Positions 1-35,204 of a stretch of 35,204 bases of DNA are shown here, one piece after another. The number at the start of each line of letters is the position of its first letter. Within the stretch, counting starts at the first letter, position 1. Source of the DNA: Candidatus Poribacteria bacterium (lineage in GTDB: Bacteria > Poribacteria > WGA-4E > GCA-2687025). The stretch spans positions 71,356 through 106,559 of the forward strand of contig VGLH01000001.1 of the NCBI GenBank assembly GCA_016866785.1. Reading direction: 5' to 3'. The notes beneath the pieces were generated by a model. It ran no database searches. It was not told the origin of the DNA and saw only the letters and a program-made list of their open reading frames with translations. The position numbers were made by a program, and so were the translations under genes.

Positions 1-366
1 GGGAACTCCTACGAGGCGCGCGCCGGCATGTCGCAGAGCCCCCAGCGTTCCCATGTAGGTTGTTTCCTCGCAGATCACGGTGTCGCCGGGCTTGACGTAC
101 GCGCGGATCACCAGGTCGATGGCTTGCATGGATCCGCTGGCGATGGCGATGTCGTCCGTAGGAACTCGAGTGCCTTCACGCGACGCCAACCGATCTGCCG
201 CCACGCGGCGCAGCTCGATATCGCCGTGGTCCCCAGGGTAGCGGACGAGCGTCTTGCCACCGACGCGGCGCAAGGCTCGCGCTGTGGCACCGATCAGCCC
301 TTCCACCGGAAACGTGTCGGGATCGGGCATGCCGCCGGTGAAGTTGATCTCGCGGAGGGATGACAT
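1..366 (-). CDS. PLP-dependent aminotransferase, class I/II (3' part outside window)
   Basis: The 122 visible codons form the N-terminal part of a fold-type I PLP aminotransferase. The protein opens with the substrate-arm-like GGMPDPDTFP motif at residues 11-20, has a YPGDHGD segment near 46-52, then an ASGSMQAIDL stretch that matches the phosphate-binding turn region, and PGDTVICEETTY. This resembles the 2-aminoadipate/aromatic aminotransferase and MocR-type catalytic domain family; there is no N-terminal HTH domain, so it is not a MocR regulator. The catalytic lysine lies beyond the window, so the substrate cannot be assigned. The ATG at 364-366 is preceded by GGAG about nine bases upstream. 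The gene is divergent from the DUF151 gene and shares a roughly 160-base intergenic region with it. The frame is confident; the exact substrate class is not. Confidence 0.85.
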   Translation of the reverse strand, partial: MSSLREINFTGGMPDPDTFPVEGLIGATARALRRVGGKTLVRYPGDHGDIELRRVAADRLASREGTRVPTDDIAIASGSMQAIDLVIRAYVKPGDTVICEETTYMGTLGALRHAGARLVGVP

Positions 367-413
367 CGAGTCGTCTCCTTATGCTTTCACGCGGTCCCGT
401 GAATGCCGGGCTC

Positions 414-442
414 TTTCAGGTCGAGGACGGTTGTGGTATAGT
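414..442 (+). promoter_or_regulatory. Candidate sigma70-type promoter for the DUF151 gene
   Basis: TATAGT at 437-442 matches the -10 consensus at five of six positions. TTTCAG at 414-419 lies exactly 17 bases upstream but is a poor -35 match. It sits in the divergent intergenic region, about 85 bases before the DUF151 start codon. This is a by-eye prediction. Confidence 0.35.
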
Positions 443-527
443 TGCGAGTGACGACCTCGCCTGCGCCGCTCGGGTTCCGCGTGCCGACGAGTGCCAGCGT
501 GCGTTGTTGCGGTCTAGGAGGTCTGCC

Positions 528-1055
528 ATGTTGCCCGTTGAAGTCGCGTTCATCTCTTACGATCCGCGCGCGCAGCTCGCTGTCGTGTTTCTCCGCGAGA
601 TGGGCCCCCAGGTTCCCAAGGAACCCGAAGGCGACGCCGGCGCGGCTCCCCCGCGACGTTTGCTCCCGATCTGGATCGGCTTGCCCGAAGCGAACGCCAT
701 CTATCTCAAGATCGAGGGAAAAGAGCCTCTGCGGCCGTTCACCCACGACCTGATGGCGACGATACTCTCGACCCTTGAGGCACGCGTCCTTTCGGTGACG
801 GTCCACTCGCTCGAAGAGTTCGTGTTCCACGGACGGATCGAGGTCGAGGCTGCAGGCAAAAGGCTGGACATCGACGCCCGGCCGAGCGACGCGATCGCTC
901 TCGCGCTCCGCATGGAGGCGCCCATCTTCGTCGAGCCGTCCGTGATGGATGAATCGGCGATCACCGAAGCCGACATGCAAGAGATGGACAAGTACGCCCT
1001 CAAGCATACCTTGGAGTCCCTCGACGAGGAATCCTATGAGGAATTCAAGGTCTGA
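528..1055 (+). CDS. Bifunctional nuclease family protein (DUF151/BFN)
   Basis: The 175-residue protein matches the BFN/DUF151 family: an opening V-E-V-AFISYDPR strand, the core LPIWIGLPEANAI near residues 45-57, then the HDLMATILSTLEA helix, and the conserved RPSDAIALALR motif around residues 122-132. Family members have been described as having RNase and DNase activity in plants, but the bacterial role is poorly defined, so 'nuclease' is a family label rather than a demonstrated function. The ATG at 528 was chosen because an AGGAGGT Shine-Dalgarno (516-522) sits five bases before it. The open frame extends further upstream to 360, but that portion overlaps the intergenic promoter region and has no family similarity. 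The PspA-like gene follows 96 bases downstream on the same strand. Confidence 0.9.
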   Translation: MLPVEVAFISYDPRAQLAVVFLREMGPQVPKEPEGDAGAAPPRRLLPIWIGLPEANAIYLKIEGKEPLRPFTHDLMATILSTLEARVLSVTVHSLEEFVFHGRIEVEAAGKRLDIDARPSDAIALALRMEAPIFVEPSVMDESAITEADMQEMDKYALKHTLESLDEESYEEFKV

Positions 1056-1151
1056 CCGCCCTGCGCTGCCCAGTGGCTCCGTTCCTGTGGAGCCTCGATC
1101 CGACTCCACTCCGGGCGTTTGTCGGTCTACCCCTGAAGAACAGATCGGCTG

Positions 1152-1820
1152 ATGAGCCTAGTTGAGCTCCTCATCGACAAGTTCCGCCAACTGCTCATGC
1201 CGGCACCGCCGCCCGACCCGCAGGTGCAGCTGAAGGAACTCCTCGCCCGACTGCACGCCGAACTTCGCGACGCGAAGATCCAAGCCGCCGACATGATACG
1301 CCAGAAGCGCGACCTCGAGCGAGCGCTCGATGAGCAGACCGTCACCGTCGAGCGACTGGAGGCGTCAGCGTCGTCCGCCCTTCGCAGCGGAAGCGACGCC
1401 TCTGCGCGGCGCTACGTGGAGCAGAAGCTGCACGCGATGGAGGTCCACACACAACTGGCAGAGCAGGTAGACGCCTTCCGAGCTCACGTTCAGGGACTGC
1501 TCGACGCCATCGAGACCTACAAACTCGAAATCGAGCGCGTCGAGCAGGAGCAGCGAACCTGGGAAGTCCGGCAGCGCACCGCCCAACTGAAGAGCTCGAT
1601 GACTCGCGAAGTCACATCGACGTCCATCTCGGAAGCCAGGCGTCTCCTGCAGAGCTCGCGCGACGCCGCGCTGCATGAGGAGGCGCGCGCCGAGGTCCGC
1701 GACACGGTGCGCCAGCGCGTGTCGTCGACGGCTCCGCGATCCGCGTCGGATCGACTGGTCGATCGCGAGATCGAAAGGCTCCGAGCGGCGATATCTGAGA
1801 CGCCGCAAGACCCGCGCTGA
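1152..1820 (+). CDS. PspA/IM30-like coiled-coil protein
   Basis: The 222-residue protein is predicted to be almost entirely alpha-helical coiled coil, rich in Glu, Arg, Ala and Gln, with heptad-like patterning from about residue 25 to 150. The N-terminal amphipathic-looking segment LVELLIDKFRQLL (3-15) followed by long coiled coils resembles the PspA/IM30/Vipp1 architecture, in which an amphipathic helix binds stressed inner membrane. The similarity is by pattern, so another coiled-coil family is possible. The C-terminal 70 residues are charged and may contain one further helix (DRLVDREIERLRAAI). It lies downstream of the DUF151 gene and ends two bases from the convergent epimerase gene, leaving no room for a terminator. 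The Shine-Dalgarno before the ATG is weak. Confidence 0.7.
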   Translation: MSLVELLIDKFRQLLMPAPPPDPQVQLKELLARLHAELRDAKIQAADMIRQKRDLERALDEQTVTVERLEASASSALRSGSDASARRYVEQKLHAMEVHTQLAEQVDAFRAHVQGLLDAIETYKLEIERVEQEQRTWEVRQRTAQLKSSMTREVTSTSISEARRLLQSSRDAALHEEARAEVRDTVRQRVSSTAPRSASDRLVDREIERLRAAISETPQDPR

Positions 1821-1821
1821 C

Positions 1822-2619
1822 CTACGACGATGCCGATGCCCACGTCGCTGAGATGAGCTCGCGCGCGGCGACCAACTGCTCGTCCTGGTGGTAGGGCGAC
1901 ACCAGCCCGCTCTCGATTGTCAACCAGCCGTCGTAACCGACCGACTTGAGCGCATCGAATCCCGCCCGGAAATCCGTATGCCCGGCTCCCGGCTGAAGGC
2001 GGTTGCTGTCCGCCAGGTGTACGTACCCGACGCGCGCTCCGGCTCTACGGATCGAGTCGGCGATGGCACGCTCCTCGATCTGCATGTGGAAGAAATCGGC
2101 GAGTATCTTGATGCGACCCGAACCGACGCGGTCAATCACCTCGACCGCCTGCTCGAGTCGGTTCATGAACCGGGTCTCGTAGCGGTTGAGGGGCTCGAGG
2201 ATGAGATCGACGCCGTGCTTTTCAAGGTCGGGTGCGAGCTCGCTGAGTTGGGCGACGAGCAGGTCGGTTCCGTACGCGTGTGCCGACGTGCCGTCGGGCA
2301 AATCGTCGAACTTGGGCTGTCCGAACACAGGCACTTCGATGATCGATTCCGCCCCGAGCCGCTTCGCCATGACGACGCGTTCCCGGTCGGTCGGCACAGC
2401 CGACGCGCGCGCCTTGGGGTCTGCCGCGAGGAGCGCGATGGATCCGACGATGGCAGTCACTTCGATGCCGGTGCCGTCGAGTTCGCCAAGCAGGTCGTCG
2501 GCGGTTCTCGACAGGTACTCGCCGCCAAGCTCGATGCCGGAGTATCCCGTTCGGCGTAGGGATTCGGCTCGCTCCCGCAGTGTGCTGCCGGGGATCGGTC
2601 CACGGATTCCAAGCTTCAC
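1822..2619 (-). CDS. Sugar phosphate isomerase/epimerase (xylose isomerase-like TIM barrel)
   Basis: The 265-residue protein has the AP-endonuclease-2/xylose isomerase-like TIM-barrel pattern: LGIRG at the first strand, GYSGIELGGEYL (about 28-39), the metal-ligand region LILEPLNRYETRF with its conserved Glu (about 140), ILADFFHMQIEE with Asp and His (about 175), a YVHLADSNR strand and a C-terminal WLTIESG Glu. These residues fit divalent-metal-dependent keto-sugar epimerases and isomerases, but the substrate is not readable. The start is GTG at 2619, preceded by GAGGAG; the frame stays open further upstream but loses similarity there. It is the last gene of the 8953-to-1822 minus-strand series, 65 bases after the TPR gene. 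Confidence 0.87.
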   Translation of the reverse strand: MKLGIRGPIPGSTLRERAESLRRTGYSGIELGGEYLSRTADDLLGELDGTGIEVTAIVGSIALLAADPKARASAVPTDRERVVMAKRLGAESIIEVPVFGQPKFDDLPDGTSAHAYGTDLLVAQLSELAPDLEKHGVDLILEPLNRYETRFMNRLEQAVEVIDRVGSGRIKILADFFHMQIEERAIADSIRRAGARVGYVHLADSNRLQPGAGHTDFRAGFDALKSVGYDGWLTIESGLVSPYHQDEQLVAARELISATWASASS

Positions 2620-2684
2620 GGTCCGTCTCCTCTGTATGGGCCCGTCACCACGTGTCCGGGCGCGGACGACTCGATGGGCGTTCT

Positions 2685-3728
2685 CTACCGCAACGCTTCG
2701 ATCAACTGCTCTTCCGGCAGCGCGAGCGTGTCGCGCGCTTCCTTGAGCGCCGTCTGCGCGTCGAGATCCAACGGATCCGTCTCCACCGCGCGCTGAAAAG
2801 CCCGCACGGCGAGCTCGAGCTCCGCCCGCGTCCGGGCGTTCCGATAGCGGACCATGCCGGCGTCGACCCATGCGCCAGTGTCCGTCGGGTCCACCTTCAC
2901 GATCTCTTCGAGCGCTGCGAGTACAGCGCCACTGTTCGGATCGCCGGTTCGTCGCAACAAACCGATCTGCTGCCGCAACGCGCTGACGAGTTCGGCTTCG
3001 GTCTCCGCAGACGCTGCGAGCTCGGCTCGCCGGATTTCCCGAACGGCTTCCCGAAGCTCCTCGATCGCAAGCTCCACGAGCTCCGCGCCGTCTTCCCGGT
3101 TTCCTGCGGCGAGTTGGGCAGTCGCGAGCTGCCGGTACGCTCTGCCCAGTTGCACGCGCGCCTGGATGCCGAATGGCAGGTCTTCAAACGGAGGGCGTGT
3201 CAGCTCGGGATCGGCGGCGATTGCCGCGAGGTACGACTCCGCCGCCAAGGTCATCTCGCGCGACGCCTGGTAGGTCGTGCCGAGGTAGTAGAGCGCCTCT
3301 GCATTGTCGGGCTGCATCGACAGGGCTCGTTGGTAGTCCGCAACAGCGGCGTCGGATTCGCCGTCGTCCCGGAGAACCCGCGCCCGAAGCAGCAGCGCGT
3401 CGATCATCGCCGGGTCGCGCCCCAGCGCCTGGTTCAGCAGGTGCAGGGCGCTCTCGTTCCAAGAGTTGCGGTGGAGAGTGAACGCCAACCGGACCTGGGA
3501 CCGGGAGTCTTCGGGATTCCGAGCGATGGATTCGGCGTAGAGAACGCTCGCTTTGGCGAGGTCCTTGGCGTCAAACGCGGCGTCTGCGACGGCGATATCG
3601 GCAGACAGCTCTGCTGGTTGCCACAGCCAGGCTCCGCGGTCGAACGCGATGCGTCCTGACAGACTGCCGATGAGAAGCGCCAGCAGACCGGCTTCCACGG
3701 CGAACGCCGCGCGGCGACCGTTGCTCAT
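2685..3728 (-). CDS. Membrane-anchored TPR protein
   Basis: The 347-residue protein has one N-terminal hydrophobic segment (about residues 7-30), probably a signal anchor, followed by repeated TPR helices. Recognisable units are around DLAKASVLYAESIARNPED, ALHLLNQALGRDP, AVADYQRALSMQPDNAEALYYLG and AVRAFQRAVETDPLDLDAQ. A long acidic helical insert (about 215-265) separates the repeats. It is probably a periplasmic-side scaffold; no enzymatic motif is visible. The ATG at 3726-3728 overlaps the stop of the upstream YibE/F gene by four bases (ATGA), so translation is probably coupled. An in-frame extension further upstream is possible but is low-complexity, Arg-rich and antisense-like, so it was rejected. 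Confidence 0.85.
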   Translation of the reverse strand: MSNGRRAAFAVEAGLLALLIGSLSGRIAFDRGAWLWQPAELSADIAVADAAFDAKDLAKASVLYAESIARNPEDSRSQVRLAFTLHRNSWNESALHLLNQALGRDPAMIDALLLRARVLRDDGESDAAVADYQRALSMQPDNAEALYYLGTTYQASREMTLAAESYLAAIAADPELTRPPFEDLPFGIQARVQLGRAYRQLATAQLAAGNREDGAELVELAIEELREAVREIRRAELAASAETEAELVSALRQQIGLLRRTGDPNSGAVLAALEEIVKVDPTDTGAWVDAGMVRYRNARTRAELELAVRAFQRAVETDPLDLDAQTALKEARDTLALPEEQLIEALR

Positions 3729-4909
3729 GCGACAGCCCTTCGCCTTGCGAGAGCGTGGAATCCACCCGATATCGCGGCGGTCAGCGGAATCGTCACCACT
3801 AGCCCGATGGTGCCGGCGATGATGCGCACGATTTCGGAGGCGATCGCACCCAGGCTGAGGATTTCCATCCCCGTGGCTGGAATAACGTCGGTGCCGACGA
3901 CCGCCAGCACCACAAGCAGGCGCAGACCGAAGTAGACGAAGATGACGGTGTTCACCATCGTGCCGAGGATATCGGTTCCGACGTTCATGCCAGCCTCGAT
4001 CAGCCGAGGAATGCCAAGACCTGGATTCGCGGAGCTCACCTCTTCCATCGCCGAAGCGACTTCGATGGCAGCGTCGTTGGCGATCCCCAGCAGACCGATC
4101 AGCATGCCCGCGATCAGCAGACCTGCGAAGTCCAGATAGGACGCCGACTGCGATTCGATGATGTCCACGGCGTTCGCGCGCTCGATGCCGGTGAAGCGCA
4201 GCTCGCTCTGCGCGAAGAGGACCACGACACCGGCGATCAGCACGCCGCCGATGGTTCCCAGGATCGCCGCGTAGGTCTTGCGTCCGAAGCCTGCGACGAT
4301 CAGCCGCGACTGGACCGAGATCAGAGCGCAGGTCAGCACGATCGTCCATACCGGATCGAACCCCCGGTGGATCATGGGCAGCATCACGTAGTAGAGGATG
4401 ACGCCGTTGAGCACCATGGTCACCGCCGCTCGGATGCCTGTGCCCCTGCCGACGATGATGACCACGGCGATGAGGATGCCGAGGAGCGCGACGATGAAGC
4501 CGTCGCGGCTGTAGTCCTGAACCAGGTTGCGCGCGCTCAGAATGCGGACCTCGCCCACGGAGCCGCCGACTCGGCACAGGATGACGTCTCCGACCCCCGC
4601 GTTCACGTTCAGCATGGGGAACCCCTGCGGGTGCAGGTAGTTCCGAAACAGGGCTCGCTCGCCCTTGAACGACCCTCCAAGGAGCTCAACGTCGAACAGC
4701 TCCACGACGTTTGTCTCTCCTGTGGGAACGGACTGGACGACCGAAAGCACGCGTCCCTTGACGTACTCGGTCACCGCGACGATGTTGCCGTTCTCGTCTC
4801 GCTCTTCGCTGATCGTCGCAGACCTCCGGTTGACCGCCACGTAGCCGGCATGCGTCAGCACGAAGACGACGAGCAGGGCGATCGGGCTCTGCCAACGCTT
4901 GAGGGACAT
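3725..4909 (-). CDS. YibE/F family membrane protein (second copy)
   Basis: The 394-residue protein has an N-terminal membrane segment (about 10-25), a beta-rich extracytoplasmic domain (about 40-130, including RVLSVVQSVP and GDVILCRVG), and then seven or so hydrophobic helices from about residue 138 to the end. The order and motifs (AGMLIGLLGIANDAAIEVASAMEEV, GMNVGTDILGTMVNTVIFVYFG, IAGTIGLVVTIPLTAAISG) match the YibE/F family of multi-pass membrane proteins, whose biochemical role is unknown. The start ATG (4907-4909) overlaps the TGA of the larger YibE/F gene by one base, and its own stop overlaps the TPR start, so the three genes form a coupled cassette. Confidence 0.88.
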   Translation of the reverse strand: MSLKRWQSPIALLVVFVLTHAGYVAVNRRSATISEERDENGNIVAVTEYVKGRVLSVVQSVPTGETNVVELFDVELLGGSFKGERALFRNYLHPQGFPMLNVNAGVGDVILCRVGGSVGEVRILSARNLVQDYSRDGFIVALLGILIAVVIIVGRGTGIRAAVTMVLNGVILYYVMLPMIHRGFDPVWTIVLTCALISVQSRLIVAGFGRKTYAAILGTIGGVLIAGVVVLFAQSELRFTGIERANAVDIIESQSASYLDFAGLLIAGMLIGLLGIANDAAIEVASAMEEVSSANPGLGIPRLIEAGMNVGTDILGTMVNTVIFVYFGLRLLVVLAVVGTDVIPATGMEILSLGAIASEIVRIIAGTIGLVVTIPLTAAISGGFHALARRRAVA

Positions 4910-6489
4910 CAGGTCTCCCTCAATCCGCGCGTTTCATCGGTCGGCGACGCGTCTGAGCGCGAGCGCGAAGCCAGCACCCCCGCGATTGCCGCGCTGACGG
5001 GGATCGCCAGCACGAGCCCCATGGTTCCCATGATCGCATGGACAGCCTCGACCGCTGTTTCTTCGCTGTTGAGCATTCGCATGAATGGGTAGAGCCGTCC
5101 AGCCCCGGGGAACACGAGCCCCGGCATCACGATGAACACCAGGTCGGCTCCGATGAAGGCGAAGATCAGCGTGTCCGTCATCGTGCTCATGATGTCTTTG
5201 CCGACGTTGTATCCGGCGCGAATGGCTTCCATCGCCGAGATCGACGGATTCGCACGCTTGACCTCGTGGATCGTCGAAGTCACCGACATGCTGACGTCCA
5301 TCATGGCTCCCAGCGCGGCGATGATCAGTCCGGCGGTCAACAGGTCGACATAAAGCCAACCGTGAGACTCCGGCTGTCGGTAGAGCACGGTTCCCAGTTC
5401 GAGGAACCCGAGCTCGACCGCCATGCCGGTGAAAGCGAGCAATCGACTGGCGATCAGCGAGATGACCGCACAGACGACCAATCCGCCAATAACCCCCAGC
5501 GACCCCGACACGACCTTTGCGCTGAAGCCCGTCACCAGCACGAAGGTCACGAGAGTCACCATGAGGGCAGTGACCAACGCGAGCGGCACGGGTCGGTTCC
5601 CGATAAGAGCGATGGAGCCCCACGCGAGTGCAGCGAATGCTGCGCCCGTCACTGCCCATGTCGCGATCCGGCGTGAGTGCACCGCGACCCAGCGCTTCGT
5701 CTCCGCCAATCCGTCGGACAGCACGCGGGCAACGAGCCATCCGATCCCCAGCAAGACGGCGGTGGTGCCCACGAGCCACGCGGCGTTCGCGGCGGCGCGA
5801 CCCGTATGACCGAGAGCTCCGGGGACGAGCACGCCGAGTAGAAACAGAAGCGATGAAGCCAGCGACGCCAGCGTGAGGATCCCCTTGACGCCACCCACTA
5901 GGACCGTGGCGATTGACAACGCCGCGACCATGCGCAGCAAGAACTGAGTTCGGAAATACTCGCGGATATCGACGCGCTCGATTCGGTCGGCGCGTTTCAT
6001 GGGCACATCGACGAACAGACGGTCGCCGATGCGTAGAACGCGGTCGCTGAAGGGTCTGCCCTGGAAGGTGTTGCCGACGACCGCCGTCGTGCCGCGAAAG
6101 TCCTGACCCCGCTGGCGCATCTCGGCGGGCCAGGTCAGGAGCCGCATGGTCAGTATCTGATCCTGGCGTTCGTCGATCCGCTGGACATCACCCGAAGCCC
6201 GTCCGCGCCGGAGCTTCGCGATGGTTCCGTCGGCGTGCCGGAACGTCACCCCGCCATCCATGTCGGACTCGACCACGGTTCCGATCAGCGCGGAGCCGTC
6301 GTTGAGCCTCAAGATGTCGCCGCTGTCGATATCGACCACCTGACCGACGCAGATGACCCGCGTCAGGCTCCCTTCTTGGACTGCCTCCGCGTACCGTCCG
6401 AGACGCACATCGAAAAGCGCGAACGCGACGAGGAGCACGAGCGAGGCGATCCATTTGACGCGCCATGAGTAGGTGAGATCGCCCGACAT
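4909..6489 (-). CDS. YibE/F family membrane protein (first copy)
   Basis: The 526-residue paralogue of the following gene begins with one transmembrane helix (about 14-28), then a larger extracytoplasmic beta-rich domain (about 35-190) and a polytopic C-terminal half. The motifs parallel the neighbour: AALGAMMDVSMSVTSTIHEV, YNVGKDIMSTMTDTLIFAFIG and IMGTMGLVLAIPVSAAIAG. The extra ~130 residues relative to the second copy lie mainly in the extracytoplasmic domain and in two additional hydrophobic helices mid-protein. Start ATG at 6487-6489 was chosen because it leads directly into the first membrane helix; the open frame upstream overlaps the uvrC 3' end antigenically implausibly (Arg/Ser-rich). 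It is 31 bases downstream of uvrC. Confidence 0.87.
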   Translation of the reverse strand: MSGDLTYSWRVKWIASLVLLVAFALFDVRLGRYAEAVQEGSLTRVICVGQVVDIDSGDILRLNDGSALIGTVVESDMDGGVTFRHADGTIAKLRRGRASGDVQRIDERQDQILTMRLLTWPAEMRQRGQDFRGTTAVVGNTFQGRPFSDRVLRIGDRLFVDVPMKRADRIERVDIREYFRTQFLLRMVAALSIATVLVGGVKGILTLASLASSLLFLLGVLVPGALGHTGRAAANAAWLVGTTAVLLGIGWLVARVLSDGLAETKRWVAVHSRRIATWAVTGAAFAALAWGSIALIGNRPVPLALVTALMVTLVTFVLVTGFSAKVVSGSLGVIGGLVVCAVISLIASRLLAFTGMAVELGFLELGTVLYRQPESHGWLYVDLLTAGLIIAALGAMMDVSMSVTSTIHEVKRANPSISAMEAIRAGYNVGKDIMSTMTDTLIFAFIGADLVFIVMPGLVFPGAGRLYPFMRMLNSEETAVEAVHAIMGTMGLVLAIPVSAAIAGVLASRSRSDASPTDETRGLRET

Positions 6490-6520
6490 GGGTTCCCCTG
6501 GGACGCGCGGCTCGGATGCC

Positions 6521-8350
6521 CTAGTCCCGGTGACTGTGAAGGTGCTTGAAGATGCGCTGCGCCACGGGTCGCGTGATGCTCTTGACCGACAGCAGATCGT
6601 CGAGCGATGCGTGGCGGATCGACTCGACGTCGCCGAAATGGGAGAGAAGCGCGCGCTTGCGTCGGTCGCCGATGGACGGGATCTCATCGAGGATCGAGGT
6701 ATTCATCCGTCGATCGCGCAGGCGTCGGAGGTAGCTCACGGCGAACCGGTGCGCTTCGTCGCGGATGCGTTGGACCAGGTGCAGCGTCGGATGGTCTTTG
6801 CGCAGTATGATCGCGTCGGCGGCGTCCGGCAGGAAGAGATGCTCGTAACGCTTGGCGACGCCGAATCGCGGTTGCCGCGCGTAGTCGGCGTCGGCGAGTC
6901 CCTCGCTGGCGGCGTTGAGCTGCCCCTTCCCACCGTCGATGAGGATCACGTCGGGCATCGGCGTGCCTTCCTGGATGCCGCGCGTGAAGCGCCTGAAGAT
7001 GACTTGCCGCATCGCGGCGTAGTCGTCGGGGCCCTGAACGTCCTTCACTCGGAACCGGCGGTATTCCGATTTGGCGGGCTCGCCGTCCTCGAACACGACC
7101 ATCGACCCCACGATGATGTCCCCGCCGAAGTTCGAGATGTCGTACGCCTCGATCCGATGCGGGATCGTGTCGAGGTTCATGATCTCCATCAGCTCGCGGA
7201 GCTCCGGTCGCTCGCCCGCGCTGTACACGACGTTGGCGGCGCGCTGCTCGAGGATCGTCGCTGCGTTCCTCTGCGCGAGTCCCGCCATCTCGCGTTTCTG
7301 CCCGCGCTGTGCCACGTGGATCGTCACGCGCGCGCCGCGTTTCTGCGTGAGCCACTCCGAGAGCGTGTCCTGCATCTCCACCGGTTCGATGAGCACGATG
7401 GTGCTCGGCACGAAGGAGGCATCCGCGTAGTACTGCGCCACGAACGCGGCGACGACGGAGCTCGTCTCCTCGCCTTCGACATCGGTCAGGAAGAAGTGCT
7501 CGCGCTCCACCAGCTTTCCGTCTCGCACCATGAGCACTTGGGCACAGGCGAGCCCGTCGCGGATGGCGGTTCCGATGACATCGTAGTCCTGACCCGCGGC
7601 GGAATCGAGGCGCTGGAGCTCGGTCGCTTGGCGAATATCGCGGATCTGGTCGCGGAGCCTCGCTGCCGCCTCGAAGTCGAGCGAGCGCGCCGCGTCTGCC
7701 ATGCGTTTCTCCAGGCTCTCAAGCAACCGATCCGTCTTGCCGCTCAGGAACATCATGACTCCCTGGACCAGCGGTGCGTAGTCTTCGACCGTAACCAGGT
7801 CCGCACACGGTCCCGGGCACCTGCCCAGATGATGGTCGAGGCAAACGCGGTAGTCGTTGCCGATTGCCGAGAGCTCCAGCGCGCAAGTGCGCACTGGAAA
7901 CGCCTTGGTGAGCACTTTGAGCGTCTCGCGGGTCGCGCGGGCGTGCACGAAGGGCCCAAAGTAGCGACTGCCGTCACGCTCCGTGTTGCGCGTCACGGAC
8001 AACATGGGAAAAGGCTCACGAACCGTCAGTCGGATGTACGGGTACCGCTTGTCGTCTTTGAGCTTGATGTTGTAGCGAGGCTGGTACTGCTTGACGAGAT
8101 TGTTCTCGAGTATGAGGGCATCGACGGCGCTGTTGGCGTGCAGAATCTCGATCGAGTGAACGCGCGGCAGCATCATCGCGATGAGCGTGCCGTGGGGCTT
8201 GGCGCTCGGCTGGAAGTAGCTGCGCACGCGGCTGCGCAGGGAAGCGGCTTTTCCGACGTACAAGACCGTGCCGTCCTCGCCCTTCATTAGGTAGACGCCT
8301 GGGCTCGCAGGCAGCTTCGCCAAAGTGTCGGCGAGATGATCGAAGGGCAA
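6521..8350 (-). CDS. uvrC: Excinuclease ABC subunit C (UvrC)
   Basis: The 609-residue protein has the full UvrC layout. The GIY-YIG nuclease domain is at the N-terminus (PGVYLMKGEDGTVLYVGKA, about 17-35). A UVR segment (AARSLDFEAAARLRDQIRDI) lies near 205, the RNase H-like endonuclease domain includes AYDISNFGGDIIVGSMVVF and DVILIDGGKGQLNAA, and a helix-hairpin-helix tail includes IPSIGDRRKRALLSHFG. It makes the dual incisions of nucleotide excision repair after loading by UvrAB. The start is TTG at 8350: an in-frame stop lies just upstream with no ATG or GTG between, and GGGAG precedes the TTG by about eight bases. It starts 21 bases after the stop of the upstream membrane protein gene. Confidence 0.96.
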   Translation of the reverse strand: MPFDHLADTLAKLPASPGVYLMKGEDGTVLYVGKAASLRSRVRSYFQPSAKPHGTLIAMMLPRVHSIEILHANSAVDALILENNLVKQYQPRYNIKLKDDKRYPYIRLTVREPFPMLSVTRNTERDGSRYFGPFVHARATRETLKVLTKAFPVRTCALELSAIGNDYRVCLDHHLGRCPGPCADLVTVEDYAPLVQGVMMFLSGKTDRLLESLEKRMADAARSLDFEAAARLRDQIRDIRQATELQRLDSAAGQDYDVIGTAIRDGLACAQVLMVRDGKLVEREHFFLTDVEGEETSSVVAAFVAQYYADASFVPSTIVLIEPVEMQDTLSEWLTQKRGARVTIHVAQRGQKREMAGLAQRNAATILEQRAANVVYSAGERPELRELMEIMNLDTIPHRIEAYDISNFGGDIIVGSMVVFEDGEPAKSEYRRFRVKDVQGPDDYAAMRQVIFRRFTRGIQEGTPMPDVILIDGGKGQLNAASEGLADADYARQPRFGVAKRYEHLFLPDAADAIILRKDHPTLHLVQRIRDEAHRFAVSYLRRLRDRRMNTSILDEIPSIGDRRKRALLSHFGDVESIRHASLDDLLSVKSITRPVAQRIFKHLHSHRD

Positions 8351-8371
8351 GAGCCGGTCTCCCTGATTCGC

Positions 8372-8953
8372 TCAATCCGCTCGTTGGTTCGTCGCACGCC
8401 GAGAGGCAAGCGCTCGCCGAACCTGCTCTCGCTGCTCCGGCGTCAGGCTCCTCAGGGCGTCTTGGAAGACACGCGGATCGGTGTCGGCAAGGCGCATCAC
8501 GGTCTCGATCTCTCGAGGGCGCAGCGCACTCGTCCCTGACGGCAGTTGGTCCTCAGGTGTGTCCTGGCGACGCGAGGTCCGTCCGCGTCTGGATGCGGGA
8601 CGTTCCACGAGGAACCGAGTCTCGCCGACGCGTCGAGCGACGATGCCCGCGCACACGACGGCAGTGCCTCCCAGCCCTGCCGTGCCGCCCCAGAACGCCG
8701 ACGGCGCAAGCCACGCACCCAAGACTCCTGACACAGCGGCGGCTCCAGCGGCGGCGGCGACCCGCGACGACATGGCAGAACAGAGGCATCCCGCGGCGAC
8801 GGCGGCGACCCATCCAGCCCATGGGTGCAGGAGCCCGCCGACCGCTCCTGCGACGGCCGACAGCAGAGCCCCGACCATGAACCAGACGACTACCCCCACG
8901 ATATTCCCCGATTCGAGGTGAGCGAATGATAGCGCAGTCGGCAACGCGGTCAA
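8372..8953 (-). CDS. Small polytopic membrane protein of unknown function
   Basis: I do not recognise this family. The protein (193 residues from the TTG at 8953) has about four Gly/Ala/Val-rich hydrophobic stretches (roughly 16-40, 43-62, 63-85 and 88-105), then a soluble tail of about 90 residues. The tail holds an Arg-rich segment and a helical end (ADTDPRVFQDALRSL, then TPEQREQVRRALASR). The start is uncertain: TTG at 8953 has AGGG only four bases upstream, while GTG at 8899 has GGGGA about six bases upstream and would put the first helix at the very N-terminus. It is the first gene of the minus-strand uvrC series. The codon pattern and membrane profile support a real gene. Confidence 0.65.
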   Translation of the reverse strand: MTALPTALSFAHLESGNIVGVVVWFMVGALLSAVAGAVGGLLHPWAGWVAAVAAGCLCSAMSSRVAAAAGAAAVSGVLGAWLAPSAFWGGTAGLGGTAVVCAGIVARRVGETRFLVERPASRRGRTSRRQDTPEDQLPSGTSALRPREIETVMRLADTDPRVFQDALRSLTPEQREQVRRALASRRATNQRAD

Positions 8954-9001
8954 AGAACCCTATTGGCTGTGGCTCATAAAGCGCCGAAGCATGCGGCGAG
9001 C

Positions 9002-9031
9002 TCGACAGACGCACTCCCGGCGTATTATGCT
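9002..9031 (+). promoter_or_regulatory. Candidate sigma70-type promoter for the SIMPL gene
   Basis: TCGACA (9002-9007) matches the -35 consensus at five of six positions. Candidate -10 elements follow in an AT-rich patch: TATTAT at 9023-9028 (15-base spacer) or TATGCT at 9026-9031 (18-base spacer). It lies 70 bases before the SIMPL start codon in a divergent intergenic region. By-eye prediction only. Confidence 0.35.
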
Positions 9032-9100
9032 GATAGCTAATGAGCGCTCGCGCCGACCGCATATGGACGGCGTTGCGCGGCTGTCTGGGAAGGTCGAGAT

Positions 9101-9853
9101 ATGAACGGCGACAACTCGCGCAGTGGAACCTGGGTAGCTGTCAGTCTGGTTCTCGGCGTCAGCATGTTCCTGAGTGTGGTCGTGCTGGCGATAACGTTCT
9201 ATCGGGTCCGTGTGCGACCGGATACCTTGTCCGTGACCGGGTCCACCAAGCAGCGCATCACGTCGGACGTAGCGAAATGGACGGCATCGTTCACTCGACA
9301 GACGACGGGTCGCGACCTGAGAGCCGCGACCGTCCAGATGGAATCCGACCTGGAGGTCGTGACCGCCTATCTGAAAGGCGAGGGCGTGACGGACGAGGGT
9401 TTGACCGTCGCGCCGGTGTCCGTCGAGCAGCAGTACGAAACGGTTCGAGTCGGTCAGGAGTGGCAGACGCGACCCGGGGAGTACCTGCTCCGCCAACGGA
9501 TCACGCTCGAAACGAAGGACGTGCCGCTGGCGACCCACGTCGCGCAAGACATCACGAAGCTCATGGAGCAAGGCTTGGTGATCTGGACAGAAGGTTTGGA
9601 GTACTACTACACGGAGCTGCCGGACCTGCGAGTCGAGCTCCTGAAGGGGGCGGTGCAGGATGCGCGGCGCCGTGCTCAGACGGCTGCTGAGAACGGCGGA
9701 TCGCGGCTCGGGAAGATGAAGTCCGTGTCGGCGGGGGTGATCCAGGTGCTGCCGCCACTCTCCACGGATGTTTCGGGAGACGGGCGGTACGACACATCGA
9801 CCATCGAGAAGGATGTCATGACGACCGTGCACGCGAGATTCACGCTTCGGTGA
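9101..9853 (+). CDS. SIMPL (DUF541) domain-containing protein
   Basis: The 250-residue protein has one N-terminal transmembrane helix (about 11-33, a signal anchor or uncleaved signal), followed by a SIMPL/DUF541 domain. Supporting features are the opening LSVTGSTKQRITSDVAKW strand, the alternating region VTAYLKGEGVTDEGL with V-PVSVEQQYE, the YLLRQRITLETKD strand and the later AVQDARRRAQTAAENGGSRLGKM segment with GVIQVLPPLSTDVS. Family members are membrane-anchored or periplasmic proteins of unclear function that form oligomers. ATG 9101 has an AAGG-type Shine-Dalgarno about eight bases upstream. It starts the plus-strand series; the cytochrome gene begins 33 bases downstream. Confidence 0.88.
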   Translation: MNGDNSRSGTWVAVSLVLGVSMFLSVVVLAITFYRVRVRPDTLSVTGSTKQRITSDVAKWTASFTRQTTGRDLRAATVQMESDLEVVTAYLKGEGVTDEGLTVAPVSVEQQYETVRVGQEWQTRPGEYLLRQRITLETKDVPLATHVAQDITKLMEQGLVIWTEGLEYYYTELPDLRVELLKGAVQDARRRAQTAAENGGSRLGKMKSVSAGVIQVLPPLSTDVSGDGRYDTSTIEKDVMTTVHARFTLR

Positions 9854-9886
9854 GGTGGGCGCACTGCGTGGATAGGGAGGCGACGG

Positions 9887-12739
9887 ATGGTTCGGCGTCA
9901 CGTCTGGCTGGCATCGGCGTGTGCGGTGTTGGCACTGAACAGCGTGTATCTGTGGGCTCGGAACGATCCCACGGCTCTGTACGTGGCGAACGTTCTGCTG
10001 CACCTGGGCTTGTCGGGCGTCGCTCTGGTGTTGGGACTTCCTCCGTTGGCGCGTCTGCTGCGCGGACCGGGCGTCCTTCGCCGGGCGACCGGCGTCTTGC
10101 TCGCTGTGGGCGTGATCTCGGGCGTCGCCATCGTCGTACTCGGCGCGACGAAGCCCCATCGATGGATCGTGTGGGCCCATGCGGGGTCCCTTGCCGCCGG
10201 CGCGTTGCTGCTGCCGCTCGTCGTCTCGTCCGAGTGGCGTCGTCGCGTCGCGATGGCGGTGGGCGTAGTCGCCGTGCTCGCTCTCGTTCTACGGGCGCTA
10301 CCGACTTCCGTTTCCAAACCCGCAAACAACTCCGGGGCTCTCTACGGCTCCGAGCTGGTTCGCAACCCCCAGCTACCCCCGGAGTCGATGTCGGGCGAGA
10401 ATGCCGCGGGCACGGAGAGCCCCTTCTTCCCATCGTCCGTCGAGACATCCGACGGCAAGTTCATTCCCTCGTCGTTCTTCCTCGAATCCGAGCAATGCGG
10501 CGCGAGCAGCTGCCATCCAGACATCACGGCGCAATGGCGCGAATCAGCGCATCGACTGTCGTCGTTCAACAACCAGTGGTACCGCCGCTCAATCACCTAC
10601 ATGCAGGAGGTCCAGGGCATCGAGGGCTCCAAGTGGTGCGCAGGCTGCCACGATCCCGCCGTGCTCCTCACCGGCAGATGGACCCGTCCCATCGTCGAAC
10701 AGCTCGATACGCCGGAAGCGCACGCAGGACTGGGGTGTTCTGCTTGCCATTCGATTGCCCACGTCAAGAACACGATGGGCAACGGCGGGATGGTGTACGA
10801 GTACCCGACCATGCACCGATTCGCAGAGACCTCGAATCCGCTGCTCAAAGCGCTGCACGACTTCGTCGTCCATCTGGACCCCGCGCCGCATCGCGAGACC
10901 TTCCTGAAGGACTTCCACACGGAGCAGACGTCTGAGTTCTGCTCAGGCTGCCACAAAGTGCATCTCGATGAACCCGTGAACCACTTCCGCTGGGTGAGAG
11001 GCTTCAACGAGTACGACGCCTGGCAGTCGAGCGGCGTCTCCGGGCAGGGGGCGATGTCGTTCTACTACCCTCCGACGCCCAAGGGTTGCGGCGACTGCCA
11101 CATGCCGCTCGTGCCGTCGAAGGACAAGGGCAACATCCAGGGGATGGTGCACTCGCACCGGTTCCCAGCCGCGAACACGGCGCTCCCCTACGCGTGGGAC
11201 CTGCCCGACCAACTGAAAGCAACCGAGGAGTTCCTCAAGTCGAAGATCGTCACGCTGGATATCTTCGGCATGGTGATCGGAGCCGATGAACAGGCGGTCG
11301 ATGGCTCCACAGCGGGATCGGGCCCGATGGCATTCACGCTCAGCGGTGACGAGTCGGGGCTGATCCACGGTGCATCCGGCGGGTCAACCGTGGATGTCAG
11401 CCAGATCATCGCTCCGCTTGGGGCTGTTGATGCCGCGATCCGTCGCGGCGATTCGGCGCGCATGTCGGTCGTCGTCCGAACACGAGGCGTCGGTCATCGG
11501 TTCCCAGGTGGCACATTCGACGCCTTCGACGTGTGGGTCGAGCTGGAAGCAAAGGACAACCGTGGTCGAACCGTATTCCATTCTGGCGGGATCGAGCCCG
11601 ACGGCAGCGTAGACCGAGGTGCTCATTTCTATCGCTCTGTCATGCTCGACGCACGCGGGAACGTCATCAACAAGCGGAATGCGTGGGCGGCTCGGACCGT
11701 GCTCTACGCACGCGGAATACCGCCAGGCGCTGCGGATACGGTCCACTTCCGCCTCGATATTCCCCCCGATGCCGGTGACACGATTGCTCTGACCGCCCGT
11801 CTGCACTACCGCAAGTTCGACCGATACAACACAAACTTCGCCTATGCAGGAGTGTCCAATGGCGACGGGAGCTACGACCTGCACCACGACGACCGTACGT
11901 GGTCGTTCACGGGCGACACGTCCGGTGTCGCTGGCGTAGTGAAGTCCATCCCGAATCTGCCGGTGATCACGGTTGCCGAGGACACCAAGACGATCCGCGT
12001 GCTTCCTGCAGACGCACCGGCGGTCGCTCCTCGGACGGCGACTTCGAAGGAACTGCGCGAACGCTGGAACGACTACGGCATCGGCCTGTTCCTGCAGGGC
12101 GATTTGAAGAACGCGCGGACGGTGTTCGAGCTGGTCACGCGGATGGATCCCGAGTATGCCGACGGTTGGGTGAACGTCGCCAGAGCCGAGGTTCGGGAAG
12201 GCGATCTGGATGCCGCAGAGCGCAATCTCCGTGAGGCGATCCGTCTGCTGGATGCCACCCCTTCAACGAACCCCCATCGCGCCAAAGCCCATGTGCTCAT
12301 GGGTCAGGCGCATCGGACGCGCGGCGAATTCCGCGAGGCACTGGCGGAGTTCGGCATCGCCGCCAAGCAGTACCCGCGTGACAAGACGATCCTGAACGAG
12401 CTCGGCAAGGTCCACTTCCTCATGCGTGACTTCGAGAAGGCGGCTGAGTACTATGGGAGGACGCTCCAAGTCGACCCGGAGGACCTGACGGCTCACTACA
12501 ATCTCATGCTGACTTACCGCGGAATGGGTGACTCGAGCCGCGCGGCAGAGCACCAAGCGCGCTATGTGCGGTTCAAGGCGGACGAGGCGGCGCAGGCGAT
12601 CACCGGAGATGTCCGCCGCCATTCACCCGAGTTGAACTTGGAGCGGCAGGCGATCCGGGAGCACTACACCATGACTGTGCGTGCTTCATCGCCCGTTGGC
12701 TTCGGCGGAACGCAGGCGACGGCACGCATGAACCGTTGA
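9887..12739 (+). CDS. Membrane-anchored five-haem cytochrome c with TPR domain
   Basis: The 950-residue protein has about five N-terminal transmembrane helices (7-25, 33-55, 66-86, 92-112, 120-138). A multihaem region follows with five c-type motifs: CX4CH at 204-210 (CGASSCH) and four CXXCH at 251-255, 284-288, 352-356 and 401-405, in a cytochrome c554-like arrangement. Next is a beta-sandwich-like region (about 480-660, with VGHRFPGGTFDAFDVWVELE) and C-terminal TPRs (about 720-890, such as GLFLQGDLKNARTVFELV and AAEYYGRTLQVDPEDLTAHYN). It is probably a periplasmic electron carrier or haem-containing sensor; partner and donor are unknown. ATG 9887 has GGGAGG upstream. PIG-L follows 12 bases downstream. 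Confidence 0.88.
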   Translation: MVRRHVWLASACAVLALNSVYLWARNDPTALYVANVLLHLGLSGVALVLGLPPLARLLRGPGVLRRATGVLLAVGVISGVAIVVLGATKPHRWIVWAHAGSLAAGALLLPLVVSSEWRRRVAMAVGVVAVLALVLRALPTSVSKPANNSGALYGSELVRNPQLPPESMSGENAAGTESPFFPSSVETSDGKFIPSSFFLESEQCGASSCHPDITAQWRESAHRLSSFNNQWYRRSITYMQEVQGIEGSKWCAGCHDPAVLLTGRWTRPIVEQLDTPEAHAGLGCSACHSIAHVKNTMGNGGMVYEYPTMHRFAETSNPLLKALHDFVVHLDPAPHRETFLKDFHTEQTSEFCSGCHKVHLDEPVNHFRWVRGFNEYDAWQSSGVSGQGAMSFYYPPTPKGCGDCHMPLVPSKDKGNIQGMVHSHRFPAANTALPYAWDLPDQLKATEEFLKSKIVTLDIFGMVIGADEQAVDGSTAGSGPMAFTLSGDESGLIHGASGGSTVDVSQIIAPLGAVDAAIRRGDSARMSVVVRTRGVGHRFPGGTFDAFDVWVELEAKDNRGRTVFHSGGIEPDGSVDRGAHFYRSVMLDARGNVINKRNAWAARTVLYARGIPPGAADTVHFRLDIPPDAGDTIALTARLHYRKFDRYNTNFAYAGVSNGDGSYDLHHDDRTWSFTGDTSGVAGVVKSIPNLPVITVAEDTKTIRVLPADAPAVAPRTATSKELRERWNDYGIGLFLQGDLKNARTVFELVTRMDPEYADGWVNVARAEVREGDLDAAERNLREAIRLLDATPSTNPHRAKAHVLMGQAHRTRGEFREALAEFGIAAKQYPRDKTILNELGKVHFLMRDFEKAAEYYGRTLQVDPEDLTAHYNLMLTYRGMGDSSRAAEHQARYVRFKADEAAQAITGDVRRHSPELNLERQAIREHYTMTVRASSPVGFGGTQATARMNR

Positions 12740-12751
12740 CAGGAGACAGCG

Positions 12752-13582
12752 ATGCAGAGCAATCGCCTCGGTCTGCTGGTGTTCGGCGCGCATCCCGACG
12801 ACTGCGACATCAAGGCTGGCGGTCTGGCGATCCTCTACGCGCAGATGGGGCACCGTGTGCGGTTCGTGTCCGTCGCGAACGGCGACGCGGGACACCATGA
12901 GCAAGGTGGAGCCATCCTGGCGCAGCGTCGCACGGCGGAGGCACGGAGGGCTGGCGACGTCGCCGGAATCGAATACATCACGCTCGACAACCATGACGGC
13001 GAGCTCGAACCGACACTGGAGAACCGGAGGAAACTCATCCGCATCATCCGGGAGTTCGAGCCCGATCTCGTTCTGACGCCGCGACCATGGGATTACCATC
13101 CAGACCACCGGTACGCTTCCGTGCTCGTGCAGGACTCGGCGTACCTCGTCACGGTGCCCAACATCTGCGCCGACGTCCGCCATCTCAACTACAACCCGGT
13201 GATCGCCTACGTCTCCGATGGGTTCCAGAAGCCGCTGCCGTTCCAGCCGACCGTGGCGATCGGCATCGACGAAGTCGTCGAGCGCAAGCTGGACATGCTC
13301 CACTGTCATACGTCGCAGGTCTACGAGTGGCTCCCGTACAACGGCGGATATCTCGCTGAAGTTCCGGAGGACGAGGCAGAGCGGAGACAGTGGCTCGCGG
13401 AGCGATGGAACCGACGGAGCAGCGCCGACCAGTACCGCGATCTCCTCGTCAAGCTCTACGGCGAAGAGGAGGGTGGTCGATTCCGCTTCGCGGAGGCGTT
13501 CGAGCCCTGCGAGTACGGGTCGCCGCTGACTGACGACAACATGCGCACGCTGTTCCCGATGCTCCCAGATGCTCGCGCGTGA
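12752..13582 (+). CDS. PIG-L family N-acetylglucosamine-type deacetylase
   Basis: The 276-residue protein carries the PIG-L/LmbE zinc-site signature: AHPDD at residues 13-17 and HPDH at 116-119 within PRPWDYHPDHR, and a C-terminal His-rich stretch HCHTSQV (about 199-205). The family removes acetyl groups from GlcNAc-containing substrates, including bacillithiol/mycothiol precursors and other glycans. The precise substrate is not evident, and no bshA- or mshA-like partner is in the window. It begins 12 bases after the cytochrome stop with AGGAGA before the ATG. The sialidase-like gene is 81 bases downstream, so both may work on amino-sugar glycans (inference). Confidence 0.92.
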   Translation: MQSNRLGLLVFGAHPDDCDIKAGGLAILYAQMGHRVRFVSVANGDAGHHEQGGAILAQRRTAEARRAGDVAGIEYITLDNHDGELEPTLENRRKLIRIIREFEPDLVLTPRPWDYHPDHRYASVLVQDSAYLVTVPNICADVRHLNYNPVIAYVSDGFQKPLPFQPTVAIGIDEVVERKLDMLHCHTSQVYEWLPYNGGYLAEVPEDEAERRQWLAERWNRRSSADQYRDLLVKLYGEEEGGRFRFAEAFEPCEYGSPLTDDNMRTLFPMLPDARA

Positions 13583-13663
13583 TAGATTGTCCCTGACCGG
13601 CGACTCCGAATTGAACCGGCGTCCGCGTTCACGGCTAGAACAGGAAACTGTCAGGACATCCCG

Positions 13664-14932
13664 ATGCCGGATCCCTGCCCGACCTATGCGACCGAGGTCA
13701 ACCGCACTCGCCCGGATTATGTGGTCTACAGACCGTCCGGAGAGTTCGAGCGGGACAGCGAGAACCAGCAGATCATCGTGACGCCGACCCCGCGCGGTAC
13801 TTTTCTCGCGACCTGGACCATGTCGACACACGAGAACCACCCAGACCAGAGGATCGTCGTCAGCCGCAGCGGGGATCGCGGCAGGACCTGGTCTGCGCCT
13901 GTAGTCATCGACGGGGCATCGGCGTCGGATCGACCGGGAACCGGTCTGGCGAGCTGGTCGTTCTTCATCCAAGCCCCGGACCTGGGCAGAATCTACCTCT
14001 TCTGCAACAAGAACATCGGCATTACCGACTGCCGCGACGACACGACCGGCATTCTTCGGTTCCGCTACAGCGAAGACGACGGGCGAACCTGGTCCGAGCC
14101 GTTCGACCACCTACGCATCGGTCGCGGGGCTCTCGACCATCCGGATCCGGCTGTGCCCGTGAACTGGGTGGCGTGCTTCCAGAGCTTCCTGAACGCGGAC
14201 GGCGTTCCGATGGAAGGATGGACGCGCTGGGGAACCGGCAGCCCAAACCTCCTGAACATCGACAGCGAAGTGTGGTTCTGGCGATTCGACAACATCCTCA
14301 CCGAGACGGATCCATCGCAGATACGCATGACGACGCTGCCCGACGCCCCGAATGGTCTGCGCGTGGCTAGTCGCGATGCGCCGTCGATCTCCGTAGCGCA
14401 GGAACCCGCCACCGTGCGACTACCAGACGGCAGGCTGCTGACGGCGATGCGAACGCTCAACGGGTATCTCGCCTACTCCATCGGGACTGGCGACGGCGCC
14501 GAATGGTCTGATCCCGAGCCGCTCCGGTATCAGGACGGCGGCGAGCTCGTTCTGAATCCCATCTCGCCAGCGCCGCTGTACGAGACGGGAGACGGCGGGT
14601 ACTTCCTGCTGTTCAACAACAACGACGGTACGTCGTTCGGCGGGACGAATCCGACGGACTATCGACGTAACCGACGCCCCTCGTGGATCGCCGCCGCAAC
14701 GTACGCGCCGGACGACCATCAGCCGCTTCGCTTCGGCACGCCACGGCTCCTATGCGACACGGACGGCGTTGTGCTGGGCCCGAGCCGGCGTGTCGAACCG
14801 GCGAGCTACCCGAGCTACTTCATGGACGGCGAGGATCGGTTCCTATGGTACCCAGATCGCAAGCACTTCGTGCTCGGGAAGCGGCTGAGCGCTCGACTGC
14901 TGAGCCCGACCGGGGCGAACGGCAGCCGATGA
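13664..14932 (+). CDS. BNR/Asp-box sialidase-like protein
   Basis: The 422-residue protein has two clear Asp-boxes: S-G-D-R-G-R-T-W at 69-76 and S-E-D-D-G-R-T-W at 136-143. A degenerate third resemblance occurs at GTGDGAEWSDPEPL. The overall pattern suggests a six-bladed beta-propeller of the exo-alpha-sialidase type (GH33-like, or a non-catalytic BNR relative). RIP and the full catalytic Arg triad, Tyr and Glu cannot be confirmed by eye, so activity is unproven. There is no clear signal peptide at the chosen ATG, which has no strong Shine-Dalgarno; export would then need an upstream start, but none with a signal was seen. The last codon overlaps the ATG of the export gene (ATGA). Confidence 0.8.
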   Translation: MPDPCPTYATEVNRTRPDYVVYRPSGEFERDSENQQIIVTPTPRGTFLATWTMSTHENHPDQRIVVSRSGDRGRTWSAPVVIDGASASDRPGTGLASWSFFIQAPDLGRIYLFCNKNIGITDCRDDTTGILRFRYSEDDGRTWSEPFDHLRIGRGALDHPDPAVPVNWVACFQSFLNADGVPMEGWTRWGTGSPNLLNIDSEVWFWRFDNILTETDPSQIRMTTLPDAPNGLRVASRDAPSISVAQEPATVRLPDGRLLTAMRTLNGYLAYSIGTGDGAEWSDPEPLRYQDGGELVLNPISPAPLYETGDGGYFLLFNNNDGTSFGGTNPTDYRRNRRPSWIAAATYAPDDHQPLRFGTPRLLCDTDGVVLGPSRRVEPASYPSYFMDGEDRFLWYPDRKHFVLGKRLSARLLSPTGANGSR

Positions 14933-16056
14933 ACCCCTCCGCTGCGGCGATGTTCCATCGGCAGCGAAACCGGCTGGTGTTCGCGTGGAGTCTCGTGTGG
15001 GCGATCGCGATCAGTCACACCCTCGCGGCGGACACGGATGTGTATCGGATCATGCCCGGCGACTCCCTGCGCATCGCGGTGCTGAACCGTCCGGAATACT
15101 CCCAGGAGGTCAAAGTCCAACGGGACGGCACGTTCGTATACTTCGTCGTGGGCAACGTGATCGCCGCTGGACGGACGTTGACGGAGCTGCAAGCCCTGCT
15201 GCGCGAGGGGCTGACCCCGAAGCTGGCGGACGCCGAAGTGGTCGTCGTGCCAGTGCCACGCGCCAACGAGGTGTACGTCGGAGGAGAGGTTCGCACTCCC
15301 GGACGCTACGAGTTCGCGGAGGGCGAGATCGACGTCCAGCGTGCGATCATGCTCGGAGGAGGGAGCGTGCCTGATGTCGCGGACTTGACAAGAGTGCATG
15401 TCATTGCCGTCGGGGAGGAAGCCTCCACCGTGGATGCAACGCTGTCACCCGACACGCTTGTGCGACACGGCACAGCCATCGTGGTCGCCGCGCGGTCGTC
15501 GATCCGCGTCACCGGGAATGTGCAGACGCCCGGAGTCTACTATGTCGCTGGTCCGGTCTCCGTGCGGTACGCGCTCGGTCTCGCCGGCGGGCCCGTCGAT
15601 GAGAAGGGAAGCGTCTCGGACTTTGTGGTTCTGAGGCGCGACGGCTCGGTGGAACCGGTTGGCGGCTCCGAGCGGTTCTGGGAAGGTTCTGACTCGGGCC
15701 CCACGTTGCGCAGCGGCGACACACTCTACGTGCCAAACGCCTATCGAGTCGAGGAGATCAGCGTCCTGGGTTACGTCCACAATCCAGGCATGCTGCGCGT
15801 GCGTGGACCGATCACGGTCGCGCGAGCCCTGTCGCTCGCAGGTGGAGCGATCTTGGACGAAGCCGACTTGAAGTCGATCGAGGTGATCCGGGCAAGAGGC
15901 TCTGTGGATCGGTTGGCATTGGAGGAAACGTCCACTGAGAGCTGGGTCTACCCCGGCGATGTCGTCCGCGTGTCCAAGCGCTTCACGATCAACTGGATGG
16001 CGATCTTGAGCGCCATCTCCACCGGCGCTGTCGTCTACAGCCTCATTCGGCGATGA
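14929..16056 (+). CDS. Polysaccharide export protein with SLBB repeats (Wza-like)
   Basis: The 375-residue protein has a signal sequence or anchor (about 17-34, ending near HTLAAD), then a Poly_export domain (YRIMPGDSLRIAVLNRPEYS from about residue 39, with RDGTF and GRTLTELQALLREGL). Three SLBB-like units follow: EVYVGGEVRTPGRYEF, IRVTGNVQTPGVYYV and ISVLGYVHNPGMLRV, each followed by a helix such as ARALSLAGGA. It ends in a short hydrophobic helix (WMAILSAISTGAVVYSLI). The family forms outer-membrane channels for capsular or exopolysaccharide. No Wzc, Wzx or glycosyltransferase lies in the window. ATG at 14929 overlaps the sialidase stop; further upstream the frame lies within the sialidase gene and was rejected. 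Confidence 0.9.
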   Translation: MNPSAAAMFHRQRNRLVFAWSLVWAIAISHTLAADTDVYRIMPGDSLRIAVLNRPEYSQEVKVQRDGTFVYFVVGNVIAAGRTLTELQALLREGLTPKLADAEVVVVPVPRANEVYVGGEVRTPGRYEFAEGEIDVQRAIMLGGGSVPDVADLTRVHVIAVGEEASTVDATLSPDTLVRHGTAIVVAARSSIRVTGNVQTPGVYYVAGPVSVRYALGLAGGPVDEKGSVSDFVVLRRDGSVEPVGGSERFWEGSDSGPTLRSGDTLYVPNAYRVEEISVLGYVHNPGMLRVRGPITVARALSLAGGAILDEADLKSIEVIRARGSVDRLALEETSTESWVYPGDVVRVSKRFTINWMAILSAISTGAVVYSLIRR

Positions 16057-16075
16057 CTCCAGTCGGGAACCGACG

Positions 16076-16393
16076 ATGACCTGGCGGGTGAGCGAGACAC
16101 ACGAGGTCGCTGGCTACTCGTTTCAATGGATCAAAGACGAAGCGGATGCCTGGTTCGTTGCCGTGTGGAAGGACGCAACGCCGGACACGTTGAGTCCAGA
16201 AACGCTTCGACAGTGCCTGACCATCTACCGCGTTCGCCCGACCGGCGATTCCAAGGCTGACTTGCGCGCCGTCCGCGATTTCTGCCAGCGGTTCGTCGCC
16301 GATATTCCGTTCCGAGTTCGCGCGATCCGCAACAAGCTGCCGACGCTCTCGGCGCTTGGGCTGGCTGCCGTCGATACCGATCAGGAACGATGA
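16076..16393 (+). CDS. Small hypothetical protein
   Basis: I do not recognise this 105-residue protein. It is soluble, with a beta-like N-terminal half (VAGYSFQWIKDEADAWFVAVWKD) followed by helical segments (ETLRQCLTIYRV and SKADLRAVRDFCQRFVADI) and two Cys. It has a GGGAA Shine-Dalgarno about eight bases before the ATG. It begins 19 bases after the export gene, and its stop sits one base before the Rieske GTG start, so it behaves as an operon member. A translation-coupled unknown is the most that can be said; homology search is needed to assign a family. Confidence 0.6.
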   Translation: MTWRVSETHEVAGYSFQWIKDEADAWFVAVWKDATPDTLSPETLRQCLTIYRVRPTGDSKADLRAVRDFCQRFVADIPFRVRAIRNKLPTLSALGLAAVDTDQER

Positions 16394-16394
16394 C

Positions 16395-16721
16395 GTGGCG
16401 TGGTTCCGACGGCGCGAGTCATGGGTCGATATTGGGCCCGTCGCTGATTACCCGCCCGAGACGGTCCGACGAGTCACCATCCGTGGGACGCCAATCGCAA
16501 TCTTCTCCACGGACGGCGCCCGCTACGCGCTGGGCGACATCTGTCCCCACATGGGGGGCTCACTCAGCGAAGGCACGCTGGAGCCAGGGCTGCTTGTCGA
16601 GTGCCCGGACCATACACTACGATTCTCGCTGATCTCAGGGCGTTGCGCCGAAGGCGAGCCCTACGAAGCCCGCGTGTTCCCAACTCGCGAGGCTGACGGA
16701 CGTCTGATGATCCGGTTCTGA
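16395..16721 (+). CDS. Rieske [2Fe-2S] ferredoxin
   Basis: The 108-residue single-domain protein has the Rieske site C-P-H at 50-52 and C-P-D-H at 70-73, with 17 residues between, followed by LRFSLISGRC. It matches the ferredoxin subfamily (as in NirD/oxygenase ferredoxins) rather than the membrane-bound cytochrome bc1 type, because there is no N-terminal membrane helix. The electron partner is not identifiable here; no oxygenase or reductase is adjacent. Start is GTG at 16395, immediately after the stop of the small hypothetical gene and preceded by AGGA. The next gene, pncB, begins 35 bases downstream. Confidence 0.9.
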   Translation: MAWFRRRESWVDIGPVADYPPETVRRVTIRGTPIAIFSTDGARYALGDICPHMGGSLSEGTLEPGLLVECPDHTLRFSLISGRCAEGEPYEARVFPTREADGRLMIRF

Positions 16722-16756
16722 GCGCGCCCGAATCCTGACACCGCCGGATTCTCCAC

Positions 16757-18235
16757 ATGACTCCGATCACATCGCTCTATCGCCGCCCGCTCGCGCTCCT
16801 GACCGATCTCTACCAGGTGACGATGGCGTACGCCTACTGGAAGCGCGGCGTCCATGACCGAGAAGCGGTGTTCCACCTTTTTTTCCGACAGAACCCCTTT
16901 CAGGGCGGCTTTACGGTCGCGTGCAGGCTGCGAACGATTGTCGATCTGCTCGAGACGGCTCGGTTCACCGCCGAGGATACCGACTATCTCGCCGATCTGC
17001 GTGGCAATGACGGCGCTCCTCTCTTCGAGCCGGAGTTCCTGTCCTACCTGCGTCGCCTTCGGTTTTCCTGCGATCTCGACGCCGCGCCCGACGGTTCCGT
17101 CGTGTTCCCGCACGAACCGGTTCTGCGCATTCAGGGCCCGATCCTCCAGTGCCAGTTGCTCGAGACGCCGTTGCTCAACGCCGCCAACTTCGAGTCCTTG
17201 ATCGCCACGAAGGCGGCGCGCGTGTGCCTCGCGGCGGAAGGCGACCGCGTCATCGAGTTTGGCTTGCGGCGCGCCCCTGGCATCGACGGCGGCGTGACCG
17301 CGAGCCGGGCTGCCTACATCGGCGGGTGTGCTGGCACGAGCAATTTGCTTGCCGGATGTCTGTTCGGAGTGCCCACGATGGGCACGCACGCCCACTCATG
17401 GGTCATGTTCTTCGATGACGACTTCGCGGCGTTTGACGCCTACGCCGACGCCCTGCCCAACAACTGCGTGTTCGTGGTCGACACCTACAACACGCAAGAC
17501 GGCGTGCGACAGGCGATCGAGGTAGGCAGGCGGCTTCGGGACGAGGGGCATCGGCTCGCCGGCATCCGCCTCGACTCCGGCGATATCGCTTTTCTCAGCA
17601 CCCGGGCCCGAGCCGCGCTGGACGAAGCTGGGTTCCACGACGTGATCATCGTCGCCAGCAACGATCTCGACGAACACACTATTGCCAGCCTCAAGTCTCA
17701 GCGAGCCCGCGTCGACGTGTGGGGTGTCGGCACGCGGCTGGTGACGTGCTACGGACAAGGGTCTCTGGGCGGGGTCCTCAAGCTGACGGCGGTGCGCGAT
17801 GAGTCGGGTGCGTGGCGCGAACGTCTGAAGCTGTCCGAGCAGGCAGTGAAGGTGTCTACGCCGGGCATCCTTCAGACGCGGCGTTTCCGGTCCGAGGAGG
17901 GCTTGGACGTGGCAGACGCCGTTTACGACGTGCGGCGACCCGTGCGCGGAGCCTGCACAATCGTCGATCCGTTCGATCCGACACGACAGCGGCGCATCAA
18001 TCATTGGGCGACGTACAGGGACGTGCTCATCCCCGTCTTTCGCGGCGGGTCGCGCGTGTACGACCTACCGGCGTTGGCAGCATCGCGCGAGAACACGGCA
18101 TCGAATCTCAAACGTCTGCATCCTGGGATCCTTCGGCTGCTGAACCCGCATGAGTTCCCGGTCGGGCTCGAAGCGTCGTTGCACGAACGACGCATCGAGC
18201 TGATGGGGCAATACCGACGGAAGAGCCAGACGTGA
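16757..18235 (+). CDS. pncB: Nicotinate phosphoribosyltransferase
   Basis: The 492-residue protein matches nicotinate phosphoribosyltransferase: LLTDLYQVTMAYAYWKRG near the N-terminus (residues 15-32), FHLFFRQNPF (about 39-48), the FGLRRAPGIDGG region, GTHAHSWVMFF (about 213-223) with the conserved His, and GIRLDSGDIAFLS (about 272-284) at the PRPP/phosphate site. It converts nicotinic acid and PRPP to nicotinate mononucleotide in the Preiss-Handler NAD salvage pathway. The stop overlaps the GTG start of pncA by four bases (GTGA), so the two salvage genes are translationally coupled. Confidence 0.95.
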   Translation: MTPITSLYRRPLALLTDLYQVTMAYAYWKRGVHDREAVFHLFFRQNPFQGGFTVACRLRTIVDLLETARFTAEDTDYLADLRGNDGAPLFEPEFLSYLRRLRFSCDLDAAPDGSVVFPHEPVLRIQGPILQCQLLETPLLNAANFESLIATKAARVCLAAEGDRVIEFGLRRAPGIDGGVTASRAAYIGGCAGTSNLLAGCLFGVPTMGTHAHSWVMFFDDDFAAFDAYADALPNNCVFVVDTYNTQDGVRQAIEVGRRLRDEGHRLAGIRLDSGDIAFLSTRARAALDEAGFHDVIIVASNDLDEHTIASLKSQRARVDVWGVGTRLVTCYGQGSLGGVLKLTAVRDESGAWRERLKLSEQAVKVSTPGILQTRRFRSEEGLDVADAVYDVRRPVRGACTIVDPFDPTRQRRINHWATYRDVLIPVFRGGSRVYDLPALAASRENTASNLKRLHPGILRLLNPHEFPVGLEASLHERRIELMGQYRRKSQT

Positions 18236-18864
18236 ATCGGGCGAAGCGCGCACTCATCCTCGTCGATATCCAGAACGACTTCTGCCCAGGAGGGGCACTC
18301 GCGGTCCCGGACGGCGATGCAATCGTGCCGGTCGTCAATGCGATCATGCCGCAGTACAAGCTCGTGGTTGCCACGCAGGACTGGCATCCGCCCGGTCACG
18401 CGAGCTTCGCGTCGAGCCACGGAGCGCGTCCGGGCGACACGTTAGAACTGGACGGGTTCCATCAGGTGCTGTGGCCCGACCACTGCGTACAGGGAACGCC
18501 GGGCGCTGAGTTCGTTTCCGAGCTGAACACGGAGCCGATCTGCCACGTGTTTCAAAAGGGCACCGATCCGGTAATCGACAGCTATTCGGGGTTCTTCGAC
18601 ATGGCAAGACGTCACTCGACGGGTCTCGGAGACTACCTACGGCAGCAGGGGGTCACGCAGGTCCATGTGGTCGGGCTCGCCACGGACTACTGCGTTCGGT
18701 TCACAGCGATGGATGCGCGCGGTCTCGGATTCGACGTGACCGTCTTGGTCGACGCGACGCGCGCCGTCGAGTTGCATTCAGGAGACAAGGACAGCGCTCT
18801 GGAAGACATGAGACAGGCGGGCATCAGGATCGAGCTGGCGAGCGCCGCAGCGGGTGATGCATGA
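18232..18864 (+). CDS. pncA: Nicotinamidase (PncA-like)
   Basis: The 210-residue protein has the catalytic triad of nicotinamidases: Asp12 in VDIQNDF, Lys109 in FQKGTDP and Cys154 in ATDYCV. Metal ligands are apparent at Asp50 and His52 (QDWHPPGH) and His84 (WPDH). It hydrolyses nicotinamide to nicotinate, feeding the adjacent PncB. The GTG start at 18232 overlaps the pncB stop; its own stop overlaps the Slt ATG by four bases (ATGA). The position of residues and length agree with the E. coli-type enzyme, so the call is firm. Confidence 0.95.
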   Translation: MNRAKRALILVDIQNDFCPGGALAVPDGDAIVPVVNAIMPQYKLVVATQDWHPPGHASFASSHGARPGDTLELDGFHQVLWPDHCVQGTPGAEFVSELNTEPICHVFQKGTDPVIDSYSGFFDMARRHSTGLGDYLRQQGVTQVHVVGLATDYCVRFTAMDARGLGFDVTVLVDATRAVELHSGDKDSALEDMRQAGIRIELASAAAGDA

Positions 18865-21116
18865 TCGACAGGGTTTTCCGCCACGGCGCTGACGTCACCA
18901 CGTTCGTGGCACGCATTTTCCGCGAGCCCGCGGCCCGGAGGGCGGCAAGGTTCGCCGCAGCGGTCTGCGTGGCGGTCGGCGTGTGGCTGCTATCCGGCTG
19001 CGATGAGCGGGCGGCGGAAAGGCGTCTTGCATCGCTCGTCGAGGAGTCGCGAACCAGAGAATCGCCTGACGCCGAGTGGGAGGAGGCGATCCGCAAGATC
19101 GCTCGTGGCGCGCGTGACGAAGCGGTGCGGCTCAGAGCGTCCTACGTGTTCGGGAACGCCCTTCGCTCAGCCGAGCGCTACGAGGAGGCCGCCGCCGCCT
19201 ATGCGCGGTGCGATGTCGAGGGGTTCATCCTCCGCGACATGGCGCGATATTACCGCGCGGAGTGCCTGAGACGCCTGCAGAGGCACGATGAGGCAGTCGA
19301 CGCCCTCCGCTCTCTCTTGCAGGACTTCCCCGCGTTCCCATTGCCCGCGACTGCCACGTTCGCGCTGGCGGAGGAGTATGAAGCGTCCGGCGAATCGGGG
19401 AAGAGCTTGGCTGCGTTCCAGTCCATCGCGGACGATCCAGACCTGGGACGGTCGGCGCGCGTGCGCGCGGCGAAGGCGCTGTCGGGCATCGACAAGCATG
19501 CGGAGGCGTTCGACCTGCTTCAGACGCTCATCGAGGAGAAAGGGAACGACGCCCACGCACTGCGCGCTGTGGAGGAGCTCCAGCGCATCGTGTCTGCCAA
19601 CCCTGCGCTCAAGCTGACGCGTCGCCAGGAGTTCCTGCAGGCACAGGTGCTCCACGACAACGGTCAGCGCGCTCGAGCGCGTGACCTGTGGGACAAGGTC
19701 GTGCGGTCGGGAAGCGACGACCTGACCCACCGCTCCCGCTACGCTGTCGGCATGTCGTACATGCGGGAGCGCGACTGGGGCAACGCGAACAAGGTCTTCA
19801 CCAAGCTGATCGCGACGGCGGGAGCCAGCTACAAAGCTCGCGGGACGCTCCAGAAGGCGCTCGCGGCGCGCCGTGACCAGAAGCGCACGACGGCGCTGAA
19901 GGTGTTCGACGATCTCGAGCGGCTCTACCCCAAATCCGATGTCTTCGTCGAGTGCCTGATGGAACATGCGTGGACGCTGAAGGACGCAGGCGACTACGCC
20001 GGCGCGTTGGCGTTCTACTCCCGCGTCGCGCGCGACTTCGGCAAGAGCTCGTTCGGCGATGAAGCCTCATGGCAGTCGGCGTGGTGCCAGATCAAGCTCG
20101 GGTCGAACGACTCCGCGATCCAATCTCTCACGTCGCTCGTATTGCAGCACCCCAAGAGCAGCCATGTGGGTCGCGCGTGGTTCTGGATCGGCAAGCTGTC
20201 TGAGCGCGTCGGCAAGTGGTCGGAATCAGCAGACGCCTATCGCCGTGTCGTCGAGGCGGACACCTACTACTACGTCGACCGAGCGATTGAGCGTCTGGGA
20301 GCACTGGAATCCGACGGCCGAATACCACGGTCCGTCGTGCCGGCACTGCGCCGTGTCGTCGCGAAGTCCGCCATATCGCTGGATACGCTTCGAGGCCAGG
20401 TATCCGACCGAGTCACGCTGATGGAGGCGCTGAGCGACTACGGAGCCGCCATCGCGGAACTGACCTCGCTCGCGCAGCGCGACGCGTCGCAGCGCGCCAA
20501 GTACACGTTCCACGTCGTGACGGCCTATCAGGCAGCGGGCAAGCCGTATCAGGCATACCTCGCCGCGTATCGCTTCACGACGCTGCCCGAGGTGCGATCC
20601 AACGGAACCGCGCCCCCAATCGAGATCGGCGAACTGCTCTACCCGCTGCCATACCCCGAAGCCATTGAGAAGGAGGGGCGGGAGTTCGACATCGACCCGC
20701 ACTACATCGCCGCGACCATTCGCGAGGAGAGCCGGTTTAACCCGACGGTCAAGTCGTGGGCGGGAGCTTACGGACTCATGCAGGTCATGCCGGACACCGG
20801 CAAGGTCGTCGCGCAGCGGCTCGGGATCGAGTCGTTCACGACGTCCATGCTACTGGATCCGGAGGTGAACATCCGCATCGGGAGCTGGTACCTGCGTTCA
20901 CTGATGGATCAGTTTGGCGACGATCCGTACCTGGTCGCTGGGGCTTACAATGGCGGGCCGGGCCGCATGAGTCGCTGGCAGACTGAGTTCGGGGTGACGG
21001 ATCGAGACGAGTTCATCGAGCAGATACCGATTGACGAGACCCGCAACCACATTTTCAAGGTTATGCACGCCTACAACACGTACACGCGGCTCTACGAGGA
21101 CCTCGGAGCCGAATGA
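18861..21116 (+). CDS. Lipoprotein lytic murein transglycosylase (Slt-type) with TPR repeats
   Basis: The 751-residue protein has an N-terminal signal with lipobox LSGC (Cys47) preceded by a basic patch and hydrophobic segment (31-44). A long helical TPR-like superhelix (about 55-590) is followed by a C-terminal SLT domain: ATIREESRFNP with the catalytic Glu at 623, GAYGLMQVMPDTG, and AGAYNGGPGRMSRW. It cleaves the MurNAc-GlcNAc bond to give 1,6-anhydro-MurNAc products. It resembles Slt70 in overall plan, but here is likely outer-membrane anchored. The ATG overlaps the pncA stop. It ends eight bases from the convergent lpxI stop. Confidence 0.93.
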   Translation: MIDRVFRHGADVTTFVARIFREPAARRAARFAAAVCVAVGVWLLSGCDERAAERRLASLVEESRTRESPDAEWEEAIRKIARGARDEAVRLRASYVFGNALRSAERYEEAAAAYARCDVEGFILRDMARYYRAECLRRLQRHDEAVDALRSLLQDFPAFPLPATATFALAEEYEASGESGKSLAAFQSIADDPDLGRSARVRAAKALSGIDKHAEAFDLLQTLIEEKGNDAHALRAVEELQRIVSANPALKLTRRQEFLQAQVLHDNGQRARARDLWDKVVRSGSDDLTHRSRYAVGMSYMRERDWGNANKVFTKLIATAGASYKARGTLQKALAARRDQKRTTALKVFDDLERLYPKSDVFVECLMEHAWTLKDAGDYAGALAFYSRVARDFGKSSFGDEASWQSAWCQIKLGSNDSAIQSLTSLVLQHPKSSHVGRAWFWIGKLSERVGKWSESADAYRRVVEADTYYYVDRAIERLGALESDGRIPRSVVPALRRVVAKSAISLDTLRGQVSDRVTLMEALSDYGAAIAELTSLAQRDASQRAKYTFHVVTAYQAAGKPYQAYLAAYRFTTLPEVRSNGTAPPIEIGELLYPLPYPEAIEKEGREFDIDPHYIAATIREESRFNPTVKSWAGAYGLMQVMPDTGKVVAQRLGIESFTTSMLLDPEVNIRIGSWYLRSLMDQFGDDPYLVAGAYNGGPGRMSRWQTEFGVTDRDEFIEQIPIDETRNHIFKVMHAYNTYTRLYEDLGAE

Positions 21117-21124
21117 GTCCACGT

Positions 21125-21934
21125 CTATAGTGCCATGATGCGGAGACCTGCCTGATCCGCCTGTCGCACGCACTCCTCGCGGTCGAGCAGAAACGTCCTG
21201 CCCGCCTCCACGACGATCATCGACGCGTGTGCCTCGATCAGAACGTGGATCGTGTCTGCGCCAATCGTCGGCACATCGAACCGGAAATCGTGCTCCGGAC
21301 GCGCCGCCTTGGCGACGACGACGCCCTCCCCGCCGAGCTCTGCGCCACGGCGGATCGCCGCGTCCGTGCCCTCGATCGCCTCAATGGCGACCGGTATGCC
21401 ATCCTTGACCACTACCGTCTGACCGATGTCCAGATCGGCGACGCTCCGAGCCAGCGCCATGGCAGATGCCGCCGCTTCCGCCGCGCGTTTCCCGATGCGG
21501 CGACTCGTCACCGGTCCCGCGTTCGGGACGATGTCGCCGAGGTGATACCTCTGATCGGCGATGACGAACCCACGACGCGCGAACTCATCGCCGATCGCCG
21601 CGAGGATCGCCTGGTCGCCACGAGCTCGTGTCTGGGCGAGGATCTTCAGCGCGAGCCAGTCGAGCTGCGTGGGGCGGAACACAACGTCCTTGCGGACGCT
21701 GCCGATGATGGCAAGCTCCTTGGTTCCCGACTCATCGAACACGGCGAGGATCGAAGCGATCTGCCCGACGGGAACGCGCTCCAGTCGGGCTGCAGACGCA
21801 AGGAGCTCCGGCTGAGTCTTCTCGGCGATGCTGACTACCACCACGGGTCGATGGTGAGCGGCGCGCTGGGCAAGCAGGACGGGCAGACGCCCGCCTCCTG
21901 CGATGATTCCAAGCGGCTCCGTCATGGGGACCAT
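21125..21934 (-). CDS. lpxI: UDP-2,3-diacylglucosamine pyrophosphatase LpxI
   Basis: The 269-residue protein matches the LpxI (DUF1009) family: opening LGIIAGGGRLPVLLAQ at about 8-23, the AIIGSVRKD strand, a YHLGDIVPNAGP segment, GQTVVVKDGIPVAIEAIEGTD and C-terminal GADTIHVLIEAHASMIVVEAGRTFLLD. LpxI hydrolyses UDP-2,3-diacyl-GlcN to lipid X and UMP by a mechanism different from LpxH. It follows lpxA with a one-base overlap (TGATG), the same lpxA-lpxI adjacency seen in alphaproteobacteria. The ATG at 21934 or the second at 21925 could be the true start; neither has a strong Shine-Dalgarno, so coupling to lpxA is likely. Confidence 0.94.
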   Translation of the reverse strand: MVPMTEPLGIIAGGGRLPVLLAQRAAHHRPVVVVSIAEKTQPELLASAARLERVPVGQIASILAVFDESGTKELAIIGSVRKDVVFRPTQLDWLALKILAQTRARGDQAILAAIGDEFARRGFVIADQRYHLGDIVPNAGPVTSRRIGKRAAEAAASAMALARSVADLDIGQTVVVKDGIPVAIEAIEGTDAAIRRGAELGGEGVVVAKAARPEHDFRFDVPTIGADTIHVLIEAHASMIVVEAGRTFLLDREECVRQADQAGLRIMAL

Positions 21935-22725
21935 CAGCGGCAGACGCCGCGCTTGGATGATTCGATGAACTCGAGGAGGTGCGACACGTACGCATCGTCC
22001 TCGACTTCGTCGCGCACGCGCGCCACGTTCACGCTCAGGTTGGTGGCGTTGCGGAACAGGATGCGGTACGCCTGCTTCAGACGACGAACGGACTCTTCCG
22101 GCACGTCTCTCATCGGGTGGCTCTGAGCCGTCCCGCGCCCGAGCAGATTCAGCCCCCGAAGTCGCGCTGGATGACCGTCTGCAACTGTGTAGGGAGGCAG
22201 GTCCTGGACGAACTTGGAGCAGGCTCCCGACATCGAGCCCCGACCCACGCGGACGAACTGGTGGAACGCGGAGTGGGCTCCGATGCGGCAGTTGCCCTCG
22301 ATCTGCACGTGGCCGCCGAGGGTCGCGAAGTTCGCCATGATCACGCCGTCTCCGATGACGCAGTCATGGGCGACGTTCGACCAGTTCATCAGGAGGCATC
22401 GACTCCCCACCGACGTCGTTCCTCCGTCGAACGACGACGCCGAGATCGTCACGTACTCACGGAGAACCGTGCGGTCGCCGATGTCGGTTCTACAGATGCC
22501 GCCTCGATACTTCAAGTCGACGGACACGTGCCCGACAACTGCTCCGAAGAACAGCTCGCAACCCGAACCGATCGTCGTGTGTCGCGCCACCTTGACGTGC
22601 TCGTGGATCCTGGAGCCCGATCCGATGGTCACGTCATCGTCGATGATCGAGAATGGCCCGATCTGTACGTCATCAGCCAAGATGGCGTTCGGACTGACGA
22701 TGGCACTTGAGTGGATGTCAGGCAT
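21934..22725 (-). CDS. lpxA: Acyl-ACP--UDP-N-acetylglucosamine O-acyltransferase LpxA
   Basis: The 263-residue protein shows left-handed beta-helix hexapeptide repeats over about residues 5-190 (IHSSAIV, AILADDVQIGPFSII, VTIGSGSRI, DIGDRTVLREYVTIS), the catalytic His at 120 in NVAHDC, and an LpxA-type helical C-terminus (LNLLGRG then RRLKQAYRILFR). It transfers 3-hydroxyacyl from ACP to UDP-GlcNAc, the first lipid A step. It starts 56 bases after the lpxC-fabZ stop and is coupled to lpxI. Overall pattern, active-site motif and context make this a firm call. Confidence 0.96.
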   Translation of the reverse strand: MPDIHSSAIVSPNAILADDVQIGPFSIIDDDVTIGSGSRIHEHVKVARHTTIGSGCELFFGAVVGHVSVDLKYRGGICRTDIGDRTVLREYVTISASSFDGGTTSVGSRCLLMNWSNVAHDCVIGDGVIMANFATLGGHVQIEGNCRIGAHSAFHQFVRVGRGSMSGACSKFVQDLPPYTVADGHPARLRGLNLLGRGTAQSHPMRDVPEESVRRLKQAYRILFRNATNLSVNVARVRDEVEDDAYVSHLLEFIESSKRGVCR

Positions 22726-22781
22726 ACAGGTGCTCGTGTTTGAGGATCCGCGAACTGGTCCACGTCTCTCGCCAACGCGGG

Positions 22782-24143
22782 CTACCCAACGGCATCGCGG
22801 TCGGCGATTGCAAAGCTGAACGTCGCTTCGGCCGCCAGCGTGTCGCCGACGTAGGCGGCGCCGCGCAGTCTACCGACCCGCGCGCGTACGCGCAAGGCTT
22901 CGACTTCAAGACGCAACTGGTCGCCCGGAGTCACCGGTCTGCGGAACTTGGCGTCTTCGATGGTCATAAACAACGCGAGCTTCCCGGCAAAGGTCGGACT
23001 CCTCATCAGCAGGACACCGCCAGCCTGGGCGAGCGCTTCGACGATCAGCACGCCGGGCATGATGGGTCTGCCTGGGAAGTGCCCTCGGAAGAAGTCCTCG
23101 TTGCCGGTGACGTTCTTCACGGCAACGATCCGTCGCTCGCCTTCGATCTGCACGACTCGGTCGATGAACAGGAAGGGAGCCCGATGCGGCAGGATGCCCT
23201 CGATCTGGGTCAGGTCGAGCGGCGGTTCGAGCTCGCTGACGCGAATCTCCTGCTGCTGACGGCATAGTTCTGCCAACTGTCGGCTGAGCTGGAGGTTCAG
23301 AGCGTGCTGCGACCGAACCGCGATGATGTGAGCGAGCGGCAGTGAACCCGCCGTGTACAGGTCGCCGATCAGGTCGAGAACCTTGTGGCGCACCATCTCG
23401 TCTTGGAAGCGGAAGGCGTGCCCGCCGCCGGGTTGACCGCTCTCGTCGATCACGAGCACGTTCGAGTCGTCCGCTCCCTTACCAAGCCCGGCGGATCGGA
23501 GCGCGGCGACTTCATCTTCGAAGCAGAAGGTCCGCGCAGGCGCAATCTCGCGCTGGTACGTCTCAGGCGTAATGTCGAACGTTGCGATCTGCGTCTGAAC
23601 GCCCGCTCTGCCGTAGTTGTCGAAGACGAACGTGACGCGCAATCGATCCGACGGAATCAGGTCGATCCGCCGATCACCGTGCTCGACGTGGATCGGCTCC
23701 GACAGCCGCAGCCGGCGACGCGGTACCGCCTGAGTCGCGATCCCAGCGTCGATGATCGCGTCAACGAGGGGGCTGGCACTGCCGTCGCCAATCGGAGGCT
23801 CCGGCGCGTCGATCTCGATGAGAGCGTTGTCGATGCCGACGCCCGCCAGCGCGGACATGACGTGTTCGATGGTCTGAACGCTGGCTTCGCCCGCCCGCAC
23901 CCCTGTGCTTCTGCCCAAGTCGCTGACTAGGTTCTCCGGGACGACCGCGACCGTTGGGCGAGCCGGCTGATCGACTCGTTGGAAGGCGATCCCCGTGTTC
24001 GGTGCTGCCGGGCAGACGCGCATCGTCGCCTCGACTCCCAGCATCAGACTGATGCCGGACACGACGGCAGGCGACGCGACCGTCTGCTGAAGGGTGGATT
24101 CGTCCTTGGAACGGTCAGTGGATGATGTCGGCATCGCGGTCAC
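22782..24143 (-). CDS. lpxC/fabZ: LpxC-FabZ fusion: UDP-3-O-acyl-GlcNAc deacetylase / 3-hydroxyacyl-ACP dehydratase
   Basis: The 453-residue protein joins two enzymes. LpxC (about 20-300) has TIEHVMSAL with Glu93 and His94, RHKVLDLIGDL with zinc ligands His253 and Asp257, and SQHALN with His280; it commits the pathway to lipid A. FabZ (about 305-453) has the LPHRAPFLFIDRVV loop, GHFPGRPIMPGV with catalytic His355 and Glu369 in VEALAQAGG; it dehydrates 3-hydroxyacyl-ACP. The fused architecture is known in Bacteroidetes and relatives. One oddity is M/L in place of the usual GLHSG His near residue 34 (SGISLMLG). The ATG overlaps the mltG stop (ATGA). Confidence 0.96.
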   Translation of the reverse strand: MTAMPTSSTDRSKDESTLQQTVASPAVVSGISLMLGVEATMRVCPAAPNTGIAFQRVDQPARPTVAVVPENLVSDLGRSTGVRAGEASVQTIEHVMSALAGVGIDNALIEIDAPEPPIGDGSASPLVDAIIDAGIATQAVPRRRLRLSEPIHVEHGDRRIDLIPSDRLRVTFVFDNYGRAGVQTQIATFDITPETYQREIAPARTFCFEDEVAALRSAGLGKGADDSNVLVIDESGQPGGGHAFRFQDEMVRHKVLDLIGDLYTAGSLPLAHIIAVRSQHALNLQLSRQLAELCRQQQEIRVSELEPPLDLTQIEGILPHRAPFLFIDRVVQIEGERRIVAVKNVTGNEDFFRGHFPGRPIMPGVLIVEALAQAGGVLLMRSPTFAGKLALFMTIEDAKFRRPVTPGDQLRLEVEALRVRARVGRLRGAAYVGDTLAAEATFSFAIADRDAVG

Positions 24144-25237
24144 GGCAACGACGTATCGGCTAGGCTTCCGCCCACATGCTCGGCAAGCGTCGTCGAGAAC
24201 CGGTTCTTTCCGCCTTCTCCGACGTCGAAGAACAGGTACGCGGTTTCGGCTGGGTGTACCGCCGTCCGGATGCTATCGAGGCTGACGCTGCAGATGGGGG
24301 AGGGTGGGATCCCGTCGATCACGTAGGTGTTGTACGGCGACTGCGCCGAGCGGTCGGAAGGCATCATGCTCCGCTGCGGGTTCCCGAGACCGTAGGCGAT
24401 GGTCGGCTCAGACTGAAGCCGCATGCCGCGTCTCAGCCGGTTGTGGAACACCGAACTGACGCGACGCTTGCCGTCTGCCGTACCCGCCTCCTGCTCGATG
24501 ATCGATGCGAGCGTCAGGACATCCTGCGAGCTCATCGATGGGTAGAGCCGTCGCGCGTCCGCGAACAGGTCAGCCGTCGCAGCGTGGAACTCATCCAACA
24601 TCAGAGCCGCCACGGTCCGCGCTGGGCTCCCTTTCGGGAACCGGTAGCTTCCAGCGAGGATGTAACCGTCCGGCAACGGGCTCCTCAGCCCGTACTTGGC
24701 GAGGAGACGGTCGTCGTTCAGGGCTGTGAGCAACTCAAGCGCGGGACCGAACCCGTTCGCCTGCCACAGCAGAGCGATCTGCGTGTTGGTCACGCGGCTT
24801 GGAAGCGTCCAGACGACGTATGTCGCGGATCCACGGAGATCGTCCAGCAAGTAGTCCGTGGTTGGGGCGACCGGTCGCGGAAGCGCGTCCGACGCCTGAC
24901 TGTCGGAGCCGCTCTCATTGGCGGAACCGAATGGCTGCGGCAACATCGAGGCTGCGAGAGGCGCTGTCGCAGGAGATGTAGCGGTCTCGACGCGAGGGGC
25001 TCCGTGTGTTGCCCGTACGTACCTCCTCAGCGCCTTGGACGCCGCAAGCGATGGCCCGGCAACCACGAGTGACAGCCCAAAGGCAGCCGTAGCTAAAGCC
25101 GCGACCGCCACGATGGCTCGCCAGGGGAGTCGTTTGGGGGTAACGAAACGGATCGAATGTCCAGTGCGCTGGAAAAGGCGCTGGCGGAGGCACCGCGCAG
25201 CCAGGTCGTGGAGGCGTTCGTGTTCGTAATGCTTCAT
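24140..25237 (-). CDS. mltG: Endolytic murein transglycosylase MltG (YceG-like)
   Basis: The 365-residue protein has a basic cytoplasmic N-terminus, one membrane helix (about 41-62), a Ser/Pro/Thr-rich linker (about 85-125), then a YceG domain: the LysM-like region (TYVVWTLPSRVTNTQIALL), DGYILAGSYRFPKGS, LTLASIIEQEAG with the expected catalytic Glu, VFHNRLRRGMRLQSEPT, and SPYNTYVIDGIPPSPIC. MltG cuts nascent glycan strands and is thought to set their length. The ATG overlaps the stop of the small Cys protein gene (ATGA), and its own stop overlaps the lpxC-fabZ start, so it is embedded in the lipid A operon. Confidence 0.95.
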   Translation of the reverse strand: MKHYEHERLHDLAARCLRQRLFQRTGHSIRFVTPKRLPWRAIVAVAALATAAFGLSLVVAGPSLAASKALRRYVRATHGAPRVETATSPATAPLAASMLPQPFGSANESGSDSQASDALPRPVAPTTDYLLDDLRGSATYVVWTLPSRVTNTQIALLWQANGFGPALELLTALNDDRLLAKYGLRSPLPDGYILAGSYRFPKGSPARTVAALMLDEFHAATADLFADARRLYPSMSSQDVLTLASIIEQEAGTADGKRRVSSVFHNRLRRGMRLQSEPTIAYGLGNPQRSMMPSDRSAQSPYNTYVIDGIPPSPICSVSLDSIRTAVHPAETAYLFFDVGEGGKNRFSTTLAEHVGGSLADTSLP

Positions 25238-25464
25238 TCACCACCTAGCACTGGGAGGAACCGATAGCTACCGCGCTCGTGAAACCCCTCGAACCTGCGC
25301 GCGCATCGGGCACACGAGTAGATGATCGTTCGGTGTTCCGGGAGGTGGATCACCTCAAGCTCGACAAAGCCCCTAGCACGCGCGTTGCCCGGTGTGAGCC
25401 CGGCAGTTCGGGCTTCGAGGTCGCAATCACACACACCGTCCGCGTGATTCACGCTTCGATCCAT
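25234..25464 (-). CDS. Small Cys-rich protein (putative metal-binding), first gene of the mltG/lpx operon
   Basis: I do not recognise the family. From ATG 25464 the protein is 76 residues with Cys pairs C12-x-C14 and C51-x2-C54, plus His40, His44 and His62, which suggests a zinc-ribbon-like fold (inference). A longer version from GTG at 25494 (86 residues) is possible, but the predicted promoter at 25510-25538 would then give an almost leaderless mRNA, whereas ATG 25464 has AGG about eight bases upstream. The stop overlaps the mltG start by four bases. Similar codon use and operon coupling support a real gene. Confidence 0.6.
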   Translation of the reverse strand: MDRSVNHADGVCDCDLEARTAGLTPGNARARGFVELEVIHLPEHRTIIYSCARCARRFEGFHERGSYRFLPVLGGE

Positions 25465-25509
25465 TTCGGCTGCCTGCCCGAGCCCCACTTTCACCCCGCT
25501 CTACACGCC

Positions 25510-25538
25510 AATATAGCGCATGGACCTGCGGGAGGCAA
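25510..25538 (-). promoter_or_regulatory. Sigma70-type promoter for the small Cys protein-mltG-lpx operon
   Basis: On the minus strand, TTGCCT (25533-25538) and TATATT (25510-25515) are separated by exactly 17 bases. The -35 matches four of six and the -10 five of six consensus positions, and the transcription start would fall near 25503. It sits in the 60-90 base gap between the PorV-like stop and the small gene's start, the natural place for an operon boundary. Sequence-based prediction; no experimental support. Confidence 0.5.
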
Positions 25539-25553
25539 CACGAGGGGGGCGAG

Positions 25554-26504
25554 CTAGAAGCGCGCAAGAAACGAAACGCGATGCCCATCGCCCACGCCAT
25601 CGTCGGGCACAAACGCGTAGTCGAGCTGGAAGTCGACGTTCTCAAGCGCCTTGGTACCCTGCGACCGCAGACCGATGCCGACGCTGAACCCATTCGCAGG
25701 CGATTCGCTGTTGGCGAACTGGTATCCGGCGCGGAAGGCGATCTGATCGCGGAACCATTGCTCGGTACCAGCGCGGACGCTCGTGTCGCCGTCGCTCGGC
25801 ATCACGACGTCGACGGCAACCATGGGCCCGTCGTCCGACAGGCACGCGGACGCTCCCAGACGGACGGTCGTCGGCAACGGCGCATCGTCGATGTCTGGGC
25901 CCAGGTTCAGCACACTGCCGCCGAGGTCGATCTTCCTGTAGCTGAGTTGGGCTCCGAGGTCGAACGATGCTCCCGTCACCGTGTCGATGTCGTAGTCTTC
26001 GCGGATTCCCTTCACCGCGCCGCCTATGCTCAGCGATCCCAGACGGCACGCGGCTGCACCACCGATGGCGTATGTGGATGCCGTGAACTCCGAGTCAGCC
26101 TCGAGCGTGTCTCCGGCACGGCGCTCAATGCTAGCGAACACGCCCTGGAAAGTCGCGCCGACTGCCAGCTTCGGCGACACCCGATGGGCGTAGATCAGCG
26201 TGTCGTGACTGATGCCGCCGAACGAGAAATCGTGTGTGCCGGTGATCTGGCGACCGTCGATCGACGACAAGGCTGCAGGGTTGCCAAACGCAGCATCGAG
26301 GTCTCCGGTGATACCCACGGACGTACCGCCCATGGCGGCGCCCCGGCTGCCGGACTCCATCTTGAGGAATGCCGCACTGCGAGTGCCGGCTTTCTCATGG
26401 ATGTCACTCTCAGCCCTTGCCGTCGAGTTTCCGATTGCCACAGACAGCAGCACGCCCGCGACACCAATCGTTCTCACGAGGGTTGGCATCGGTCGTCTCG
26501 TCAT
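25554..26504 (-). CDS. PorV/PorQ (UPF0164)-like outer-membrane protein
   Basis: The 316-residue protein starts with a signal peptide (residues 1-31, basic MTRRPMPT then hydrophobic core, cleavage after ARA). The mature protein opens with the UPF0164/PorV-type motif RSAAFLKMESGSRGAAMGG and TGDLDAAFGNPAAL, and alternates strands with Tyr/Phe-rich girdles through to the terminal HRVSFLARF, as in outer-membrane beta barrels. PorV-type proteins act in type IX secretion as shuttle partners for cargo. ATG 26504 has GGAGA seven bases upstream; a further ATG at 26516 is possible. It lies 39 bases after the giant repeat-protein gene, whose C-terminus looks like type IX cargo. Confidence 0.88.
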   Translation of the reverse strand: MTRRPMPTLVRTIGVAGVLLSVAIGNSTARAESDIHEKAGTRSAAFLKMESGSRGAAMGGTSVGITGDLDAAFGNPAALSSIDGRQITGTHDFSFGGISHDTLIYAHRVSPKLAVGATFQGVFASIERRAGDTLEADSEFTASTYAIGGAAACRLGSLSIGGAVKGIREDYDIDTVTGASFDLGAQLSYRKIDLGGSVLNLGPDIDDAPLPTTVRLGASACLSDDGPMVAVDVVMPSDGDTSVRAGTEQWFRDQIAFRAGYQFANSESPANGFSVGIGLRSQGTKALENVDFQLDYAFVPDDGVGDGHRVSFLARF

Positions 26505-26543
26505 CGAGGTCTCCATCTGCCCCAGTTCTCCAGTGCGCGTCCG

Positions 26544-29500
26544 CTATCGAACTACGACGAGTCGTCCCATCCGGCGGACCTTGCTCGAGCCGTCGTCGAC
26601 TTCGACCTGCCAGACGTAGATGCCGCTGGCGACGCGTGTGCCGCTGCGGTTGCTCAGGTCCCACGTCATCGCTTGACTGTTCGCCGTGCGTTCACGCGAC
26701 GCATCGACCGTGCGGCTGAACAAGAGAGTGCCGGCCACGTCGTAGATGCTCAACGTGACGCGAGCGCCCTCCGCTTGGTTCGTCTCGAACGAGAAGTGCG
26801 CCGTGTCGGCGTCTCGATGGAGCGGCGAGGGCCACGAGTAGACGGGACCCTTGAACGCGAGTGCGGTCGTGAACTCCAACGTCCCGACATCGACGATGTT
26901 CGTGTTGCCGGCGCGGTCCGTGACACGAACCGCGAGTCGGTACTTGCCGGACCGACTGGGCAAGAAGTCTGCCGACCATTGCGCCCATGCCTTCTGCTGC
27001 TCCGTGCTCTCGTCGTCAGCGGCTTCCCAGGCGAGCTCCTCGCCGTCCGGGCCCGTGCCGCCGATCTCAACGAGCGCCACGCCCGAAGCCGTCACCGACA
27101 ACTGCTGGTTGCCGCCGCCGGTAGTACCAGCCGTGTCACTCGCCGTCCCGGCGATGTGAGCCGGCTTGCTCTCGAAGACGCCAGTGCCGCCGGCGTTCGT
27201 GATGGCTGCCACCGGAGCGGTTTTCTCGTAGAGGAACGTGGCTCCTGCGGTCCGAGACGGCTGGATGCCCAACCCGTGGACGTCCAGTCCGACTGCTGTG
27301 ATCTGGACTCGGTAGATGCCCTGATCCGCTAGCGCCCCTGAGATGAACTCGAGCGTGTCCGTGCCGTTCTGGCGAGTCGTGCCTGAGATCGGCGCTCCTT
27401 GTGGCGACACGACCGAAATCGTCGACCGGGCGAGATCCGCGCCAGCGCCGTCATCCGATATCTTCACCCGAAGCGTGATACCGGACTCCGAGTTCACACT
27501 TGTCGGGTACTCCAGGCTGTTCGTGTCGACCATGACAGGTCGGTCGTTCAGCGTCAGGGTCGCAACATCGACGGTCGGAGCCTTCGTGTCGAGCTCGAAC
27601 TCATAGATGGCGACGGTCTCGTTGCCGGCTCGGTCCAGCGGCGCGATCGTCAGCGTGAACGCACCGTCCTGGCTCCCATCGCTCGCCAAGGGGCGCGTGA
27701 GGATCAACGCGAGCGACTGGGAACCGTCTCCGGAAACCGAACCGTCGAGCGGCTTGCCGTCCGGGCCCTGAAGCACCATCCACGAGTCGTCCACGTTGTC
27801 CCAGTCGATTCCCGAAGCCGGAGACATGTCCCGGATATCCACCGAGAACCCGGCGACGCTCTGAGTCGACCCGCTGGACGGGTAGAGCGTCTGCAGAGAG
27901 TTCGAGACGATCCGAGGCGACTGCGAGTCGTAGACGAACGTGAACGTCTTGGCGACGCCCCGCTTGCCGGCAGCATTGGCGGGCGTGACGACGATCCGAT
28001 AGGTCCCGTCGTCGGAACCGTCGTCTGCCAGTGGCTTTGCGAGCCGGTAGACGAGCGTGGCGTTGCCGCTGGACGACTGCGTGCCGGCGACCGTGTTCCC
28101 GCTGTTGTCCGTCAGCCGGATCTCGGTGTGGATGGGCGACAAGGAGATGCCGCCGTTGTTCGTCGCCTGGAGCGTGGCTGTGACCTGCGCGAGCCCCTTC
28201 GGCGCGAAAGCCTCATCCACTGGATAGGTCTTGGGCGCTGTCGACGCGACCGTCGGGATGTTCGCCGCGTGGAAGAACGAGAGGTCCGTGCTCCGCCGGT
28301 TCCCCGCGCGATCCGCCATCGACAGGCGGAGGGTATGCGTGCCGTCCTGCGTCAGGTCCTCTGCGAACGTGAACGTCAGCGTCGAGGCGCTGTCGTTGGA
28401 CACGATGCCGGACACCGCTGAACCTGTCGGCGCGAGCAGCGTCGCGGTTGTCGCCGCGAAATCGATCCCGCTGGTTCCGCGGTCGGACAACGTGACCACG
28501 ATGGACAGAGCATTCGTCGCCAGCGTGCCGCCGCTCTCGGGCACGGATCGCACCAACGTCGGAGCCTGCGTATCGTAGGCGATGGCGTATTCCCACTTCC
28601 CCGTGTTCCCCGCGCGGTCCACAGCGGAGACGACGACGCGATACTCGCCGTCCGCCGAGCCGTCGGTGGGCAGAGGCGAAGTCAACTGCCAGCCGACGCG
28701 GGACGTTCCGTCGGTCGTTGCACGACCCGCCACGGTGGAGCCGTTGGGTCCCAGCAACCGGACCGACTGCTGAGCCAGATCGAGCCCCGACTGGCCGTCG
28801 TCCACCAGCGTCGCCTCCGCCTGCGTGATCGATTGACCGATGTAGCTGAGCGCGAGGCTCAGGCTCGCGGGCGATATCGCCGTGACGCGGGGCGGACGAG
28901 AGTCGTACACGACAGCGCGTTCCACCGTCGTTCCGGTCCGTCCGCCAAGATCGACCGGCGTCACAGCGATGGTGTAGTTCCCGTCGTCCGTGCCGTCCGT
29001 CGCGAGCGGCAGGATCGGCGTCCACGTGAGCGTCGTACCGCTGGCGGTCGTCCTCCCGGCGACCACGCCGCGCGGACCGGTCACGCGCACGGATGACGCT
29101 CCTTCTCGGAGGTCGAGACCGGATCCGCTCAAGTCTTGGAGACCTGCCTTGATCTCGCGGAGTTCACGACGATAGGACGACTCGGTCGAGCCGGACCCAA
29201 TCGCCAACGACACGACGCGAGGCGGCAGGACGACAACGGTGAACGGAATGCGGATCGCGCTCTCGGCGGCATTGCCTGCCAAGTCGCGCGGCACGATCTC
29301 GACGGAATAGGCTCCCGCAGCCGTCAGCGGCGAGAACGTCACCGTGAGCGTGTCGCCGGACGCGCGTCGGTTCGCCGGAACCGTGTTGCCCGTCGGGCCC
29401 TTGACGATCACCTGGGAACCCATCAGATCGGGCCCGCTGCCGTCGTCGGCGAGTTGTATCGTGATCTCGGAGAGCGGTTCCGAAACGGTCGCATTGGCGG

Positions 29501-32500
29501 CGGGCTTCGTGCTCGCCACCGTGGCAACGAGCGTATCGAGAGCGACGACGCGGCTATCCTCGATGCGGTTCCCCAGCGCGTCGACCGCCGTGACGCGAAT
29601 CGTGTAGGAACCGTCGTCCGATCCGTCCGTCGAGAACGGCGCATTCGTCGTGAACGTCAACGTGCTGCCGGCTCGGCTGATGCGTCCTGGGACGGACGCG
29701 CTCGCGGCGTTCAGCAGTTCGAGGGTCGAAGCGTCCAAATCCAGACCCGCGCCGCTACGTTCCTCGAGGACCGCCTGAACCGTGCGCAGCTCGTTGACCG
29801 TGGAGCCCGCTGCAGGCGTGGTCGACACGATGCGCAGCCCACGCGTGATCACGTAGAACGGAACGCTTCGGGTTGCGGAGTTTCCGGCGCGATCTTGCAG
29901 CGTCACGTTGATCGTGTAGGTGCCGTCATCCGCCCCGTTGGTTCGGAGGGGCAGGAAACCGAGGACTAGAGCGTTGCCATCAGCCCGCTGAGTGGCGTTC
30001 ACGACACCCCGAGGTCCCGTGAGCTCCAGACGCGAACTCTCGAAGTTCACACCGGACACCGCGTCACGGACCTCCGCACGTACCTCCGACAACGCCGATG
30101 CGATCGTGACGCTGGCAGCGGGCGTTGTCGACGACAGCGCTGGAGCCACGGTGTCGTAGACGAGCGTGTAGGTGCGATCCTGGCGGTTGCCTGCCCGGTC
30201 ACGAGCGGTTACCGCGACGGCATAGACGCCGTCTTGTGCGCCACCGGGCACCAATGGCGTCGCGAGCTGCCACGACACGGCGGATTTCCCGTCGGTCGTC
30301 TGCGATCCCACTACCTCCGAGCCGCCCTTCGTGCGCACACGAATCTGGGATGTCGTGGTGTCGATGCCGGTGAGCGTGTCATTGAGGGTCGCCGTGATCC
30401 TGGAGATGGTTCCCTTGGCGAACGACTCCGCCGCCGTGAGGTCCATCTGTGAGACCGACTGAATCTCTGGAACCTGCGTGTCGTAGGTGAAGGTGAAGGT
30501 CCCGGTCTCGCCGGACGTGCCGACCGCGTTGGTCGGCGTGATGCGAGCCGTGTAGACCCCATCGTCGCGTCCGTCGGTCGCCAGCGCCGGCTGTGGCGTG
30601 AACGCGAGCACGCCGTCCGCGAAGGTGGAAGCGCCGACCAGAGCTCTGCCGTCGGGGCCCGTGACCTCGATCCGCGAGCCGTTCGACGCGCCGGACAGCG
30701 TCGCCGACACACTCGTCAGCGCCGAGACGTAACCACGGTTCGCCGGAGTCACCGACACGATACGCGGCGCACCGGTCTTGACCGTGAACTCGCGGCGAAT
30801 CGTGCCCGCGACGTTGCCGGCGCGGTCGCGCGCGACGATCTGGAGGGCATAGACGCCGTCCGCCGATCCGTCGGTCTTGAGCGGGTCGAATGAGATCGTG
30901 ATCGTCGTGTCGTCCGTGGGACGCGCCGTCACAGAGAGAGCCGCCCCGCCCGGAGCGAGCAGCGAGATGATCGTGCCGGACAGATCGACGCCACTCGTCG
31001 CATCCGACAGCGTGACGCGCGCCTGCGACAGCGCCTCGGACACCACCGAGCCCGCCGCTGGCGTCGTCGACACGACCCTGGGCGGCTGCGAGTCGTAGAC
31101 GATAGGGAACGTGCGCGCCAGGCGGTTCCCCGCCTTGTCCACGATGGTCGCGGCAAGCGTGTACGAGCCGTCGTCAGCGCCGGTGAGTGCGAACCGCGTG
31201 GATGGCCTCAACGTCACCGTGTCGACGCCATCGTTCTCCAGCGTCGCAGGGACGGTGGAGCCGCCAGCCTTCGTGAGAGAGAGCGATGTCGCTCCGAAGT
31301 CGATGCCGGAGACCGCGTCCTGGACCTTGGCGGCGAACGCATCGGGCGGCTGGCTCACGCGCGATGTACCGCCGGCGAGATCGACATGGGTCAGCGACGT
31401 CAGTACCGGCGCGACGAGATCGTGATAGAACGGCACGCTGCGCTGCTTGCCGACGTTGCCGGCGACATCCGCCAGGTTCTGCACGGTCAGCGTGTAGCGT
31501 CCGTTCTCGGATAGATTGGACCATCCCACCACCACGGCGAGAGGCGGGGCGGTCTCGGAGACCGAGACCGGTACGTCGACGCCGGATGGGCTCGTCAGTC
31601 GCACGGATGCTGTGGCGAAATTCACGCCGGTTCCGCTCTCCACGATGGCGAAAGACATGCTGTCGGTCGTCTTGAGCGCGACGATCTCATCACCGGCAAT
31701 GGTCTTGCCTGAGCCGGTTGTCACAGCGGAAATGACCGGAGCGACCGTGTCGAGCGTGAAGGAGGAGGTTTTTGCGAGCCGGTTCCCCGCCTTATCGACG
31801 GCCGTGACAGTCGCCGTGTAGACTCCATTGCCGGCTGTAGCGGTAAGTGACGATCCGAGCTGAAGCCGAAGCGTGTTCGTCGCACGGTCGATGATGAGTG
31901 TGCCGGCAACCGGAGCTCCAGACGGGCTGGTCAGCGCGATTCCAGTCCCCGACGCGTCGAAGTCGAGCGCCGAGCCGGTCCCGGCGTTGACCATCGCGAC
32001 GAATTCGGTCACTCCGGCATTCAGTCGAGCGCCGTTCGCCGGCGTGATGCTCGCGAGCTCAGGAGCCGTCACATCGACCGTGAAGTCGCCGGTTGCCTTC
32101 CCGACGTTGCCTCCGATGTCGGTGACCGCCGCTTCCAGCGTGTAGTTGCCCTCGGGCAACGCCGCCCCGGCAGTGTCGGTTCCCACCCATGTGATGTTCG
32201 CCGTCTTCGTCAGCGGCGAAGGACGGCTGATCGCAGGCGTGTTTCGGATGGGTCCCGCCGTCAGGGCGAAGTCCAGGCGAACCGGTGTCTCTGAACTGGC
32301 GTATGACACCGTCGTGGAGTCGCGGGAACCGTCGCCGTTCGGAGAGAGCGACCCGACGCGGAGCGAGACGACAGGGGCGGTCGTGTCCACGGTGATCTGG
32401 ACAATCGCCGTCGTTGCGCCGACATCAATGATCTTGTTGTCGAAGCTGTCGATGGCGATCTGGGCTTTGTAGGTTCCTTCGGCGACCTTCTGGGTGGAAC

Positions 32501-33053
32501 CCCACGCCACCGCACCGTCCCACTCCGAACTGACGGCAATCGTCGTTTCCTCTGCACGAACCTTTGGCATCGACTGAACCGCGCCCTTGGAGACCCAGTC
32601 GTCCGCCTCGCTGAACGTGCCGTCCGGGCCCCCGACACCACCCGGTCCACGTGTGTCGATGACCACTCGGTAGCTACCGATCAGCACGCCCGTTACAAAG
32701 ACGACGAAAGCGCTATCCTGAGACCCATCGCCGTTGGGGCTGAACGTCGGGACGTATGCGGCGTCTCGCGCCGCGTTTTCGTCAAGCGCGTCCGTCGCGT
32801 ACGGGGCGACTGTGAAGCCCTGAGCGAGCACACTCCACGTCGGTACGACGGCGAATGTCAGGGACAGGACAACGCGCACCAAGAAGGCGGGAATCCCGCC
32901 GCCGCGCGGCGAAGTCCGTGCACACGGATCCCCCTCAGTGCCCCTGTCCCGGTCAGCATCGAAGGCAAAGCGAGATGCCAACAACGTTCTGCGCGGATCG
33001 CACGAGGGACCATGGGCTGATTGGGCGCTTGAGCCGTTCTTGCGTGGTCTCAT
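26544..33053 (-). CDS. Giant secreted Ig-like repeat protein with FlgD/type IX-like C-terminal domain
   Basis: The 2169-residue protein has a signal peptide at about 56-78 (FLVRVVLSLTFAVVPTWSVLAQ), so the first ~55 residues may be untranslated: a GTG at 32879 would give a normal 20-residue signal, though no good Shine-Dalgarno precedes it. SPNGDG motifs at 105-110 and 237-242 resemble those of FlgD-Ig/gliding-associated domains. About sixteen Ig-like (Big-type) modules follow, marked by recurring YDT.AP / DGS.DG.Y.I..TA.DRAGN patterns. Residues 2067-2169 form a FlgD-like sorting-type domain (WPSPLHRDAD, VTLSIYDVAGTLLFSRTV, ASGIYVWQVEV). It is probably a surface or secreted adhesin or matrix protein; no enzymatic motif was seen. 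Confidence 0.88.
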   Translation of the reverse strand: MRPRKNGSSAQSAHGPSCDPRRTLLASRFAFDADRDRGTEGDPCARTSPRGGGIPAFLVRVVLSLTFAVVPTWSVLAQGFTVAPYATDALDENAARDAAYVPTFSPNGDGSQDSAFVVFVTGVLIGSYRVVIDTRGPGGVGGPDGTFSEADDWVSKGAVQSMPKVRAEETTIAVSSEWDGAVAWGSTQKVAEGTYKAQIAIDSFDNKIIDVGATTAIVQITVDTTAPVVSLRVGSLSPNGDGSRDSTTVSYASSETPVRLDFALTAGPIRNTPAISRPSPLTKTANITWVGTDTAGAALPEGNYTLEAAVTDIGGNVGKATGDFTVDVTAPELASITPANGARLNAGVTEFVAMVNAGTGSALDFDASGTGIALTSPSGAPVAGTLIIDRATNTLRLQLGSSLTATAGNGVYTATVTAVDKAGNRLAKTSSFTLDTVAPVISAVTTGSGKTIAGDEIVALKTTDSMSFAIVESGTGVNFATASVRLTSPSGVDVPVSVSETAPPLAVVVGWSNLSENGRYTLTVQNLADVAGNVGKQRSVPFYHDLVAPVLTSLTHVDLAGGTSRVSQPPDAFAAKVQDAVSGIDFGATSLSLTKAGGSTVPATLENDGVDTVTLRPSTRFALTGADDGSYTLAATIVDKAGNRLARTFPIVYDSQPPRVVSTTPAAGSVVSEALSQARVTLSDATSGVDLSGTIISLLAPGGAALSVTARPTDDTTITISFDPLKTDGSADGVYALQIVARDRAGNVAGTIRREFTVKTGAPRIVSVTPANRGYVSALTSVSATLSGASNGSRIEVTGPDGRALVGASTFADGVLAFTPQPALATDGRDDGVYTARITPTNAVGTSGETGTFTFTYDTQVPEIQSVSQMDLTAAESFAKGTISRITATLNDTLTGIDTTTSQIRVRTKGGSEVVGSQTTDGKSAVSWQLATPLVPGGAQDGVYAVAVTARDRAGNRQDRTYTLVYDTVAPALSSTTPAASVTIASALSEVRAEVRDAVSGVNFESSRLELTGPRGVVNATQRADGNALVLGFLPLRTNGADDGTYTINVTLQDRAGNSATRSVPFYVITRGLRIVSTTPAAGSTVNELRTVQAVLEERSGAGLDLDASTLELLNAASASVPGRISRAGSTLTFTTNAPFSTDGSDDGSYTIRVTAVDALGNRIEDSRVVALDTLVATVASTKPAANATVSEPLSEITIQLADDGSGPDLMGSQVIVKGPTGNTVPANRRASGDTLTVTFSPLTAAGAYSVEIVPRDLAGNAAESAIRIPFTVVVLPPRVVSLAIGSGSTESSYRRELREIKAGLQDLSGSGLDLREGASSVRVTGPRGVVAGRTTASGTTLTWTPILPLATDGTDDGNYTIAVTPVDLGGRTGTTVERAVVYDSRPPRVTAISPASLSLALSYIGQSITQAEATLVDDGQSGLDLAQQSVRLLGPNGSTVAGRATTDGTSRVGWQLTSPLPTDGSADGEYRVVVSAVDRAGNTGKWEYAIAYDTQAPTLVRSVPESGGTLATNALSIVVTLSDRGTSGIDFAATTATLLAPTGSAVSGIVSNDSASTLTFTFAEDLTQDGTHTLRLSMADRAGNRRSTDLSFFHAANIPTVASTAPKTYPVDEAFAPKGLAQVTATLQATNNGGISLSPIHTEIRLTDNSGNTVAGTQSSSGNATLVYRLAKPLADDGSDDGTYRIVVTPANAAGKRGVAKTFTFVYDSQSPRIVSNSLQTLYPSSGSTQSVAGFSVDIRDMSPASGIDWDNVDDSWMVLQGPDGKPLDGSVSGDGSQSLALILTRPLASDGSQDGAFTLTIAPLDRAGNETVAIYEFELDTKAPTVDVATLTLNDRPVMVDTNSLEYPTSVNSESGITLRVKISDDGAGADLARSTISVVSPQGAPISGTTRQNGTDTLEFISGALADQGIYRVQITAVGLDVHGLGIQPSRTAGATFLYEKTAPVAAITNAGGTGVFESKPAHIAGTASDTAGTTGGGNQQLSVTASGVALVEIGGTGPDGEELAWEAADDESTEQQKAWAQWSADFLPSRSGKYRLAVRVTDRAGNTNIVDVGTLEFTTALAFKGPVYSWPSPLHRDADTAHFSFETNQAEGARVTLSIYDVAGTLLFSRTVDASRERTANSQAMTWDLSNRSGTRVASGIYVWQVEVDDGSSKVRRMGRLVVVR
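26867..32393 (-). repeat. Coding tandem array of Ig-like modules
   Basis: About seventeen module junctions, such as VYDSQPPRVVS, TYDTQVPEIQS, VYDTVAPALSS, AYDTQAPTLVR and VYDSQSPRIVS, occur every 100-120 residues, each module ending with a DDG.YTI..T..DRAGN-type strand. Modules have diverged in DNA, so this is a protein-level repeat rather than an identical DNA repeat. Boundaries are approximate. Confidence 0.75.
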
Positions 33054-33255
33054 CGCTGGTTCTTCATTCCCTCTCGTCGTCCGTGTCCGTCATGTAGCTC
33101 GCTGTTCCTGATCGCAAGGCGAATGGTGCGTGGGCGACCCGCCTTCTCCGTAGCTCGTCCCAAGAAGCGTGGAACCGTATGATAGACGAAGTGCCGGGCG
33201 AATGGTTGACTTCGTCGTGCGGGATATTCGGCTGAGCATGACCAGCCGTCGAGCG

Positions 33256-33948
33256 TCATCGACGGCGTAGCACATAGTTCTTCTTCCCGTCCGATAGCAA
33301 GCCAGCCTCCTCGACCAATTCGTCAGCGGCTCGCCGGTCATGGCTGATGTCGATGCCTTCGGTATCGACGACCAGAACGGGGGTGGCAGAGTACTGGAAG
33401 AGGAACGTGTGGTAGCCCTGAACGACCTTCTCCAGGTACGTCTCGCTGATCCAAGACTCAGACGCGAAGCGCCGGCTGCGAATCCGCAGGGCAAGCTGAC
33501 GCGCGTTCGCGTGCAGGAACACGACAAGGTCGGGTCGGAGGGCGTCTACCGCCACATAGCCATGGACGCGCTCATACAGCGCGAGCTCTTCGTCGTCCAG
33601 GTTCAGGTAGGCGTAGATGCGATCTTTCGCCTGCAGATAGTTCGACACGACGGTCGTACTGACGATGTCTTGCGACAGGAGATCGCGCTGTTGTTCACAC
33701 CGGTCGATGAGGAACCGACACTGCGCCGGAAACGCATATCGGTCGGGGTCCGTCCCGAGGCGGTCCAGGTACGGACTGCGGCTGGCAGGATCGAGCACCA
33801 GCTTCCCGCCGACGACCTCGGCGAGCCGTCGAGCGAAATGCGTCTTCCCAACGCCGGGAGGACCGTCCACGGCGATGTGCCTTCGCTTGCGCAAGCCCGC
33901 GAGCGCAGCCTCGCTCAGATTCGTCGTGTCAGGTCCTTCGGGGTCCAT
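33256..33948 (-). CDS. Deoxynucleoside kinase (dNK family)
   Basis: The 230-residue protein has a P-loop GPPGVGKT at about residues 29-36, the LDPASRSPYLDRL segment, CRFLIDRCEQQRDLL, then VVSNYLQAKDRIYAYLNLDDEELALYERV, which matches the lid/substrate region of bacterial deoxynucleoside kinases, and a DLVVFLHANARQLALRIRSR region with the phosphate-binding Arg cluster. It phosphorylates deoxynucleosides in salvage; base preference cannot be read. In the family the motif is usually VSDY, here VSNY. ATG 33948 lies eight bases after the stop of the RNase III-HPPK frame, with GGAGG upstream. A folK-dNK neighbourhood is also known in Bacteroidetes. Confidence 0.88.
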   Translation of the reverse strand: MDPEGPDTTNLSEAALAGLRKRRHIAVDGPPGVGKTHFARRLAEVVGGKLVLDPASRSPYLDRLGTDPDRYAFPAQCRFLIDRCEQQRDLLSQDIVSTTVVSNYLQAKDRIYAYLNLDDEELALYERVHGYVAVDALRPDLVVFLHANARQLALRIRSRRFASESWISETYLEKVVQGYHTFLFQYSATPVLVVDTEGIDISHDRRAADELVEEAGLLSDGKKNYVLRRR

Positions 33949-33956
33949 GGAAGCGC

Positions 33957-35204
33957 CTATCCTCCGAGAAGAGCAGTCGGCTCAAAGGCAGGTCGGACGT
34001 CGCTGGCGTCTTCGCAGACTCTCAGCAGATCCGCTAGGTTGGCTCCGAGCGCCGCCGTGCATTCGGGACCCTCGACGTCGGCAAGTGGAACGAGCACGAA
34101 TCGGCGCTCCGCGATCCGAGGATGGGGTACCGACAAGCGCTCGTCGGAAACTCGCTCGGAACCGAACAGCAGCAGATCGAGGTCGATCTCGCGCGGTCCC
34201 CACCTCATCGTGGGAAGCCGCCCGATCTCCTGCTCGATCGCCTTGAGGGCAGCGTGGAACGCCCGAACATCCGAGTCCGTGTGTGCGACCAGCACCGCGT
34301 TCAGAAACCACGGTTGGTCCCGGTATCCGACCGGTTCCGTTTCGTAGACTCTCGATGCCGCCGAGATTTCGAAGCTTCGCTCCCGCAGTGCGCGGACGGC
34401 AGCCCGAAGGAACCCCAGCCGGTCCCCGACGTTCGAACCGATGCCGACGTAGGCGCGAGTCATCTCGCCGGTCCTCGCTGGTACATCCGGCGCTGCTGAC
34501 GGAGCTCCGTCGCCGATCGCTGCCGGTTCTTCTTCGGCGGAAGATTCCGCTCGCCGGGCCCATGGACCATCGCTCCGCAGGCGGTCGAGGGCAATCCTCG
34601 CCGCGTCGCGGCAGGCTGCTCGCTTCGTTGGGCCCACGCCCTGACCCAAGAGGAATGTACCGCCATGGACCTGCGCGCGGAAGTGCGGGGAATGGTCCGT
34701 TCCGCCGACCCGGTCGATCTGGTAGCGTGGCGGTCGACCCGTTCGTGCCTGCCAGTACGCTTGGAGATCGGAGCGCGAGTCAAATGCGTCGTCCTCGCCA
34801 GGGTCTGAGGCGACGGTCTCGAGCACCCGTTCGGCGATCCTGCAGGCGCACTCGAAGCCTCCGTCCAGATACGCAGCGCCGACAATCGCCTCGAATGCAG
34901 ACGCAAGTACGCGCTCTCGCCGCGAGGGATGGCTCGTGCCGATATCCAGCTCCGCTCGGATATGGAGGTCGATACCCAGCGCCTCGGCGACCCCTGCCAG
35001 ATGTCTCCGGCTTGCGAGTCGCGCACGTGTCCGGCTGAGGTCGCCCTCGGACGCACGCGTGTGGGTCGCGAGCAGCCTGCTGCGAATCGCCAGATCGATG
35101 ACCGCGTCGCCCAGGAACTCGAGGCGTTCGTTGTGGGAGTCCGAATCACCGTCGTCTGACGGCTCCGCCGCAGAGCGATGGGTCAGAGCGACCGACAGCC
35201 ACCT
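33957..35204 (-). CDS. rnc/folK: RNase III fused in frame to HPPK (FolK); N-terminal end outside window
   Basis: One open frame of 415 visible codons has no stop to the window edge. Visible residues 1-128 are an RNase III catalytic domain: ALTHRS (6-11), NERLEFLGDAV (25-35) and ASAFEAIVGAAYLDGG (101-116). Residues 140-209 are a dsRBD (SDLQAYWQARTGRPPRYQI to TKRAACRDAARIALDRL). A linker of about 38 residues, rich in Ala, Glu and Pro, leads to a complete 168-residue HPPK (from Met248: GIGSNVGDR, YETEPVGYRDQPWFLNAV, RWGPREIDLDLLLFG with the Mg-binding Asp pair). Ser102 occupies the usual metal-ligand Asp position. Either a two-enzyme fusion is made or folK also starts internally at 34463. About 15-25 N-terminal residues are missing. 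Confidence 0.85.
   Translation of the reverse strand, partial: RWLSVALTHRSAAEPSDDGDSDSHNERLEFLGDAVIDLAIRSRLLATHTRASEGDLSRTRARLASRRHLAGVAEALGIDLHIRAELDIGTSHPSRRERVLASAFEAIVGAAYLDGGFECACRIAERVLETVASDPGEDDAFDSRSDLQAYWQARTGRPPRYQIDRVGGTDHSPHFRAQVHGGTFLLGQGVGPTKRAACRDAARIALDRLRSDGPWARRAESSAEEEPAAIGDGAPSAAPDVPARTGEMTRAYVGIGSNVGDRLGFLRAAVRALRERSFEISAASRVYETEPVGYRDQPWFLNAVLVAHTDSDVRAFHAALKAIEQEIGRLPTMRWGPREIDLDLLLFGSERVSDERLSVPHPRIAERRFVLVPLADVEGPECTAALGANLADLLRVCEDASDVRPAFEPTALLGG
34461..34476 (-). promoter_or_regulatory. folK: Possible internal ribosome-binding site and ATG for a free HPPK
   Basis: The in-frame ATG at 34461-34463 is preceded by GAGGA at 34472-34476 with an eight-base spacer. Translation from here would give a 168-residue HPPK of normal family length (33957-34463). 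If used, the gene would make both the long RNase III-HPPK product and a short HPPK. Confidence 0.4.

Follow-up and report, generated by a model that had tools for sequence, protein, structure and literature searches.

Bacterial RNase III (Rnc; TIGR02191, PF14622 plus PF00035) comprises a catalytic domain followed by a double-stranded RNA binding domain (dsRBD), and it carries the signature NERLEFLGDAV. HPPK (FolK; TIGR01498, PF01288), which is recognized by the motifs RWGPRxIDxD and PHPR, also occurs as one module of multi-enzyme chains. HPPK-DHPS and DHNA-HPPK fusions were found among our PDB matches (7mpy, 2bmb, 4pzv, 3mcm, and 2cg8), and a FolB-FolK-FolK fusion is known in Bifidobacterium (PMC1971073). 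The locus described here resembles these fusions in having HPPK as one module of a longer chain. However, their partners catalyze steps of the same pathway, whereas the partner of HPPK in this locus is an unrelated ribonuclease. A literature search for an RNase III-HPPK or rnc/folK fusion returned nothing relevant, and no solved chain with both domains was present among the PDB sequence matches or the best 50 Foldseek matches.

The window, i.e., the whole analyzed stretch of 35,204 nucleotides from an uncultured Candidatus Poribacteria bacterium, contains a frame on the minus strand that passes from RNase III into HPPK (Table 1). The initial annotation had described it as one uninterrupted frame with an RNase III domain, a dsRBD, a linker of ~38 residues and a complete HPPK. 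The translation and the Pfam matches bore this out, and exactly 38 linker residues were counted. The open frame, its domains and its operon context are directly seen in the DNA. In hmmscan searches against Pfam, Ribonucleas_3_3 (residues 3–126, E = 1.1e-24) and Ribonuclease_3 (residues 26–116) matched above their gathering cut-offs, and the HPPK domain PF01288 matched residues 252–378 (E = 1.9e-36; 125 bits vs. a cut-off of 25.7). The fused ORF scored 136 bits against TIGR01498 (folK), the cut-off of which is 54. With TIGR02191 (RNase III) the window ORF reached 153.7 bits (E = 4.9e-45), below the cut-off of 166.25, partly because the N-terminus of the gene is cut off at the contig end, which leaves the first 14 positions of the profile uncovered; the unfused RNase III of three relatives (G003, G004, and G005) passed this cut-off.

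Table 1. Positions of the fused gene, its parts and related features. Positions without a locus name refer to the window.
Feature	Position	Strand	Remarks
RNase III-HPPK fused ORF	33957-35204	minus	Open for 415 codons; runs past the window edge
RNase III catalytic domain	34827..35198	minus	Residues 3-126 of the window frame; PF14622/PF00636
dsRBD	34578..34775	minus	Residues 144-209; PF00035/dsrm, E 6.1e-8, above gathering cut-off
Linker RSDGPWARRAESSAEEEPAAIGDGAPSAAPDVPARTGE, 38 residues	34464..34577	minus	Residues 210-247; translated without in-frame stop
Complete HPPK (FolK) region	33957..34463	minus	Residues 248-415 plus stop
ATGA	34460..34463	minus	In-frame Met at the usual HPPK start; overlapped by +1-frame TGA; possible internal start
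GAGG, moderate Shine-Dalgarno-like motif	34473..34476	minus	9 nt before ATG 34463
dNK-type deoxynucleoside kinase gene	33256..33948	minus	PF01712, E 8e-27; next operon gene, 8 nt downstream of the folK stop
First ~16 residues of rnc	C172 = L072:369-416	minus	From contig overlap
Putative dsRBD-only protein	L073:248-922	minus
Putative dsRBD-only protein	L074:892-1569	plus
Putative dsRBD-only protein	L075:725-1372	plus
Putative dsRBD-only protein	L077:248-853	minus

The window ends where contig C1 (106559 bp) ends, and the fused frame is carried by this one contig of one metagenome-type assembly. Another contig of the same genome, C172, overlaps the terminal 368 bp of the window (365/368 identical) and adds 16 N-terminal residues (MSHPLESTLGYVFQEP) to rnc, with fabF before them. 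Taken with the window ORF, this gives a full fused protein of ~431 aa. C172 ends within the RNase III domain, and the linker lies outside it. Its three mismatches to the window are all substitutions, with no indels. The mismatches suggest strain variation, which would also account for the contig break. Past fabF, C172 encodes three further ORFs (247–332 aa) on the same strand, similar to fabG, fabD, and fabH in size.

In the alignment to a solved RNase III, the window protein retained the metal-site motif NERLEFLGD, SEGD and the last Glu (E105), and it had Ser102 (34899-34901) where the C. jejuni enzyme has Asp. We take Ser102 to occupy the position of D114 in E. coli RNase III, and the equivalents of E41, D45, and E117 (E. 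coli numbering) to be present. At this position, G004 and G005 have Asp, and G001 and G003 have Asn. Because of Ser102, the RNase III activity of the fusion, as judged from its sequence, is not certain. In domain order, in the NERLEFLGDAV signature and in its position downstream of fabF, as in the relatives, the N-terminal part is like bacterial Rnc; it is unlike Rnc in the C-terminal HPPK, the Ser, and the score below the TIGR02191 cut-off. The C-terminal part has intact HPPK motifs (RWGPREIDLD and VPHPR) when aligned to solved HPPKs, which were also its closest PDB relatives and its best structural matches (Foldseek TMt 0.84–0.91). Pyrophosphokinase activity is predicted for it. It differs from other HPPKs in that folK is not a separate gene, with no stop between RNase III and HPPK. 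The AlphaFold2 model, built on 25 sequences, had a mean pLDDT of 76.5 and a pTM of 0.48; pLDDT was mostly above 85–90 in HPPK and below 50 in linker residues 212–244. Residues 182–201 of the dsRBD were also modelled poorly, probably owing to the thin alignment. The model would make the fusion a set of folded parts joined by a disordered tether.

An open linker of 38 codons could by itself be due to chance, since at 65% GC there are few stops; the two domains are not. A chance ORF was ruled out by the high significance of both domain sets, a chimeric contig by the neighbouring positions of rnc and folK in relatives, and a pseudogene by the intact motifs of HPPK and most of those of RNase III.

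Housekeeping enzymes are fused at a second place in the window, in an LpxC-FabZ-type ORF (22782-24143, minus strand) with LpxC and a FabA-like domain, beside LpxA-like and LpxI genes. The window also contains a 2169-aa ORF (26544-33053, minus strand) in which repeated Ig-like units and a FlgD-like tail were recognized by eye; a related large ORF is also found after folK in G001, G002, G004, and G005.

The family set comprised six genomes, the window genome and G001–G005, and the mixed state of this junction among them is directly seen. In G003, the rnc TGA stands directly before the folK ATG, and the two separate genes share a frame. The genes are likewise separate and adjacent in G005 (36 nt apart, sharing a frame) and G004 (34 nt apart), with rnc ending in TGA in both. 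In G002, RNase III was not detectable with two models, and fabF is followed directly by folK. The genes are not separate in all relatives: G001, which belongs to another genus of the family, also reads as fused. There, the dsRBD end SKREASQEAAREALERLRQ is joined in frame to HPPK by ~15 residues (GLPPLVRAPEGTQEP). The interval between the dsRBD end and HPPK contains neither ATG nor GTG nor TTG, so that this HPPK lacks a start codon and could be made only as a fusion. The search for the same domain order in relatives, which the initial annotation had proposed, therefore gave a divided answer, with one apparently fused genome, three with separate genes, and one without detectable rnc.

The rnc gene of G001 has two frame breaks, near L007:1020 and 1420, each within a run of G; fabF is broken at two places, and the junction contains a run of six C. 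The breaks look like homopolymer sequencing errors, probably, and such indels in the assembly make the in-frame junction weaker than it appears; G001 is probably fused. Along G001:C2:143000-162994 (L067), conserved genes (rnc and fabF) are thus broken at several points, probably through homopolymer errors, and ilvC-like fragments were seen there by eye between fabF and rnc. In the joint tree of FabF, RNase III, and HPPK, most supports inside the family were below 70, and one fusion event was not separated from two.

Outside the family, the order fabF-rnc-folK-dNK is found in G008, in which the rnc stop and the folK start truly overlap in ATGA (L048:1538-1541), and fabF-rnc-folK in G009, with rnc and folK adjacent and separate. 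In G007, fabF and rnc are together and folK is elsewhere. No fusion was found in the other 79 genomes of the phylum (85 searched in all), nor among the longest matches, those listed, for 84 genomes of another phylum.

The RNase III catalytic domain (PF14622) was undetectable in 75 of the 85 genomes of the phylum and in 52 of the 56 high-quality ones, including six single-contig genomes (G017, G025, G042, G044, G051, and G053). At the f2 loci with fabF in range, folK lies directly after fabF, at the site of rnc in the relatives. Many genomes without RNase III encode a protein of ~180–230 aa whose match to TIGR02191 is confined to the dsRBD part, and no catalytic domain was seen in these proteins (Table 1). 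They share a common core (NYKG-LQ--C--R and GS(K/R)--AE--AAKQ), resemble one another in a C-terminal stretch, and may be stand-alone dsRNA-binding proteins. A literature search on phyla without RNase III found nothing relevant. Phylum-scale loss or extreme divergence of RNase III deserves a separate study.

The initial annotation proposed that neighbouring genes had been joined, and this agrees with the adjacent, separate rnc and folK of G003, G004, G005, G008, and G009. Loss of the rnc stop, which it took as the simplest origin, fits the layouts of G003 and G005, and from a G003-like ancestor one lost TGA would suffice. However, an indel in the rnc tail is an equally good origin, because a TGA in the +1 frame of the window still overlaps the folK ATG, as in G008. 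The fusion would have arisen within an old fabF-rnc-folK(-dNK) operon, in which both genes already share a frame in two relatives (G003 and G005). We consider it likely that the locus is a genuine, lineage-specific, and probably recent fusion of neighbouring rnc and folK, the two enzymes working independently; the fusion looks real but is probably incidental. A small mutation, either a stop loss or an indel in the rnc tail, would have put rnc and folK in one frame within the old fab operon (...fabF-rnc-folK-dNK), and we infer that ribosomes make a single chain of ~431 residues. Its N-terminal half would dimerise and cut double-stranded RNA like an ordinary RNase III, and its C-terminal HPPK, a monomeric enzyme of the usual kind held by a flexible, disordered tether, would produce the folate precursor; both activities are expected to be independent. 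Such a fusion would be tolerated because RNase III tails past the dsRBD are free and the two genes were already co-transcribed.

The GC3 of the linker was 0.55 vs. 0.79 in the neighbouring genes. The linker had no frame preference, its margin being below the 5% quantile of known-gene windows, and over residues 226–245 the +1 frame scored slightly above frame 0. Since codon bias is absent from all frames of the linker and the ATGA start of folK is retained, internal initiation or a hidden frameshift is possible. The lack of a coding signature would fit a tail or spacer that was later recruited as coding sequence, and it would also fit a hidden frameshift.

Two products, the fused chain and a free HPPK initiated at ATG 34463, are a tentative possibility that is compatible with a genuine fusion. 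This ATG is the sole in-frame start codon between the dsRBD and HPPK, it stands exactly at the usual HPPK start in an ATGA context, and GAGG lies nine bases upstream. However, this ribosome-binding motif is moderate, with a duplex energy of -6.5 that 19% of random 18-mers from the window also reached. Reinitiation at ATGA also requires an upstream stop there, and the fused frame does not stop; G001 has no such start.

It is rather unlikely that the fusion is a sequence or assembly error, in which case the true rnc tail would differ by one base and end at ATGA, leaving separate, translationally coupled genes. The +1 frame stays open until precisely the TGA over the folK ATG (ORF 34460..35149), G008 truly has such an ATGA overlap, and the frame signal of the linker and the place of the gene at a contig end, with three mismatches to C172, are consistent with an error. 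On the other hand, homopolymers of four or more bases are absent from the linker, which makes an indel error unlikely, and the C172 mismatches are not indels. The surrounding assembly is low in errors: the long ORFs of the window are intact, 88% of it lying in stop-to-stop frames of at least 300 codons (including the 2169-aa ORF), and no further frameshift is evident in its main genes. A second genus (G001) also reads as a fusion.

We regard as improbable a fixed bifunctional RNase III-HPPK of this one family whose HPPK exists solely in fused form, as suggested by G001. Folate synthesis would then preserve RNase III in genomes of a phylum otherwise prone to losing it, and there might be cross-talk between pterin binding and RNA cleavage. 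Selection for coupling folate status to RNA processing, or for placing HPPK on RNA, is very improbable: a fused reading is seen in two genomes of one family, but the linkers of the window and G001 differ in length and sequence with no conserved segment in the alignment, the genes are separate in three relatives and rnc was not detected in a fourth, most of the phylum has no detectable RNase III and can thus dispense with it, and the linker is predicted to be disordered. The tie raised in the initial annotation found no support here.

If real, the fusion of rnc and folK would add a fusion of a global RNA-processing enzyme with a vitamin pathway, a pairing not found in the literature, solved structures, and other genomes searched. 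The fusion alone does not point to a new biochemical link. The locus is best read as a snapshot of a co-transcribed gene pair becoming one gene, for within one family the same junction takes the form of an in-frame TGA ATG, short spacers, or an apparent fusion, and in one case rnc is lost.
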